In this document: positions 1 to 64,000 of the stretch, piece after piece | Layout: every line of letters starts with the position of its first letter | Numbering within the stretch: position 1 is the stretch's first letter | Assembly: GCF_000968535.2 (NCBI RefSeq) | Contig: NC_016112.1 | Coordinates: 558,001 to 622,000 of the forward strand | DNA length: 64,000 nt | Direction: 5' to 3' | Origin: Methylotuvimicrobium alcaliphilum 20Z | GTDB lineage: Bacteria; Pseudomonadota; Gammaproteobacteria; Methylococcales; Methylomonadaceae | Translations under genes and position numbers: made by a program | Notes under the pieces: model-generated | What the model saw: the letters and a program-made list of their open reading frames with translations, nothing else | The model's database searches: none | What the model was told of the DNA's origin: nothing

Positions 1-1
1 G

Positions 2-622
2 GCGTTGAGTATCCGCGGCACCGGCGCGCCAATCGTGCTCAATGAAAATGTCATCTGCGGTTTTGCGAACGGAAAATTATTGTCGTTGAGGCTAACCGAC
101 GGTAAGCATATTTGGGAAACCAGTATTGCAATTCCGGGCGGGCGAACCGAAATTGAAAGATTGGTCGATTTAGTTGTCGACCCGGTCGCAACCGATGGCG
201 TGATTTTTATTGCCAGTTATCGCGGTGGAACGAGTGCGGTGCTGGAGCAAAATGGCGATGTTATTTGGCGTAATGCCGATGTTTCGTCTTATACCGGTAT
301 GAGTCATGATTGGCGTTATCTTTATGTTAGCGATGTGAGCAGCGATGTATGGCAACTCGATCAGCGTAACGGCGCTTCATTATGGAAGCAAAGCGATTTA
401 CATCAACGAAAGCTAACGGCGCCGGTAGCCTACGATAATTATGTCGTGGTCGGCGATTTCGAAGGTTATCTGCATTGGTTGTCTAAAAGCGACGGCAGGC
501 AGATGGGGCGCATTCGGATTACCGATGCGGCGATCGACGCGCAGCCGGTCGTCGTTGACGACGTGCTGTATGTCTATGCAAAAAACGGCGTTCTTGCCGC
601 ATTAAAGGCACGGTTATTATAA
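2..622 (+). CDS. bamB: Outer membrane assembly factor BamB, C-terminal part (cut by window edge)
   Basis: This is the last roughly 205 residues of a PQQ-type beta-propeller lipoprotein; the open frame continues off the left edge, so its start and lipobox are not visible. Repeated blade motifs of the type G-x-hydrophobic-W can be read (for example near residues 30-37 and 120-128 of the visible part). BamB is a periplasmic subunit of the BAM complex that scaffolds insertion of beta-barrel proteins into the outer membrane. The family identification is supported by the neighbour: der follows after only 2 nt, the conserved bamB-der order of gammaproteobacteria. The visible part is about half the usual length of about 380 residues. 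Confidence 0.88.
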
Positions 623-624
623 AT

Positions 625-2013
625 ATGTTACCTGTGATTGCCCTAGTAGGGCGCCCCAATGTCGGTAAATCGACATTGTTCAATTATTTAACACGAAGCC
701 GCGAGGCTTTAGTCGCCGATTATCCCGGGTTGACTCGCGACCGGCAATACGGTCGAGTAAAGCGCGGTCAGCGCGATTGTCTGGTCGTCGATACCGGCGG
801 GATTGCCGATGACGCGGAGGGTATCGATAGCTTTGCCAAAAAACAAGTGCAAGTTGCGCTCGATGAGGCCGACGTGGTTTTTTTTATCGTCGATGCCCGC
901 GAAGGGCTCAATGCCTCCGATCAAAGCATTGCCGAAAATCTTAGAAAACTCGATAAGCCGGTTGTCTTAGTCGTCAATAAAATCGACGGTGTCGACGCGA
1001 ATGCGGCTGCCGCCGACTTTTATGCACTGGCGCTTGGCGAACCTTGTAAGATCGCCGCGACACACGGGCGAGGCGTTTTCGAGTTATTGGCGCATGTCGA
1101 TGAATTGTTGCCAATGGCCGAGGCGGACGAAGCCGAGATCGATGGCGGAATCGGCATTGCAATCGTCGGACGGCCAAATGTCGGTAAGTCGACGCTGGTC
1201 AATCGGTTATTAGGAGAAGAACGAGTCGTCGTTTTCGATGAGCCGGGTACGACTCGCGATAGTATCTATATTCCGTTTGAACGCAACGGTCAAAAATTTA
1301 CGCTGATCGATACGGCCGGGATGCGTCGACGGTCTAAGATTGCACTAACCGTTGAAAAGTTCAGTGTCATTAAATCATTGCAAGCGATCGAAAAAGCCAA
1401 TGTGGTCATTTATTTGATCGATGCCGCCGAAGGCGTGACCGATCAGGATGCGCATTTGTTGGGGCTAGTCTTGGAAGCAGGGCGAGCATTGATTATCGGC
1501 TTGAATAAATGGGACGGCTTGGGTGTCGATCAAAAGGATCTGATCAAACGCCAGATGGACATTAAACTCTCTTTCGTCGATTTTGCGCAAAAGCATCCGA
1601 TTTCCGCTTTGCACGGAAGTGGAGTCGGTAAATTATTCGATGTCGTGCATGAGTTATACGATGCGGCGATGATCGACATGTCGACGCCGGTGCTGACCAA
1701 CTTTTTGAAGGATGCGGTGACTACACACCAACCGCCGCTGGTTCATGGAAGACGCATTAAGCTGAAATATGCGCATCAAGGCGGCAGAAACCCGCCGGTC
1801 GTGGTGATTCACGGTACGCAAACCGATGCCTTACCGGGATCCTATAAACGGTTTTTGATGAATTATTTCCGTGATCGTTTGGGGCTCAAAGGGACGCCGA
1901 TCCGTCTCGAATTCAAGTCGCCGGTCAATCCGTTCGCCGGAATCAAGAATAAGTTGACCGATCGTCAAGTCAAGAAAAAGCAAAGACAGGTCAAGCATGC
2001 GAAAAAAAAATAG
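625..2013 (+). CDS. der: Ribosome biogenesis GTPase Der (EngA)
   Basis: Der is an essential cytoplasmic GTPase with two tandem G domains that assists maturation of the 50S subunit. The 462-residue product shows the first P-loop GRPNVGKST at residues 9-17 with DTGG as G3 and NKID as G4, and the second GRPNVGKST near residue 186, DTAG, and NKWD. A C-terminal KH-like domain follows from about residue 360, ending in a lysine-rich tail. The length is normal for the family. It starts with ATG 2 nt after the bamB stop and is almost certainly co-transcribed with it. Nothing is missing from either G domain. Confidence 0.97.
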
Positions 2014-2114
2014 CCCCCGCGTCATAATGTTGTCCATAACCTATGTTTTGGCGCCGATTGCGATCCTATTGACCTGAAGATGCTTTCATTATCTCGGAGA
2101 ATTAAAATTGCTTG

Positions 2115-2350
2115 TATACCCGTCGTAGATCAAAATTCGGCGCCTGGGTGTCCGCTAAAGGCCCAGCATCTAAATTATCCAAGATAGTTAACCATAGCCA
2201 ATGGGCTAGGGAATTTAGGTGCTGGGTGAACCCATCCTTGGGGGCTTGACGGCAGCTCAAACGCCAAGGATGGCGTGAATGCAGATTTTGCAGGAGCAAA
2301 AATCTGCCCTATTGCCGACATCCTCGCTAGCCACACCCCATACCTTCATA
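2115..2350. repeat. TATACC-end repeat (left end) joined to a GTGGGG-type repeat
   Basis: The 509-bp gap between der and the sensor kinase contains a left inverted end of the TATACC repeat family (starting at 2115, with the GTAGATCAAAATTCGGC block), an internal AGCAYCTAAATT...AATTTAGGTGCT palindromic module (about 2162-2226), and then the module with ATGGCGTGAATGCAGATTT that elsewhere belongs to a second repeat family (compare 45355-45530 and 49804-49952). The region 2280-2400, including the stretch after the repeat, resembles 45420-45540. No right-hand TATACC end is present, so this is a composite or decayed copy. Nothing else is recognised between 2351 and 2522. Confidence 0.7.
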
Positions 2351-2522
2351 AAGTTAACTATTTTTTGAGTATAAAGGGAGTAGTGCTGTTGTCCCGCCTT
2401 AAGTGGGAAGCCTGTAATGTCAACCCATGCCGAAAAAAATCAATCATTGCTGGTTTTTTTGTCGTAAAAAATGTACAAAGTGGCATTTGAAATAACCATG
2501 AGAATGTTGCTTTAATTTATTT

Positions 2523-4115
2523 ATGGACGATTTACATTCAGTAAGAGCGATAAGCGATCAGGAGCTTTCCGATCGTCTAGCGCTTATCCAATTGTCGGCT
2601 CGCGATATCGAGTTGCTAAAAAACTTGCATGTTCGGTTGAAAGACATTCGCATGGACTTTCTCGATGACTTTTACGTGCAAATGCTCCAGTTTGACGAAA
2701 CGAGCAAGCTTTTATCGGATCCCGAGCAAGTCGAACGCCTAAAAACAAAACAAGCTGCCTACTTCGAACGTTTAATCGAAGGTCGGTACGATCATGATTA
2801 TGTTAAGGATAGGGTGCAAATCGGCGCAACGCATCATCGCATCGGCTTAAAGCCACAATGGTACATTGGCGCTTATCATTTTTACTTGGCTTGGCTTTTC
2901 GAACAAATGCAGCGCACTCCTCTTAACGAAGACAAGGAGTGTTATGAGGTCTTGCTGGCCGTTATCAAAGTTATTTTGTTCGATATTGAATTGGCGATCG
3001 ATGCCTATTTTCAAGCCGATCACGATATGCTCAGGCTCATGGCTCAAGTGTTCGAAAGCAATGTCGAGGGGGTGCTGATCAGCGACACCCGAGGGCGAAT
3101 TTTGCATGCCAATCGTAAAGTTTCGTCGATAGCGGGTTATTCGCATGAGGAATTATTGCGTTTGCCGGTGACAACCTTATTGGCGCCGCAAGAGCGGAAC
3201 ATGTTTGTCGACTACTGGCGGGGAATTAAAGTCGGATCGCCTTGGCAAGGCGAAACGTATTTGCAAAAACGTGACGGAAAATCGTTTCCAGCCTGGGTTA
3301 ATGTGAGCGCAGTGATGGATGATAATAATCAAGTGACTCATTTTGTCATCGAATTTTCCGATATTAGCGCCTATCGCTTAGCCCAAGAAGCATTACAGCA
3401 ACGTACCGAGGAGTTGGCAAGATCCAATAAAGAATTGGAGCAATTTGCCTATGTTGCATCGCATGACTTACAAGAACCGCTGCGTATGGTGGCCAGTTTT
3501 ACGCAATTATTGGCGCGCCGATATGAGGGTAAGCTGGATGCCGATGCCGACGAGTTTATTCGTTATGCGGTCGATGGCGCGACACGAATGCAAACCCTGA
3601 TCAACGATTTGTTGGCATATTCCAGGGTCGGAACGCGAGTGAAACCGTTTGAGGCGATGAGTCTCGAAATCGTGTTGCAAAAAGCCTTGGATAATTTACG
3701 GCTTGCTGTCGAGGAAAGCGGCGCGGAAATCGTTCGGCCAACCCTGCCTGCCATCATGGGCGATGCTGTCCAGTTGACTCAATTGTTTCAAAACTTGATC
3801 GCCAATGCGATTAAATTCCGTGGCGAAGCGTCACCGAAAATAAATATTTCGGTATCATGCTCGGACGATTTTTGGCGAGTCGAATTAAACGATAACGGAA
3901 TCGGAATAGCGCCTGAATTTTTTGAGCGTATTTTTGTGATTTTTCAACGCTTGCATACGAAGGAAGATTATCCCGGAACCGGAATCGGCCTTGCGATTTG
4001 TAAAAAGATCGTCGAGCGCCACGGAGGAACGATTAGCGTCGAATCGGAGCCCGGTCAGGGCGCTACTTTTATTGTGATATTACCTAAAATCAAAAGCGAG
4101 GAAGTGAACCAATGA
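2523..4115 (+). CDS. Globin-coupled PAS sensor histidine kinase
   Basis: The 530-residue protein begins with a protoglobin-type sensor domain (about 1-160); [10 protein letters not shown] at 100-109 matches the IGxxH-x-RIGL block of globin-coupled sensors and puts the proximal heme histidine at H104. A PAS domain follows (about 175-290), then a HisKA dimerisation helix with the SHDLQEPL H-box (His near residue 313) and a HATPase_c domain with N-box NAIKF, GIGIA and GTGIGLAI. There is no transmembrane segment, so it should be a soluble cytoplasmic oxygen or redox sensor. Its stop overlaps the start of the next gene by 4 nt (ATGA), showing translational coupling with the response regulator. No strong Shine-Dalgarno is visible before this ATG. 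Confidence 0.93.
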
Positions 4116-4564
4116 GTCTGGAAGAGATCGGCCGTGCTGCAGAGTTTTTACTGGTAGAGGATAATCCGGGCGATGTGCGTTTGACCAAAGAGGCTTTAAC
4201 CGAGAGTAAAGTCAAAAACAATTTGAACGTGGTCGGCGATGGCGAGGAGGCAATGGCCTTTTTGAAACGGCAGGGAAAATATGCCGAAGCCCCTCGGCCC
4301 GATGTCATTCTGCTCGATCTTAATTTACCCAAAAAAAACGGCCGCGAAGTCTTGGAAGAAATTAAAGCCGACCCGAGTCTAAAGCGAATTCCGGTTGTCA
4401 TTATTACTTCCTCCGAAGCCGAACAGGACGTTTTGAAAACTTATGACCTGCATGTCAATTGTTATGTCAACAAGCCGGTGGATTTAGAGCAATTTATCAA
4501 GGTGGTGCAATCCATCGAAACGTTTTGGTTGACCATCGTCAAGTTGCCTTCTGAAATAGCGTAA
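4112..4564 (+). CDS. CheY/Rcp1-like single-domain response regulator
   Basis: The 150-residue protein is a stand-alone receiver domain. The acidic pair is in VEDNPGDV (residues 15-22), the phosphoacceptor is D69 in ILLDLNLP, followed by the conserved T/S (IITSS) and the K of NKPVD. The long loop with PRPD before the phosphoacceptor is typical of the Rcp1 family that partners phytochrome or other PAS/GAF kinases. Because it overlaps the globin-coupled kinase gene by 4 nt it is the obvious phosphotransfer partner. It lacks an output domain, so it must act through protein contacts or by relaying to the following receiver-GGDEF-EAL proteins; that last point is inference. Confidence 0.93.
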
Positions 4565-4569
4565 CAATC

Positions 4570-6297
4570 ATGAACCAGGCTGCCGCTAAAGTACTGTTGA
4601 TCGAGGATAATCCGGGCGATGTTAAGTTAGTTCAGGTATTGCTGGAGTCGAGTGATGAGCATCAGCAGCCTTTTGAATTGATTAGAGTCGGGCAGCTAAG
4701 CGATGCTTTTCCTATTTTGGCGAAAGGCGGCATCATGGCAATATTGCTCGATTTAGGGCTGCCCGACGGTAACGGGATCGATACCTTGATTCGAGTACAT
4801 GCTGCCGCACCTATGATTCCGATAGTCGTGCTCAGCGCCGAGGAAGATGAAATGCTGGCGATACGCTCGGTACAATTGGGTGCACAGGATTTTCTGGTCA
4901 AACAGGGTATCTCGGGCATGCTGCTCAGACGGGCGATCTGTTATGCGATGGAACGAAAACGCTTGATGGAGCAATTGCAATATTTGGCTCATTACGATGT
5001 ATTGACAGGACTGGCCAATCGAAAGTTGTTTTACGATAGGTTGAAGCATGATGTCATCGGGGCAAAGCGTTCGAAAAAATCACTGGCATTGATTTTTCTC
5101 GATCTGAACGACTTTAAACAAGTTAATGACTCTTTGGGGCATCATGCCGGCGACGAGTTGCTCAAAAATGTTGCGAAACGCTTATCCGGTAGTGTGCGGG
5201 CTAGCGATTGCGTGGCCAGAATGGGCGGCGATGAATTTACGATTATCCTCAATGGCTTAAATAATGCCGAGGAAGCCGCCTTGATTGCCGATAAAATTTT
5301 GAAAGCTTTGGTCGAGCCGTTTAAGTTTGGCGGCTCCGTGATGGTCATTCGCGCCAGCTTGGGAATCGCAACTTATCCCGATGATAGCGATGAATTGGAC
5401 AAGCTAATCGGGGCGGCCGATTCGGCAATGTACAAAGCCAAAGAGTCGAGCAGTGAAAAAATTAGCCGGTTTTGTTTTTATTCGGCGGCAATGACTGCCA
5501 AGGTTCAGTATGAGGTAAAAAAGCTTCATCAACTTAAGCGAGCCCACGAAAACGGCGAGTTCGAGTTGTATTACCAGCCGGAAGTCGACGTGCATAGCGG
5601 AAAGATCATTGGTATGGAAGCTTTGTTGCGTTGGCGCCATCCCAATCAGGGAGTTTTGACGCCGTCTTCGTTTATGCAGGATTTAGAAGATACCGGCCTG
5701 ATCGTTCCCGTCGGCGAATGGGTCATACGAAAAGCCTGCGAGCAATGCAAAGTATGGCAAAACCAAGGTTTTCCTAAATTGACGATGTCGATCAATATAT
5801 CGACAAAACAATTTCGTCATAATGGGTTTGTCGATAGTGTGTTGGCTGTCATTGACCAGCTAAGTGTGGATCCGGCTTTGGTTGAGTTGGATTTTAACGA
5901 AGAGACGCTATGGGAAGAGGAGGATCGTTCCGTTATCGTTCTAGATCGATTAAGCCAAGCCGGTGTGAAACTGTCGTTGGATCATTTCGGCAGCGGATCG
6001 ATTTCTTTAAAAACGTTGACACGCTTCCCGATTCACGCCATTAAAATTGATCATGCGTTGATTGCTCAGTCGGCTGCTGATTCTGCTGAAACGGCGATAG
6101 CCAAGGCCGCTATTGAAGTTGCTCACGTATTCAATATTAGAGGCTTAGCTGGAGGCATTGAAACTCAGGATCAACTCGAGTGGGCACGCCAAATCGCTTG
6201 CGATGAGGTGCAAGGATATCTCTATAGTAAGCCGCTTCCGGTAGACGAGGCGACCGAATTAATGGCTCGGCATGATTTCTTGAGTCCGCAAGACTAA
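4570..6297 (+). CDS. Receiver-GGDEF-EAL protein with degenerate EAL domain
   Basis: The 575-residue protein has a receiver domain (about 1-130, phosphoacceptor D61), a GGDEF domain with intact GGDEF near residue 219 and an RxxD inhibitory site five residues before it, and a C-terminal EAL domain starting at EALLRW near residue 350. The GGDEF half looks competent to make cyclic-di-GMP. The EAL half departs from consensus: the usual IDDFGTG is LDHFGSG and the LxLxxTES block reads ELDFNEET, so a metal-binding aspartate is replaced by histidine. Net activity is therefore more likely diguanylate cyclase than phosphodiesterase. It follows the response regulator by 5 nt and belongs to the same operon. 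Confidence 0.92.
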   Translation: MNQAAAKVLLIEDNPGDVKLVQVLLESSDEHQQPFELIRVGQLSDAFPILAKGGIMAILLDLGLPDGNGIDTLIRVHAAAPMIPIVVLSAEEDEMLAIRSVQLGAQDFLVKQGISGMLLRRAICYAMERKRLMEQLQYLAHYDVLTGLANRKLFYDRLKHDVIGAKRSKKSLALIFLDLNDFKQVNDSLGHHAGDELLKNVAKRLSGSVRASDCVARMGGDEFTIILNGLNNAEEAALIADKILKALVEPFKFGGSVMVIRASLGIATYPDDSDELDKLIGAADSAMYKAKESSSEKISRFCFYSAAMTAKVQYEVKKLHQLKRAHENGEFELYYQPEVDVHSGKIIGMEALLRWRHPNQGVLTPSSFMQDLEDTGLIVPVGEWVIRKACEQCKVWQNQGFPKLTMSINISTKQFRHNGFVDSVLAVIDQLSVDPALVELDFNEETLWEEEDRSVIVLDRLSQAGVKLSLDHFGSGSISLKTLTRFPIHAIKIDHALIAQSAADSAETAIAKAAIEVAHVFNIRGLAGGIETQDQLEWARQIACDEVQGYLYSKPLPVDEATELMARHDFLSPQD

Positions 6298-6314
6298 TAT
6301 GGCGATCCGTTGAG

Positions 6315-8384
6315 ATGAAAATATTACTAATTGAGGATCATAAGCCGGATGCGATATTGCTGCGTGAATTGTTGAGCGAAAATAGCACTGATCAGATTCA
6401 TTTATTTCATTTGGAGCGACTGGGCGATGCGCTTGAAGCTCTGAAAAGTAGAGCGTTCGATATTGCATTGCTCGACTTGTCGTTGCCGGATGCCTTTGGA
6501 CAGGAAACCTTTCGACGCTTGAATCGAGTCGCGCCGAGTCTGCCGATCATTGTCTTGACCGGGATCGACGATCAAGAGCTGGCAATGGATTTGGCGCAGG
6601 CGGGGGCTCAAGATTATCTAGTCAAGAGCGAATTGAGCAGCGGGCTTTTGCACCGTTCGCTGCATTATGCGATAGAACGTAAACGGACCGAATTAAAACT
6701 TCGTTTGGCGGCCACGGTATTCGAAAGCACGCTCGAAGGCATCATGATTACAGATGCCAAGACCAATATCATCAGCGTCAACGAGGCATTTTGCGAAATC
6801 ACAGGCTATGTCAGCGAGGAAATAATCGGTTGTACGCCTACGATGTTCGAGTCGGAACGTCATAGTAAGGCTTTTTTTCGTCAATTATGGGATGTTCTTA
6901 ATAAAACCGGTCAATGGCGAGGAGAAATATGGAATCGCCGTAAAAGCGGTGAGGTGTTTCCAGCCTGGGTTAATATTAGCGCGGTACCTAATATAGTGGA
7001 CGATAAAATCGGACATTATGTCGCGGTATTTACTGAAATTACCGAACTTAAATTATCCGAAGAAAGACTGAATTATCTGGCGCATCACGATCCGTTAACC
7101 GGACTGCCTAATCGGCTGTTGTTTCAAGACCGGTTGGCGCAAGGTATTCTGCAAGCGCAGCGCAGAAAGAGCATGATTGCGGTAATGTTTTTGGACTTGG
7201 ATCGGTTTAAATTAATCAACGATACGCTCGGTCACCCGATTGGCGACGAGCTTTTGGTTGCGGTTGCCGAGCGTCTGCGTCGATGCGCGCGCGAAACCGA
7301 TACGATTGCCCGTTTGGGCGGCGATGAGTTTGCGGTTATTTTGTCGAGCATGGCGCGTGAAGAAGATGTCGAGCATGTGGCGCAAAAGATTATTCAAGCC
7401 TTGTCTTCTGTATTTTGCGTGGGCGGGCACGAGGTCTTCGTCACCACGAGCATCGGAATTACGTTTTATCCGGGACTCAATAATGATCGAAGTAAATTGT
7501 TAGAGCAGGCTGATGTCGCCATGTATCATGCGAAAAAGCATGGCCGCAATAACTATCAATATTATACGGCGGATATGAATGCCGCAGCATATGAGCGGTT
7601 GATGCTCGAAACGAATTTGCGCAGAGCTTTGGAAAGGGAAGAATTTAGGCTGTACTATCAACCTCAGATTGATGTCCAAAGCGGCGCTGTGACCGGTGTC
7701 GAGGCCTTGATTCGTTGGCAAAGTCCGGAACTTGGCTTGGTTTCTCCAGGTGAATTCATTCCTTTGCTGGAAGAGACCGGTTTGATCGTTCCGGTTGGCG
7801 AATGGGTTATAGAAACCGCTTGCCGGCAAATGAAAGAATGGCTTGATGCCGGTTATCCGTCCATGACGATGGCGGTTAATTTATCCGCAAGACAGTTTCA
7901 TCAAGTCGATTTAGTAGAAAGAATCGCGCAAATTTTACAAGAGCTTAATTTACCGCCTGAGTTGTTGGAGTTGGAATTGACCGAAAGCATGGTTATGGAG
8001 AGCGTCGATTCGGCAGTTGAAATTCTGCATAAGTTAAAGCGGATGGGCGTCAAGGTTGCAATCGACGATTTCGGCACGGGGGTTTCATCTCTAGGGTATC
8101 TAAAGCATTTTCCGGTCGATACTCTAAAAATCAGTCATGATTTTGTGTTGAATCTGCCTCGCGATTCGGTAGATGCCTCCATCGCTTCGGCGGTCATTAA
8201 TCTTGCGCGCAACATGCAGTTGAGTAGTGTCGCTGAAGGCGTGGAAAATGCCGAGCAAATGGATTTTTTGAGCGGCCAAGATTGCGAACGTTTACAAGGA
8301 TATTTATTCAGTCGCCCGGTTCCGGCGGAAAAGATAGCTGAGTTGCTGGGAACATGGCAGGCTATGCCGAAAAAATCGGGCTGA
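6315..8384 (+). CDS. Receiver-PAS-GGDEF-EAL cyclic-di-GMP turnover protein
   Basis: The 689-residue protein has a receiver (about 1-125, phosphoacceptor D54 in ALLDLSLP), a PAS domain (about 135-250, FESTLEGIMITD), a GGDEF domain with intact motif and RxxD inhibitory site, and an EAL domain. Unlike its upstream neighbour the EAL motifs are intact: EALIRW, LELELTES and IDDFGTG. It is thus a candidate bifunctional or phosphodiesterase enzyme. It lies 17 nt after the preceding gene and is the last member of the four-gene operon. Pairing of a cyclase with dead EAL and an enzyme with live EAL suggests opposing outputs under one sensor kinase (inference). Confidence 0.93.
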   Translation: MKILLIEDHKPDAILLRELLSENSTDQIHLFHLERLGDALEALKSRAFDIALLDLSLPDAFGQETFRRLNRVAPSLPIIVLTGIDDQELAMDLAQAGAQDYLVKSELSSGLLHRSLHYAIERKRTELKLRLAATVFESTLEGIMITDAKTNIISVNEAFCEITGYVSEEIIGCTPTMFESERHSKAFFRQLWDVLNKTGQWRGEIWNRRKSGEVFPAWVNISAVPNIVDDKIGHYVAVFTEITELKLSEERLNYLAHHDPLTGLPNRLLFQDRLAQGILQAQRRKSMIAVMFLDLDRFKLINDTLGHPIGDELLVAVAERLRRCARETDTIARLGGDEFAVILSSMAREEDVEHVAQKIIQALSSVFCVGGHEVFVTTSIGITFYPGLNNDRSKLLEQADVAMYHAKKHGRNNYQYYTADMNAAAYERLMLETNLRRALEREEFRLYYQPQIDVQSGAVTGVEALIRWQSPELGLVSPGEFIPLLEETGLIVPVGEWVIETACRQMKEWLDAGYPSMTMAVNLSARQFHQVDLVERIAQILQELNLPPELLELELTESMVMESVDSAVEILHKLKRMGVKVAIDDFGTGVSSLGYLKHFPVDTLKISHDFVLNLPRDSVDASIASAVINLARNMQLSSVAEGVENAEQMDFLSGQDCERLQGYLFSRPVPAEKIAELLGTWQAMPKKSG

Positions 8385-8432
8385 GTTGGGTTTGGGGGGA
8401 TTAAAAATTAATGCCGAGCGAGTAAACAAGTT

Positions 8433-8864
8433 ATGTGGACCCAAAAGCAAATTAAAATAAGTTCAAAAAAACGCGGCTTTCATTTAATCACGCCTGAAAT
8501 CCGTCAAGGCTTACCCGAGATAGGTGCGATCAAGTGCGGGTTATTACATCTATTTATACAGCATACCTCGGCGTCTTTGGCGATTAATGAAAATGCCGAC
8601 CCCGATGTTAGAATGGATGTGGAGGCTTATTTTTCCAAAACGGTCCCGGAAAATGAACCTTATTATAGGCATACGCTCGAAGGGAGTGATGATATGCCGG
8701 CGCATATAAAAAATATTATGATCGGTTGCCAGTTGACGATACCGGTGGGTTCGGGGCGGTTGCTGTTGGGAACATGGCAAGGTGTTTATTTATGTGAGCA
8801 TCGGGAAAATGCCGGTACGAGAAATATCATTGCGACGATGACAGGCGAGCCGCTTCATCATTAG
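8433..8864 (+). CDS. yjbQ: YjbQ family protein (UPF0047)
   Basis: A 143-residue single-domain protein matching the UPF0047/YjbQ family: GLLHLFIQHTSASLAINENADP (read as the HTSA-LxINEN-DPxV block), the HxxxG...DDMPAHIK segment and C-terminal LLLGTWQGVYLCEHR. YjbQ proteins have weak thiamine-phosphate synthase activity in vitro; the physiological role is unclear. Length is normal. It sits 48 nt after the cyclic-di-GMP operon and may be transcribed with it or separately; no promoter or terminator is obvious between them. Confidence 0.92.
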   Translation: MWTQKQIKISSKKRGFHLITPEIRQGLPEIGAIKCGLLHLFIQHTSASLAINENADPDVRMDVEAYFSKTVPENEPYYRHTLEGSDDMPAHIKNIMIGCQLTIPVGSGRLLLGTWQGVYLCEHRENAGTRNIIATMTGEPLHH

Positions 8865-8883
8865 CAGTAAGGGCAATCTTTGT

Positions 8884-9207
8884 TATACCCGTCGTAGCTC
8901 AAAATTCGGCGCCTGGGTGTTCGCTAGAGGACGCCTTGAGTACGTCCATGCTGGCAAAGCCTTTATCCTAAAAATAGCATTTGAGAGCCTCAAACTACCG
9001 TTCGCCCTGAGCCCATCGGCTACGCTCAGGAGAGCCCTGTCGAAGGGTGAGCGGTAGTTTGAGGCGGTGAAAGTGTTGTAGACCCTTCATGCTTCGACTT
9101 TACTCAGCACGAACGGTCTACAACACATGCTAACTGCTCTTTCTAGGTTTATCGGACACCCAGGCGCCTCTTCTGGCACTGCCGAAATTTCAAGTGCGAA
9201 AGGTATA
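8884..9207. repeat. Complete TATACC-end repeat carrying nested REP palindromes
   Basis: A 324-bp element between the inverted ends at 8884 (TATACCCGTCGTAGCTCAAA) and 9207 (...GTGCGAAAGGTATA). Its interior contains two nested palindromes: CTCAAACTACCG...CGGTAGTTTGAG at about 8991-9063, enclosing TTCGCCCTGAGC-type REP sequence, and GTGTTGTAGACC...GGTCTACAACAC at about 9070-9127, enclosing TTCATGCTTCGAC...GCACGAACGG. No coding content is credible. A lone outward end (...TTGATCTGCGATGTGTATA, ending 9361) follows at about 9332-9361, 60 bp before the next gene, suggesting a second decayed copy. Confidence 0.8.
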
Positions 9208-9425
9208 ATCGGTCGAGTTCTCCGGTCATCGTGCAATTTCACAGTAACGATCATGAAGATTTGCCCATCGCCCCGGCAAATTAAAGTGCGAGGCGTGGCG
9301 GAGGGTGCGGTCTCTCGCCCGATAAGGCCTCCGGTGCCGAATTTTGATCTGCGATGTGTATAGTCAAGGGCCGGGTGAGGTTTTCACTATAAAATGATTT
9401 CATGTCGATTCTATAGGAGTAATGA

Positions 9426-9881
9426 ATGAAAAAAATATTAACGATAATGATGATGGTGTCTTTTGTTTTTGCCGGGCGCTTAGCTCTGGCCGAGATTGGA
9501 GGGATTAAGGATGTTGTGGTTTATCGAAGTCCTTCGTGCGGGTGTTGTGGAAAATGGGTCAAACATCTTAAGGATAATAACTTTAATGTGGTTGATAATG
9601 TTGTTCACGATGTGGACTCGGTTAAGCGTAAATATGGGGTTCCTAGCGAGTTGGCTTCCTGTCATACGGCGATAGTGGGCGATTATGTGATCGAAGGTCA
9701 TGTGCCTGTCGAAGATATCGAAAAACTCTTGAGTTTAAAGGCCGATGTTTTAGGTGTTGCTGTACCGGGGATGCCTGTCGGGACACCAGGTATGGAAATG
9801 GGCGATCGCAAAGACGCTTATAAAGTCATTGCGTTCGATAAGGAAGGCCGCAAGCAGGTCTTTGGTGTGCATGAAGAATAA
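9426..9881 (+). CDS. DUF411 periplasmic metal-binding protein
   Basis: The 151-residue protein has an N-terminal signal peptide (about 1-22, ending ALA) and then a DUF411 domain. Visible metal-binding candidates are C38, C40 and C41 in SPSCGCCGKW and C79-H80 in ASCHTA, followed by the family's GHVPVEDI block. DUF411 proteins are commonly encoded with copper-handling genes. It lies 1.5 kb upstream of pmoCAB, whose enzyme needs copper, so a role in periplasmic copper binding is plausible but inferred from context. A Shine-Dalgarno (AGGAG) sits just before the ATG. A C-terminal Met-rich stretch (GMPVGTPGMEMG) adds possible Cu(I) ligands. Confidence 0.9.
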   Translation: MKKILTIMMMVSFVFAGRLALAEIGGIKDVVVYRSPSCGCCGKWVKHLKDNNFNVVDNVVHDVDSVKRKYGVPSELASCHTAIVGDYVIEGHVPVEDIEKLLSLKADVLGVAVPGMPVGTPGMEMGDRKDAYKVIAFDKEGRKQVFGVHEE

Positions 9882-10044
9882 AATTATCTATTGTGCTAGC
9901 CAAGTTTCGGCATCGGGAGGCCAAGACGGCGGTAAATGCCTCCATCAAAGAAAGTTATGATTCTAGGCGCGAGGCTGAATTCTTTGCGAATTGCCCCGAT
10001 GCTGTTTTGCCAATGTCGAAATTTTACGTGCGATAGGCATGACT

Positions 10045-10272
10045 TATACCTATCGCAGATCAAAATTCGGCGCCGGGGGGGGCGTCAAAGGGCGCAGTGA
10101 ACCCAGCACCTAAATTATCCAAGATAGTTAATCATAGCCAATGGACTATGGAATTTAGGTGCTGGGTGAATACATCCCTGTAGGCTCTATGCCAGCTCCA
10201 TGCTGGCAAAGTCTTGCCGCACACCCCGACGCCTCCTCAGGCACTGCCGAAATTTGAAGTGCGAAAGGTATA
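10045..10272. repeat. Complete TATACC-end repeat
   Basis: A 228-bp element between inverted ends at 10045 and 10272. It carries the CAGCACCTAAATT...AATTTAGGTGCTG palindromic module (about 10102-10166) and the GCCAGCTCCATGCTGGC module (about 10192-10207). A decayed right-type end lies just left of it at about 10013-10040. The element occupies most of the gap between the DUF411 gene and the convergent small membrane protein, leaving only the terminator at 10275-10327. Confidence 0.8.
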
Positions 10273-10274
10273 AA

Positions 10275-10327
10275 AATCGCCGCAAAAAAAATGCCCTCTA
10301 TAAGAGGGCATTTTTTTTGCGGCGATT
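10275..10327. terminator. Long bidirectional terminator hairpin
   Basis: A nearly perfect stem of about 25 bp: AATCGCCGCAAAAAAA plus ATGCCCTCT, a 3-nt loop, and the complementary arm AGAGGGCAT plus TTTTTTTTGCGGCGATT. The A and T runs flanking the GC core give intrinsic-terminator structure in both directions. It lies 24 nt past the stop of the minus-strand gene ending at 10352 and also faces the plus-strand DUF411 gene. Confidence 0.85.
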
Positions 10328-10351
10328 AGGGCCGAGGATGTGCTTATCGGT

Positions 10352-10789
10352 TTATAGCTCGTCAATGCCGGATAATCCGTCAACCGACCAATTGTCGGTA
10401 TTCAAAAGGCCCGATTTATCATCGCCTTTTTTGTATTTAATCCGGCAGGCATATCTTCGAGTGATGCTTGCCGTTTCGGGGCCTGCTATTTCAACCTCTG
10501 CGTTAATGACGTATTGGTGGTTGCCGATACCCCATGCGTTAATCGGCTGTGCCGAAAAGAATACTGAATACTTATTATCAAGCTCTTCCTTGATGTAGTT
10601 GTTACAGAAGGTAAATGCCAGGTCGGTCATTTCATTGGAAATACTTTCTAGATCGCCGATGTCATCTGAGTCAACAAGAAAAAGATCGGAACTGGCTACT
10701 TTATGCACAAATGGCATGATGGCTTCGCGCTGAAATAAAATAAGTCCGATGAAGCCGATGATAAAAAACAAGAATTTAAAATTTTTCAT
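10352..10789 (-). CDS. Hypothetical membrane-anchored protein
   Basis: I do not recognise the family of this 145-residue protein. Residues 5-22 form a single hydrophobic N-terminal segment (FLFFIIGFIGLILF) preceded by lysines, consistent with a signal anchor facing the periplasm. The remainder is soluble, with mixed alpha/beta character and a stretch (ISNEMTDLAFTFCNNYIKEEL) likely helical. It is followed by the strong hairpin terminator at 10275-10327 and is probably monocistronic. Its start ATG follows an AT-rich leader without obvious operator sequences. Confidence 0.75.
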   Translation of the reverse strand: MKNFKFLFFIIGFIGLILFQREAIMPFVHKVASSDLFLVDSDDIGDLESISNEMTDLAFTFCNNYIKEELDNKYSVFFSAQPINAWGIGNHQYVINAEVEIAGPETASITRRYACRIKYKKGDDKSGLLNTDNWSVDGLSGIDEL

Positions 10790-10945
10790 TGTTGTTATTT
10801 ATAGTTTGGGGTTGTGAACGCAAATGAGATTTTAACAGAATTCCGGATGCAGGAAACTCAATTTGTTAATTTAAAAAGTATTGTAATTTTAAGTTGTTAG
10901 CATAAAAGAAGGGCTTGTGTTGTTAAGTCGTTGGTAAGGTAGGCG

Positions 10946-11142
10946 GTTGATGCAAATCCATCGCAAAGCAAAATTCGGCAGTGCCTGAGGAGGCGCTAGG
11001 GTGTCCGGTCGATTTTCGCTCCTGCAAAATCGACATTCACGCCATCCATGGCGCTCACACAGGCTTTGCCAGCATGGAGCTGGCATAGAGCCTACAGGGA
11101 TGTATTCACCCTGATGCCGAATTTTGATCTGCGATGGGTATA
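10946..11142. repeat. TATACC-end repeat, reverse orientation
   Basis: This copy lies opposite to most others: a decayed outer end at about 10946-10975 (CCATCGCAAAGCAAAATTCGG) and an intact end finishing at 11142 (TTTTGATCTGCGATGGGTATA). Inside are the CGATTTTCGCTCCTGCAAAATCG block and the GCCAGCATGGAGCTGGC palindrome. It is immediately upstream of the pmoC regulatory region, about 155 bp before the probable -35 box. Confidence 0.75.
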
Positions 11143-11297
11143 TCGGCATCTTATGTTCGGAATGGAATCAAATAAATCGATAATAGACTTTGAGTGACGG
11201 ATGATAAATAAAAGTTTAAGGACCGTGAAGGCAGGAAAAAAGCAGGGTCGCTAGCAATTGCTTAAATAGTAGCGTACTAGATTGGTCATAAATTTTG

Positions 11298-11325
11298 TTG
11301 ACAAGCCTTTTCGAAATGATAAACT
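11298..11325 (+). promoter_or_regulatory. Probable sigma-70 promoter of pmoCAB
   Basis: TTGACA at 11298-11303 is a perfect -35 box; 16 nt later TAAACT (11320-11325) is a 4/6 match to the -10 box. This leaves an untranslated leader of roughly 95 nt before pmoC, containing a small AACC(G)CCC-TTC-GGGGTT hairpin near 11388-11405 and a strong AGGAGGT ribosome binding site 7-11 nt before the ATG. A single strong housekeeping promoter fits the known high expression of pmo; I see no obvious copper-responsive operator. Confidence 0.6.
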
Positions 11326-11426
11326 GAGCAGCACCAAATTGGACTGGTGGAGCTTGAATAAAGCGTTATAGGGATGTTCTAAAGCAACCGCCCTTCGGGG
11401 TTTTATAAATTTTTTAGGAGGTAGAA

Positions 11427-12179
11427 ATGGCTGCTACAACTGAGTCAGTTAAAGCTGATGCTGCAGAAGCACCACTTTTGAACAAAAAAAATATCATTGC
11501 CGGCGCATCTTTGTATCTGGTTTTCTATGCGTGGGTTCGTTGGTATGAAGGTGTTTATGGTTGGTCCGCAGGTCTGGATTCATTCGCACCTGAGTTCGAA
11601 ACATACTGGATGAACTTCCTGTATATCGAAATGGTATTAGAAGTATTAACAGCTTCTGTATTATGGGGCTACATCTGGAAATCTCGTGATCGTAAAGTAA
11701 TGTCAATCACTCCACGTGAAGAGTTGAGAAGACATTTTACTCACTGGACATGGTTAATGATGTACGGTATCGCGATCTACTTCGGTGCTAGCTACTTCAC
11801 TGAGCAAGATGGTACTTGGCATCAAACTATCGTTCGTGATACTGACTTCACTCCAAGTCACATCATCGAGTTCTACTTGAGCTACCCAATCTACATCATC
11901 ACTGGTGGTGCTTCTTTCTTGTATGCTAAAACAAGACTTCCAACTTACCAACAAGGTTTGTCTCTGCAATACCTGGTTGTTGTTGTAGGTCCGTTCATGA
12001 TCCTGCCTAACGTTGGTTTGAACGAGTGGGGTCATACTTTCTGGTTTATGGAAGAATTGTTTGTTGCTCCTCTGCACTATGGCTTCGTCTTCTTCGGATG
12101 GTCTGCCTTGGGTGTATTGGGTGTAATCAACATCGAGCTGGGCGCGTTGTCCAAGCTGCTGAAAAAAGACCTGGCTTAA
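11427..12179 (+). CDS. pmoC: Particulate methane monooxygenase subunit C
   Basis: PmoC is an integral membrane subunit of the copper enzyme that oxidises methane to methanol. The 250-residue product has about six membrane segments and the expected ligands: D128, H132 and H145 (spacing D-x3-H-x12-H) correspond to the crystallographic CuC site, and N199, H203 and H217 (N-x3-H-x13-H) to the CuD site. The highly conserved EWGHTFWFMEELFVAPLHYG block is intact. It starts at an ATG with AGGAGGT upstream and is first in pmoCAB. Codon choice is visibly biased compared with neighbours (many GGT, GTT, TTC, AAC), fitting very high expression. Confidence 0.98.
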   Translation: MAATTESVKADAAEAPLLNKKNIIAGASLYLVFYAWVRWYEGVYGWSAGLDSFAPEFETYWMNFLYIEMVLEVLTASVLWGYIWKSRDRKVMSITPREELRRHFTHWTWLMMYGIAIYFGASYFTEQDGTWHQTIVRDTDFTPSHIIEFYLSYPIYIITGGASFLYAKTRLPTYQQGLSLQYLVVVVGPFMILPNVGLNEWGHTFWFMEELFVAPLHYGFVFFGWSALGVLGVINIELGALSKLLKKDLA

Positions 12180-12209
12180 TCGCTTAGTCTGAAAAAAACT
12201 ATCTCCTGG

Positions 12210-12235
12210 TCGCTTCTTCTTAACCGAAGAAGCGA
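12210..12235 (+). promoter_or_regulatory. Stem-loop in the pmoC-pmoA intergenic region
   Basis: TCGCTTCTTC and GAAGAAGCGA form a perfect 10-bp stem with a 6-nt loop, 30 nt after the pmoC stop. It lacks a following T run, so it is more likely an mRNA processing or stability element that sets the ratio of pmoC to pmoAB message than a terminator. This function is inference. Confidence 0.6.
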
Positions 12236-12289
12236 TTCAGAAAATAGTAAAATAAATAATAATTTTTAAATCCTTTAGGAGGTAAGCTA

Positions 12290-13033
12290 ATGAGCGCATC
12301 TCAATCAGCTGTTCGTTCACGCGCAGAAGCTGTCAAAGTTTCTCGTACGTTCGACTACATGATTCTCTTTACGGTGTTTTTTGTTGTTCTCGGTGGTTAT
12401 CATATCCACTATATGTTGACCGGCGGTGACTGGGATTTCTGGACTGACTGGAAAGATAGACGTCTATGGGTAACTGTAGCACCAATCGTTTCAATCACTT
12501 TCCCTGCTGCTGTTCAAGCTGTACTTTGGTGGCGCTATCGCATCGCTTGGGGTGCAACTTTGTGTGTCTTAGGTCTGTTACTCGGTGAGTGGATCAACAG
12601 ATACTTCAACTTCTGGGGATGGACATACTTCCCAGTTAACTTTGTATTCCCTTCAAACCTGATGCCAGGCGCAATCGTATTAGACGTCATCCTGATGCTT
12701 TCTAACAGCATGACTCTGACTGCGGTTGTTGGTGGTTTGGCTTGGGGCTTACTGTTCTATCCAGGTAACTGGCCAATCATTGCTCCATTACATGTTCCTG
12801 TTGAATACAACGGCATGATGATGACTCTGGCTGACCTTCAAGGTTACCACTATGTTAGAACTGGTACTCCTGAGTACATTCGTATGGTTGAAAAAGGTAC
12901 ATTGAGAACATTTGGTAAAGACGTTGCTCCAGTATCAGCGTTCTTCTCTGGTTTCGTAAGTATCTTGATTTACTTCTTGTGGCACTTCTTCGGAAGCTGG
13001 TTCGGAAGTGAAAAATTTGTACAAGCTGCTTGA
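12290..13033 (+). CDS. pmoA: Particulate methane monooxygenase subunit A
   Basis: PmoA is the membrane subunit commonly used as the methanotroph marker gene. The 247-residue protein has about seven hydrophobic segments and the diagnostic GGDWDFWTDWKDRRLWVTV block (residues 44-62), plus ERYxNFWGWTYFPVNF-like sequence here read as INRYFNFWGWTYFPVNF. Length equals that of characterised type I PmoA proteins. It follows pmoC by 110 nt and has its own AGGAGGT ribosome binding site. All of this matches methane rather than ammonia monooxygenase of nitrifiers, given the gammaproteobacterial context. Confidence 0.98.
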   Translation: MSASQSAVRSRAEAVKVSRTFDYMILFTVFFVVLGGYHIHYMLTGGDWDFWTDWKDRRLWVTVAPIVSITFPAAVQAVLWWRYRIAWGATLCVLGLLLGEWINRYFNFWGWTYFPVNFVFPSNLMPGAIVLDVILMLSNSMTLTAVVGGLAWGLLFYPGNWPIIAPLHVPVEYNGMMMTLADLQGYHYVRTGTPEYIRMVEKGTLRTFGKDVAPVSAFFSGFVSILIYFLWHFFGSWFGSEKFVQAA

Positions 13034-13125
13034 TACAAACTTAATAATCAAAAACCTTGGTATATTCATTTAGAATCTACCGAATGCTTACAAAACTATT
13101 AATTCTCTGTAATAGAGGAGGATAT

Positions 13126-14370
13126 ATGAAAATAATAAAAGACAAAGTTGCTAAATTGTCCTTTGTCGCACTGCTGGTAACTGTAACAGCAGCGATGTTT
13201 TACACTCCGACAGCATCTGCTCATGGTGAGAAATCACAGGCGGCATTCATGCGTATGCGGACTATTCACTGGTTCGACTTGAACTGGTCTAAAGACCAAG
13301 TTTCTGTCAATGAAACTATGTCAATTTCGGGTAAATTCCACGTTTTCGCGGGATGGCCTGAAACTGTCGATAAACCAGAAGTTGCTTTTTTGAACATCGG
13401 TATTCCTGGTCCTGTATTTATTCGTGCAGGTTCTTGGATCGGTGGACAATTAGTTCCTCGTTCAGTATCTTTAGAGCTGGGCGAAACTTATGAGTTTAAA
13501 GTTTTGTTGAAAGCACGTCGTCCAGGCGACTGGCACGTTCATACAATGATGAACGTTCAAGGCGGTGGTCCAATCATTGGTCCAGGTAAATGGGTAACTA
13601 TTACTGGTTCTATGGGTGATTTCAAAAATCCAATCACTACATTGACTGGTGAAACCATTGATCTGGAAACTTATGCATTAGACGGTGTCTATGGTTGGCA
13701 TTTGTTCTGGTACCTTTTGGGTGTAGCTTGGATGGTATACTGGTGTCGTAAACCTGTATTCATTCCACGCAGAATAGCTGTTGACGCTGGCAAAGCCGAT
13801 TCTTTGATCACTCCAACTGACAAAAAAGTTGGTATGGCTTTCGCTGCCGGTACTTTGGCAATCGTTGCTGTCTCAATGGGTCAAGCCAACGAGAAATATC
13901 CTGTTACGACTCCATTGCAAGCAGGTTTGATGCGCGGTATTAAATCTTTGGAACTTCCACAACCTACAGTTTCTGTAAAAGTTGTTGATGCTTCTTACCG
14001 TGTACCAGGTCGTGCAATGCAAATGACTTTGGAAATCACTAACAACGGTGATTCTGCAGTTCGTTTGGCTGAGTTCAACACAGCTTCTGTTCGTTTCTTG
14101 GATGCTGATGTATATGAAGACGACACTAACTATCCAGATGACTTGTTAGCTGAAGAAGGTTTGTCTGTTAGCGATAACAGCCCACTTGCTCCAGGCGAAA
14201 CAAGAACTGTTGACGTTACTGCTTCTGACGCAGCATGGGAAGTTTACCGTTTAGCTGACTTGATCTACGATCCAGACAGCCGTTTCGCGGGTCTGTTGTT
14301 CTTCATCGACGAAGACGGCAACCGTCAAATGACAATGGTAGATGCTCCATTGATCCCAACATTCATCTAA
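13126..14370 (+). CDS. pmoB: Particulate methane monooxygenase subunit B
   Basis: PmoB supplies the periplasmic copper-binding cupredoxin domains of the enzyme. I choose the ATG at 13126, preceded by GAGGAGG, over an upstream in-frame ATG at 13057: the resulting 414-residue protein starts with a clean signal peptide (MKIIKDKVAKLSF... TASA) whose cleavage exposes H33 as the mature N-terminus. H33, H137 and H139 (DWHVH) are the known copper ligands and fall at exactly the canonical positions. Two membrane helices lie near residues 185-210 and 235-255, between two cupredoxin domains. The gene is followed by a strong terminator. Confidence 0.98.
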   Translation: MKIIKDKVAKLSFVALLVTVTAAMFYTPTASAHGEKSQAAFMRMRTIHWFDLNWSKDQVSVNETMSISGKFHVFAGWPETVDKPEVAFLNIGIPGPVFIRAGSWIGGQLVPRSVSLELGETYEFKVLLKARRPGDWHVHTMMNVQGGGPIIGPGKWVTITGSMGDFKNPITTLTGETIDLETYALDGVYGWHLFWYLLGVAWMVYWCRKPVFIPRRIAVDAGKADSLITPTDKKVGMAFAAGTLAIVAVSMGQANEKYPVTTPLQAGLMRGIKSLELPQPTVSVKVVDASYRVPGRAMQMTLEITNNGDSAVRLAEFNTASVRFLDADVYEDDTNYPDDLLAEEGLSVSDNSPLAPGETRTVDVTASDAAWEVYRLADLIYDPDSRFAGLLFFIDEDGNRQMTMVDAPLIPTFI

Positions 14371-14410
14371 TGAATAGCTTGGTCTAGTTATATAGACTAA
14401 GTAGGGTTAA

Positions 14411-14444
14411 AAGCCCCCGTGTTGAAAAACACGGGGGCTTTTTT
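14411..14444 (+). terminator. pmoCAB terminator
   Basis: A perfect 13-bp stem AAGCCCCCGTGTT / AACACGGGGGCTT closed by a GAAA tetraloop and followed by TTTT, 40 nt after the pmoB stop. It is a textbook intrinsic terminator for the operon. Confidence 0.93.
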
Positions 14445-14599
14445 ATGCGTGTTGTTATCGTATTGGGTGGCTGTTTTTAGGGGTGATCGTGAATGGAGGA
14501 AGTAGGGCGTCAGCAGTTGGCGCTTTAGGCGGCAATGAGTCTGATACTAGGCAGCGAAACTCTCCTGCATTTACTGCATTCTGACGCTTTTTTCACTCA

Positions 14600-14779
14600 G
14601 GGGAGGGGTAAATAAAGGCTTTTCCAACATGGAGCTGGCACAGAGCCTGTGTGGAGGTATTCGCCCAGCGCCTAAATTAAGCCATGATTTTGAATCATTG
14701 CCAAAGACCTATGGTTGGGGGGTTCACGGCGTCCTTTAGTGAGCACCCAGGCGCCGAATTTTGAGCTACGACGGGTATA
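14600..14779. repeat. One-ended TATACC repeat copy; rest of the gap empty
   Basis: An end reading ...GCCGAATTTTGAGCTACGACGGGTATA finishes at 14779; leftward are the GCGCCTAAATTAAGCCATGATTTTGAATC module and the ACATGGAGCTGGC module, but no opposite end is recognised. The rest of 14445-15127 contains no gene I can support; a 37-codon frame at 14985-15098 has no ribosome binding site of note. Confidence 0.65.
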
Positions 14780-15080
14780 TACATTGCTGTAGGGCTTTGC
14801 GCGAACAGTTACATAGTCGGGTGCATTTTATGCGGCTTGAATTCGAGCAAAAGTCGTGGCGTTAGTTGTCTGTCTGTCTTATGTGGGGCTATAGGATCTT
14901 ATGATCACTAGCTGAGGTTAGGAGATGGCAGTGTGGTGAATGCTAAAAGAAGAGCGGAAAATATAAGCTAGAAAAAGAAGATTTATGAATAATCAAAGAG
15001 GCTGGAAAAAAATAAATTTTCAGCAAAAAATGAGGGGGAGTAACGCGGAGGGATTAAAAGTAGTAGATTGGGTTGCTAAT

Positions 15081-15116
15081 ATGAACCCGGCTTATTAGAA
15101 AATAAGCCGGGTTCAT
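15081..15116 (-). terminator. Terminator-like perfect palindrome
   Basis: ATGAACCCGGCTTATT, a 4-nt AGAA loop, and the exact complement AATAAGCCGGGTTCAT form a 16-bp stem. It lies 11 nt past the stop of the minus-strand lipoprotein gene and is its likely terminator, although the U-tract on that strand is short. Confidence 0.7.
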
Positions 15117-15127
15117 AAATTCAGACC

Positions 15128-15244
15128 TTACAATCTAATAGTTGTATTTTCAACTTTTTGTTTTGAGCTATCGGGATCGTCCAAGCAGCCTGTTAAGCCA
15201 ACAATCATTAATGCCATAGCTAAAAGTGATAAAACTTTTTTCAT
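15128..15244 (-). CDS. Small 38-residue putative lipoprotein
   Basis: This very short frame has an excellent ribosome binding site (GGAGGATAGT directly before ATG), a lysine-started hydrophobic signal sequence (MKKVLSLLAMALMIVG) and a lipobox LTGC at residues 17-20, giving a predicted mature lipopeptide of 19 residues starting with the lipidated cysteine and acidic DD. A perfect palindrome follows as terminator. It resembles entericidin-like or other minimal lipoproteins in layout only; I do not assign a family. The combination of signal, lipobox, RBS and terminator makes it a real gene more likely than chance. Confidence 0.72.
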   Translation of the reverse strand: MKKVLSLLAMALMIVGLTGCLDDPDSSKQKVENTTIRL

Positions 15245-15603
15245 ACTATCCTCCAAAAGAATTTATTTTTATATTAATAAAATTACAGTACTAAATGCTT
15301 AGCACGGTATTTTTATATCATGGTAAAAAAATCTATGCAACATTTAAATTAAAATGAGTGTAGCTGTTATAAATGAAATGGAGCGGAAGATTTTAAAAAA
15401 ATAGACAGGTATGTTAATAAGTTGTTGTTATAAAAAAATAAAAAATATTGCTAATTGTGTCGATTGTTGATTAATCAAGGGGTATGGTCAGTTTATAAAT
15501 CACGCAACAGTTTGAAGGGAGCTCTTGCGCTTAAGAATAGATGAGTTCAATGTTGCGATAGCGAGTTGGTCAGAGAGAAGGGGCTAATTCATAGGTGTCA
15601 ACT

Positions 15604-16024
15604 TATGCTCTTCATTGATTAAATTCGGTGCCGGGGGCTGCCAAAGGACGCCGTGAACCCAGCACCTAAATTCCATAGGTCTTTGGCAATGATTCAAAAT
15701 CATGGCTTATTTAGGTGCTGGATGAATTATTCAAGATAGTTAACCATAGTCATTGAGCTATGGAATTTAGGTGTTGGGTGAATGCGTCTATGTAGGTCCC
15801 TCGCTTAGCGTTCACTGCCATTAAGTTAAGGGCTTTTTCGTTCGCCCTGAGCTTGTCGAAGGGTGAATGAAAAAGTCCGACAATCGATAAGTTAAGCCGT
15901 CCATGGTTCGACACGCTCACCACGAACGGCTTAACTTAATGGCAGTGTCTCCTAGCGTTAAGTGAGGGATCGAACAACCCGGCTCCTTTTTGAGCGCTGC
16001 CGAAATTTGAAGTGAAAAAAGTTA
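15604..16024. repeat. Long composite TATACC-family repeat with nested palindromes
   Basis: A 420-bp composite. The outer ends are decayed (left around 15604-15632; right ...GCCGAAATTTGAAGTGAAAAAAG ending about 16024). Inside are two successive CACCTAAATT...AATTTAGGTG modules (about 15660-15775) and then a nested palindrome of 135 bp: arms CACTGCCATTAAGTTAAG (15813-15830) and its exact complement (15930-15947), enclosing two REP motifs (TTCGCCCTGAGCTTGTCGAA and GGTTCGACACGCTCACCACG). An outer arm pair CCCTCGCTTAGCG / CGTTAAGTGAGGG surrounds it. No coding content is supported in 15245-16054. Confidence 0.75.
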
Positions 16025-16054
16025 TGGTTCGGTCGCAATGGCAAAGGCTTGTCG

Positions 16055-18004
16055 TTATTCGGGTGTTGAGGTGGGCCAATAACTTGATTGAACGGAGATA
16101 TTATCTAGCAACGTTTGGTTTAAATTGCTATGAAATTGCTGTTGTTTCCACTGAACTGTGCCAAGGTTTGACCATTCTCCGCTGAGGTTTTTATTGAGCA
16201 AATCATAAACCCAGTAGGGCGGCGCTGTATTTTTTTTAATCTTGATAGTGAATAAGGTGTTATCAAGGTTTAGTTGGAGTCTATGTGACCAGTATGCAGT
16301 AATTTTCATCATCAGCTTGTTGAGTCTGATGGCGTCGATATTCGGTGTGACGGCGATATTGGCCCACATTGAGTGGACGCGCCCCCAGTGAGGGGCAAGT
16401 ATCCGTCCCTCTTGGTTGATGAACGGTAACCAGGCTTCATCTCCGTCATCGTTGGTGTAGGTGATGGCTAGTAGCGAGTCATACCCCTCAAAATGGTCGT
16501 GTAAATAAAGGGCGTGGGGTGTTATACCGATGAATGAATGGGATAGTAATAAAACTGAATTGCTGGCTTGAGTCAGGGCAAGCATGAAGGGGTTGCTGCG
16601 TGTGTCGACATTAAGCCTGTATAGTAGTCCGTAGTGGATGGAGTTATTGATTTGTAATATGCAAATGATTAAGAAGGCTTTGGTCAGTGTTTTTAAGTTT
16701 CTTCGTGATTGAAGGTTGTCGGTCTCAAAAAAACGGCTGTAAAAGCTGTGTAATTTAAATTGGGTTGTGTTTGGGATAATGCAGTCTTGATTGCATGGTA
16801 TGCGCTGTCTGTTGTCGGCTATGTTGCGATAAATAGCTTTGGCTAGATGATGAATGCCCGGGGTGCGTAGTAGCCAGCCAATTAAAAACGGATAGCGCAT
16901 TTTAATTAGAATCTGGATATAAGTATTGATGCCGTGATAAACCTTACCGTTTTCGTCGACCGAATAAAGGTCGGTCAATAAGGTATTCAATGGCAAGGCA
17001 GATAGTGCGGGTTGTTTATCCGAAAAAGTTTGAGCGTCTTTAAAATCAATGCATTTAAAAATATCGAAATGATTGACGGTTAATGCGGTGCGATTGCATA
17101 AAGGGCAGTCTTTGTCGTAGTAGACCAGTAATAAAGGCTGAGTGGGTCTAAGGGCTTTGGCTAGGCAGCGCCACCATGAAAAAGGAACGAGCAGGCAATA
17201 AAAAACGAGCATGCCGAGGCCAAACGGATAGATATTTAGAGAAATCGTTATGCCTAGGTGTAAGCCAATGCCAATGAATAAGTAGATAGGGCGTAAGTAG
17301 CGGTTTGAAAAAAAGAATATAAAGCTAAATTGGAACGCAATAATGATATAGCCAATCGTCTTTTGTAGTATTTCCTGATTAAGAAACCAGGACATATTGA
17401 TCGCGGATACATAATATGGCTGTGTGGAGGGAAGCCAGGCTCCTAGGCCGTTTCGCCAGTGTTCGGCAAATAATTTATGAATCGCCGAGTCGAAATAAAG
17501 AAAGCCTAGGCAAATAAAAACGGGAAGGTGGTAGCTCAGGCTTGAAACAGTAGGTTTCGGGTGTTGAGAGTAATGGCGAAAGGGTGTGCTGAGTTTTAGC
17601 CTTAATTGATCGAGCGCAAAGACTTTGTCGGTCGGCATGAAAAGTAAAAAAAAACCTGATCCAGTCATGAATGCATCAAATCCGCCGTCAAAGTCGCGTT
17701 GCATGGGGGTGAATTGTACAAAGACGATCCAAAAAAGGTAGCTTACAATTAATGCGTTTTGGCATTGGTAGCCAACGATTATGAATAAAGCGGCAACCGC
17801 CCAGAGGCAAAGAAAAAAAGGAATGAGCGGGTATTCAACGTCAATGTATGGAATCGGGTCGAAAATTAGATGATGGAAATATAATAAGAAGCAGATTTCT
17901 TGAAATAATACAATGCCGTAGAGCAGTCGGAATAAGCCGATGCCGGTAGCTGGGGCAGGTTTATTGTGCAGTTGGTAGAGCTTGGTGAAAATAAAATGAT
18001 ACAT
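16055..18004 (-). CDS. HTTM membrane protein fused to a DCC thiol-disulfide oxidoreductase domain
   Basis: The 649-residue protein starts with an HTTM domain (vitamin K gamma-carboxylase-like membrane domain, about residues 15-285), rich in hydrophobic helices and with the RxxxGxxLFxE and QRDFDGGFD-type blocks. It continues into a DCC/DUF393 domain (about 293-400) opened by YYDKDCPLCNR, whose CxxC-like DCPLC gives the family its name. The last 220 residues include another hydrophobic segment and a soluble region I cannot assign. HTTM proteins are of uncertain substrate; DCC proteins are thioredoxin-like. A fused HTTM-DCC layout is seen in bacteria, and implies membrane-linked redox chemistry, but no reaction can be named. 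The gene stands alone on the minus strand. Confidence 0.82.
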   Translation of the reverse strand: MYHFIFTKLYQLHNKPAPATGIGLFRLLYGIVLFQEICFLLYFHHLIFDPIPYIDVEYPLIPFFLCLWAVAALFIIVGYQCQNALIVSYLFWIVFVQFTPMQRDFDGGFDAFMTGSGFFLLFMPTDKVFALDQLRLKLSTPFRHYSQHPKPTVSSLSYHLPVFICLGFLYFDSAIHKLFAEHWRNGLGAWLPSTQPYYVSAINMSWFLNQEILQKTIGYIIIAFQFSFIFFFSNRYLRPIYLFIGIGLHLGITISLNIYPFGLGMLVFYCLLVPFSWWRCLAKALRPTQPLLLVYYDKDCPLCNRTALTVNHFDIFKCIDFKDAQTFSDKQPALSALPLNTLLTDLYSVDENGKVYHGINTYIQILIKMRYPFLIGWLLRTPGIHHLAKAIYRNIADNRQRIPCNQDCIIPNTTQFKLHSFYSRFFETDNLQSRRNLKTLTKAFLIICILQINNSIHYGLLYRLNVDTRSNPFMLALTQASNSVLLLSHSFIGITPHALYLHDHFEGYDSLLAITYTNDDGDEAWLPFINQEGRILAPHWGRVHSMWANIAVTPNIDAIRLNKLMMKITAYWSHRLQLNLDNTLFTIKIKKNTAPPYWVYDLLNKNLSGEWSNLGTVQWKQQQFHSNLNQTLLDNISVQSSYWPTSTPE

Positions 18005-18065
18005 TTACTAAAGCATTATGCTGAATAAATGTATAAATTATAGGGTATTTAGGTGGGGGATGGGT

Positions 18066-18118
18066 AAAAAAAACAAAGGCCGCCTCTAAAACTTGTCAGA
18101 ATTAGCAGGGGCGGCCTT
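18066..18118 (-). terminator. Terminator of the 43-residue membrane protein gene
   Basis: Arms AAGGCCGCC (18076-18084) and GGCGGCCTT (18110-18118) pair; on the minus strand the second arm is followed by TTTGTTTTTTTT. This is a good intrinsic terminator for the small gene at 18151-18282 (a second small stem AACTAAC/GTTAGTT lies at its stop). Confidence 0.75.
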
Positions 18119-18150
18119 GTGATCTTTTTTAAACTAACGGGGCTGTTAGT

Positions 18151-18282
18151 TTATTTGTCTTCGTCGTTAGGCTCAGCAAAAACCCATTTTACTAAGAAGT
18201 AACCGGCTGCGATAACGACAATCGCGCCGACCATGCCAGCTGGTTCTTTTAACATTTCAGTCAAATCTAAGATCGCACCCAT
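18151..18282 (-). CDS. Small 43-residue single-pass membrane protein
   Basis: The frame encodes MGAILDLTEMLKEPAG, then one hydrophobic helix (about residues 17-33, MVGAIVVIAAGYFLVKW), then an acidic tail ending NDEDK. A purine-rich AGGTAGGAC stretch precedes the ATG and a clear terminator follows the stop. The layout (short amphipathic N-terminus, one helix, charged tail) is typical of small accessory subunits of membrane complexes. I do not recognise the family. Codon choice (GGT, ATC, GAC, AAC) resembles that of the highly expressed pmo genes. Confidence 0.75.
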   Translation of the reverse strand: MGAILDLTEMLKEPAGMVGAIVVIAAGYFLVKWVFAEPNDEDK

Positions 18283-18492
18283 GAGTGTCCTACCTGTGTT
18301 TTTATATTTTAGAAAATGCTATAGACATAGCAAATGAGCCATCAATGATACTTTAGACACGGCTAATGTCAAGTTTAATGTTGATATTTTAAAGTGATGC
18401 ACGATACGTTAGGAGAAGGTAAAAACTAGAGTAGCACTGGGTGTGTGTTATAATCCAAAAGACTTATAAAATCAAAGTAAAAAGGTGGGAAG

Positions 18493-18882
18493 ATGAATAT
18501 AAAAAAGAGAATACATGTAATATGGCCCGCTGTTTTATTGGCTTTTGCTGTGAATGCGGAAGTCTTATTAAAAGATCAGTCTGAAATTCTGGGGAAATGG
18601 AATCTCTATGCGGAAGCCGCCAAATTGGAAGGAGAGAAAAAAGACTTGAGTATCGAATGGGACTTTAAAAGTGACGGGGTATTGAACACTAAATCGATCG
18701 ATACGTTTGGCCGAACAAAGACGTTTGAAGTGGCATTAAAATATTCTGTCGAAGACGGCATGATTAGAAAGCAATCGACTCCCGGGCGTGAAAAATACGA
18801 ATCCTGCAAAGTTATCGAAAAATCGGGTTCGGATATGATTTTGAAGTGTACCTATCTCTTTTTCTTTTTAACTAAAAAATAA
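18493..18882 (+). CDS. Hypothetical secreted protein
   Basis: A 129-residue protein with a predicted signal peptide (about 1-22, ending VNA). The mature part begins EVLLKDQSEILGKWNLYAEA and contains alternating short beta-strands, with the opening I-x-GKW typical of lipocalin-like domains; this likeness is only suggestive. Two cysteines (in ESCKV and LKCTY) could form a disulfide. A GGTGGG stretch upstream serves as ribosome binding site. It is followed after 23 nt by the membrane protein gene and the two end at a shared terminator. Confidence 0.75.
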   Translation: MNIKKRIHVIWPAVLLAFAVNAEVLLKDQSEILGKWNLYAEAAKLEGEKKDLSIEWDFKSDGVLNTKSIDTFGRTKTFEVALKYSVEDGMIRKQSTPGREKYESCKVIEKSGSDMILKCTYLFFFLTKK

Positions 18883-18905
18883 TAACTAAAACAGGAGGGT
18901 GTGCA

Positions 18906-19331
18906 ATGATTGGTGGTATTGTTATGATTCTGGTAGCCGTTTGGATCTACCAGTCGGCTTCGCGAGCTAAAGTTGAAAAAACCCTTTTTTGGGTGGTTTT
19001 GTGCTCTGTCGTTTTTTTAGCGGTTCAATTTACGGCGGTTTATTTCAATGTGTATTTACTTGAGACCTTTAAAGGTGGCGGCTTCGAAGGCGGATATGAG
19101 CGGGATTTGGCTTCCATTGGCGACCGAAAAACCAAGGACGGGATATTTCAAGGGTTTACCGGAACTCTGTTGTCCATTGTGTTTGAATTAATGCCGCCGC
19201 TTCTGGGTGTCTTAGCCGTTGCATTTATTAGAACTAAGTTTATGCTCAAAGAAGCATTGACAGTTGCTAATTTATTCAGCGGAATGAAAGAGTTATTCGT
19301 CTCGATCAAGAATAGCTTCAAGCCGGAATAA
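18906..19331 (+). CDS. Hypothetical three-helix membrane protein
   Basis: The 141-residue product has hydrophobic segments at about 3-20, 27-52 and 90-112, and a polar loop between the second and third with GGGFEGGYERDL. I do not recognise the family. AGGAGGG precedes the ATG. It is 23 nt downstream of the secreted protein gene and probably in the same operon, terminated at 19351-19379. Confidence 0.75.
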   Translation: MIGGIVMILVAVWIYQSASRAKVEKTLFWVVLCSVVFLAVQFTAVYFNVYLLETFKGGGFEGGYERDLASIGDRKTKDGIFQGFTGTLLSIVFELMPPLLGVLAVAFIRTKFMLKEALTVANLFSGMKELFVSIKNSFKPE

Positions 19332-19350
19332 TCTCTCGTTTTACCAGGCA

Positions 19351-19379
19351 AAAAGCCCAAGTCCTGCTTGGGCTTTTTT
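19351..19379. terminator. Bidirectional terminator between convergent genes
   Basis: AAAAGCCCAAG and CTTGGGCTTTT pair over 11 bp with a TCCTG loop, followed by T residues on the plus strand and A-flanked on the left, so it can serve both the plus-strand pair ending at 19331 and the minus-strand DUF2970 gene ending at 19385. Confidence 0.88.
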
Positions 19380-19384
19380 GTTAA

Positions 19385-19579
19385 TCAGCCAGTAATTTTT
19401 GCAACAAGTAATGCCAAAAGAGCGACAAATAAAACGGTAAAAATAATGCCGACAATGATGTACGTGGATAAGTTGCCGTGTTCGAAATCCCGTTGTCTAT
19501 TTTTGTCGCTTTGTATGCCGACTGCGGCGGCGAAAACGCTTTTTATTACATTGAGTATGGTCGGTTTCGACATAATCAT
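19385..19579 (-). CDS. DUF2970 family membrane protein
   Basis: A 64-residue protein matching DUF2970: a conserved VIKSVFAAAVGIQSDKNRQRDF block in residues 11-32 (quoted here as VIKSVFAAAVGIQ and NRQRDF) followed by one transmembrane helix (about 41-61, YIIVGIIFTVLFVALLALLV). The function of this family is unknown. Length is normal. It is convergent with the preceding pair and divergent from metH, with 100 nt between the two starts. Confidence 0.85.
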   Translation of the reverse strand: MIMSKPTILNVIKSVFAAAVGIQSDKNRQRDFEHGNLSTYIIVGIIFTVLFVALLALLVAKITG

Positions 19580-19679
19580 CTCCCTAAAAATCCGTTAAGC
19601 ATAATGTGGCGCGACAGCTTGTCAAGCCCAAGCTTTATCCGGGTGTTATGCCCTTATTTAACTTCTAGCATGTAAGTAC

Positions 19680-22600
19680 ATGAGTAAATTAGAAAACTTT
19701 AAAAAAAGATTGTCCCAAAGTATCTTGTTTTTAGATGGCGCTATGGGCACGATGATTCAAAGCTACAAATTGGAAGAAAAAGATTATCGGGGCAAGCGTT
19801 TTTCGGATTGGACTGTCGATCTAAAAGGTAACAATGATCTGTTGTCTTTGACTCAGCCGGATATTATTAAAGCGATTCATTGCGCTTATCTCGATGTCGG
19901 TTGCGATATTATCGAGACGAATACCTTTAACGCGACTCAAATTGCGATGGCCGATTATCAAATGGAATCATTGGCCTATGAGATTAATTTGGAATCGGCG
20001 CGGATAGCTAGACAAGCTGCTGATGAATATAGTCAAAAAACACCTGAAAAGCCGCGCTTCGTTGCCGGTATTTTAGGGCCGACAAACCGGACGGCGTCGA
20101 TGTCGCCCGATGTTAACGATCCCGGTTTTCGTAACATCGATTTCGATACTTTGGTCGATGCTTATACCGAAGCGATGCGCGGCTTAATCGACGGCGGTGT
20201 CGATATTATTTTGATCGAAACGGTATTCGATACGCTCAATGCCAAGGCGGCTATTTTCGCGGTCGATCAATATTTCGAGGCGATCGGTTATAAATTGCCG
20301 GTCATGATTTCCGGCACGATTACCGATGCTTCGGGCAGAACGCTGTCGGGCCAAACCGTTGCGGCGTTTTGGAACTCGCTCAGTCATATCGAGCCGATTT
20401 CGTTCGGCTTCAACTGTGCCTTAGGTGCCAAAGAGCTCAGGCAACATATCGAGGAATTATCATCGATCGCCGATACGCATGTGTCGGCTCATCCGAATGC
20501 CGGTTTGCCGAACGAGTTCGGCGAATATGACGAATCTCCGGAAGACATGGCCTTGGAATTAGCCGATTGGGCGGCGAACGGTTATTTAAACATCATTGGT
20601 GGCTGCTGCGGTACGTCGCCCGAGCATATCAAAGCGATTGTCGAGGCGGTCAAACAATACCCGCCGAGAGTCGTTCCCGTTATTGAAAAGCAATGCCGCT
20701 TGGCAGGCCTTGAGCCGATGAATATTGGGTCGGATTCGTTGTTCGTCAATGTCGGCGAACGTACCAACGTGACCGGTTCGGCAAAATTCAAGCGCTTAGT
20801 TGTTGAAGGCGATTTTGAAACGGCATTGGAAGTAGCCAAAGATCAGGTCGAAAACGGCGCACAAATTATCGACATCAATATGGATGAAGGTATGTTGGAG
20901 TCGAAAGAAGCGATGGTGCGCTTTCTCAGCCTGATCGCGGCCGAACCCGATATCGCCAAGGTGCCGATCATGCTTGACTCGTCGAAATGGGATATTATCG
21001 AAGCCGGATTGAAGTGCATTCAAGGCAAGGGCATCGTCAATTCTATCTCGCTGAAAGAAGGCGAGGAAGCCTTTATACAGCATGCCAAGTTGATTCGTCG
21101 CTATGGTGCGGCTGCAATCGTGATGGCTTTCGACGAACAAGGTCAAGCCGATACGCGTGATAGAAAAGTCGAAATCTGCAGTCGTGCCTATCGTATTCTG
21201 ACCGAGCAATTGAATTTTCCGGCCGAGGACATTATTTTCGACCCGAACATCTTTGCGATTGCAACCGGTATCGATGAGCACAATAACTACGGCATGGATT
21301 TTATCGAGGCGACCCGCGAAATCAAGCGAACGCTACCTCATGCCTTGATTTCGGGCGGCGTGTCGAACGTGTCTTTTTCGTTCCGAGGGAACAATCCGGT
21401 TCGCGAGGCGATACATGCGGTATTTTTGTATCATGCGATTAAGGCCGGCATGGATATGGGCATCGTCAATGCCGGCCAATTGGCTATCTATGAAGACATT
21501 CCGTTGGAATTGCGCGATGCGGTTGAGGATGTCGTGCTCAATCGCAACGATCACGCGACCGAACGCTTGCTTGAGTTGGCCGAAAAATATCGCGGCGACG
21601 GCAGTACGGCAGCCAAACCTGAAGAGCTCGAATGGCGAAGTTGGCCGGTTACCAAAAGACTCGAGCATGCTCTGGTTAAAGGCATCGCCGATTTCATCGA
21701 CGAAGATACCGAGCAGGCCCGGCAAGAAGCCGAAAAGCCGTTGCATGTGATCGAAGGCGCGTTGATGGACGGCATGAATGTGGTCGGCGATTTGTTCGGG
21801 GCCGGCAAAATGTTTTTGCCGCAAGTCGTCAAGTCGGCGCGGGTCATGAAAAAAGCGGTCGCGTATTTGATGCCGTTCATGGAAGCCGAGCAAGACGGCG
21901 AAATGCAGACCAACGGCAAAATACTGATGGCCACCGTCAAAGGCGACGTGCACGATATCGGCAAGAATATTGTCGGCGTAGTGCTGCAATGCAATAATTT
22001 TCAGGTCATCGACTTGGGGGTAATGGTGCCGGCCGAAAAAATCTTGCAGACCGCGCGCGATGAAAAAGTCGATATCATCGGTCTTAGCGGCTTGATTACG
22101 CCGTCTCTCGATGAAATGGTACATATGGCCAAAGAAATGGAACGACAAGGCTTCGACATTCCGCTGATGATCGGCGGCGCAACGACCTCAAGAGCCCATA
22201 CTGCGGTCAAGATCGAGCCTAACTATCATGGTCCGGTTGTTTATGTCGCCGATGCCTCCAGAAGCGTCGGTGTGGCCAGTCATTTGGTCAGCGACGACTC
22301 CAAGGAGGCATTTACCCAAAAAATCAAGGAAGAATACAAGGAGGTTCGGGAAAGGCATCAGGGGCGTAAAGCCAAAACCAAGCAACATAGCATTGAGCAG
22401 GCGAGACGCAATAAATTCAATTGGACCGATTTCGAGCCGGTCAAGCCCACCTTTTTAGGCAACAAAGTCATCGATCGCTTTCCTCTCGATACGTTGGTTT
22501 GGTATATCGATTGGACGCCGTTCTTCCATACTTGGGAGTTGGCCGGTAAATATCCCAATATTTTCGAAGACCGAGTCGTCGGCGAAGAAGCTAGAAAGCT

Positions 22601-23351
22601 GTTCGACGATGCGCAAGTGATGTTGAAAAAAATCATCAACGAAGAATGGCTTCAGGCTCGTGCCGTTATCGGGTTTTACCCGGCCAACAGCGACGGCGAC
22701 GACATCATTTTATATAAAGACGATTCGCGGCTTGAAAAGCGAGAAATTTTGCATCATTTGCGGCAGCAAAGTGTCAAGGCGCCGGGGCGGCCGAATTATT
22801 GTTTGTCCGATTTCATCGCGCCTATCGATAGCGGCAAGATCGATTATTTGGGCGGCTTTGCGGTAACGACCGGCATCGGCATCGAAGCTAAGCTCGAAGA
22901 ATTCGAAAAAGACCATGACGATTACAGTTCGATCATGCTCAAGGCCTTGGCAGACCGATTGGCAGAAGCCTTCGCCGAGTATATGCATGAAGCGGTTAGG
23001 AAGGATTTTTGGGGATATGCAAAAGACGAACAATACCGTAACGATGAGTTGATCTCCGAATCTTATCAAGGCATAAGGCCGGCTCCGGGTTATCCGGCTT
23101 GTCCGGATCATACCGAAAAGAGCAAATTGTTCGAGTTGCTTAATGTCACTGCGACGACCGGAATCGAGTTGACCGAGAGTTACGCGATGTATCCGGCCTC
23201 GGCGGTCAGCGGCTGGTATTTTTCGCATCCGGAGGCGCAGTATTTCAATGTCGGCAAGATCGATCACGATCAGCTCGAGGACTATGCGCGCCGAAAAGGC
23301 ATCGCGAAGGAAGTAGCTGAGCGGTGGTTGTCCGCGCATTTGCATCACTGA
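19680..23351 (+). CDS. metH: Cobalamin-dependent methionine synthase
   Basis: MetH transfers the methyl group of 5-methyltetrahydrofolate to homocysteine through methylcobalamin. The 1223-residue protein is full length: homocysteine-binding barrel (about 1-330, zinc cysteines in GFNCALG and GGCCGTSP), pterin-binding domain (about 350-610), B12 cap and binding domains (about 650-890) with the DVHDIGKN motif placing the lower axial histidine at about residue 758, and a C-terminal S-adenosylmethionine activation domain (about 920-1220, [12 protein letters not shown]). Only 100 bp separate it from the divergent gene and no riboswitch is visible. Confidence 0.98.
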
Positions 23352-23361
23352 GGAGCTTTCT

Positions 23362-23859
23362 ATGATTGAACGCGCGATCGAGCGCATCATGTATGCGAGT
23401 CGCTGGATTTTGGCGCCGGTGTATCTAGGCATGAGCGTAGCCTTGTTAGCAATATCGGTAAAATTTTTTCAGGAGATTATTCATTTTGTCCCTCATATTC
23501 TTGAGATCGATGAGGCGAATTTGACCTTGAAGTTATTGACCTTGATCGATCTGACTCTGGTCGGCAGTTTAGTCATCATCGTGATGTTCAGCGGTTACGA
23601 AAATTTCGTTTCGCAAATGGATATCGGTTTGTCTACCGAAAAGCTGGGTTGGCTTGGAACGCATGATTACGGTTCTCTAAAAATCAAGCTGGCTTCGTCG
23701 ATTGTCGCGATCTCGTCGATTCATTTGTTGAAAGTATTCATGAATATACAAGGGACTGACAACGACAAGATTTTATGGTATGTCGCCGTGCATTTAACTC
23801 TCGTAATTTCTGCGTTGTTGATGGGTTTTCTCGATAAAATCAGCAAGCATCATGACTAA
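23362..23859 (+). CDS. UPF0114 (YqhA) family inner membrane protein
   Basis: The 165-residue protein has four hydrophobic helices (about 15-38, 60-80, 105-125, 135-157) and the family block [22 protein letters not shown] ([16 protein letters not shown] at about residues 69-84) followed by [20 protein letters not shown]0114 proteins are widespread, with no established function. It starts 10 nt after metH (GAGGAG upstream) and overlaps the following glutaredoxin-like gene by 8 nt. Confidence 0.9.
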
Positions 23860-24106
23860 GTTGATGCTGTTCGGTACCCAAGGGTGCCATTTGTGCGAGC
23901 AAGCGGAGGAAATGCTGAATAGCTATCTGGCAGATAATAACGATATCGAGATTGAGTCGATCGATATAGCCGAGCAAACGCAATGGCAGGAGCGTTACGC
24001 GATACGTATCCCGGTGTTGTTGCACGAGGCGTCGGGCTCAGAACTTTGTTGGCCGTTCGATCGACTCGATGTAGAGGGGCTTGTCGCAATGATTAGCGGA
24101 AAGTAG
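23852..24106 (+). CDS. Glutaredoxin-like protein (DUF836 type)
   Basis: An 84-residue thioredoxin-fold protein with the redox motif GCHLCEQA (CxxC at residues 11-14) and the cis-proline in RIPVLL. Small glutaredoxin-like DUF836 proteins are soluble cytoplasmic thiol-disulfide proteins of mostly undefined partners. Length is normal. It overlaps the 3' end of the UPF0114 gene by 8 nt, so it is translationally coupled and co-transcribed with metH and the UPF0114 gene. Confidence 0.9.
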
Positions 24107-24157
24107 ATGATGGTAAGCAGTAAGCGGTGAGCCGTGTATTGCTTGATCCCATACGCG

Positions 24158-24179
24158 GGGCGGGTTATTTAACCCGCCC
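24158..24179. terminator. Palindrome after the metH operon
   Basis: GGGCGGGTT-ATTT-AACCCGCCC is a perfect 9-bp stem-loop 51 nt after the last gene. It may end the operon transcript, although no clear U-tract follows. Confidence 0.5.
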
Positions 24180-24283
24180 TTGAATTGAATTTAGGGCGCT
24201 TCGAGGGCTTCGAAATAAACCGTGGGTGACGAGCATCAGTGACTTTCCCTCGCCTAGCCTTAGGAGAGGGACGGTGAAAGTGT

Positions 24284-24400
24284 TGTTCCCGCAGAGGATG
24301 GCGGATGCACTGTGGGAGCGATCCCTAGATCGCGATTTCGAGGCCAAGAATGCTAAGTTACATTAAATGGCATCGAGGTCAAAAAGGCTAAAATATGCGG
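24284..24400. repeat. Repeat shared with the group II intron 5' flank; rest of the gap empty
   Basis: The stretch with GGGAGCGATCCCTAGATCGC and TTTCGAGGCCAAGAATGCTA at about 24313-24395 is a diverged copy of 33151-33230. It contains the palindrome GCGATC...GATCGC. Elsewhere in 24107-24758 I see no credible gene; the sequence 24400-24700 is unassigned. Confidence 0.55.
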
Positions 24401-24758
24401 CTACCCAAGCGCCAGATCGGGTAGTCTGTTCAGGAAGCTCTAGTTTCCGGGGTGTCTTTCACAAGCTGGAGTTTGGGAAAGAGCGTGATGCGGGTTGGCC
24501 GTTTTAAGCTTGATGCGCATGGGTTACAAACCCCGTCCAGCTAAGGGCGACTGATAATGGCTTGCGTCTTAAACCGAACTCAGGTTGCATAAGTTTTTTG
24601 AGTCCATTGGTTGATCAGCTTGAAAGGTTTAACTAATCAAATATTTTCGTGATTTTCGTGGATAAAAAATGCTTTTTACAGCTGATGGCTGTTTCCTAAT
24701 GACCAAACCGGGTGAGTCGATTGGCTCCCGGTTTGGCAGGTCGAACCGAGGAAGCTGG

Positions 24759-25166
24759 TTATTTTTTCTCGGGCTGTTTCGGTTGCGCGAGTTCGAAAAT
24801 AATTAATTCGGCGGTGCCTTTGCCGACATTTTCGACCGACATGACATCGCCGGACTCCCAGAATACGTCTCCGGCCGAATAGACTCCCGTTTTATCGCCT
24901 TCAATGACTTTCAACTTGCCTTTGACGACATAGCGAGGGCCAGGGCCGTCGTGGGTATGGTCCGGTGTTTTGAATCCTGCCGGAATGGTGACTTTGATTG
25001 TCTTGGCATGGACGCTATTCGAAGGTAATTCGATCTGTTGTTCTAATAATAGCTTTCTGTCGAATTTGCCTTGAGTTTGCGCTGTTGCCGTTGAAATGCC
25101 CAGCGTTAGCATGGCTAACGGTAACCCGAACATGCCTGCGTATTTTAAATAACAATTATTGTTCAT
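24759..25166 (-). CDS. Periplasmic cupin-domain protein
   Basis: The 135-residue protein has a signal peptide (about 1-29, ending ATA/AQT) and a single small cupin barrel. The first cupin motif reads TPDHTHDGPGPRYVVKGKL, giving two histidines and later acidic residues as metal ligands, and the second reads YSAGDVFWESGDVMSV. Such secreted cupins bind a metal but their reactions are rarely known. The gene is alone on the minus strand with an AGAAAG-type ribosome binding site. Confidence 0.85.
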   Translation of the reverse strand: MNNNCYLKYAGMFGLPLAMLTLGISTATAQTQGKFDRKLLLEQQIELPSNSVHAKTIKVTIPAGFKTPDHTHDGPGPRYVVKGKLKVIEGDKTGVYSAGDVFWESGDVMSVENVGKGTAELIIFELAQPKQPEKK

Positions 25167-25256
25167 CTTGCTTTCTCCCGTATTAATTTATTATGAGATT
25201 GTTTGAGCGTTAGTTAGTGATTTTGTTGCATCGAATCTTGCTATTTCAATAAGAAA

Positions 25257-25796
25257 TTACCAAATCAAATCGTCCGGTATTTGATAATCGGCATAGGGGT
25301 CGTCAGCTTCGGGTTGTTTAGGGGGCTCGTTGATTAAAGTGATAGTGCCGGGTAAGCGTTGTTCGATTTTTTGGGCAATTTCGAGTGGTACGATTTGATA
25401 TTGTTTTTCGCAAATGACGATTGCCGCACGGCCATTGACGATTTGATTGCGTACGAACTCCGAAACATATACCGATTTAACTTTACCGTTATCGTTAAAA
25501 TTGTATCTTGCACCGTCATTGCTTTGCGCAAACTTATGCTGTTCAACCAATTGTTTGATCTGTGCAGCTAGTTGTTTACGTTCCGTTTCTTCTTTTTTTA
25601 GTTGATTAAGCAGGCGGTCTTTTTCTTGTTGTTCCGTTTTAGCTTTTTGTATCTCAAGTCGAGTTTGTTCCGTAGCGGCATGGGCATTTTTTTTGGGTTG
25701 TTTGCGTTTTTCGGCTCGGATTTGTTTAGCCTTGGTGTCGCTGGCAAGGCCCGATTTAAGCAGTTGTTCCTGTAGGCTTAATTTTTTTTGACTCAT
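25257..25796 (-). CDS. DUF2058 family (YaiL-like) protein
   Basis: I place the start at the ATG at 25796 (MSQKKLSLQEQLLKSGL), giving 179 residues; longer frames upstream overlap the antiporter gene and lack similarity. The N-terminal half (about 20-95) is a highly charged lysine/glutamine coiled coil, the C-terminal half (about 95-165) carries the DUF2058 core with YNFNDNGKVKSVYVS. YaiL-type proteins are nucleoprotein-associated proteins of unknown role. It follows the antiporter gene by 23 nt on the same strand. Confidence 0.85.
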   Translation of the reverse strand: MSQKKLSLQEQLLKSGLASDTKAKQIRAEKRKQPKKNAHAATEQTRLEIQKAKTEQQEKDRLLNQLKKEETERKQLAAQIKQLVEQHKFAQSNDGARYNFNDNGKVKSVYVSEFVRNQIVNGRAAIVICEKQYQIVPLEIAQKIEQRLPGTITLINEPPKQPEADDPYADYQIPDDLIW

Positions 25797-25819
25797 GGTT
25801 TTTTCGTGACGGAATAAGT

Positions 25820-26791
25820 TTAAATAGTGGTGACCGAAAAGATCAGATAACCGGTGTAACCGAGATAGGCCGATAATAATAACCCGCCTTCGATGCGGTT
25901 GATTTTCCCTCCGCCATTGTAGGAGTAACCCAGGACGAAAAGAGAAGCCGTTAGTGCGGCCATGACCGGCCAATCTCTGATCAAAATATCTTCAGGGATC
26001 GTCATGGGGTGTATGGCTCCTGCGATCCCGACAACCGCAGTCGTATTAAACAGATTGGACCCGATAATATTTCCCAAGGCAATATCGTGCTCGCCCTTCT
26101 TGGCGGCGATGACTGATGATGCCAGTTCCGGCAGGGATGTGCCGATTGCAACGATGGTTAGGCCAATAATCAAGTCGCTGACGCCTAGGCTTTGCGCAAT
26201 CGTGATTGCGCCTGAGACCAGCATCTGTGAGCTGACGATCAATAACACTAAGCCTACGGCAATCCAAAATAACGCTCGTCCAAGCGTCATTGCGTTGGCT
26301 TGTAATTCGGATTCCATTTCTTTTTCGAAACTATCGGAGTCTTTATGCAGGCCTTGGATTATTGTCCAGCCCATAATCATGCCAAATACCGCTAATAAAA
26401 GCCAGGCGTCCAATTGAGTAAATTCGTTGTCATAAATTTGCCAAGCGGCGAATAGCGTAACTGCGCTAAGGATGGGGAGTTCTTTTCGAAGCACTTGAGA
26501 GTGAACGGCAATCGGGCTGATGATCGCGGTGATGCCGAGGATTAATGCGATATTGGTGATGTTTGAACCGTAGCCGTTGCCTAATGCAATATTCGGATTG
26601 CCATGCCATGCCGATATGGCAGACACCGCCATTTCCGGGGCCGAGGTGCCGAAGCCGACGATGACCATGCCGATCAATAGCGGCGACATACCGGCAAAGT
26701 TCGCAACAGCGGCCGCGCCCTCGACAAAGCGATCGGCGCTCCAAACTAACAATGCTAAACCGACAATGATTAGAACAACGGATAACGCCAT
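25820..26791 (-). CDS. Calcium/sodium antiporter (CaCA family)
   Basis: The 323-residue protein has about ten membrane helices arranged as two inverted repeats, each with the alpha-repeat motif of K-independent Na/Ca exchangers: GFGTSAPEMAVS (about residues 45-56) and AIGTSLPELASS (about residue 207). It resembles YrbG. I take the ATG at 26791 (MALSVVLIIVG) because upstream in-frame sequence is part of a repeat. Periplasm/cytoplasm exchange of calcium for sodium is the family role; sodium coupling would fit a halo-alkaliphilic methanotroph. Confidence 0.92.
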   Translation of the reverse strand: MALSVVLIIVGLALLVWSADRFVEGAAAVANFAGMSPLLIGMVIVGFGTSAPEMAVSAISAWHGNPNIALGNGYGSNITNIALILGITAIISPIAVHSQVLRKELPILSAVTLFAAWQIYDNEFTQLDAWLLLAVFGMIMGWTIIQGLHKDSDSFEKEMESELQANAMTLGRALFWIAVGLVLLIVSSQMLVSGAITIAQSLGVSDLIIGLTIVAIGTSLPELASSVIAAKKGEHDIALGNIIGSNLFNTTAVVGIAGAIHPMTIPEDILIRDWPVMAALTASLFVLGYSYNGGGKINRIEGGLLLSAYLGYTGYLIFSVTTI

Positions 26792-26897
26792 GGAGACTCC
26801 AAAAAAGAAATACAGAGTTTTATGATTCTGTATATGGAAGGGAAAAGGAAATCGATTACAATCGAGCTTTGAAAGAGCTATTGTTGTACCGGTTTTA

Positions 26898-27041
26898 TAT
26901 ACCCATCGTAGATCAAAATTCGGCACCTGGGGTCCGTCAAAGGACGCCGTGAACCCAGCCCCTCACCTAGCGTTAGGTGAGGGGCCATACACCCCGGTGC
27001 CTCCTTAGGCACTGCCGAAATTTGAAGTGCGAAAGGTATAA
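26898..27041. repeat. Complete short TATACC-end repeat
   Basis: A 144-bp copy with both ends: TATACCCATCGTAGATCAAA at 26898 and ...GAAGTGCGAAAGGTATA ending 27041. Its interior is reduced to ACGCCGTGAACCCAG and the palindrome CCTCACCTAGCGTTAGGTGAGG. It is the smallest complete copy here and so best shows the element boundaries. It fills the divergent gap between the antiporter gene and ald. Confidence 0.85.
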
Positions 27042-27094
27042 CCGAATTATATTCCAATTCGGATGATAGCTTGCCACTAAATCAAGGGGGCGCA

Positions 27095-28201
27095 ATGAGA
27101 ATAGGTATTCCGAAAGAAATTAAGGATCAAGAAGGAAGGGTGGGTCTGACTCCGGCGGCCGCCGGAATATTGGTCGAGCGAGGTCACGAAGTATTAGTTG
27201 AAACCGCTGCCGGTTTAGACTCGGGATTTGCCGATGATCAGTACAAACAGCTTGGTGTTAATTTGGTTTCTGCATCGGAGGCCTGGAAGACGGACCTAGT
27301 GGTTAAGGTCAAGGAGCCGTTGCCTGCCGAGTATCAGTATTTGAAGCAACAAAAGATCTTTACTTTTTTGCATTTGGCCGGTGTCGATCCGGCTTTGACC
27401 GATGCCTTGCTGACTAATGGCACCACCGCGATTGCCTACGAACTGGTTGAAGATGAGCAAGGCCGGTTGCCGATTCTAGTGCCGATGAGTGCGATAGCCG
27501 GTAATGTCGCGGTCTTGATGGGTGCGTATTATCTGGCTGAGTTCAATGGCGGCAAAGGCGTTCAATTAGGCCGCATTGGCAAGAACAGGCATGGTCATGT
27601 GTTGGTTGTCGGCGATGGGGTGGTTGGCATGCATGCCGCTCGCGTGGCATCGGCACTGGGAGCCGAGGTTTATGTCGCCGGTATCGACAAATCGCACATG
27701 GATTGGTTGAGAAGAAACGAGTTGCCGGAAGTCAATTTCGTATTATCGATGCCGGAAAATATAAGCTGCATTGTTACCGAGGCGGACCTTATTATTGGGG
27801 CCGTGTTGTGCCGTGGAGACAAAGCGCCTAAAGTCATCACCGAACAAATGATTGCGACGATGATGCCCGGTTCGGTCGTTGTCGACGTCAGTATCGATCA
27901 AGGCGGTTGCATCGAAACTTCGCGGCCGACATCGCATACCGAACCCGTTTACACGACGCATGGCGTGATTCACTATTGCGTCAGCAACATGCCCGGCGCC
28001 TACCCTCGAACGTCGACACTGGCGCTCAATGAAGCGACTTTGCCTTTTGTTCTAAAGCTGGCCGAAACAGATAAAGAAGGGTTTGAGCATCTTGATAGTG
28101 GATTAAAGAAAGCAGTAATGACTTATCACGGACAGTTGACCAATCATGCTGCAGCAGCGGCACTTGACAGATTAGAGTATTATCGGGCTTGGGTTGATTA
28201 G
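27095..28201 (+). CDS. ald: Alanine dehydrogenase
   Basis: Ald interconverts alanine with pyruvate plus ammonia using NAD. The 368-residue protein starts MRIGIPKEIKDQEGRVGLTP, with the conserved KEIK and R15 region, K74-type lysine in VVKVKEP, H95-type histidine in FLHLAG, a Rossmann GDGVVGMHAA motif (GxGxxG variant reading VGDGVVG) and the C-terminal NMPGAYPRTST signature. I chose the ATG at 27095 (AAGGGGG upstream) over an ATG 24 nt earlier. In methanotrophs Ald is one route for ammonia assimilation. Confidence 0.96.
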   Translation: MRIGIPKEIKDQEGRVGLTPAAAGILVERGHEVLVETAAGLDSGFADDQYKQLGVNLVSASEAWKTDLVVKVKEPLPAEYQYLKQQKIFTFLHLAGVDPALTDALLTNGTTAIAYELVEDEQGRLPILVPMSAIAGNVAVLMGAYYLAEFNGGKGVQLGRIGKNRHGHVLVVGDGVVGMHAARVASALGAEVYVAGIDKSHMDWLRRNELPEVNFVLSMPENISCIVTEADLIIGAVLCRGDKAPKVITEQMIATMMPGSVVVDVSIDQGGCIETSRPTSHTEPVYTTHGVIHYCVSNMPGAYPRTSTLALNEATLPFVLKLAETDKEGFEHLDSGLKKAVMTYHGQLTNHAAAAALDRLEYYRAWVD

Positions 28202-28271
28202 TGAGGGTAATGGTTTGGGGTTCGATAGACGGTTTTTTTGATAGCCCTTTAAGGAGAAGTTTTTCCAGGGG

Positions 28272-28532
28272 TTAACGCTGCTGCCGCCAACGGTAATAAA
28301 TTTTGCCGTCATCGCATTGCCAACTCAAGCGTTGATTTCCACTGTCGTTGATAAATGGCTGGCAATCGTGATCGACTTTAAATTGTTCCCATTTGCCGTC
28401 GTCGATATTGGAACTCAGGTAAGCACCGATTAATTTGATAATGGCTATGCTGAATAATAGCCCGACGAAGGTAGCAACTAAGTTGTGTTTCAGCGCAATT
28501 ATGATTTTTGCGGTCTTTTCGGATAATGACAT
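28272..28532 (-). CDS. Small membrane protein, unknown function
   Basis: An 86-residue protein with one hydrophobic helix at about 18-40 (NLVATFVGLLFSIAIIKLIGAY) preceded by basic residues, so the C-terminal half probably lies in the periplasm. Two cysteines (DHDCQPF and SWQCDDG) could form a disulfide. I do not recognise the family. A GGAAGGC stretch precedes the ATG. It lies 74 nt downstream of the coiled-coil gene pair on the same strand and may be the last gene of that operon. Confidence 0.65.
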   Translation of the reverse strand: MSLSEKTAKIIIALKHNLVATFVGLLFSIAIIKLIGAYLSSNIDDGKWEQFKVDHDCQPFINDSGNQRLSWQCDDGKIYYRWRQQR

Positions 28533-28606
28533 GGCAGCCTTCCTCTTCGGTTATCAAAGATGAATTATTTTTGCTCATCTATACCTGTTTGGTTTTTTAC
28601 GTTGCT

Positions 28607-29974
28607 TTATTCGGGATCCGAATTCAACGGCAGTTCGCGAGTCGCTTGATCGGTGGACTGCTTGGCTTTTCTCGCGGCCTGTATCATTTCGTTGCGCCGC
28701 TTCTCGAGTACCAGTAGTTCGATATCCCTGCGTAAATATTCGGAAGTTTCCTGAGTGGCTTCATAACGTTTTTTCTGCTCCTCGATCTGCATCGCCAGTT
28801 CCATCTCCTTCAACCGGCTTTCGTGTTGCAGCCTTTCCGCATGCAGCTTTTCCTGCAATTTCTGCGCTTCTGATTGTTTCTGAGTGGCCAGAGCCCGTTC
28901 CGCTTCGGATTCGATTTGCTTTAAGCGCTGTTCCTGTTTGAGCTTTTCTTGTTGCATACGCTCTTTCGCGGCGTTCCATTGAACCTGTTGTTCTTCGAAC
29001 TGTTTGAGTTCGACTGCGAGCTCCTTTTCTTTAAGTAACTGTTGATGTTTCAATTTTTCTTCTTGGAGTCGTTGCTCGGTTTCAAGTTGCTTGGCCAATT
29101 GTTGGCGTTGCAGTTCTCGTTGCGTTTCCTGCTCGAGCTCTTGCAGACGGGCTTGATGCCGAACCCGTTCCATGTACAGACGCTCTTCCAGGCTGAATTG
29201 CTCGGTTATTTGTCGCTCTTGCTCCTCTAACAAGCGTAAATTGGATTCGGACTCAAGCGCTTGTTCCTTGATTTTCAATTCCGTTTCCCGGTTTCGTTTT
29301 TCGATTAATAGGCGTTCTTGTTCTTCTTGTTGGCGCAGACTTTCCCGGTTTTGACGTTCCTTGAATTCGAAGTTTTTCTTTTGAATTTTTAAATAAATAT
29401 CTTCTCGAGCAAAGCTATTGTTCAGATTTTGCGATTGAGCGACATCGGCAAAAGAGGGTTGTATCGAGCATAACGCACGGCACTGAATATGTTGAGTAAT
29501 CAGTGTTTCGTTGATTTGTGTTTGAATGCGCTTTTCAATCGGCGCCAAACCGGATTCTATCCATTCGCCATCGTCGAGTTTTTTAATTTCCTGGTCGATG
29601 ACATCGCGAACCAGGCTCTCATAAGCTTTTTTGATATATGGGTTGATCTCGGGCAAGGTCTCAAGATGTGTCATTGCATAGTGAATCGAGGCCTGAAAAT
29701 GTATCGTCAGATTGATCTCGAGTGAGCAAAAACCGCCGTAAAGTTCGGCGCGACAGGTCAGTGACCAGTCTTCGACCGGGAGTTGATAAACACGATGGTA
29801 AAAACGCGGGGTAAATGCTTGGGGGCGGGGAAAGGCCTTCCGGTAAGGGCCTAGTTTTGCAACGACTAAGCGTCGACTGCCGTCGAAGCCCGGGTCCCAA
29901 GTTTCATCTTGGTCGTTAGCTTCGCTGGCGATATCGGCTAGCCAGAGGTCTAGAGGCGATTTAGTGCTGTTCAT
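28607..29974 (-). CDS. Coiled-coil protein with possible SPFH-like N-terminal domain
   Basis: The 455-residue protein is soluble by sequence. Residues 1-180 form a folded domain rich in beta strands (CRAELYGGFCSLEINLTIHF) followed by helices (YIKKAYESLVRDVIDQEIK); the order is reminiscent of SPFH/band-7 domains but the match is only by eye. Residues about 190-435 are an almost uninterrupted E/Q/R/K-rich coiled coil, with short repeating units (LKEME, LEQE, QEEKL). It overlaps the upstream membrane gene by 14 nt, which implies a functional pair. I cannot assign a function. Confidence 0.7.
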   Translation of the reverse strand: MNSTKSPLDLWLADIASEANDQDETWDPGFDGSRRLVVAKLGPYRKAFPRPQAFTPRFYHRVYQLPVEDWSLTCRAELYGGFCSLEINLTIHFQASIHYAMTHLETLPEINPYIKKAYESLVRDVIDQEIKKLDDGEWIESGLAPIEKRIQTQINETLITQHIQCRALCSIQPSFADVAQSQNLNNSFAREDIYLKIQKKNFEFKERQNRESLRQQEEQERLLIEKRNRETELKIKEQALESESNLRLLEEQERQITEQFSLEERLYMERVRHQARLQELEQETQRELQRQQLAKQLETEQRLQEEKLKHQQLLKEKELAVELKQFEEQQVQWNAAKERMQQEKLKQEQRLKQIESEAERALATQKQSEAQKLQEKLHAERLQHESRLKEMELAMQIEEQKKRYEATQETSEYLRRDIELLVLEKRRNEMIQAARKAKQSTDQATRELPLNSDPE

Positions 29975-31244
29975 GGACGGGTTCGGTATTCATCGTTGCA
30001 GGTTCTGCGCGTCCGGATTGATCCTTAATTTGTTGCAGTTTATCGCCTAGCTTTTCGGCAATCAACGGATAGAGCGTCGGCGCGAATTCCACGGTACGGT
30101 CGTCGACTTTACGCAAAAAGCCCCGGCTGAGCAATAGGCCGACCGCAAACATTCGCGGCCAGTCGATATAGCGTTTGGCTTTTTCGATTTCAGTTTTTTC
30201 GATAATCATTTCCAAGGCATCGTTTTCGTTGATGCGGAATTGCGTGAATTGCCTAAGGCATTCGAAAACCAACTCTTCTTCTTGCTCGGTTAAGGGGCCG
30301 GGGGCCGTGAACTCTAGGCGGTAGGAGAGCAGTACGGTAAAAAAATCGACCATGCCGGCACAAACTAAAGCAAAGGTCGAGAAGCCTGTCCACATTGCAA
30401 ATGACGGTTTGATGCCTTGAATATATTGCGAATAAGGCATCAATACCGGTGCCGCGGGTAAATTGGTGTTGAATTTGGCGACTTGCCGATTGAATTGCAA
30501 TTGAACGGCCTGCAATCCGCTCGATATCTGTTGATATATTTCTCGAATAGCCTCGGAATCTTGGTCAAGTTGATTTAAATTGGCTTGTAGTGCGCCGATT
30601 TGGGCGTCGAGTCGCGCAAGCTGTTCTTCGAGTCCCGCCAATTCGGATTTTTTGTTTTGATAAAGATCGTTATAGTGCCGCCAGACTCGGCCTTCGCCGA
30701 TTTGGTTTCTTAATGATGGGGGAATTTCAGGATGCGTGCCGAAATAAGCTTGAGTGACTTGTTGGTTCAGTTCCTCTATTTCTAGCCGCTCTTTCGCCAA
30801 CAACTCTCCTTTAATGGCGATGATTTGGCTTAAATAATCCTCGACTTTATTGCGGACTTTGTTGATGCGTTGGATATGAATCGTGTCTTGTTCGGAGATT
30901 TCATAAAATTTGAAATAAGAAAACGACACCGATGCACCCAATGCAATCAATAGCGAGGCAAGCACGCTGAAATAACGCAATCGATTGGCGCGCCAGTGAA
31001 TCCCGGCGATCTCGAATGAGCAAATCACGATGATCGATTGAATCGCGACCGTGATGATCAGCGCGATCCAGGGTGTGATGAAATGCGACATGCCGTAATA
31101 TGTCGTAAACCCGGAAGCCAAACTGAGCGCGAGAACGATGGGAATGGTCCATATTCGCATCAGACTCACGAATAGGGTTTGTATGATGTTGATGAGACGT
31201 CCTAGGCCGCCGCTTTTCATTTTTATTATTATTCGGTTGTCCAT
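29961..31244 (-). CDS. Membrane protein with large coiled-coil domain
   Basis: The 427-residue protein has three N-terminal hydrophobic helices (about 20-50, 55-80, 88-110), a coiled-coil region (about 118-265), a fourth hydrophobic helix (about 285-312) and a soluble C-terminal part (about 318-405) with helical segments (EEELVFECLRQFTQF, YIDWPRMFAVGLLLSRG) that look like a winged-helix. By membrane positions the coiled coil should be on one side and the C-terminus on the other. DUF4407-like topologies are similar, but no family is assigned. It is the first gene of a two- or three-gene minus-strand operon. Confidence 0.72.
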   Translation of the reverse strand: MDNRIIIKMKSGGLGRLINIIQTLFVSLMRIWTIPIVLALSLASGFTTYYGMSHFITPWIALIITVAIQSIIVICSFEIAGIHWRANRLRYFSVLASLLIALGASVSFSYFKFYEISEQDTIHIQRINKVRNKVEDYLSQIIAIKGELLAKERLEIEELNQQVTQAYFGTHPEIPPSLRNQIGEGRVWRHYNDLYQNKKSELAGLEEQLARLDAQIGALQANLNQLDQDSEAIREIYQQISSGLQAVQLQFNRQVAKFNTNLPAAPVLMPYSQYIQGIKPSFAMWTGFSTFALVCAGMVDFFTVLLSYRLEFTAPGPLTEQEEELVFECLRQFTQFRINENDALEMIIEKTEIEKAKRYIDWPRMFAVGLLLSRGFLRKVDDRTVEFAPTLYPLIAEKLGDKLQQIKDQSGRAEPATMNTEPVHEQH

Positions 31245-31416
31245 CGTCTGACTTTATGTTGTTGTTCGAGTATGCGTTATTACGGAAATTAGCAGGATCA
31301 AAAAAATTCTGCTAATAGTATCACATTGAATTTAAATAGTTTCTATTGAAAATAAATCAATCGGTTGTCTTTATCCCGTCAGTTGCGGGAGCGTTTTATC
31401 ATAGTGAGTATCAATC

Positions 31417-32340
31417 ATGAAAATAGCCATAATCGGAGCCGGCCATGTCGGTTCTTCGTTAGCCTACGCATTGGTGTTGAAGGGCTTGGGTAATCATTTG
31501 TTGTTAGTCAATCGCGATGCGACCAAAGCTTTGGGCAATGCCTTGGATTTACAGCATACCCTGGCTTTTTGCGAACGGCCGATGCAAATCGAGGGCGGCT
31601 CGCTTGAAGAGGCGGTGGGCTGCGATATCGTCGCGATCACCGCTTCGGAGCCGATGACAAAAGGTATGACTTCTCGTATGGAATTAGGACAAGCCAATGT
31701 CGAGTTGTTCAAGTCGTTGATTCCAATGCTGGCCGAAAATAATCCTGAAGCTGTTTTTATTATCATCACGAACCCGGTCGATGTGATGACTTGTTGGGCT
31801 ACGCGGGTTTCGGAGTTGCCCCCTTCAAGAATCGTCGGCATCGGCACGCTCGTCGATTCGGCACGTTTCAGAACCCTATTATCCAAGGCCGAACAGATTC
31901 ATCCCGATGATTTAAGAGCCTATATTCTTGGCGAACACGGACCGAATCAGTTTCCGGTATTTAGCCATGCTTCGGCCGGCGGCGAACCGATAACCGATAG
32001 TCCAAGGCATAGAGAGATTTTTGAAGAGGTCAACAAGGCCGGTTTCGAGGTTTATCGATTGAAAGGCTATACCAATTTCGCGATTGCTTCAGCCGCTTGC
32101 GAAGTCATTAGAACCATCGTTCACGACGAACACCGAACGATGCCGCTCAGTACTTGCTTCGATGATTGGCAGGGAATCAAAGACAATTGCTTCAGCATTC
32201 CGGTCGTACTGGGTCGTTCCGGTATTATCCGATATTTACAGCCCGACCTGAACAGTCTGGAGCGCGAAGCTCTGGTGCATACGGCCAAAATTGTTCGAGC
32301 TAATATCGATAGTTTATTGTTTGGAGTAGGTGAAAGGTGA
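31417..32340 (+). CDS. Lactate/malate dehydrogenase family protein, substrate uncertain
   Basis: A 307-residue NAD(P)-dependent 2-hydroxyacid dehydrogenase with Rossmann motif GAGHVGSS at residues 7-14, the GTLVDSARFR block carrying the aspartate and arginine of the active site, and the catalytic histidine in LGEHGPNQ. The substrate loop reads TASEPMTKGM, with M80 where lactate enzymes have Gln and malate enzymes Arg. The cofactor aspartate at the end of strand 2 is replaced by N32-R33, which could favour NADP. It is therefore neither plain Ldh nor plain Mdh. The 3' end runs into a heptamer repeat that supplies the stop codon. Confidence 0.85.
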   Translation: MKIAIIGAGHVGSSLAYALVLKGLGNHLLLVNRDATKALGNALDLQHTLAFCERPMQIEGGSLEEAVGCDIVAITASEPMTKGMTSRMELGQANVELFKSLIPMLAENNPEAVFIIITNPVDVMTCWATRVSELPPSRIVGIGTLVDSARFRTLLSKAEQIHPDDLRAYILGEHGPNQFPVFSHASAGGEPITDSPRHREIFEEVNKAGFEVYRLKGYTNFAIASAACEVIRTIVHDEHRTMPLSTCFDDWQGIKDNCFSIPVVLGRSGIIRYLQPDLNSLEREALVHTAKIVRANIDSLLFGVGER

Positions 32341-32379
32341 AAGGTGAAAGGTGAAAGGGGAAAGGGGAAAGGGGGGGGG
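32329..32379 (+). repeat. Heptanucleotide tandem repeat and G run
   Basis: Four GGTGAAA units (32329-32356) and two GGGGAAA units (32357-32370) are followed by nine G residues. The first units encode the last two residues and the stop codon of the dehydrogenase gene. The repeat abuts the 3' end of the group II intron. Seven-base units shift frame on slippage, but only the extreme C-terminus would change. Confidence 0.9.
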
Positions 32380-32383
32380 CTTG

Positions 32384-33150
32384 ATAGGGGTAGGGAAGAT
32401 TTCTCTCCCCTCCCTCCGAACCGTGCATGCGGTTCTCCCGCACACGGCTCTCCAGTCGGTGGTTTCCTCATCGGGACAAGCTGGTGAGCAATGGTGTTAT
32501 TAATTGGTGAACCCCATTACTCCGCGTTACCACGTCAGCCCGCAAACTCGGTTTGATTCGTTACCTTCGGCTCCCTTCAACGGCTGAGCCTCTTTAAGCC
32601 TTTTACCTGAGGTTGGCTTAATGGCCGTGACACCGAACGCTACCTCGTTTCCACCTTCCTACCCTTCTTTCCTATGGCCGGTTTTGCTAGCCGGCTTTTA
32701 CCATCTTTTCCCCTCTCGGTTTAGGCTCGTGTTTGTTTTCTCTGTTTCCGCCTGGTTTCCCAGCGGTGCCACACTATCCTCGCCTTGCCTTGAGCTTCCT
32801 CGACTTACGGTAATATAAGGGTTCTGACTCCTGCCACGGTCACCTCCGTAACAGGTCTCCCCAGTTTCTTCACAATACCTTCTGAACATTCCACTCCCAA
32901 CCACAAGGTAGGCCCATTTATCGTTTTATCTGCCACAACAACGTAAATGATGGTTTTCAGGCTTCGTCGACTCCCAGGGGACTCGCCGCCTTACCCTGCC
33001 GAATCGGATTCGCTTTACTGCGGACTGCTCTTTTGCCTCCAGTTGCTCTCCACCCCACCTCGCGGTGACGCAGTTACTTTCAGCTACGACGTTATGGCTT
33101 ACGCCGACAGGGACTTACACCCTGCTGATTTTGTGCCCTCCTGGGCGCAC
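32384..33150 (-). mobile_element. ORF-less group II intron
   Basis: On the minus strand the sequence opens with GTGCGCCCAG at 33150 (5' GUGYG consensus) and ends near 32384 with a domain VI hairpin containing a bulged A (TTCCCTACCCC, branch point). Domain V is complete at 32418-32450: GAGCCGTGTGCGGGAGAACC then GCATGCACGGTTC, with the catalytic AGC and a GAGA loop. The AGGGTGTAAGTCCCTGTCGG segment of domain I is also present. The element is about 767 nt, too short for the usual reverse transcriptase/maturase, and no such frame is present. It could only splice or move with help from a maturase elsewhere. Its 5' flank is a palindromic repeat also found near 24313. Confidence 0.82.
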
Positions 33151-33235
33151 TGGGAGCGATCCCCTGATCGCGATTTCGAGGCCGAGAGTGTTAAGTGACA
33201 ATAACTGGTATCGAGGCCTCATTGGCTAAGGTTGT
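33151..33235. repeat. Palindromic repeat flanking the intron; remainder to 33331 empty
   Basis: GGGAGCGATCCCCTGATCGC and the following TTTCGAGGCCGAGAGTGTTA match about 24313-24395. The palindrome GCGATC...GATCGC ends 6 nt from the intron's 5' end. From 33236 to 33331 I see no feature. Confidence 0.6.
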
Positions 33236-33331
33236 AAAAGGGTAATTTTTGGCTTATGTATAACGATGAGAGCTCTAGCTTCGCGATGTTAAAGCATTAG
33301 GGTGCGCTGTGCGTACCACGGTAAAGGTATC

Positions 33332-34813
33332 TCAAATATCGTGTTTGTGGCGCAGCAGCGGCCGAATATCGAACCACGTTGCGGTAACTAGATAAGCTGC
33401 AAGGCTTGCCGAAGCGCTGAGCCAGGTGTTGATAAGATAGACTTCTGTCGCGAAATGATGGGCAACATATAAAATTAAACCGAAGGTGATATAGCCTATG
33501 ATCTTGCCTAGCCTATAAGGGACCGGATAATAGCGGCGCCCGAGTAGCCAAGAGATGACGGCCATGAATAGATAACACGCCAGCGTCGCCCAGGCCGAAC
33601 CGTGATAGCCCCAAATCGGAATCCACCAGACATTCAGCCAAGCGGTCAATCCGGCGCCCGCCAACGAAACCCAAGCGCCCATGCCGGTGCGGTCGGTCAA
33701 TTTGTACCAGATCGACAGATTGACATAGATGCCGAGCAGAAGATTCGCGATCAATAAGACCGGTACAATGTCGAGTCCTTCGCGGAAATCCGAGCCGATA
33801 AAATATTGAAAGAAATCGATGAATAGCGTCACGACTAGAAAAATAAACACGCCGAAGATTACAAAATAATTCATGATCAATGCATAAGACTTTTGTGCAT
33901 CCTCACGTCCGGCTATGCTAAAGAAAAACGGTTCGCCGGCATAGCGGAAAGCTTGCACGAACAGGCTCATCAGAATCGATAATTTATAACAGGCGCCATA
34001 GATACCGAGCATTTGCAAATTGGTATCCAAATCATAGGGCAGCATATATTTCAATATTGCCCGGTCGAGCATTTCGTTGACCATGCCGGCGAATCCGATG
34101 ATGACCATAGGCAATGAATAGATCAACATCGGTTTGAGTATTGTCGGGCTTAGCTGCAGGCGTATGCCGCGCAGTTGCGGAATCAGTAACAGGAATTTAA
34201 AACAACTGGCCAGCAGGTTGGCTAGGAAAATATATCCGACACCGATCGCCGGGTCGTAAATAAAGCGAATCGCCGAATCCGGCCAGGTCGCAGCGATTTT
34301 AGGACAAGCAACCAGAAAAAACAGATTGAGACCGATGGTCAAAAAAATCTCGGTCAATTTGATGCCGGCAAAACGCCATGCCCGGTTTTCCGCGCGTAAC
34401 CGCGCGAACGGCAGCGCCGTTATCGCGTCCAGAACTAGAATCGATGCAAACCAAAGAATATATTCAGGATGTTCGCCGTAATGCAGATGCTCCGCCAAAG
34501 TTTCGTTGAAAAATACGATGAACCCGAGAAAAGTCAGATTAACCAAAACTAGAAAGCTTTGCGCGCCGGCATAGACTGTCTCGTTCGAAAAATTCTGTTT
34601 ATTGCGAAATCGAAAATAGCCGGTTTCAAGGCCGCCGATCAGAAGTACCGCGAAAAAACCGGCGTATGCATAAAATTCCGAGACCACGCCGTATTCGCCG
34701 GTATTGAATGTGTAGGTGTAGAGCGGGACCAAAAGATAATTAAGAAAACGGCCGAAGATGCTGCTAAGGCCGTAAATTGCGGTCTGTGAAACGAGTTGAC
34801 GTAAAGGGTTCAA
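33332..34813 (-). CDS. Polysaccharide flippase (Wzx/MATE-like)
   Basis: The 493-residue protein has about fourteen hydrophobic helices spread along its length and the N-terminal QTAIYGLSSIFGRFLNYLLVP pattern of the polysaccharide_synt family (here short: IFGRFLNYLLVPLYT). Members flip lipid-linked oligosaccharides across the inner membrane for exopolysaccharide, capsule or O-antigen synthesis. No glycosyltransferase or polymerase genes neighbour it, so the substrate cannot be inferred. It is alone on the minus strand. Confidence 0.88.
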   Translation of the reverse strand: MNPLRQLVSQTAIYGLSSIFGRFLNYLLVPLYTYTFNTGEYGVVSEFYAYAGFFAVLLIGGLETGYFRFRNKQNFSNETVYAGAQSFLVLVNLTFLGFIVFFNETLAEHLHYGEHPEYILWFASILVLDAITALPFARLRAENRAWRFAGIKLTEIFLTIGLNLFFLVACPKIAATWPDSAIRFIYDPAIGVGYIFLANLLASCFKFLLLIPQLRGIRLQLSPTILKPMLIYSLPMVIIGFAGMVNEMLDRAILKYMLPYDLDTNLQMLGIYGACYKLSILMSLFVQAFRYAGEPFFFSIAGREDAQKSYALIMNYFVIFGVFIFLVVTLFIDFFQYFIGSDFREGLDIVPVLLIANLLLGIYVNLSIWYKLTDRTGMGAWVSLAGAGLTAWLNVWWIPIWGYHGSAWATLACYLFMAVISWLLGRRYYPVPYRLGKIIGYITFGLILYVAHHFATEVYLINTWLSASASLAAYLVTATWFDIRPLLRHKHDI

Positions 34814-34840
34814 GACAAAGAGTCCGGTTAACAGAGTAGC

Positions 34841-34950
34841 TATAGCTATCGTAGATCAAAATTCGGCGTCGGGGTGTCCGTTAAAGGGCATGGTGCAAAT
34901 GTCCATGTAGGCAAAGCCTTTGCCGAATACCCCGGCGCCTAAGTCTGTTG
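34841..34950. repeat. One-ended TATACC repeat; 34814-35224 otherwise empty
   Basis: A left end (TATAGCTATCGTAGATCAAA at 34841) leads into GGTGTCCGTTAAAGGGCA and ACCCCGGCGCC, but no right end is found. The remaining sequence to 35224 shows no gene; an ACCACCGAGAACACAAAG stretch near 35128 is of a type often seen in intergenic repeats. Confidence 0.6.
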
Positions 34951-35224
34951 AAAAAAGCCATTTTAGCTAATTTCTGTATTACCGCTTTTTAATCTCAAAA
35001 TAACTTGGAAATTGTTGATGGTCATAGGCTATAAAGCGCTAGGTGTAGGGTGAACATCGCGCACCAAGGTCGGGCATCCGTCGTGTTAGGCGGTTTTTCA
35101 ATCAAAAGGGAGTAGATCGTTTTTCAACCACCGAGAACACAAAGCATGAATATTTATACCTTTGTGAACTCTGCGGTTTTATTAAGCGTTAAATGAAAAA
35201 TTCAAAGAGTTGAGTGATAAGAGA

Positions 35225-35491
35225 CTAAGGATAAATAACCTTAGGCTGGAAATAGGCGGCCGGATATTTGGGATCGAACCCCGCTATCGAGGCCGCTTCG
35301 CCGCTTGATTTTTTGCCGGCTTGTTGGGCTGCCTGTGCTGAGTCCAATTGATCGGCTAATTCTTCATCGATAAAAACGACTTTCGGTTGAAAGTTGCTGG
35401 CAGGATATTGCTCGTCACTGCCGGCTGAAGCAGTCGTTGACGCTAAAGTGAAGCCGAATGCGGCAAAGCCTAATAGGATTCTTTTGAACAT
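35225..35491 (-). CDS. Small secreted protein with two YPA-x-FQPKV repeats
   Basis: I place the start at the ATG at 35491 (GGAGGACC upstream), giving 88 residues. Residues 1-23 form a signal peptide (ending ASA). The mature part carries the motif YPASNFQPKVVF near its start and YPAAYFQPKVIY at its very end, separated by an acidic/Gln/Ala stretch. The duplicated motif suggests two copies of a short binding or surface segment. I do not recognise the family, though small proteins with this motif seem a plausible lineage-specific family. Confidence 0.75.
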   Translation of the reverse strand: MFKRILLGFAAFGFTLASTTASAGSDEQYPASNFQPKVVFIDEELADQLDSAQAAQQAGKKSSGEAASIAGFDPKYPAAYFQPKVIYP

Positions 35492-35532
35492 TATTGTATG
35501 GTCCTCCGGGTCGTTGAATATCAGTCCGCTAT

Positions 35533-35693
35533 TATACCTTTCGTACTTCAAAATTCGGCAGGTGACTAAGGAGGCACCGGGGTGCTCGACAAAGGCTTTG
35601 CCAGCATGGAGCTGGCATAGAGCCTACATGGACGTATTCACGGCGTCCTTTGACGGGCACCCCGGCGCCGAATTTTGATCTGCGATGAGTATA
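35533..35693. repeat. Complete TATACC-end repeat
   Basis: A 161-bp copy from TATACCTTTCGTACTTCAAA at 35533 to ...TTTTGATCTGCGATGAGTATA ending at 35693. Inside are the GCCAGCATGGAGCTGGC palindrome and CACGGCGTCCTTTGACGGGC. It lies between two minus-strand genes. Confidence 0.82.
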
Positions 35694-35785
35694 TCTAGGA
35701 TAGCGGGGGCATAAAGGGCTATAAGTATCGGGTATTTTTCCCGGTCCTGCAACAGTGCAGGGCGTATAAACGACTGCCGGTAAGC

Positions 35786-36535
35786 TCATAAAAGCGCCCT
35801 GATTTCAGGATGATCCTGAAGCAATTTTTGTCTGAACGCCTCAATAGCCGTCTCGTCGTCGCGTATGTTTCTCGGAATGTCCACGCGGATTTCGCTGAGC
35901 GCCTGCATCGGCGGCGACGATAGAAATATCAGTCGGTCGGCTAACGCGATCGCTTCGCGCAAATCATGCGTGACGAACAAGACCGTATGCGGGCGCTGTT
36001 GCCAGAGTCCTATCAATAATTCCCTGACCTGACGCGCGGTTGGTGCGTCAAGCGACACGAAAGGCTCGTCCATCAATAGCACGTCGGGGTCGACCGCAAA
36101 GGCCCTGATGATAGAAACGCGCCGGCTCATGCCCAAAGACAGGCGCTCAGGGTAGACATGCTGGGCCTGCGTCAATTGCATCGTTTCGAGTAATGCGTCG
36201 ACCGTTTTCGGATCGTAATCGCTGGGCAAGGTCAGCGTGATATTCTCTCTTACCGTTCGCCAGGGCAGCAGGCGAGGGTTTTGGAACACGTAACCGATCT
36301 TCGGCGCTTTATGCTGTTGCTCCACGGTAATTTCGCCGCTGTAATCCCGATCGAGTCCGGCGATGATGTTTAGCAGCGTAGTTTTGCCGCAGCCGGACGG
36401 CCCGACCAGGCAAATGAATTCGTTACTCGGCAAGGAGAGTTTTAAATCTGCAATCGCGCGGTGTAGGCAGGCTTGTCCGGCTGCGGGATAGCTTTTGTTG
36501 ATGATGTCGACAGTAATTGCGGTCATCGGCGCCAC
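35786..36535 (-). CDS. NitT/TauT-family ABC transporter ATP-binding protein
   Basis: The 249-residue ATPase shows a Walker A GPSGCGKTT (about residues 45-53), Q-loop YVFQNPRLLPW, a Walker B VLLMDEPF and the switch histidine in FVTHDL. The signature reads LSLGMSRR instead of LSGGMQQR, a minor departure. By overall pattern it belongs with SsuB/TauB/NrtD. It overlaps the 3' end of the permease gene by 13 nt. The operon order on the minus strand is binding protein, permease, ATPase. Confidence 0.93.
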   Translation of the reverse strand: MAPMTAITVDIINKSYPAAGQACLHRAIADLKLSLPSNEFICLVGPSGCGKTTLLNIIAGLDRDYSGEITVEQQHKAPKIGYVFQNPRLLPWRTVRENITLTLPSDYDPKTVDALLETMQLTQAQHVYPERLSLGMSRRVSIIRAFAVDPDVLLMDEPFVSLDAPTARQVRELLIGLWQQRPHTVLFVTHDLREAIALADRLIFLSSPPMQALSEIRVDIPRNIRDDETAIEAFRQKLLQDHPEIRALL

Positions 36536-37284
36536 CTTCCGGCTTTTCGGTCGAGCGGTTTCAGAATGAGTAGCTCGATCACTTGAATCACTGCAACGAA
36601 CGCTATTGTATAGGCTAGAATCCCGGCGACGTCGAATAATTGAAAAAACAGGTGAAGTTGGTAGCCCATGCCGTTACTGCGGCCGAGCAGCTCGACGACA
36701 AGGATGATTTTCCAGATTAGGGCCAAGCCGGAACGCGTCGCACCCATGACAAACGGGTGCAGCTGCGGCCAGATGACATGACGCAACGTCTTGAGCTTGC
36801 TGAAACGATAGCAGCGGGCCATTTCCAGTAAGTCCTTGTCAAGCGCTCGAGTGCCCTCGCGAATCGTGACGACGACATTCGGCAATTTGTTGATCACGAC
36901 CGCGAGGATTGCGGCCGACTCGACCAGTCCGAACCAGACATAGCACAGAATGATGGTTACCAATGCCGGAATATTCAGAAAGATTACCAGCCAGTTGTCG
37001 AAGAAAACATCCAGTTTTTGGTTTCTGCCCAGTAAGATGCCTATTGCGCAGCCGAGCAACATCGCGACAACAAAACTCGATATCAGCCTGAGCAGTGTCA
37101 CGCCCAGATGATAGGGTAGTTGGCCGGATAAGGTTTCTTGCCAGAATACCTCGGCCACCGTTGCCGGCGTCGGTAGGCTATTGTCGCTGAGATAAAGGGC
37201 AAGGCCCTGCCATAGCCCTATAAAGAGTAGAATCGACAACAGATTAAGTGTTCTGTAATGGCTTAAGAATTTAGTTAAGGTCAT
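36523..37284 (-). CDS. NitT/TauT-family ABC transporter permease
   Basis: A 253-residue inner membrane protein with six hydrophobic helices and the EAA-type loop reading ARCYRFSKLKTLRHVIWPQL (residues about 160-180), typical of SsuC/TauC/NrtB permeases. It pairs with the overlapping ATPase gene and the upstream binding-protein gene. Substrate cannot be told from the permease. Confidence 0.93.
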   Translation of the reverse strand: MTLTKFLSHYRTLNLLSILLFIGLWQGLALYLSDNSLPTPATVAEVFWQETLSGQLPYHLGVTLLRLISSFVVAMLLGCAIGILLGRNQKLDVFFDNWLVIFLNIPALVTIILCYVWFGLVESAAILAVVINKLPNVVVTIREGTRALDKDLLEMARCYRFSKLKTLRHVIWPQLHPFVMGATRSGLALIWKIILVVELLGRSNGMGYQLHLFFQLFDVAGILAYTIAFVAVIQVIELLILKPLDRKAGRWRR

Positions 37285-37395
37285 GTTTGGATTGAATACA
37301 GCAGCATTTCGTTGATTACGCTGCTATTGACGAAAGAGCTTCCTTTTATTATTTCGAGCTTTTGGGTATTCCTTTAACTCATTGACATCCAAGCA

Positions 37396-38370
37396 TCACT
37401 CTTGGTCGGCGACCCAAAAAGTGCCCGGCTGCAGATTGTCGTCTTTTCCGGTCAGTTTGTTGTGGCTCACCGTTTTCAAAATACGGTAGATGCGGTTGGC
37501 CGCATTTTTCTCTTGTCCGCCCCACTGTTTTACGGTGCCTTCGCAATAACGCTTGCGCAGTACGCTTTGAGTATGCGTATCATCGGTTTGCGTTAACGGT
37601 AAGATTTTTTGCCAGGCTTCATCCGATTCGCATAGCAATGCGCGGGCTTGTCGGGTGGCTTGCAAAAAACCGGTCAGTGCTTGTTTATGTCGCTCGGCCC
37701 AGCTTTGTTTGAAGACATAGCCAAGAGTCGGAACCTCCTCGTCTATACCTAGTGTTTTGATCAATGCTTGACCATCGATAATTTGGCGATATCCTTGAGC
37801 TTCAAGTTTGGCGGCAAAATGCCAATATGTCATGACGGCATCAAGGCGGTTGCTGAGCATTTGCTGATTGAGTAAAGGTGGAGCGCCGTAGACCTTTTCG
37901 ATAGATGAAGCGATTTCCCTGTTACCTTGTTGTTGGAAAACTGCTTGCATCAGCAACCCGTTTTTGTCGAGTTCTCCGCCGGCGATACCTAAGCGTTTAT
38001 CTTTAAGGTCGTTTAGCGTTTTGATCGGGCTGTTTTCAGTAACGACGAGCCCGCCCGAGACATTTGAGTAAGGATAAAACGTATAATCGGCACCCGTCGA
38101 GCGCAATTTCGATACCCATATCCAGTCGGAGACGATGATATCGACCGCACCTGATTGCAGTGCGATTTTGCCGGCTTCAGGGTTGGCCAGAGGATGAATG
38201 GCCAATTTAAACTTGCCGGATTCGTCGAGTTTAGCGCTTTGTAAGGTTTGTACTTCCCAGGCTGCCGTACCGAACTCCAAAATGCCCAGGCGTATGGTAA
38301 CGGGTTCTGTGGCGAAGCTGTTAATCGAGAACAACAAACCAAGCCATAAAAAGTGTAATTGTTTTTTCAT
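37396..38370 (-). CDS. ABC transporter periplasmic substrate-binding protein
   Basis: The 324-residue protein has a signal peptide (about 1-20, ending SFA) and an SsuA/THI5/NMT1-like periplasmic binding fold: LGILEFGTAAWEVQ at the N-terminus, DIIVSDWIW near residue 80 and LKDKRLGIAGG near 125. It is the first gene of the importer operon, 111 nt before the permease. Relatives bind sulfonates, nitrate, pyrimidine precursors or other small anions; the substrate here is unknown. The neighbouring molybdopterin gene moaA is on the other strand, so linkage to nitrate or molybdate is not established. Confidence 0.88.
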   Translation of the reverse strand: MKKQLHFLWLGLLFSINSFATEPVTIRLGILEFGTAAWEVQTLQSAKLDESGKFKLAIHPLANPEAGKIALQSGAVDIIVSDWIWVSKLRSTGADYTFYPYSNVSGGLVVTENSPIKTLNDLKDKRLGIAGGELDKNGLLMQAVFQQQGNREIASSIEKVYGAPPLLNQQMLSNRLDAVMTYWHFAAKLEAQGYRQIIDGQALIKTLGIDEEVPTLGYVFKQSWAERHKQALTGFLQATRQARALLCESDEAWQKILPLTQTDDTHTQSVLRKRYCEGTVKQWGGQEKNAANRIYRILKTVSHNKLTGKDDNLQPGTFWVADQE

Positions 38371-38488
38371 TGGAGTTATCCTTTCTGTTCGATAGTCAAT
38401 AACCGAAACATTCTAACTCGTTTTGGTTATTAAATGGGGCGGCTATACTTCGCGCGGGTATTTTTGCGCTCTGCATGGCTCTGTTGTT

Positions 38489-38584
38489 CGACGCTTACAG
38501 GGAAGTAAGCGGTAGACTGCGTCTGGAACCGGCAGTCGACGCTTACAGGGAGGTAAGCGGTAGACTGCGTCTGGAACCGGCAGT
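38489..38584 (+). repeat. 48-bp direct tandem repeat
   Basis: Two copies of a 48-bp unit starting CGACGCTTACAGGGA occupy 38489-38536 and 38537-38584, differing at one position. Each unit can form two small hairpins (GCTTAC/GTAAGC and GACTGC/GCAGTC). It lies in the divergent gap between the binding-protein gene and moaA. Confidence 0.85.
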
Positions 38585-38658
38585 CGAGAGCAAAGCACTA
38601 AAACAGACTGTGAGCCGTATTGTGATAATATTGCCACATTAGTCAATCGATATTACTT

Positions 38659-39666
38659 ATGAGTTCATTATCCAACACGACGCAATTGATCGACCGCTTC
38701 GGCAGAATTGTCGATTATGTAAGAATTTCAATTACCGACCGATGCGATTTTCGGTGCCAATATTGTATGGCCGAAGACATGGTGTTTTTGCCGCGTGCGC
38801 AAATTTTAACGCTCGAAGAAATCCATACGATAGCCCGGGCGTTTACTGAATTGGGCGTCAAAAAAATCCGTGTGACCGGCGGCGAACCGTTGGTGCGCAA
38901 AGGCGCATTGCAATTGCTCGAAAATCTGGGGCTTTTGTCGGGACTGAATGAACTGGTTCTGACCACCAACGGTTCTCAATTGGCGACGATGGCGCAAGCG
39001 ATTAAATCGGCCGGCGTAAAGAGGCTCAATGTCAGCTTGGATACGCTCGATGCAAAAAAATTCAAGGATATTACCCGAACCGGTGACTTACATCAGGTGT
39101 TGCGAGGTATCGAGGCGGCGAGGCAGGCGCGGTTCAAACGCATCAAAATCAATGCGGTCGTTTTGAAAAATCGTAATCATGAAGAAACGACCGATTTGGT
39201 TCAGTTTGCAATCGACCGTGATTTGGATATCAGCTTCATCGAAGAAATGCCGCTCGGTGTCATCGGCAGTCACGATCGCGCCGAAGCGTATTACTCCAGC
39301 GATGATATTAAAGCCGATTTGCAACGGCATTTTAATTTGATTGCGAGTACCGAAAAAACCGGTGGACCTTCGAAATATTTCCAGGTTGCAGGAACTTCGA
39401 CCAAGGTCGGGTTTATCTCGCCGCATAGCCACAATTTTTGTAGCACCTGCAATCGTGTCCGATTGACCGTTGAAGGCCGATTGCTGTTGTGTCTAGGCAA
39501 CGAACACTCGGTCGATCTAAAAAAAGTCATTCGAGCGAATCCGGGGAACCTCGATGCGCTTAAAAAAGCGATCGTCGAGGCGATGAAAATCAAACCGGAA
39601 AAGCATGAATTCAATCTAAACGAACAGCCGGTTATTTTCAGGCATATGAATGTGACGGGGGGGTGA
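38659..39666 (+). CDS. moaA: GTP 3',8-cyclase MoaA
   Basis: MoaA is the radical SAM enzyme that starts molybdenum cofactor synthesis by cyclising GTP. The 335-residue product has the N-terminal cluster motif CDFRCQYC (CxxxCxxC, about residues 28-35), the GGEPL motif, and the second C-terminal cluster cysteines in HNFCSTCNRVRLT and LLLCLGNE. The C-terminus ends in GG, required by MoaA. No other moa genes follow it in the window. A molybdoenzyme such as formate dehydrogenase or nitrate reductase would use the product. Confidence 0.96.
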   Translation: MSSLSNTTQLIDRFGRIVDYVRISITDRCDFRCQYCMAEDMVFLPRAQILTLEEIHTIARAFTELGVKKIRVTGGEPLVRKGALQLLENLGLLSGLNELVLTTNGSQLATMAQAIKSAGVKRLNVSLDTLDAKKFKDITRTGDLHQVLRGIEAARQARFKRIKINAVVLKNRNHEETTDLVQFAIDRDLDISFIEEMPLGVIGSHDRAEAYYSSDDIKADLQRHFNLIASTEKTGGPSKYFQVAGTSTKVGFISPHSHNFCSTCNRVRLTVEGRLLLCLGNEHSVDLKKVIRANPGNLDALKKAIVEAMKIKPEKHEFNLNEQPVIFRHMNVTGG

Positions 39667-40026
39667 AAGATGAAAGATGGGTTCTTATGTTCTCGCCAAA
39701 TGTATCCCACAGCGCCAAAAATTGTCGTTCATTGAGGCGAAGGTGACGAGCCAATAGACGCCAACATAAAGAAAAATGCGTCATTCCGCCAGGGATTGGC
39801 GGAATCCAGTGCCATGGATGGCAATGCGAAGCTTCACATTTATGTAATCTGGATATCTGCAATCTATTCCGACATGACGAATAATGCCGCAAAAGCACTA
39901 CAGAATAGGCGCTAATTTGGCGCTTATGGGTGTTCCCCACCAGTGAATTAGTCTGAGCCGTCTGTTTTAATTGGCAAAGGGCCAATTTTTATTAACCCGC
40001 AACTTTATTTCCCCCACCTAAAAATT
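39667..40026. other. Intergenic region with one REP-like hairpin
   Basis: The 360-bp gap between moaA and the helicase gene holds a hairpin ATTCCGCCA-GGGA-TTGGCGGAAT (about 39784-39806) next to CCAGTGCCATGGATGGCA, a sequence common as an intergenic repeat in proteobacteria. No gene is supported. The helicase leader ends with CCCCCACCTAAAAATT and has no strong ribosome binding site. Confidence 0.5.
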
Positions 40027-41304
40027 ATGACATTCGAATCTCTAGGGCTTATTGCCCAGCTCCAAACAGCCGTTGCGGAACAGGGTTATAAAACGCCTAC
40101 GCCGATACAGCAAAAAGCGATTCCGCTTATTCTCGACGGACGCGATGTCATGGCCGGCGCGCAAACCGGAACCGGTAAAACGGCCGGTTTTGCGTTACCG
40201 ATCCTGCAGCGGTTGAGCGAGACGATTAACAAAAAACCTCGGCCGGTTCGTGCATTGATCTTGGTGCCGACTCGCGAACTGGCGGTACAAGTGCATCAAA
40301 GCTTTAAGGATTACGGTAAGCATGTCGCGTTGTTTAGCGAGGTGATTTTCGGTGGCGTGAGCATGAACGGTCAGGCTCAACAATTGCGGCGCGGCTGCGA
40401 TATTGTTGTCGCGACGCCGGGACGATTGCTAGACCATGCTCGCCAAGGCAATGTCGATTTGGGACGAGTCGAAATATTGGTTCTTGATGAAGCCGACCGA
40501 ATGCTGGATATGGGTTTCAAGCGTGAAGTCGATGCAATACTGGCATTGCTGCCTAGACTGCGTCAAAATTTGTTATTTTCGGCGACTTTTTCTAATGAGA
40601 TAAAAACCCTGGCAGGGCGCTTACTGCATGATCCGATCGCAATTGAAGCGCCGCGGCAAACGATCGATGCCGATACCGTCGAACAACGTATTTATCCGAT
40701 TAAGCGCGAATACAAGCGGGAATTATTATCTTACCTGATCGGTAGCGGTAATTGGCGACAAGTCTTGGTGTTCGTTAGAACCCGGCATGGGGCGGACCGT
40801 TTGGCCGAGCAATTAATCAAAGATGGTATTCGGACTGGGGTATTGCACGGTGATAAATCTCAAGGCGCGAGGATGCGGGCTTTGGCGGGATTCAAATCCG
40901 GGAAAATAGCGGTTTTGGTGGCGACCGATATTGCCGCGCGAGGCCTCGATATCGATCAATTGCCGCACGTAGTTAATTTCGATCTACCATCCGTGGCTGA
41001 GGATTATGTGCATCGTATTGGAAGAACTGGTCGCGCAGGATGGGTCGGCGAGGCTATTTCGCTAGTTTGCCCCGAGGAAGCGCCGATGCTCTTGGCGATT
41101 GAGAAATTATTAAAACGGTCGATACCGCGCGTTGCCGATACCGGTTACGAAGCCGTTTCATTGGAGGTTCGGCCGGGGGCGGAAAAAAAGGATAATAAAC
41201 GTACTGCGCGTAGCGCTCCGCCCGTTAAAAAAAGAACGCATCGAGCGGCTTCCGTTAATAAAAAACGAGGGGACCGGCAAGGCAAGCGCTTGAAGAAAAC
41301 TTGA
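40027..41304 (+). CDS. rhlE: DEAD-box RNA helicase, RhlE-like
   Basis: The 425-residue protein has the full set of DEAD-box motifs: Q motif ([12 protein letters not shown]), motif I AQTGTGKT (about residues 45-52), Ia PTRELAVQ, Ib [26 protein letters not shown], then helicase_C with [11 protein letters not shown] and [10 protein letters not shown]. After about residue 375 follows a basic tail rich in K and R ([21 protein letters not shown]). RhlE-type helicases act on structured RNA and ribosome assembly, often in the cold. The gene is monocistronic and followed by a TATACC repeat. Confidence 0.94.
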
Positions 41305-41305
41305 A

Positions 41306-41611
41306 TATATATCCATCATCGTAGATCAAAATTCGGCGCCGGGGTGCCCGTCAAAGGCCCAGCACCTAAATTCCATAGGTATTTGGCAATGATTCAAAAT
41401 CATGGCTTATTTAGGTGCTGGGTGAATACATCCATGTAGGCTTGAGCGGCCTCCCAATGAACTCGGTAAAGCTTAAAGTATTTCCTGGCTAAAATTCATT
41501 TAAATTAATCATACAAGGCTCTATGCCGGTCCCTCACCTAGCGTTAGGTGAGGGACCGAGCACCCTGGCGCCTCCTGAGGATCCGCCGAAATTTGAAGTG
41601 CGAAAGGTATA
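41306..41611. repeat. Complete TATACC-end repeat with foreign insert
   Basis: A roughly 305-bp copy from about 41306 (TATATCCATCATCGTAGATC) to 41611 (...GAAGTGCGAAAGGTATA). It contains the CAGCACCTAAATTCC...TTTAGGTGCTG module and the palindrome CCTCACCTAGCGTTAGGTGAGG. Between them 41440-41515 is AT-rich sequence not present in other copies. It separates rhlE from the convergent oadB. Confidence 0.78.
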
Positions 41612-41625
41612 CTTCATGCACATTT

Positions 41626-42753
41626 CTAATCAACCAAGCTCAACAAAATCCCGGCCGCGACGGCGGAGCCGATTACGCCGGCAACGTTCGGTCCCATTGC
41701 ATGCATCAGCAGGAAGTTATGAGGGTTGCTTTCAAGGCCTAGCTTATTGGCGACCCTCGCCGCCATCGGGACCGCCGATACGCCGGCCGCGCCTATTAGC
41801 GGGTTTACCGGTGTTTTGCTGCATTTATTCATGATTTTTGCCATGATGACGCCGGCGGCGGTGCCGATGCAAAAAGCGATCGCACCCAAGCCTAAAATAC
41901 CGAGGGTTTCGAATTTCAGAAAGGCTTCTGCGCTCAATTTAGAGCCGACCGAAAGGCCTAAGAAAATCGTGACGATGTTGATTAATTCGTTTTGCGCGGT
42001 CTTGCTCAGACGGTCGACCGCCCCGCAAGTATTCATTAGGTTACCTAAACAAAACATGCCAACCAAGGGCGCGGCCGAAGGCAAAAGCAAGGCAGTTAAC
42101 AACAATAGCAGCAGTGGAAACAAGATTTTTTCGGATTTGCTGACGGCTCTGAGCTGCTTCATTTCGATCATGCGCTCTTTTTCCGTGGTCAGTGCGCGCA
42201 TGATCGGCGGCTGAATGAGCGGCACCAAAGCCATATAGGAATAAGCGGCAACTGCGATCGCTCCGAGTAAGTCGGGGGCTAGTTTCGACGCAACATAGAT
42301 GGCTGTAGGTCCGTCGGCGCCGCCGATAATGGCAATTGCAGCGGCATCCTTAAGCGAAAACTCGAGGCCGGGTACCATGTTTAGTGCTAATGCGCCTAAT
42401 AATGTTGAAAAAATACCGAATTGAGCCGCAGCGCCTAGTAATAAGGTCTTCGGGTTGGCCAGCATCGGTCCGAAGTCTGTCATTGCGCCGACGCCCATAA
42501 AGATCAACAATGGAAATATACCGGTTTTAATACCGAAGTATAAATAGTATAAGAGACCGCCTTCTTCGGCCATGTCTGCAATCGGTATGTTGCTCAGCAC
42601 TGCGCCGAAACCGATCGGTAGTAGTAATAGAGGCTCAAAACCTTTCTTGATAGCCAAGAACAGAAGTAAAAAACCTACCATCATCATAAAAGCCTGGCCG
42701 GTTTCGATGTTGTAGATCCCGGTGCTTTGCCAGAGCGAATTTAAATTTTCCAT
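41626..42753 (-). CDS. oadB: Oxaloacetate decarboxylase beta subunit (sodium pump)
   Basis: The 375-residue protein is the membrane subunit of biotin-dependent sodium-pumping decarboxylases: multiple hydrophobic helices, the conserved [10 protein letters not shown] block (about residues 84-93), [10 protein letters not shown] (about 144-153) with the sodium-binding aspartate, and [18 protein letters not shown] near 330. It decarboxylates carboxybiotin and exports Na+. It is downstream of oadA on the same strand but separated by 476 bp that contains repeats. The length (375) fits the GcdB/OadB family. Confidence 0.93.
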
Positions 42754-43229
42754 AAATGATCTCGATTAAAGTTGATTTTTATTCTGAATAGTTGTTGAGT
42801 GCATCGCGCATTAGCAGAGACAATGCCAGGAATTAGGAAATGCTAATGGACTGAATTCGTTAACCTAGGATTTGGTCGTAAATAACTTCCCTATTTTCGG
42901 AGGGTTCGGTAACTCGATTGGCAGGTGTCGGCGCCAGGGAAAGCCGCCGTCAAGCCTACACGGACGTATTTACGGCGTCTTGTCAAGCGAGTTACCGAAC
43001 CCTCAACAACGCTCATAGTTCCTGGACATTATTTATCACGAAATCCCTAGGGCTTTTTTATTATAAATTGAAGAGCGCTTTTATTTATCCTCATCGGCGC
43101 GCCTTAGTCCTTATTTAATAAAGAAGGGGTTGGGTTTCGGGAAGGTGCCGGCGCGATGTTAAGGGGAGGACCGTTCATGCTTTGGCAGTGCTAGGCACGA
43201 ACGGTGGTTTATCTCTGGCTCTTGTGGCT
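42754..43229. repeat. Repeat-filled gap between oadA and oadB
   Basis: The sequence TCGTAAATAACTTCCCTATT at about 42868-42888 followed by GGAGGGTTCGGTAACTCGAT recurs near 54650-54690 (third repeat type); a complement GAGTTACCGAACCCTC at about 42990-43004 makes this an inverted pair enclosing about 100 bp. A REP-like CCGTTCATGC...GCACGAACGG palindrome lies at about 43172-43203. No open frame for the small gamma subunit (OadG) is seen here. Confidence 0.6.
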
Positions 43230-45014
43230 TTATAAGGTAATCAGGGCGTCGCCGACCGTCACTGCGGAACCTTCCTTGATATGGACGATAGATACCGTGC
43301 CGCTGGTTTTTGAGCGAACTTCGGTTTCCATTTTCATCGCCTCCAGGATCACGACTACATCGCCGGCTTTTACCGGGCTGCCTATTCCGACATTGATCTT
43401 CAAGATGTTACCGGCCATTGGCGCTTGAACGACCGTGCCGCCGGAGCTAACTGGCTGAGCAGTTTCTGATGGTGGCGTTGCGGGCTTGATGTCGAATGTT
43501 GCACCGCCCGGCGCAACCGAGACATTAAAGGTTTTGCCGTCAACGTTGACGCTATAGGTTTCGGCTTGACCGGCGGTTTTTTGCGGCGCGGTCGGAACAG
43601 GGCTTGCGGATTCATTCGAAGGCGGTGCTTCAAATGCTTCGGCCTGGCCGCGATGGCTAATGAATTTCCAGCCGATTTGGGCGAATAAGCCATAAATCAG
43701 TGCGTCTTCTTCGAGATTGTCGGCTAATTTTACGCCTTCCTCTTTCGCTTTGGCGCGGACTTCCTCGATTAATTTATCCATTTCGGGTTCCAGCAAGTCG
43801 GCTGGACGGCAGGTGATCGGTTTGGCGCCGTCCAGCACCTTGGCTTGAAGTTCGGCATTGACCGGAGCCGGCGTAGCACCGTATTCGCCTTTCAGTACAC
43901 CTGCGGATTCCTTGGTGATAGTTTTATAGCGCTCGCCGGTCAATACATTGATGACCGCTTGCGTGCCGACGATTTGCGATGTTGGTGTCACAAGTGGAAT
44001 GAAGCCTAGGTCTTCTCGGACTCGCGGTATTTCTTCCAAGACCTCATCGAAGCGGTCGGCGGCATTTTGTTCCTTTAGTTGGCTTTCCATGTTGGTCAGC
44101 ATTCCGCCGGGTACTTGGCTAGTCAGGATGCGGCTGTCGACTCCTTTTAAATTGCCTTCGAAACGTGCGTATTTTTTGCGAATTTCTCGGAAATAGGCGG
44201 CAATGTCTTCTAATTTCTTGATGTTGAGTCCGGTATCTCTCGCTTGACCCTCAAGTGCGGCGACCATGGTTTCGGTGGGGCTGTGTCCGTAAGTCATGCT
44301 AAGCGAGGAAATTGCCGTGTCGACATTATCGATTCCGGCTTCCGCGGCTTTAATCAGCGTTCCGACGCTTAGCCCTGTCGTCGCATGGCAATGTAAGTGC
44401 ACCGGAATCGATAAACTTTGCTTGAGGCGGCCAACTAATTCATAAGCGGCATAGGGCGTCAATAAGCCAGCCATATCCTTGATACATACCGAATGCGCGC
44501 CCATGTCTTCGATTTGTTTGCCTTGATCGACCCACATGTCGAGCGTATGTACCGGGCTGACCGTATAAGAAATGGTGCCTTGGGCGTGTTTGTCCGTGGC
44601 CAGTACCGCTTTTACCGCGCGCTCGATATTGCGCATATCGTTCATCGCGTCGAAAATTCGAAAGACGTCGATGCCGTTTACCGCGCAGCGTTCGACGAAT
44701 TTATCGACGACATCGTCGGCATAATGCCGATAACCGAGAATATTTTGGCCGCGAAACAGCATTTGTTGCGGCGTGTTGGGCATCGCGGCCTTCAGTTGGC
44801 GAAGGCGTTCCCAGGGGTCTTCTCCCAAATAACGGATGCAGGCGTCGAATGTGGCGCCGCCCCAGGTTTCCAAAGACCAGTAGCCGACTTTGTCAAGTTT
44901 TTCACAGATCGGCAGCATGTCTTCGATGCGAAGGCGTGTCGCCAGAATCGACTGGTGCGCGTCGCGTAATACGACTTCCGTGATTCCTAAAGGTTTGGTG
45001 TTGGCTGCTGTCAT
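43230..45014 (-). CDS. oadA: Oxaloacetate decarboxylase alpha subunit (biotin-carrying)
   Basis: The 594-residue protein has an N-terminal carboxyltransferase barrel (about 1-300, [12 protein letters not shown] with metal-binding residues, and HCHATTG), a conserved carboxylase domain (about 310-470) and, after a Pro/Ala/Thr-rich linker, a biotinyl domain (about 525-594) with the biotin-attachment motif EAMKMETE. It transfers the carboxyl of oxaloacetate (or the reverse, in related pumps) to biotin. oadB follows on the same strand. The expected small gamma subunit, usually encoded just before oadA, is not visible. Confidence 0.95.
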
Positions 45015-45757
45015 AGCGTGGGTTCTCCGTGGACCTTATGGGAGGTCAAATCATTAAAAGTTGATGCGACTTTAAGTTTTAACCAGGGTGTTTAATTAAT
45101 TTCCGTTGCGATTAAAAAAGGTGTTTGGCTGCGAGTATGGTTAGTATCCGGAGTCCTACGGCAGATGCAAATGGGCTGAAATTAAAGTCGTTTGGCATGC
45201 ATTATATTGAAAAAACAAGGCAACATCATCTTGAATTGCTTTGCGGGAAAAACGAGCGGGCCTTGGTTATGAGAATATTCGAGGCTTAGGTGTTGCGGTT
45301 TTACCCCCTTTTGATCGAAAAACCGTCTAAGAATAAAAGGTATGGGATGTGTCTAACGAGGACCGCCGTGAACCCATCCATGGGGGCTTGACGGTAGCAA
45401 TCGAACGCCAAGGATGGCGTTAATGCAGATTTTGCATGGAGCAAAAATCTGCCCTGCTGCCGACATCCTCGCTAGCCACACCCCACACCTTCATAAAGTT
45501 AGGCATTTTTTAAGTTTAAAAGGAGTGTGTCGTTTTTGCATCGGTTTCATAGCATAGGCTTATTTCATTATTATAGGGTTGAGAGATGATTGTTATGCTT
45601 GAAAGAGGTATCTCTTCGGTGCAAGTCCTTATGGCGCAATGATCGCCGCACCTAAACTGTGCTTTTGTTTGTTAATGCGCCCTATAAAAGGGCGGTTGCT
45701 TTTATGTTGGGAGATGTTTTATTTTCTTATGTGTTGTTTGTTAAGTGTATTTTAATA
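45015..45757. repeat. Intergenic region with a GTGTGGGG-type repeat
   Basis: Between oadA and the porin, 45318-45540 is a relative of the repeat at 49804-49952: AACCCATCCATGGGGGCTTG, ATGGCGTTAATGCAGATTTT and CTGCCGACATCCTCGCTAGC are all shared, and the flanking CTTCATAAAGTTA...AAAGGAG stretch is shared with 2344-2390. A GCGCCCTATAAAAGGGCGG hairpin lies at about 45678-45696. I see no gene in 45015-45962, including none resembling oadG. Confidence 0.6.
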
Positions 45758-45774
45758 TTGGCACATTATCTGCC
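45758..45774 (+). promoter_or_regulatory. Candidate sigma-54 promoter of the porin gene
   Basis: TTGGCACATTATCTGCC has GG and GC dinucleotides with the exact 10-nt spacing of -24/-12 promoters and a near-consensus TTGGCAC first half. It lies 189 nt upstream of the porin ATG. No matching enhancer site was identified, so the assignment is tentative. Confidence 0.4.
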
Positions 45775-45962
45775 TTAGACAAGTTGGGTTGTATCTTTAA
45801 TGCTACAATTTGCGTAAAACGCAACAAAAGCTACGCTTAAATCATGGCGAATCAATAGGGTTAGGCGCTTTAGTTAATAAGCAAGATTAATCTAAGTTAG
45901 TCGAATAACTGATTCACAAGAATGTTTTCCGATAGCTACTCTACTTAAAAAAGGCGACACTT

Positions 45963-47171
45963 ATGTATATAAATAAAAAGCAAAATGGTTGGCGATTGAC
46001 TCTTGTAAGCGCGATACTGATGTCATCGGCGGTGCAGGCTGAAGATAAAGGGCTCATTGAGAGTTTAACGGGTTCCGATATCAACAAAACCGCGCCGATG
46101 CGCGATCTCGGAATCGAATTTGGCGGTTGGGTTTCGGGCGGTATTGCTGGCAACCCGGACGATCCGCGCGACAAAACTAATGGTCCGGTAACATTCAACA
46201 ACCGTGCGAACGAATTCCATATGCATCAATTATATGGCTATATCGAAAAAGCGGTCGATACCGAGAGTAATAAGTGGGATTTGGGCTTTCGCGCGGACGT
46301 GGTTTACGGCGTGGATGCATTCTATACGACGCAAGGTAATTTCGACGATAATCTCGTTGTCGATTCTTCATCGCGATTCTATAAGCTGGCGTTTCCGCAA
46401 GTCTATGCCGAATTGTTCGCGCCGATCGGCAACGGTTTGACGACTAAGGTCGGTCACTTTTATACGATTATCGGCAATGAGGTGGTTACCGCGCCGGATA
46501 ACTTCTTCTTTTCGCATGCTTATACGATGCAATATGGCGAACCGTTTACGCATACCGGCGTTTTAATGTCCTATCCTTTGACAAGTAACATCGAGTTGAC
46601 GGGCGGGGTGGTCTCCGGTTGGGATTCGTTTTTTCAACAGCCGGCTAATTTTCTCGGTGGCGTGAGTTATACGACCGATGACGAAAAAACCTCGTTGGCA
46701 GTCTCTTATATTACCGGCGATACGGTCGTTGCCGATAGAAGCGAAAGTGCCGATGGTTCAAAAATCGAACGGCACCGTTCGATGTATAGCATCGTATTGA
46801 CGCACGATTTTCTTGACGAGCTACACTATACTTTGCAACACGATTTCGGTGTACAAGACAATGTTTACCAAGGGGGCGGCGATTCCAAATGGTATGGCGT
46901 CAATCAGTATTTAACTTACGACGTCAACGATCAATTGGCTACCGGCCTTCGTTTTGAATGGTTCCGTGATCAAGACGGGACTCAAGTCTCTGCCGCTGGC
47001 AATAAAAACCACTACTTCGCGATTACTGCAGGCGTGAATTATTCTCCGCTATCCTGGTTGATGTTAAGGCCTGAAGTTAGATACGATTGGGTAACCGGTG
47101 CCAACGAATTCGATGCTGGCGCGGCAAGCGATCAAGTGCTGATCTCTGCGGACGCGATCATTCGCTTTTAA
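45963..47171 (+). CDS. Outer membrane beta-barrel porin (OmpL/BBP2-like)
   Basis: The 402-residue protein has a signal peptide (about 1-26, ending VQA) and many alternating amphipathic strands, ending in a terminal phenylalanine (SADAIIRF), the usual BAM recognition signal. Blocks such as FGGWVSGGIAGNP, YGYIEKAVD, DLGFRADVVYGVDA and PQVYAELFAP match the putative beta-barrel porin-2 (FmdC/OmpL-like) family. Members allow diffusion of small solutes, in some cases amides. It is monocistronic with a candidate sigma-54 promoter and a strong terminator. Confidence 0.88.
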   Translation: MYINKKQNGWRLTLVSAILMSSAVQAEDKGLIESLTGSDINKTAPMRDLGIEFGGWVSGGIAGNPDDPRDKTNGPVTFNNRANEFHMHQLYGYIEKAVDTESNKWDLGFRADVVYGVDAFYTTQGNFDDNLVVDSSSRFYKLAFPQVYAELFAPIGNGLTTKVGHFYTIIGNEVVTAPDNFFFSHAYTMQYGEPFTHTGVLMSYPLTSNIELTGGVVSGWDSFFQQPANFLGGVSYTTDDEKTSLAVSYITGDTVVADRSESADGSKIERHRSMYSIVLTHDFLDELHYTLQHDFGVQDNVYQGGGDSKWYGVNQYLTYDVNDQLATGLRFEWFRDQDGTQVSAAGNKNHYFAITAGVNYSPLSWLMLRPEVRYDWVTGANEFDAGAASDQVLISADAIIRF

Positions 47172-47199
47172 ACTTTAGTATTTCAGCAAAAAGACATAG

Positions 47200-47222
47200 C
47201 GGCGCCGAATGGCGCCGTTTTT
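47200..47222 (+). terminator. Porin gene terminator
   Basis: CGGCGCC-GAAT-GGCGCCG, a perfect 7-bp stem with a 4-nt loop followed by TTTTTG, 28 nt after the porin stop. Confidence 0.9.
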
Positions 47223-47308
47223 GTTTACGGGAGGATAAAATACGGAAGTTATGTTTGACGGAAGCCCAAGGAGGAAAGTCAAAGATAGGAAATTTCTGAA
47301 TGTTTATG

Positions 47309-47418
47309 CAAATGATATTGATTACTATTAGCACTTGTTGTATTGTATTCGCTAATTTTTTTGATCTATAAAAATCATTCCGGCTTGCTTCCGGTTATAA
47401 AACAATCAATATCATTTG
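47309..47418 (+). promoter_or_regulatory. Pair of inverted Fur-box-like sites upstream of the TonB receptor
   Basis: CAAATGATATTGATT at 47309-47323 (extended to the right by ACTATT, giving a good match to the Fur box core AATGATAATCATTATC) and its exact 15-bp complement AATCAATATCATTTG at 47404-47418 bracket a likely promoter (TTGTAT ... TATAAA region, about 47339-47380). The second site lies 10 nt before the start codon and GGGGGAG ribosome binding site. The arrangement suggests iron repression by Fur, possibly with cooperative binding at both sites. Confidence 0.6.
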
Positions 47419-47428
47419 TGGGGGAGTT

Positions 47429-49720
47429 ATGTTTCATTCGAAACGCGTCATTGGGTCGTTATCTTTGGCCTGTTTATCATTTGGGATAGCGCCTCAGGCG
47501 CAAGGTGTCGATAAGGATGCTCCGCCGACCGTGCTCGATACGGTTAAGATTATCGGCGACCCTGACAAGGCTCGGGATATGCCTGCGTCGGCACATTACA
47601 TCGATACTAGCGATATTCGCGATCAAACCTATAGTGATATCAATCGAATTTTACGTAAGGCCCCCGGCGTTAATATCCGCGAAGAGGACGGTTTCGGTCT
47701 GTTTCCTAACATCAGTTTCCGCGGGGTCGATACAACGCGCAGTGCAAAAATTACTGTGATGGAAGACGGCGTGTTGACGGCGCCGGCCCCTTATTCAGCG
47801 CCTGCCGCTTATTTTAATCCGGCCGGCGGTCGTATGAGCGGCATCGAGGTTATGAAAGGCGGCAGTCAGGTCAAATACGGTCCGCATATTACCGGCGGGG
47901 TGTTGAACTATCTGTCAACGCCGATTCCCGAAGACGGCAAGGCTTATCTGAAGACGATTTACGGCAGTTACGATGAAGTCCGCTCGCACGGTTATGTCGG
48001 CAACACTCATGATACCGAGTTCGGCCGCTTCGGTTATCTGGTCGAGGGTTTTTATCGGCGGTCCGACGGCTTCAAGACGATCGATTCGACTACAGGTTTT
48101 GAAGGGAGTGATAGGACCGGTTTTTCACAAGTTGAACCGATGATTCGCTTATCCTGGGAGCCGAATACCGAAATGTACCAAAGGCTCGAGGTCAAGTTCG
48201 GTTATTCGAACATGGATGCCGACGAAACTTATCTCGGCTTGAGTGAAGCCGATTTTAGAAACGATCCGTATCGGCGCTATGCGGCATCACGATTCGATAA
48301 TATCACGACCGAGCATTTCAGAGGCTTCGCGCGGTATTTCATTTCGCCGACCGACGATTTGGATATCGTCACGACGGCTTACTATAGCGAATTCGCAAGA
48401 AATTGGAGTAAATTGCAGGATATTAGAGGAGGAGCGCCGGGAAATATGGGCTTGGCCAGTGCATTGGCAGGCGCAAATGGCGGGTTGGGCTTGGATTGTC
48501 TTAAGGGTCGTGTGAACTGTGGGCTTCGGGTCCGGGACAACAATCGCGAATATTACCTTGGAGGTGTCGAATCGGTAGCGAACTATCGATTCGATTTAGG
48601 TGCTACGCATCATGAGCTAAGCGGCGGTTTTCGATATCACGAAGATGGAGAGAAAAGGCATCAGCATCAAATTACGTATTCTCAAGATGCCAATGGCGTG
48701 ATTACCGGGAACAATTTCGGTGACTCGCTGGATACATTACCCGGTGGTCAAAATAATGCTAAAAGCGATACGCGCGCCTATGCCTTTTTCCTAAAGGATC
48801 GTATCGAATTCGGTAATTGGGGCTTTACGCCTGGTATTCGTTACGAGCATCTTTATCAAGAATATAAGAAGCACGTTCCTTTGGATAGACAACGAACCGT
48901 GGCCGATACAGTCTCCACATCCTTCGATTTGTATGCTGGCGGAGCAAGTCTCGATTATAAATTCAATGATGAATGGATGGTATTCGGTAGCGTTCATCGA
49001 GGGTTTTCTCCGCCCGGACCTTCCGACATAGAAGCCAAAAGAGAGGCCGAAACGAATAATGCTTACGAATTGGGAATGCGTTTTGCAAAAGGAGCGTTTT
49101 CTGCCGAAGTTATCGGATTCTATACGCAATTCGAAAACTTGATCGTGGTGAACAGTATCGGTGGTGCCGGAGCTGATTTTGGTGAAAACTTCGGGGAAGT
49201 CGATACCCGAGGCGTCGAACTGGCGCTTAATTTCGATGCAGGACAGGCTTTCGGCTGGGGTTTCCGCAATCCTTACTTCGTTTCCTTTACCTACACCGAC
49301 ACCGTGCAATTAAACGATGCGGCCTCGACCGACGCCGAATCGATCTTCAGTTTTGGTAAAAAAGGTAATCGCGTGCCTTATATTCCCGAATATGCGGTTA
49401 GTTTCGGCAGCGGTATACATTTCGACAAATGGGGTGTCGACGTGACCGGCAACTATGTCGGTGAAACATATACTAGTGCGAACAACACGTCTCTACAAAT
49501 AGACGGCAACGGCAATCCCGATTCGCGTTTCGGTAAAACAGACGACTATGTCATCGTCGATGTTTCGGCCTATTACCAGGTGACAAAAGGCATCAAATTG
49601 CTCGGTGGCGTACAAAATGCCAATAATGAAGAGTATAACGTTTCAAGGCAGCCCTACGGTCCTCGTCCGGGTATGCCGATATTTGCCTACGGCGGCTTCG
49701 AGCTGGACTTCGATATTTAA
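47429..49720 (+). CDS. TonB-dependent outer membrane receptor, FecA-like
   Basis: The 763-residue protein has a signal peptide (about 1-27), a TonB-box-like DTVKIIGDP near residue 37, a plug domain (about 50-160, RKAPGVNIREEDGFGLFPNI with SFRGVD) and a 22-strand-type barrel ending in FDI. It lacks the extra N-terminal signalling domain of FecA transducers. Upstream Fur-like sites indicate uptake of an iron complex such as ferric citrate or a siderophore. No periplasmic binding protein or ABC genes adjoin it. Confidence 0.92.
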   Translation: MFHSKRVIGSLSLACLSFGIAPQAQGVDKDAPPTVLDTVKIIGDPDKARDMPASAHYIDTSDIRDQTYSDINRILRKAPGVNIREEDGFGLFPNISFRGVDTTRSAKITVMEDGVLTAPAPYSAPAAYFNPAGGRMSGIEVMKGGSQVKYGPHITGGVLNYLSTPIPEDGKAYLKTIYGSYDEVRSHGYVGNTHDTEFGRFGYLVEGFYRRSDGFKTIDSTTGFEGSDRTGFSQVEPMIRLSWEPNTEMYQRLEVKFGYSNMDADETYLGLSEADFRNDPYRRYAASRFDNITTEHFRGFARYFISPTDDLDIVTTAYYSEFARNWSKLQDIRGGAPGNMGLASALAGANGGLGLDCLKGRVNCGLRVRDNNREYYLGGVESVANYRFDLGATHHELSGGFRYHEDGEKRHQHQITYSQDANGVITGNNFGDSLDTLPGGQNNAKSDTRAYAFFLKDRIEFGNWGFTPGIRYEHLYQEYKKHVPLDRQRTVADTVSTSFDLYAGGASLDYKFNDEWMVFGSVHRGFSPPGPSDIEAKREAETNNAYELGMRFAKGAFSAEVIGFYTQFENLIVVNSIGGAGADFGENFGEVDTRGVELALNFDAGQAFGWGFRNPYFVSFTYTDTVQLNDAASTDAESIFSFGKKGNRVPYIPEYAVSFGSGIHFDKWGVDVTGNYVGETYTSANNTSLQIDGNGNPDSRFGKTDDYVIVDVSAYYQVTKGIKLLGGVQNANNEEYNVSRQPYGPRPGMPIFAYGGFELDFDI

Positions 49721-49803
49721 GGTTGTCTTGACCCTCTCCCCGCGTTTTCCTAAGCACTGCCCAAATGCAGCAATTCCCAGTTTGAGCAGTTTCGCCGATT
49801 TTA

Positions 49804-49952
49804 GGGTGTGGGGTATGCCTGTCGAGGAACGCCGTAAACCCATCCATGGGGGCTTGGCGGCAGCTAAGCGCCAAGGATGGCGTGAATGCAGATTTTGCAG
49901 GAGCAAAAATCTGTCCCGCTGCCGACATCCTCGCCAAGCATACCCCACACCC
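49804..49952. repeat. Complete GGGTGTGGGGTATGC-end repeat (second family)
   Basis: A 149-bp element with 15-bp perfect inverted ends, GGGTGTGGGGTATGC at 49804 and GCATACCCCACACCC ending at 49952, extended imperfectly by TGTCGAGG / CCTCGCCA. Inside are AACCCATCCATGGGGGCTTG, CGCCAAGGATGGCG and GCAGATTTTGCAGGAGCAAA. It is itself flanked by CAGCAATTCCCA (49770-49781) and TGGGAATTGCTG (about 49968-49979), another inverted pair. Related copies lie at about 2230-2340 and 45318-45505. Confidence 0.8.
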
Positions 49953-50071
49953 TTTTTGATCTCCAAATTGGGAATTGCTGGCCCAAATGCGATATGTGAA
50001 AATTATCGTTGGTAATCAAATTAAGGCATTAAGCACAAAATTGGGGCATATAACATGGAGCTATACCCATT

Positions 50072-50334
50072 GTAGATCAAAATTCGGCGCCGGGGGCGTC
50101 AAAGGACGCCGTGAACCCAGCACCTAAATTATCCAATACCATTAATCATGGTAATGGGCTATGGAATTAGGTGCTGGGTGAATACGTCCATATAGGCTCT
50201 ATGCTAGCTCCATGCTGGCAAACCCTTTGTGAGCGCCATGGATGGCGTGAATGTCGATTTTGCAGGAGCGAAAATCGACCGGACACCCCGGCGGCGCCTC
50301 AGGCACTGCCGAAATTTGAAGTGCGAAAGGTATA
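50072..50334. repeat. Complete TATACC-end repeat
   Basis: A 263-bp copy from TATACCCATTGTAGATCAAA at 50072 to ...GAAGTGCGAAAGGTATA ending at 50334. It has the CAGCACCTAAATTATCCAA...AATTAGGTGCTG module, the TAGCTCCATGCTGGC module and the CGCCATGGATGGCG / CGATTTTGCAGGAGCGAAAATCG module, so it contains all of the common interior blocks. Confidence 0.85.
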
Positions 50335-50545
50335 AAGCGGCGATTTTAGATGGCATAAAACCAAAGTGTTCGGTTAGTGCTAATTTCCCTGGGGTGTCAT
50401 CAACTGGTAAAAAATACTGGCATTATCTTTGCTTTCTCTACTGAGTAATAACCGGTGTCGTCGATTGCTATCTGTGATTCGCGGAGAGTCGGTTTACCAC
50501 ATAATTAATAGGTTAGAGAGTGATAAAGATGAGGTTTGGGCGTTC

Positions 50546-51784
50546 ATGCGGCAAATGAAACTGGGCGTTTTTTTACCGACGAGCAATAGTCATTTGTCGA
50601 ATAGGCGACAACAGGGGCGGGGTGTCTCCAGTTGGGATCTTTCAGATTGTCAGCGTGTTGCGATAAAGGCCGAGCAGGCTAAATTCGATGCAGTCTTTAT
50701 GAGTTCCGATGAGTCATTGTTCTGTCATTCTCAGGATGATGAATCGGTAAAGTTATTGATTGCGTTGACGCGTGTTACCGATCGGATCGGTTTGGTGGCG
50801 CCGGCATGCTGCGAGTACTCCGATCCTTATGGTCTGGCAGGTTCTTTTTCTGCCCTCGCTCATATCAGTCGAGGGCGGGCCGGTTGGAATCCCGGGACGG
50901 AAAATAATAATGATCGAAATATTCTTACGGAGCGAACTCGCGATTATATCGACTTAGTAACTTCTTTGTGGGCAATGTGGGAAGTTGAAGATGGAAATAA
51001 TGATCTACCTGAGGTCGTCGATAAAAGCAACAAGTCGGATGCGGAAGTCATGGAGCGAACCGCTTGTGATCACCCGGTACTGGTTCAAAATATCTTATCC
51101 GATAGGGATATTGAATTGGCGGCGAGGAGTGCTGAAGTGGTTTTGGTTCGACAGAAGAATGAACAACAGGCAAGGCTGTTTTATTCCGAGCTAAAAGAAA
51201 AAGCGTTCAATTTCGGTAAGTGTCCTTCTCAGCTAAAAATTATGTCGTGTGTGGTACCTGTTGTTGCCGAGACAGCCGAGGCGGCTCATGAAAAATATCA
51301 TTTGCTCAAGGAGTCGCTACACTCGGTGAAAAGATTAGAGTCTTTTAATTCCTATCTCGACAGGGAAAGTGCTACAGAATCTAGTCGGCAACAAGTATTA
51401 CCGGAAAGATTCAATTATAACGGCTTCCGGAATGCCTCGATAGAACCGATAAAAGGGGCGATGGAAGTCGAGTCGTTGCCATTGCGAAGGCTTAATGATT
51501 GCGAGCACCGAGTCGTAATCGGCACAGCAAAGCAAGTTGCCGATCAGCTAGAGGATTGGTTTATAGGCGAGGCCGCTGACGGGTTTGCTATCATACCGCC
51601 ATATTTCCCCGAAGGATTTGACGATTTTGTCGATCTAGTCGTTCCGGAATTGAAATTTCGAAACTTATTCCGTGCCGAATACGAGGGAGCGACGCTACGC
51701 GATCATTTGGGATTATCACGGCCGGTCAATGAGTTAGCAAAACGAATGATTCAATTTTCGTTATCTTACTCCTTTTCATACTGA
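50546..51784 (+). CDS. LLM-class flavin-dependent monooxygenase (NtaA/SnaA-like)
   Basis: I choose the ATG at 50546 (MRQMKLGVFLP), 412 residues; upstream in-frame sequence has no family likeness. The TIM-barrel flavin monooxygenase pattern is visible: LGVFLPTSNSHL at the start, EQAKFDAVFMSSDE, RIGLVAPA, and HISRGRAGWNPGTE where family members have LSxGRxGWNxVTS. About 25 residues of the usual GxxFxVxGPL segment after the W-E-V-E block appear shortened, so this is a divergent member. Relatives use FMNH2 to oxidise small organosulfur or chelate compounds. It sits 125 nt before a TonB-receptor fusion gene and may process its ligand (inference). Confidence 0.82.
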   Translation: MRQMKLGVFLPTSNSHLSNRRQQGRGVSSWDLSDCQRVAIKAEQAKFDAVFMSSDESLFCHSQDDESVKLLIALTRVTDRIGLVAPACCEYSDPYGLAGSFSALAHISRGRAGWNPGTENNNDRNILTERTRDYIDLVTSLWAMWEVEDGNNDLPEVVDKSNKSDAEVMERTACDHPVLVQNILSDRDIELAARSAEVVLVRQKNEQQARLFYSELKEKAFNFGKCPSQLKIMSCVVPVVAETAEAAHEKYHLLKESLHSVKRLESFNSYLDRESATESSRQQVLPERFNYNGFRNASIEPIKGAMEVESLPLRRLNDCEHRVVIGTAKQVADQLEDWFIGEAADGFAIIPPYFPEGFDDFVDLVVPELKFRNLFRAEYEGATLRDHLGLSRPVNELAKRMIQFSLSYSFSY

Positions 51785-51837
51785 AAAATCGTTTGGCTTT
51801 GTTGATGGTACCGTATATGTCAGCCGAGAGTCGCCGA

Positions 51838-51873
51838 TCGCCCGGTGCCGAAATTTGACTGACAAATGATATG
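51838..51873. repeat. Isolated right end of the TATACC repeat family
   Basis: GGTGCCGAAATTTGACTGACAAATGATATGA is a decayed right end with no partner; it lies in the 124-bp leader of the fusion gene. Confidence 0.45.
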
Positions 51874-51908
51874 ACTTTTGAAAACGGATTTAATAACCAA
51901 GGTTTAGA

Positions 51909-54527
51909 ATGAATTCTTTTTCCAACAAACCCGCTTGGACCGTGCGATTGTTTTGTTTGTCGTTGATGTTATTTCCGCTTTGTGCTCAAGCTCATTCCCA
52001 GGAGATCGGCAGCAGCGGCTGGCTTAGCGGATTCAGTCATCCGCTCGAAGGTTGGGATCATCTATTGACGATGCTGGCTGTCGGTATTTGGGCCGCACAG
52101 CTTAAAGGTAACTCTGTATGGCAATTGCCGTTGGCCTTTGTCGGTGTGATGTGTCTTGGCGGTCTAATCGGCGCCGCTGGGCTGCCGGTTTGGGGCGTCG
52201 AGCCGATGATTCTTTTGTCGGGTGCGGTGTTCGGGGTGTTGGTCTTGCGCAGAATTCGGGTACCGGCGTTTGCGAGTATTTCGGTCGTGATGTTTTTTGC
52301 ATTTTTTCATGGCTACGCTCACGGTCAGGAAATGCCTGCGTCGGCCGGTTTGCTGTCGTTTGCTTTGGGATTCGTTTCCGCTACACTGTTATTGCACGGT
52401 GCCGGCATTATAATGGTGCGCTTGGTAATTTTGGCATTCGCCACAGTGTTCGGAACTTCGGTTCATGCACAGGCGGTTGAGGATGATGGCGATAGCGGTT
52501 CGGATATCGAATCCGAAACGATGCATTTGGAGTTACTCCCCAAGATGGTTGTGACCGAGCGCGGTGATTCTTTGGTCGGTATTGCAGACAGTGCATCGCA
52601 AGGCAACGTCGGGCAAGAGCAGCTGCAGTACCGGCCTATCATTCGGCCCGGTGAGATACTCGAAACGGTGCCCGGCCTGATCGCATCGCAGCATAGCGGC
52701 GAAGGAAAATCGAATCAGTTTTTTTTAAGAGGCTTCAATCTCGATCACGGCACCGATTTTTTAACCAAAATCGACGGCGTGCCGGTGAATTTAGTTTCGC
52801 ACGCACACGGTCAGGGTTGGACCGATATCAACTTTCTGATTCCCGAATTGATCGCCACGATCCATTATCAAAAAGGTAATTACTACGCCGAAAACGGTGA
52901 CTTTTCCAGTGCCGGTGCCGCCGATATCCGCTACGCCAATACTTTGCCCGGACATATCGCTCGATTTACCGGCGGTAGTTTCGATTATTATCGGGGACTG
53001 TCGGCCGGTTCGCAAAGGCTCGGTGACGGCAATTTGCTTTATGGCGGCGAAATCGTTCATAACGGGGGGCCGTGGACGGTCGGCAACGATTATTTGAAAT
53101 TCAACGGCGTGCTTCGCTACAGTCAAGAGTATGAAAGCTCAGGCTGGAGCGTCACTGCGATGGCCTATAAAGCCGACTGGAACGCGACCGACCAAATCCC
53201 CCGGCGCGCGGTCGACTCCGGAACGATCGGGCGTTTCGGCTCGCTCGATCCAACCGACGGCGGCAGCAGCCGGCGTTACAGCATCACCGGAGAGTGGCAT
53301 CGTCAAGACGAGGCGTCGGCATCCAAACTGACGGTTTACGGGATTTACCATGAACTCGATCTGTATTCGAATTTCACCTATTTTCTCGAAGATCAGGTCC
53401 GTGGCGACCAATTTGCTCAGCCCGATAGGCGCTGGACATCCGGTTTGAACGCAAGCCACACGTTTTTTCATAAAATCGGCACCTTCGACTCCGACAGTAC
53501 AATAGGTTTGCAGGTGAGAAACGACTCGATCCGTAACGGCTTGCTGTTGACCCAGGCGAGACAACGGTGGGGCACCGTTCGCAGCGACGATGTACGCGTG
53601 ACCAACGTCAGTCCGTATTTCGAAAACAAGACCCGCTGGACATCCTGGCTGAGAACGCAATTGGGCGTTCGTTTCGACGGCTTTCAATTCGACGTATCCG
53701 ACAGCAACCGTTCCGAAAACAACGGCACGCGTACTGACGGCATCGTTAGCCCGAAAGCCGGGATCGTATTCGGGCCGTGGGCGGATACCGAGCTTTACCT
53801 GAACGGCGGTCTCGGTTTTCACAGTAACGATGCGCGCGGCGTCAATCAGCGCGTCGATCCTGCGAGCGGCGATACCGTCGACGAAGACGGTAATCCGGTT
53901 AACCGCGCGGTGCCGTTGGTTCGTACTTACGGGGCTGAAGGCGGTTTGCGCACAACCTGGATTAATGGGTTGCAAAGCACGCTATCGGTCTGGTGGCTCG
54001 ATATCGACTCCGAATTGTTGTTTGAGGGTGATGCTGGGACGACAGCAATCAGTCGCCCGAGCCGCCGCTACGGTGTCGAATGGGCGAATTATTATTCGCC
54101 GACCGATTGGCTGACCTTCGATGCCGATTTTAGTTTTTCGAAAGCGCGTTTTCGCGGTAACGATCCGGCCGGTAATCGTATTCCCGGTGCGATTGAAAGC
54201 GTGATCGCAACCGGTGCGACGGTTCACGATATTTACGGCGGTTTCTTCGGGGGGCCAAGGTTGCGTTATTTCGGACCGAGACCGTTGGTCGAAGACAACA
54301 GCGTCCGGTCGGATTCGACGGTTTTGTTATCGGCGATGCTCGGTTACCGTTTCGACAAGACCTGGACCGTGCAGGCCGAAGTGTTTAATATCCTAGACCG
54401 CAAAGACAGCGCAATCGACTACTATTACGAATCGCAATTGAGAGGTGAGGCAGAGCCTGTCGAGGACATTCATTTTCATCCCGTCGAACCGGTCAGTTTC
54501 AGAATGAGCGTAACCGCGAATTTTTGA
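51909..54527 (+). CDS. HupE/UreJ membrane transporter fused to a TonB-dependent receptor
   Basis: One continuous 872-codon frame joins two proteins. Residues 1-167 are a HupE/UreJ metal transporter: signal peptide (ending AQA), HPLEGWDHLLTMLAVGIWAA and FHGYAHGQEMP motifs, and about five membrane helices; the usual last helix is missing. Residue 169 is a Met opening MVRLVILAFATVFGTSVHAQA-type sequence (residues 169-188), a good Sec signal peptide. Residues 190-872 are a complete TonB-dependent receptor: plug with IRPGEILETVPGLIASQHSG, FFLRGFNLDHGTD, DGVPVNLVSHAHGQG and barrel ending VTANF. HupE proteins carry Ni, Co or Cu; many His in the plug fit a metal ligand. The two halves belong in different membranes, so cleavage at the internal signal is likely. 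Confidence 0.85.
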   Translation: MNSFSNKPAWTVRLFCLSLMLFPLCAQAHSQEIGSSGWLSGFSHPLEGWDHLLTMLAVGIWAAQLKGNSVWQLPLAFVGVMCLGGLIGAAGLPVWGVEPMILLSGAVFGVLVLRRIRVPAFASISVVMFFAFFHGYAHGQEMPASAGLLSFALGFVSATLLLHGAGIIMVRLVILAFATVFGTSVHAQAVEDDGDSGSDIESETMHLELLPKMVVTERGDSLVGIADSASQGNVGQEQLQYRPIIRPGEILETVPGLIASQHSGEGKSNQFFLRGFNLDHGTDFLTKIDGVPVNLVSHAHGQGWTDINFLIPELIATIHYQKGNYYAENGDFSSAGAADIRYANTLPGHIARFTGGSFDYYRGLSAGSQRLGDGNLLYGGEIVHNGGPWTVGNDYLKFNGVLRYSQEYESSGWSVTAMAYKADWNATDQIPRRAVDSGTIGRFGSLDPTDGGSSRRYSITGEWHRQDEASASKLTVYGIYHELDLYSNFTYFLEDQVRGDQFAQPDRRWTSGLNASHTFFHKIGTFDSDSTIGLQVRNDSIRNGLLLTQARQRWGTVRSDDVRVTNVSPYFENKTRWTSWLRTQLGVRFDGFQFDVSDSNRSENNGTRTDGIVSPKAGIVFGPWADTELYLNGGLGFHSNDARGVNQRVDPASGDTVDEDGNPVNRAVPLVRTYGAEGGLRTTWINGLQSTLSVWWLDIDSELLFEGDAGTTAISRPSRRYGVEWANYYSPTDWLTFDADFSFSKARFRGNDPAGNRIPGAIESVIATGATVHDIYGGFFGGPRLRYFGPRPLVEDNSVRSDSTVLLSAMLGYRFDKTWTVQAEVFNILDRKDSAIDYYYESQLRGEAEPVEDIHFHPVEPVSFRMSVTANF

Positions 54528-55073
54528 CTCGGATTCGAAAGCGCTAAAAAGAGAAAACCGGCTACTTAAAAACGGATTGATTTCGATCCTTCTTGTGGCG
54601 TGTCCTCAACTGCGCATATTAGACGAGCGCAGTGGCATAGAATTCGATCGTAAATAACGTCCCCATTTTATGGAGGGTTCGGTTGCTCGATTGGCAATTG
54701 CTGAGGAGCAAAATCCGCCCCCGCTGCCGGCATCCTCACGAAGCTCACTGCACACCCTTGTTGGTTTCCAAGTTGGCCATTGACAGCATTGCTGCAATCG
54801 TAAATCATGGCGAAATGGCCGGTTCATTGATACCCTTTCTTTATGAAAAATAATTTCGGCTGAACCGAAACAGATATCCTGTAAAATGTCAGTTATTAAC
54901 AAGGCGATTTCGTTATTAGATGTACTCTTTCCGGTCAATTTTCGGCACCGAGTGAATCCGCCTAATACCCCGGCACTTCCATACGGCACTGCCTAAATTT
55001 GAAGCGCGAAAGGTATAGATGATGAAATTGGCACAATGATTTAATTTTCAGACCAATCGGATGAGGTAAGTTG
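54528..55073. repeat. Repeat-rich gap before argC
   Basis: TCGTAAATAACGTCCCCATT and GGAGGGTTCGGTTGCTCGAT at about 54647-54690 match 42868-42920; the TTGCTGAGGAGCAAAATCCG and GCATCCTCACGAAGC stretch to about 54770 is a decayed GTGTGGGG-family copy. A short TATACC copy with only the ends (about 54918-55017: ...GAAGCGCGAAAGGTATA) lies just before argC. No gene is supported. Confidence 0.6.
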
Positions 55074-56108
55074 ATGGTACGGGTAGGTATTGTAGGAGGC
55101 ACCGGTTATACGGGTGTGGAGTTGCTGCGGCTCTTGGCTTTACATAAGAAAGTCGAGGTCTCGGTCGTGACTTCGAGAAATGATGCGGGCAAAAGAGTCG
55201 ATGAAGTGTATCCGAGCTTGCGCGGCTTTATCGATACGGTTTTTACTGCCCCGGAAGTTGATGGCTTATCTGATTGCGATGCGGTATTTTTTGCGACGCC
55301 GAACGGCACTGCCATGTTGATGGCTGAACAATTGATGGCGCGAGGTGTCAAAGTCATCGATCTGTCGGCCGATTTTCGCCTGAAAGATCCAGGACTATGG
55401 GAGAAATGGTACGGCATGGAACATGCTTGCCCTGATTTGATCGAACAAGCCGTTTACGGTTTGCCGGAGTTTAACCGCGAAGCGATCAAAAATGCTAAAT
55501 TGATTGCATGCCCCGGTTGTTATCCGACTGCAGTGCAATTAGGTTTTTTGCCGTTGATTGAGAAAGGCTTGGTAGAGGTTGATCGTTTGGTTGCCGATGT
55601 GAAGTCGGGGGTTAGTGGCGCCGGGCGAAAAGCGCAATTAACGACCTTGATGGGAGAGACAGGCGAGAGTTTTAAAGCTTATGCGGCAAGCGGTCATCGT
55701 CATTTACCCGAAGTGATCCAAGGTTTGGAGATGATTGCTAAAAGGTCTGTAGGTTTGACGTTTGTTCCTCATCTAATCCCGATGATACGAGGTATTCATA
55801 CCACCTTGTATGCGCCCTTGCTAGAAGCAGGAGGAGAAGCCGTTCAAGCACTTTATGAGCAACGCTATATTAACGAGCCGTTTGTCGATGTGTTGCCTTA
55901 TGGATCGCACCCGGATACCCGTAATGTTCGGGGCGGCAATGTTTGTCAAATCGCCGTTCATCAGCCCCAGGGGGGGCGAATGTTGGTGGTGTTGTCGGTG
56001 ATTGATAACCTGGTTAAAGGAGCCTCAGGGCAAGCGTTGCAAAATATGAATTTAATGTTCGGTTTTGATGAAGCTGAAGGTTTAAGGATTCCAGCGCTTT
56101 ATCCTTAA
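55074..56108 (+). CDS. argC: N-acetyl-gamma-glutamyl-phosphate reductase
   Basis: ArgC reduces N-acetylglutamyl phosphate to the semialdehyde in arginine synthesis. The 344-residue protein shows the NADP-binding [10 protein letters not shown] (residues 8-17), FFATPNG, and the catalytic cysteine in ACPGCYPTA (about residue 148), plus [13 protein letters not shown] place the start at the ATG at 55074 with GAGG upstream rather than the adjacent TTG. It is the first of two co-directional genes, followed 66 nt later by erpA, as in many gammaproteobacteria. Confidence 0.96.
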
Positions 56109-56174
56109 ATCTTGACTAAAACACTAGGGATTGTCATACTTTTATAACTTTTTAATTTCGATAGTAGAAACTTT

Positions 56175-56507
56175 ATGGCTGAACCAATTATATTTACCGA
56201 TAGCGCCGCTGCGAAAGTTGGCGATTTAATTGCCGATGAAGGCAACGATAACCTCAAGTTGAGAGTTTATGTGTCGGGTGGAGGCTGTTCGGGCTTTCAG
56301 TACGGCTTTACGTTCGACGAGGAAGTGAACGAAGATGATACGCAAGTCGAAAACGGCGGAGTGACGGTTTTGATTGATTCGATGAGTATTCAATACTTAA
56401 CGGGTGCCGAAATCGATTACAAGGAAGATCTTTCCGGTGCTCAGTTTGTGATACGCAATCCTAACGCAACGACGACTTGCGGTTGCGGATCATCGTTTTC
56501 CGCTTAA
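56175..56507 (+). CDS. erpA: Iron-sulfur cluster insertion protein ErpA
   Basis: ErpA is an A-type carrier that delivers Fe-S clusters to target enzymes such as IspG. The 110-residue protein has the three ligand cysteines of the family: C in [11 protein letters not shown] (about residue 37) and the C-terminal CGC in [10 protein letters not shown]. The [11 protein letters not shown] block favours ErpA over IscA. Its last 18 bases overlap the 3' end of the convergent anmK gene. Confidence 0.95.
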
Positions 56508-57623
56508 TGCGGCGTGCCCAGGATAGATTCCACCTAGAATTACCGGCTCTTTTGCGCCGGTAACCGACATAAGGTTGCCGGGCAGGCTATTCATGGTTTG
56601 TCTGGCTAACCAAGCAAAAGCGATTGCCTCCACATGATCGGGATGTAAATGGTATTCTTCGGTCGATAATACGGGACAAGTCAAAGCGCCTTGCAGTTTT
56701 TCCAACAAATAGCTATTACGCGCGCCGCCGCCGCAAACTAATACCTTGTCGGTTTTAGGGGCATAATCGTGAATAGCGTCGCAAATGGTTTCCGCTGTTA
56801 ATAGGCATAAGCATGCCTGGACATCTTCCGGTTTTTGTTCCGATAATTTGCGGAGGTGTTTGGTTAGCCAGGCCAATGAAAAATATTCTTTTCCGGTGCT
56901 TTTAGGCGCTATGCTCGTAAAATAAGAGTCGGCTTTTAGTTGCGAGAGCAGATGTTTATTGAGTTGGCCTGTTCTTGCCCAGTCTCCGTTACGGTCGAAA
57001 TGACTTCCTTGATGTTTTCTTATCCATGTATCCATTAAGGAATTGCCGGGCCCGGTATCGAAACCGATGATTGGTTTCGACGAATCTTTTGGCAAAATCG
57101 TTATATTGGCGATACCGCCGATATTGGCGATCACTCGGTTTTCACTTGGGCAGGCGAATAAAGCTTGGTGGAAAGCCGGAACGAGTGGAGCGCCTTGTCC
57201 GCCGGCGGCTATGTCGCGACGGCGAAAATCGGCTACGGTAGTAATCCCTGTGAGTTGTGCGATGATGTTGGGATCGCCGATTTGTAAACAAAAAGGGCTG
57301 GATAGCTCTGGTGCATGGAAAAGGGTGTGACCGTGACTGCCAATTGCAGTAATATCCGAAGCAGAAAAGCCCGCTTTAGCGATTAGGCTCTGTGCGCTTT
57401 GTGCGAATAAACTGCCCAGTTGTGTATCAAGCTTGCCGATATTTTTTAGTAGAACAGGATGATCGGAAGAAGTAATTTCAGTCAGCTCGGTTCTGATCCG
57501 GTCAGGAAAAGGATGGTATTCGAAGGCGATGAACTCAGGATGGCCGCTACTAAAATCGACAAGACCAGCATCGATACCGTCGATGCTGGTCCCGGACATT
57601 AAGCCAATATAGAGTTCGGTCAT
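56490..57623 (-). CDS. anmK: Anhydro-N-acetylmuramic acid kinase
   Basis: AnmK phosphorylates and hydrates anhydroMurNAc in peptidoglycan recycling. The 377-residue protein opens [17 protein letters not shown], has the GSHGHTLFH motif, IGDPNIIA, and the ASKHA-type [11 protein letters not shown] and CGGGARN motifs. Length is normal. It overlaps erpA at the 3' end by 18 nt and is downstream of the M23 peptidase gene, so the two minus-strand genes form a cell-wall pair. Confidence 0.96.
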
Positions 57624-57641
57624 TGAAGTTATGATGCCCCG

Positions 57642-58949
57642 TTATTTCTGGGCAAGTAAGCTGTTTCTTGCTTGGTCCAGTTGGGCTATAAGGGGCTTCG
57701 TGTCGGCTTTGAATTTTCCCAGCAAAGAAGGGCTGATCGGCATCGAATTAGGCAAGGTAACCGATAAGGGATCGCGATGTTCACCGTTTACTCTGAATTC
57801 GTAGTGCAAATGAGGGCCGCTAGCCAAGCCGGATTGGCCGACATAGCCGATAATATCGCCTTGCTTGACGGCGCCTCCTTGCTTGAAGTGATTATTGAAT
57901 GCCGAGAGGTGGGCATAGAGAGTGCTGTAGCGGTTGTCATCATGTTGAACAATGATGACGCGTCCGTAGCCGTTTTGTCTGCCTAAAAATTGAATTTTTC
58001 CATCGCCGGTCACTTTAACCGGAGTTCCAGTCTTAGCTGCATAATCAACACCTTTGTGGGCGCGGATTCTATTTAAGATGGGATGTTTGCGCTTTAAATT
58101 AAAAGGCGAGCTGATACGGATGAAGTCGACCGGCGTTCTTATAAAGGCTTTACGTAAGCCTTCGCCATTAGGTCGGTAATAATGCGCGGATCCGGAATTG
58201 TCTTGAAAACGGACGGCGCGATATACCTTGCCATGATTATTGAATTCGGCAGCAAGAATATTGCCGGAACCGACTTCTTCGCCTTCCGCAATATGTTTTT
58301 CATAAACGACCGAAAAGGTATCGTTTTCTTTGATATCTAATGCAAAGTCGATATCGAAAGCAAAGATGTCGGCGAGTTGCAGTATCAATTTGTCGCTCAG
58401 TCCTGCGCGCTTTCCATCGTAAAACAAAGAGTTGTGAATAGTGCCGACGGTGCTGACGGTTGTCGTTTCGATGGTTTTACTCGAAATCTCGACATTGAAT
58501 GTATCGTTTTCGCGTACAGCTTTGACGGTTTCAATTGGGCTTTTCTGGTACGAAATTTCGGTCAGTTCACCGCTCTGTGTCGTTTTGACTTGAAGTGTCT
58601 TGCCGGACGAAATCATTGCAAACTCACGGCCTGCTTCGTTGGCATGAATAATCTGATGTAGATCGGATTTATTTAGGTGAAGCTTGGAAAAGATCGTGGA
58701 AAGATTTTCGCCTCTTTCAATAATGTGTTCGATTGACCTGAAATCGGATGATTCGCCGAGATCGTCGAATTTAAACGCGAGCTGATCGTTAAACGAATTA
58801 TTCGTCTCGATTAAAAAAGCATGATTGGTAAAGACGTTGATGTCGGCCGATCTGACTTTGCTTTCAGGGGTGATAAGCGCATAACTAGCACTTGCAACGA
58901 CAGCGGAACTGATTCCTAAAAACAGGGATTTATAAATTCTATTTTTCAC
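57642..58949 (-). CDS. M23 family peptidoglycan metallopeptidase
   Basis: The 435-residue protein has an N-terminal membrane anchor (about 8-25), a LysM/OapA-type region (about 75-130, ERGENLSTIFSKLHL) and a C-terminal lysostaphin-type peptidase (about 290-395) with zinc ligands in HKGVDYAA and HLHYEF. It resembles MepM/YebA-type endopeptidases that cut peptidoglycan cross-links for growth. It is followed 18 nt later by anmK and is divergent from tyrS, an order common in gammaproteobacteria. Confidence 0.94.
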   Translation of the reverse strand: MKNRIYKSLFLGISSAVVASASYALITPESKVRSADINVFTNHAFLIETNNSFNDQLAFKFDDLGESSDFRSIEHIIERGENLSTIFSKLHLNKSDLHQIIHANEAGREFAMISSGKTLQVKTTQSGELTEISYQKSPIETVKAVRENDTFNVEISSKTIETTTVSTVGTIHNSLFYDGKRAGLSDKLILQLADIFAFDIDFALDIKENDTFSVVYEKHIAEGEEVGSGNILAAEFNNHGKVYRAVRFQDNSGSAHYYRPNGEGLRKAFIRTPVDFIRISSPFNLKRKHPILNRIRAHKGVDYAAKTGTPVKVTGDGKIQFLGRQNGYGRVIIVQHDDNRYSTLYAHLSAFNNHFKQGGAVKQGDIIGYVGQSGLASGPHLHYEFRVNGEHRDPLSVTLPNSMPISPSLLGKFKADTKPLIAQLDQARNSLLAQK

Positions 58950-59096
58950 GGTTCTTTATGCGATAGTGGAAGTGTTCAGTAAAGTTGGGGTGAGAAGTAG
59001 TTTATCTGTAATTATAGCTGATATACTGAAGATATTTTGCCACGTCAATGCAACAGTATTACAGTTAGATTAATGTTTTCTTAAAAGGAGGCTAAA

Positions 59097-60290
59097 TTGC
59101 AAGATCAATTGAAGTATCTTTCCAGAGGAGCCGAGGAAATTCTGCTTGAATCTGAATTGAAGAAAAAACTGGAGGAAGGGCGTCCGCTCAGAATCAAGGC
59201 GGGTTTTGATCCAACCGCTCCTGATTTGCATCTTGGGCATACCGTGCTGATCAATAAATTAAGACAGTTTCAAGACTGCGGACATGAAGTTTTGTTCTTG
59301 ATTGGCGATTTTACAGGCATGATCGGGGATCCGACCGGAAAGAACGTAACGCGCAAACCTCTGACGCGTGATGAGGTCATTGAAAATGCCAAGACTTATG
59401 AGGAGCAGGTTTTCAAGATACTTGATCCTTCCAAGACTTTGGTCTTATTCAATTCGAGTTGGATGAATGCAATGACCTCGGCTGAATTGATTCAATTGGC
59501 CGCAAAGCATACCGTGGCAAGAATGCTCGAAAGAGATGATTTCAGTAAGCGCTATAAAGGAGGGCAGCCGATCGCGATACATGAATTTTTATATCCATTA
59601 ATACAGGGATATGATTCGGTTGCGATGAAGGCCGATGTCGAATTGGGCGGTACCGATCAAAAATTCAATCTGTTGGTTGGAAGGCAGTTGCAGGAAATAT
59701 ATGGGCAAAAACCTCAAGTCGTCATGACTATGCCGATCTTGGAAGGCTTGGATGGTGTTCAAAAAATGTCCAAATCACTCAATAACTATATAGGTGTCGC
59801 GGATGCGCCGGATGAGATGTTTGGGAAAATTATGTCCATTTCCGATGAGCTGATGTGGCGCTATTTCGAGTTATTGAGCTTCAGGCCAATCGAAGAAATC
59901 AGTCGTTGGCGGGGGCAATGTCAGGAAGGTGCGAATCCGAAAGACTGTAAAGTTAGCTTGGCCCAAGAAATCATTGAAAGATTCCATAGTTCATCAGCGG
60001 CGCAAAAAGCCTTGGAAAATTTCGAAGCTAGATTTCAAAAAGGACAGATGCCGGAAGAAATGGACGAATTGACTCTTGCTTCGATCGAGCAAGGATATCC
60101 GATTGCTAATCTATTAAAGGATGCGGGCTTGACTGGGAGTACATCGGAATCTTTGCGCATGATTAAACAGGGCGCAGTTAAGATAGATGGTGAAAAGGTG
60201 TCGGATAATAAATTGCATCTTGCAAAAGGGTCTGAACATGTTTATCAGGTGGGTAAAAGGAAGTTTGCGAGAGTAAAAATAGCTATCTAA
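59097..60290 (+). CDS. tyrS: Tyrosyl-tRNA synthetase (TTG start)
   Basis: TyrRS charges tRNA-Tyr. The 397-residue protein has the class I signatures DLHLGHTV (HIGH-like, about residues 42-49) and KMSKS (about 228-232), a catalytic barrel with [11 protein letters not shown] and a C-terminal S4 domain (about 330-397). The start codon is TTG, chosen because a perfect AAAGGAGG lies 5 nt upstream and the protein aligns from there. Its rare start could limit expression. The rRNA operon promoter follows within 70 nt, a typical neighbour. Confidence 0.96.
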
Positions 60291-60357
60291 ATAAAAGAGT
60301 TAGAGTTTATTGAAGGCAGGAGGGTGTCTTTAATTTGTAAAAGAAGAAAATAAATTC

Positions 60358-60385
60358 TTGACGAGCTGAGATAGCTCTGTATAAT
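60358..60385 (+). promoter_or_regulatory. rrn promoter P1
   Basis: TTGACG (60358-60363) and TATAAT (60380-60385) with a 16-nt spacer, followed by GC-rich AGCCGTCTTTCCCGCC as in growth-rate-controlled promoters. Confidence 0.85.
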
Positions 60386-60443
60386 AGCCGTCTTTCCCGC
60401 CGCGAAACAGCGGAACGACGGGAAAAGAGATTGAAAATAAAGT

Positions 60444-60471
60444 TTGACATTGAGTTTCGCTTCTGTATAAT
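60444..60471 (+). promoter_or_regulatory. rrn promoter P2
   Basis: TTGACA (60444-60449) and TATAAT (60466-60471), both perfect, with a 16-nt spacer. It sits 86 bp downstream of P1, tandem as in other gammaproteobacteria. Confidence 0.9.
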
Positions 60472-60502
60472 AGGCGGGCTCAACGGGAGAGAAAGTCTTC
60501 CA

Positions 60503-60514
60503 GCTCTTTAACAA
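60503..60514 (+). promoter_or_regulatory. rrn boxA antitermination site (leader)
   Basis: GCTCTTTAACA is the boxA sequence bound by the NusB-S10 antitermination complex. A second copy, GCTCTTTAACAA, occurs at about 62568-62579 in the spacer before 23S. Confidence 0.85.
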
Positions 60515-60668
60515 GCAGATCAAAATAATTTGTGTGGGTGCTTGTGGCGAATAGCTTAGCGGTTAAAACTATTCGGCGCAAGAACAACACGTTAATTCAA
60601 AGCGATTACGTTTAATTCTTAGTCGAGCCAAGATTGGTGACTCATCTTATTGAGTCACAAACCATATT

Positions 60669-62203
<1,535 letters not shown>

Positions 62204-62270
62204 CAAAGACAGCAAGCGTTCGTCATAAGTACCCACAACAAATTATTTTGATCGAAGACGTCACGAGCCT

Positions 62271-62347
<77 letters not shown>

Positions 62348-62418
62348 ACGCGGCGCAAGCCTGGAAGCGGAAGGACCACCCGTCAAACTAGCAGTGTTTA
62401 GTTTGCACGAACCCCAAA

Positions 62419-62494
62419 GGGGCCATAGCTCAGCTGGGAGAGCGCCTGCCTTGCACGCAGGAGGTCGGGAGTTCGATCCTCCCTGGCTCCACCA
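62419..62494 (+). tRNA. tRNA-Ala (TGC)
   Basis: A 76-nt cloverleaf beginning GGGGCCATAGCTCAG and ending TGGCTCCACCA with encoded CCA; anticodon TGC is in CTGCCTTGCACGCAG. The spacer pair Ile-Ala is standard. Its 3' CCA is the start of a large palindrome at 62490-62546. Confidence 0.96.
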
Positions 62495-62546
62495 ATGCTA
62501 TACCGTTTGAATGGCGAAAGCCCTCACAGACGGTATAGCATTGGTG
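62490..62546 (+). other. Palindrome overlapping the tRNA-Ala CCA end
   Basis: CACCAATGCTATACCGT (62490-62506) and its exact complement (62530-62546) form a 17-bp stem enclosing 23 nt. The left arm includes the last five bases of tRNA-Ala (CACCA). It may act as a processing signal in the spacer RNA. The remaining spacer to 62855 shows the second boxA and otherwise nothing recognised. Confidence 0.75.
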
Positions 62547-63385
62547 ACGGAAACAACGTCACGAATAGCTCTTTAACAATTTGGAAATCTGTACACTGTA
62601 ACTTCAACGTTTAAAGCGATTTAAACCAAGAAGATACATAAAACAAGTTCACCGAAGCAGACGGTAAAGCAAAGCTTGTTACTGTCCGCGCCGCAAGGCG
62701 AAGACAGCGGCAAAGCCAAGACCAACCGAAAGCGACGTGAATGAGTTCTCAAGCAGAAAGCGAAAATGTCAGCTGACAGATAACGCCACAGACCTGAACC
62801 GAAACCACGCTACCGAAAGGGAGTGCGAGAGCGGTCAGACTGATTGGGGTTATATGGTCAAGTGAATAAGCGCATACGGTGGATGCCTAGGCGATAAGAG
62901 GCGACGAAGGACGTAGTAGCATGCGATAAGCCGCGGGGAGTTTGCAAACTAACTTTGATCCGCGGATTTCCGAATGGGGCAACCCAGTCAGGACAACCTG
63001 ATTATCCTTAAGTGAATACATAGCTTAAGGAGGCGAACCCGGGGAACTGAAACATCTAAGTACCCGGAGGAAAAGAAATCAACCGAGATTCCCTTAGTAG
63101 CGGCGAGCGAACGGGGACCAGCCCTTAAGTCCAGCCCCAGTTAGTGGAATGCCCTGGAAAGAGCAGCCATAGATGGTGATAGCCCAGTACATGAAAACTG
63201 GAGCTGGATGAAAACGAGTAGGACGGGGCACGTGAAACCTTGTCTGAACATGGGGGGACCATCCTCCAAGGCTAAATACTCCTTATCGACCGATAGTGAA
63301 CCAGTACCGTGAGGGAAAGGCGAAAAGAACCGAGGAGATCGGAGTGAAATAGAACCTGAAACCGTATGCGTACAAGCAGTAGGAG

Positions 63386-63682
63386 TCCCGCCCCTAAATT
63401 ACTTTAGGAAAAAAATGCATTACTTTTATGTCTTACAAGCAATTGAAGATAAAGAAAAGTTTTACTTTGGCTGTACGAGTAACCTGAAAGAGCGAATCAG
63501 CTCGCATAATGCAGGTAAAAATATAGCAACTAGAAGCAATCAGTGGCGAGTGGTTTATTACGAAGCGTCTTTAACATTAAGTGGAGCGAGACAGCGAGAA
63601 TATCGTATCAAGCATCACGGCAGTGCAAAGCGTAAATTAATGGACCGAATCAAACCCACCTTAGAGTAATTTAGGGGCGGGA
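63386..63682 (+). mobile_element. Intervening sequence in 23S helix 25 encoding a GIY-YIG protein
   Basis: A 297-nt insertion replaces the tip of helix 25. Its two ends, TCCCGCCCCTAAATTACTTT (63386-63405, extended by AGG to 63408) and the arm at 63660-63682, pair as 23 consecutive base pairs in RNA, with two G-U wobbles, stacking onto the rRNA helix. This is the design of classical bacterial 23S intervening sequences that are cut out by RNase III without religation. Group I and II intron core motifs are not seen. Inside the loop lies the gene at 63415-63669, whose stop codon falls in the right arm of the stem. Confidence 0.85.
63415..63669 (+). CDS. GIY-YIG nuclease family protein encoded within 23S rRNA
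   Basis: The 84-residue protein is one GIY-YIG domain. Visible catalytic positions are Y5 (in HYFYVL, the GIY site), Y17-F-G19 (the YIG site), R27 (LKERISSHN), H31 and E62 (RQREYRIK). It also keeps the T-x(n)-W-RVVYYE segment of YhbQ/URI-like small proteins. The start ATG is 7 nt after the left arm of the stem, with an A-rich spacer and AGGAAAA as a weak ribosome binding site; the last codons lie in the right arm. Unlike the four-helix-bundle protein usually found in such intervening sequences, this looks like an active endonuclease and could promote spread of the insertion among rRNA genes. That role is inference. Confidence 0.85.
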   Translation: MHYFYVLQAIEDKEKFYFGCTSNLKERISSHNAGKNIATRSNQWRVVYYEASLTLSGARQREYRIKHHGSAKRKLMDRIKPTLE

Positions 63683-64000
63683 TGACTGCGTACCTTTTGT
63701 ATAATGGGTCAGCGACTTAATCTCAGTGGCAAGCTTAACCGAATAGGGGAGGCGTAGCGAAAGCGAGTCTGAATAGGGCGTCATAGTCGCTGGGATTAGA
63801 CCCGAAACCGGGCGATCTATCCATGACCAGGTTGAAGGTTGGGTAATACCAACTGGAGGACCGAACCGGGATCCGTTGAAAAGGATTCGGATGAGTTGTG
63901 GATCGGAGTGAAAGGCTAATCAAGCCCGGAGATAGCTGGTTCTCCTCGAAAGCTATTTAGGTAGCGCCTCGTGTATCACTGTTGGGGGTAGAGCACTGTT

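What the first reader, a model, noticed from the sequence alone, without database searches (positions are those of the whole stretch)
63386..63682. GIY-YIG nuclease gene inside a helix-25 intervening sequence of 23S rRNA
Seen: a 297-nt insertion with a 23-bp terminal stem replaces the helix 25 loop and encodes an 84-residue GIY-YIG protein with Y5, Y17-x-G19, R27, H31 and E62 in place. Known: 23S intervening sequences at helix 25 or 45 are normally removed by RNase III without ligation and, when coding, usually encode a four-helix-bundle protein; homing endonucleases in rRNA normally sit in group I introns and are of LAGLIDADG or other types. Here a nuclease of the homing-type fold sits in an element with no intron core. 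Inference: the nuclease may cut intervening-sequence-free 23S genes at helix 25, making the element a homing intervening sequence, or it may have been co-opted to process the RNA.
Basis: partly seen in the sequence, partly recalled or inferred. Interest (0 to 1): 0.9.

Follow-up and report, generated by a model that had tools for sequence, protein, structure and literature searches.

The report
Ribosomal insert from a GIY-YIG mobile element
A tiny gene for a DNA-cutting enzyme sits inside the large ribosomal RNA of a methane-eating bacterium, and its relatives elsewhere carry the hallmarks of a jumping gene, which may explain where such ribosomal insertions come from.

Summary
A 297-nt insert (63386-63682) with a perfect terminal stem replaces the helix-25 tip of 23S rRNA and encodes an intact 84-aa GIY-YIG protein. 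All 3 rrl copies carry it. Sister species have an empty helix 25, or relatives of the element at helix 68.

It is not a lone oddity. Its nearest relatives lie at the same site in Gammaproteobacteria, Planctomycetota and candidate-phylum bacteria. More distant kin sit in other 23S/16S hairpins, in the P3 hairpin of RNase P RNA, and outside RNA genes. There they have terminal inverted repeats (60/200 ORFs against 7/1464 control ORFs) and 4-bp target-site duplications (12/29 and, in a second set, 12/43; about 1 expected). Among labelled rows the repeat type tracks the protein clade. Palindromes with similar ends occur hundreds of times in the host genome, often in the loop of a REP hairpin that also exists empty.

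Best reading: this intervening sequence descends from a transposon-like family whose only gene is the GIY-YIG nuclease, and it lodges at hairpin tips. RNA-gene copies show no duplication (0/20, 0/7). Nuclease action, the insertion step and RNase III excision are inferred, not tested.

The parts
62856..64000 (+). 23S rRNA gene (5' part, cut by window end), host of the insert
   Evidence: Rfam RF02541
63386..63682 (+). 297-nt element (intervening sequence) in place of the helix-25 stem-loop tip
   Evidence: alignment with the empty helix 25 of G004 and of one operon of G002
63386..63401 (+). 5' terminal inverted repeat TCCCGCCCCTAAATTA (base of the IVS stem, which extends to about 63408)
63415..63669 (+). 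ORF, 84-aa GIY-YIG nuclease, intact
63667..63682 (+). 3' terminal inverted repeat TAATTTAGGGGCGGGA (holds the stop codon)
2164..2224 (.). dispersed palindrome with similar ends (CAGCATCTAAATT..AATTTAGGTGCTG)
10104..10164 (.). dispersed palindrome with similar ends
15660..15776 (.). dispersed composite palindrome with similar ends
41360..41420 (.). dispersed palindrome with similar ends
50118..50176 (.). dispersed palindrome with similar ends

Best explanation
The insert is an rRNA-resident member, by descent, of an undescribed family of small mobile DNA elements. Each consists of a hairpin-forming pair of terminal inverted repeats (here the CCC..CAC type, 'A') and one gene, a GIY-YIG nuclease of about 80-95 aa without an added DNA-binding domain. 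SHOWN: repeats around the gene; catalytic residues kept and low dN/dS in the informative pairs; 4-bp target duplications in copies outside RNA genes; several copies in most of the small genomes searched; repeat type tracking protein clade among labelled rows; empty, GIY-YIG-bearing and GIY-YIG-less alleles in one genus; one H25/H68 lineage across three phyla. INFERRED: the nuclease, whose nearest solved relatives are UPF0213 and the branched-DNA nuclease SLX1, recognises the element's hairpin ends and/or a target hairpin, makes a staggered cut, and so inserts or copies the element; in rRNA only insertions at helix tips that rebuild the helix survive; the RNA stem is then cut out by RNase III without ligation, as in other IVSs. 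Allelic (homing-like) conversion among rrn operons and after horizontal transfer probably keeps it at helix 25.
For: Occupancy and polymorphism: H25 filled with the ORF in 3 of 3 rrl of G000 and of G003; empty in 3 of 3 of G004; in G002 1 of 3 empty and 2 of 3 with an insert without a GIY-YIG match; H68 filled in 3 of 3 of G002 and G003, empty in 3 of 3 of G000 and G004. The 15 first-listed loci of the genome-contig scan (E 3e-53 to 1e-17; several from the same genomes) are all in 23S, 14 at H25 and 1 at H68. A clade of 11 H25 copies plus one H68 copy (bootstrap 99, SH-aLRT 87) spans Gammaproteobacteria, Planctomycetota and Moraniibacteriota. Repeat score >= 20 in 60 of 200 GIY-YIG ORFs against 7 of 1464 other ORFs. 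TSD >= 4 outside RNA genes: 12 of 29, shuffled mean 1.2, 0 of 5000 as high; in a second set of 87 loci, 85 scored and 43 with a usable boundary, 12 of 43, shuffled mean 1.06, 0 of 5000. Types A/B/C need 2 changes, the minimum, over 83 labelled rows. dN/dS 0.04 (own against Bathymodiolus symbiont), 0.09 (two Moraniibacteriota), 0.10 (two H68 copies) and 0.18 (own against a Moraniibacteriota copy). Of 12 genomes of 1.2 Mb or less, 10 have 3-9 GIY-YIG matches at E <= 1e-6, cousins without repeats included. Fold: pLDDT 96.3; UPF0213 and SLX1 best.
Against: None of the 20 rRNA/rnpB copies and none of the 7 has a target duplication, so the transposition hallmark is absent for the window copy itself; 17 of 29 and 24 of 36 copies outside labelled RNA genes lack one of 4 bp too. 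140 of 200 GIY-YIG ORFs show no strong repeats, and once the 120 unlabelled rows are counted the label groups need 6 (A), 9 (B) and 18 (C) changes. No protein, cleavage or movement was tested. GIY-YIG enzymes are not known (recalled) to join DNA ends. The host-genome palindromes have similar, not identical, ends to the window element; in REP loops those of recognised type lie nearly all in one orientation (28 against 1, 3 untyped), which suits copying of the composite REP rather than separate insertions; and Y1 transposases are present. The changes among own and G003 copies are all non-synonymous (2 and 4).
Confidence: 0.65

Rival explanations
1. Homing only: the nuclease cuts element-free 23S genes at helix 25 and the element is copied by repair from a filled allele; the terminal repeats matter only as an RNA stem for RNase III.
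For: Same site in distant phyla with protein lineages that largely follow the site; no target duplication in 20 of 20 RNA-gene copies; empty and filled alleles in one genome.
Against: Repeats and 4-bp duplications in copies outside RNA genes; in the genus the same ends occur at H25 (G002) and H68 (G003), and the H68 protein L020 falls in the H25 clade; the protein is a bare nuclease domain, while classical homing GIY-YIG enzymes carry a C-terminal DNA-binding part (recalled).
Confidence: 0.16
2. The palindromes are moved by another enzyme (for instance RAYT-type Y1 transposases that move the REPs they sit in) and the GIY-YIG gene hitchhikes.
For: G000 has 5 PF01797 hits; 24 of 43 sampled palindromes have REP flanks on both sides, and the inserts in REP loops lie nearly all in one orientation.
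Against: Repeat type tracks the GIY-YIG clade among labelled rows; the repeats lie within about 130 nt of the ORF, leaving little room for another gene; in three genomes with only 2-4 exact CGTC-REP copies, two copies flank a GIY-YIG gene.
Confidence: 0.1
3. Ordinary RNase III-processed IVS with a passenger ORF; hairpin tips are simply the only tolerated places.
For: Helix 25 is one of the commonest IVS sites (PMC4990558, passages); strong stem.
Against: Low dN/dS in the informative pairs, catalytic residues kept, repeats and duplications outside rRNA.
Confidence: 0.07
4. The protein has been co-opted to process the rRNA or the IVS RNA.
For: The gene lies in the transcript that it would process; stem pairing is conserved.
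Against: Kin without rRNA context keep the same domain and repeats; an insert without a GIY-YIG match exists at the same helix (G002).
Confidence: 0.02

Closest known systems
23S rRNA intervening sequences of helices 9, 25 and 45
   Same: Site (helix 25), long terminal stem, sporadic presence between operons and species, no intron core found
   Different: Codes for a GIY-YIG nuclease, not the S23p protein; belongs to a family that also lies outside rRNA with target duplications. PMC4990558 (passages) calls the function and origin of IVSs unclear, with transposition as one old hypothesis
GIY-YIG-coding rRNA insertions of CPR bacteria (PMC11270868, abstract and passages)
   Same: GIY-YIG ORFs in rRNA insertions that match neither intron class
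   Different: In the passages read they are sparse and judged outside homing; here one H25 lineage spans CPR, Planctomycetota and Gammaproteobacteria, with repeats, target duplications and copies outside rRNA
GIY-YIG homing endonucleases (I-TevI type)
   Same: Catalytic domain; mobile genetic context
   Different: No intron core found, no room for an added DNA-binding domain; I-TevI only a weak match
UPF0213 proteins and SLX1
   Same: Nearest solved sequences and folds; SLX1 entries are titled as processing branched DNA
   Different: Not known to sit in inverted-repeat elements (recalled)
REP/REPIN elements and RAYT transposases; CGTC REPs (PMC3733652, abstract and passages)
   Same: Dispersed palindromes in high copy number; an enzyme gene flanked by its palindrome
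   Different: RAYTs are HUH/tyrosine enzymes; here the associated gene is GIY-YIG. The paper finds no dedicated transposase for CGTC REPs

Membership tests
23S rRNA intervening sequence (IVS) | Insertion at a hairpin tip of 23S with complementary ends | tested here: met
23S rRNA intervening sequence (IVS) | Excised by RNase III without ligation, fragmented 23S | not testable with these tools
   needs RNA
23S rRNA intervening sequence (IVS) | When coding, usually the S23p four-helix-bundle protein | tested here: not met
   only GIY-YIG passes a Pfam cut-off
Group I/II intron with homing endonuclease | Self-splicing intron core | tested here: not met
   no intron family at gathering score in window 60000-64000
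Inverted-repeat DNA transposon | Terminal inverted repeats around the gene | tested here: met
   window copy; wider family 60/200 against 7/1464
Inverted-repeat DNA transposon | Target-site duplication in family copies outside RNA genes | tested here: met
   4 bp or more in 12/29 and 12/43 (12/36 outside labelled RNA genes), about 1 expected
Inverted-repeat DNA transposon | Target-site duplication at the window copy and other RNA-gene copies | tested here: not met
   0 of 20; 0 of 7
Inverted-repeat DNA transposon | Own enzyme moves it | not testable with these tools
   needs an assay
GIY-YIG nuclease superfamily | Fold and catalytic residues | tested here: met
I-TevI-type homing endonuclease | C-terminal DNA-binding domain (recalled) | tested here: not met
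   84 aa; Pfam domain covers residues 1-71
REP/RAYT system | Y1/HUH transposase linked to the palindrome | tested here: inconclusive
   5 Y1_Tnp hits in G000; their flanks were not examined

The most novel reading that the evidence does not exclude
Small GIY-YIG nucleases are the transposases of a new superfamily of hairpin-ended elements, each clade with its own palindrome: type A (rRNA intervening sequences and RNase P P3 inserts among them, CCC..CAC ends), type B (CCCGT.. ends) and type C, the CGTC-tagged REP repeats that were said to lack a dedicated transposase. They work by cutting at hairpin structures, so hairpin tips of RNA genes and REPs are their natural landing places.
Probability: 0.48. 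Interest if true: 0.96.

Novelty: categorically new. Interest (0 to 1): 0.91.

Why it matters
The origin of rRNA intervening sequences was still called unclear in 2016 (PMC4990558, passages), with transposition as an untested idea. A family with terminal repeats, target duplications and a single nuclease gene, found both outside and inside rRNA, makes that idea directly testable. It would add an enzyme class to the known ways DNA elements move, and it offers a candidate mobiliser for CGTC REP repeats, for which PMC3733652 found no dedicated transposase. It also shows RNase P RNA occupied at the same kind of hairpin tip.

Tried and rejected
Group I/II intron core: none reached threshold in Rfam. 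Unique oddity of one genome: rejected. My first near/far REP count (about 11-fold, 79 loci) was confounded by coding sequence and included rRNA loci; masked and without them (71 loci) it is 2.44 against 0.40 per kb, 32 near copies against 18.7 expected, maximum of 5000 simulations 29. Co-occurrence of C-type proteins and exact CGTC REPs over 369 genomes: 34 with both, 32 REP only, 39 protein only, 264 neither, Fisher odds ratio 7.2, p 7e-11, not corrected for relatedness; against the link, in G240 and G243 the single exact copy does not lie by the gene. Target motif: both empty sites of the genus are cUUCGg loops, but E. coli H25 and H68 are not, so no UUCG rule is claimed. TIR labels for the tree were set by my reading of the ends; a regular-expression typing of 86 loci agreed for 60, disagreed for one labelled locus (L086), could not type 12 labelled ones, and 13 were loci that I had left unlabelled. 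L038 fell out of the tree (stop in frame). Five loci at contig edges were dropped. Searches used only labelled A/B loci with repeat score >= 14 and a CC[CA] boundary (49); others, for example the H68 copies L009, L022, L037 and L053, are not in those counts. In one search two edge loci, 35 with weak repeats and 7 without the boundary were dropped, and L289, a repeat of L069, was left out; L330/L336 come from one genome and are near copies. L068 and L094 did not reach Rfam's RNase P threshold; they rest on the flanks. Papers: ten searches; 'GIY-YIG transposase' gave 0 papers and none of the titles shown was about GIY-YIG genes as transposases, but only the first 10-20 of up to 294 hits were shown. 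I opened five papers (PMC11270868, PMC3733652, PMC12455944, PMC4990558, PMC1564403) and read abstracts or passages only. Preprints and most subscription papers are not held.

Full report
OBSERVATION. The window ends inside a 23S rRNA gene (62856 onward). At 63386-63682 a 297-nt insert stands where the same genus otherwise has a 16-nt helix-25 tip. Its ends pair perfectly, and it encodes an 84-aa protein (63415-63669) that matches Pfam GIY-YIG at E 2e-11. No intron family reached Rfam's threshold in 60000-64000.

SAME GENOME AND GENUS. The genome (G000, 4.8 Mb) has three rrl genes, and all three carry the insert with an intact frame, 98-100% identical in protein. Of 101 genomes searched, G000 included, 8 have a match at E <= 0.001. 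G003, which is Methylomicrobium sp. wino1 by its contig coordinates, has the H25 element in 3 of 3 rrl and a second GIY-YIG element at E. coli 1863^1874 (tip of helix 68) in 3 of 3; one of these three is a different, 496-nt allele. G002 has the H68 element in 3 of 3, and at H25 one empty site and two inserts without a GIY-YIG match. G004 is empty at both sites in 3 of 3. G020 (the snail endosymbiont record of L035, by coordinates) has frameshifted H68 copies, an H25 ORF that ends after 74 codons and a 99-nt H25 insert without an ORF of 40 aa. So filled, decayed and empty states occur within one family.

SELECTION AND STRUCTURE. dN/dS is 0.04 against the Bathymodiolus symbiont (dS 2.4, saturated), 0.09 between two Moraniibacteriota, 0.10 between two H68 copies and 0.18 between the window copy and a Moraniibacteriota copy; two more pairs had no usable dS, and the 2 and 4 differences among own copies and against G003 are all non-synonymous. 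Nine distinct H25 elements keep 144 of 144 stem pairs with both-side changes at 12 of 16 positions, against a mean of 112 and a maximum of 133 when arms are shuffled among elements; the arms were picked by me as pairing arms. AlphaFold gives pLDDT 96.3. The best PDB matches are UPF0213 (1zg2) and SLX1 by sequence profile and by fold (ranks 1-12, which also hold the SLX1-like plant protein HIGLE, Foldseek E 2.4e-3 to 4.1e-2, probability 1.0); I-TevI is weak in both.

SAME SITE ACROSS PHYLA. The single genome-contig scan found 181 relatives and kept 79 loci. The 15 first-listed all lie in 23S: 14 at H25 and one at H68. They come from Methylomicrobium sp. wino1 (3 loci), a mussel symbiont (2) and a snail symbiont, Halomonas ventosae, another gammaproteobacterial bin, two planctomycete bins at H25 and one at H68, three Moraniibacteriota bins and a Dehalococcoidia bin (the last with a stop in frame). 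A tree of 58 proteins puts 11 H25 copies and one H68 copy in one clade (99/87), crossing three phyla by record title, while another H68 lineage is a separate clade (100/98) and one further H25 copy (L308, from the phylum of G475) stands apart. The protein is short and 21 of 55 inner branches are open.

OTHER RNA GENES. Weaker relatives sit in 23S near H63 (L059), near positions 600 (L065) and 275 (L073), in 16S h17 (L064) and h44 (L055, L074), and in RNase P RNA: Rfam confirms RF00010 at L042 and L060, and L068 and L094, which Rfam does not report, show the same junctions. In the later set L290, L296, L302 and L344 have the same rnpB junction. Helix names are recalled; positions are from the alignments.

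OUTSIDE RNA GENES: REPEATS AND DUPLICATIONS. Scoring the best pairing between the two flanks of each ORF, 60 of 200 GIY-YIG ORFs reach 20 points against 7 of 1464 other ORFs in the same loci (the 200 are top hits, rRNA copies included, and hold related copies). Three kinds of ends appear: A (CCC..CAC, as in the window), B (CCCGT..), C (REP palindromes of CGTC type). On a tree of 203 proteins the labels of 83 rows need two changes, the minimum; 120 rows without a label lie among them, and with these counted A, B and C need 6, 9 and 18 changes. Just outside the A and B ends there are exact duplications, mostly of 4 bp: 12 of 29 with 4 bp or more (one of the 29, L094, is in rnpB; L079 and L088 are near copies), shuffled mean 1.2, 0 of 5000 as high; none of 20 copies in rRNA or rnpB has one. 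A second set from 379 genomes of the phylum of G475 (197 with a match at E <= 1e-15), 87 loci with 85 scored, 31 of them with a repeat score of 20 or more and 43 with a usable boundary, gave 12 of 43, shuffled mean 1.06, maximum 6, 0 of 5000: 0 of 7 in RNA genes recognised by their flanks and 12 of 36 elsewhere. Of 12 genomes of 1.2 Mb or less, 10 hold 3-9 matches (not all with repeats).

DISPERSED PALINDROMES IN THE HOST. The end 13-mer CAGCACCTAAATT (up to one mismatch) occurs 533 times in G000 against 4 for the reversed control, 534/7 in G002, 392/5 in G003, 479/3 in G005, 81/5 in G004, 17/4 in G046, 4/8 in G020, 2/0 in G063 and 14/4 in G066. The same ends are those of the H25 inserts of G002 and of the 496-nt H68 insert of G003, which has the ORF; the window element's own ends differ by one indel and one base. 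In 400 kb of G000, chosen for having the motif, 43 hairpins were found; 24 of 43 have flanks of a GTAG-tagged REP hairpin on both sides by one rule, several others being nested or variant. Searching from the REP side gives 32 filled and 25 empty loops, the filled ones reading GTGAA[CCC..GGG]TGAATACG against GTGAATACG, which is a TGAA duplication. The inserts of recognised type lie 28 to 1 in one orientation, and RAYT-like genes are present, so the spread of these composites may be largely the REP's doing.

TYPE C. Of 71 gammaproteobacterial loci, CGTC-type motifs are denser in the non-coding flanks of the gene (2.44 against 0.40 per kb; 32 near copies against 18.7 expected). In G166 and G355 the only two exact copies in the genome flank the GIY-YIG gene, and in G450 two of four do; in G240 and G243 the single exact copy lies elsewhere. 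Over 369 genomes the two co-occur with odds ratio 7.2. [quoted passage not shown] This is a lead, not proof.

MECHANISM. I take the window element to be an rRNA-resident member, by descent, of a transposon-like family with a GIY-YIG nuclease as its only gene. That it inserts by hairpin recognition is inferred from the positions, from SLX1-like similarity and from the REP-loop target. That RNA-gene copies lack duplications may mean that only insertions which rebuilt the helix survived, or that they arise by conversion; the data do not decide. Excision by RNase III is expected from other IVSs (PMC4990558, passages), not shown.

NOVELTY. GIY-YIG ORFs in rRNA insertions of CPR bacteria are known (PMC11270868, abstract and passages). 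A link to repeats, target duplications, RNase P RNA and dispersed palindromes was in none of the passages that I read, and the ten searches named under Tried and rejected showed no title on GIY-YIG genes as transposases among the hits listed.

Noticed in passing
L060 and L094 (rnpB genes): A second palindrome with type-A ends lies further along the same RNase P RNA gene (by eye).
   Followed up: no
L035 (snail endosymbiont) 16S rRNA: 16S has extra inserts of about 57 and 87 nt at positions 81^82 and 178^179 of the window's 16S.
   Followed up: no
G046:C1:1775845-1777476: A partial extra 23S gene (Rfam model positions 1302-2912) besides two complete ones.
   Followed up: no
window 2139-2252, 10079-10192 and other places of G000: A GTAG-tagged REP family (GGACG-CCGTGAATA-CGTCC-ATGTAGGC) is abundant; its loop is often occupied by the palindromes described here.
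   Followed up: partly
L106-L108, L124, L130, L151, L187, L234, L235, L249, L253: Small GIY-YIG genes flanked on both sides by REP-like palindromes of GTCATTCC or GTCATTGCGAG type, in Gammaproteobacteria, in small genomes and in a planctomycete.
   Followed up: partly
L069, L085, L303: Elements or palindromes with these ends lie directly before tRNA genes (L069 and L085 by Rfam; L303 by eye).
   Followed up: no
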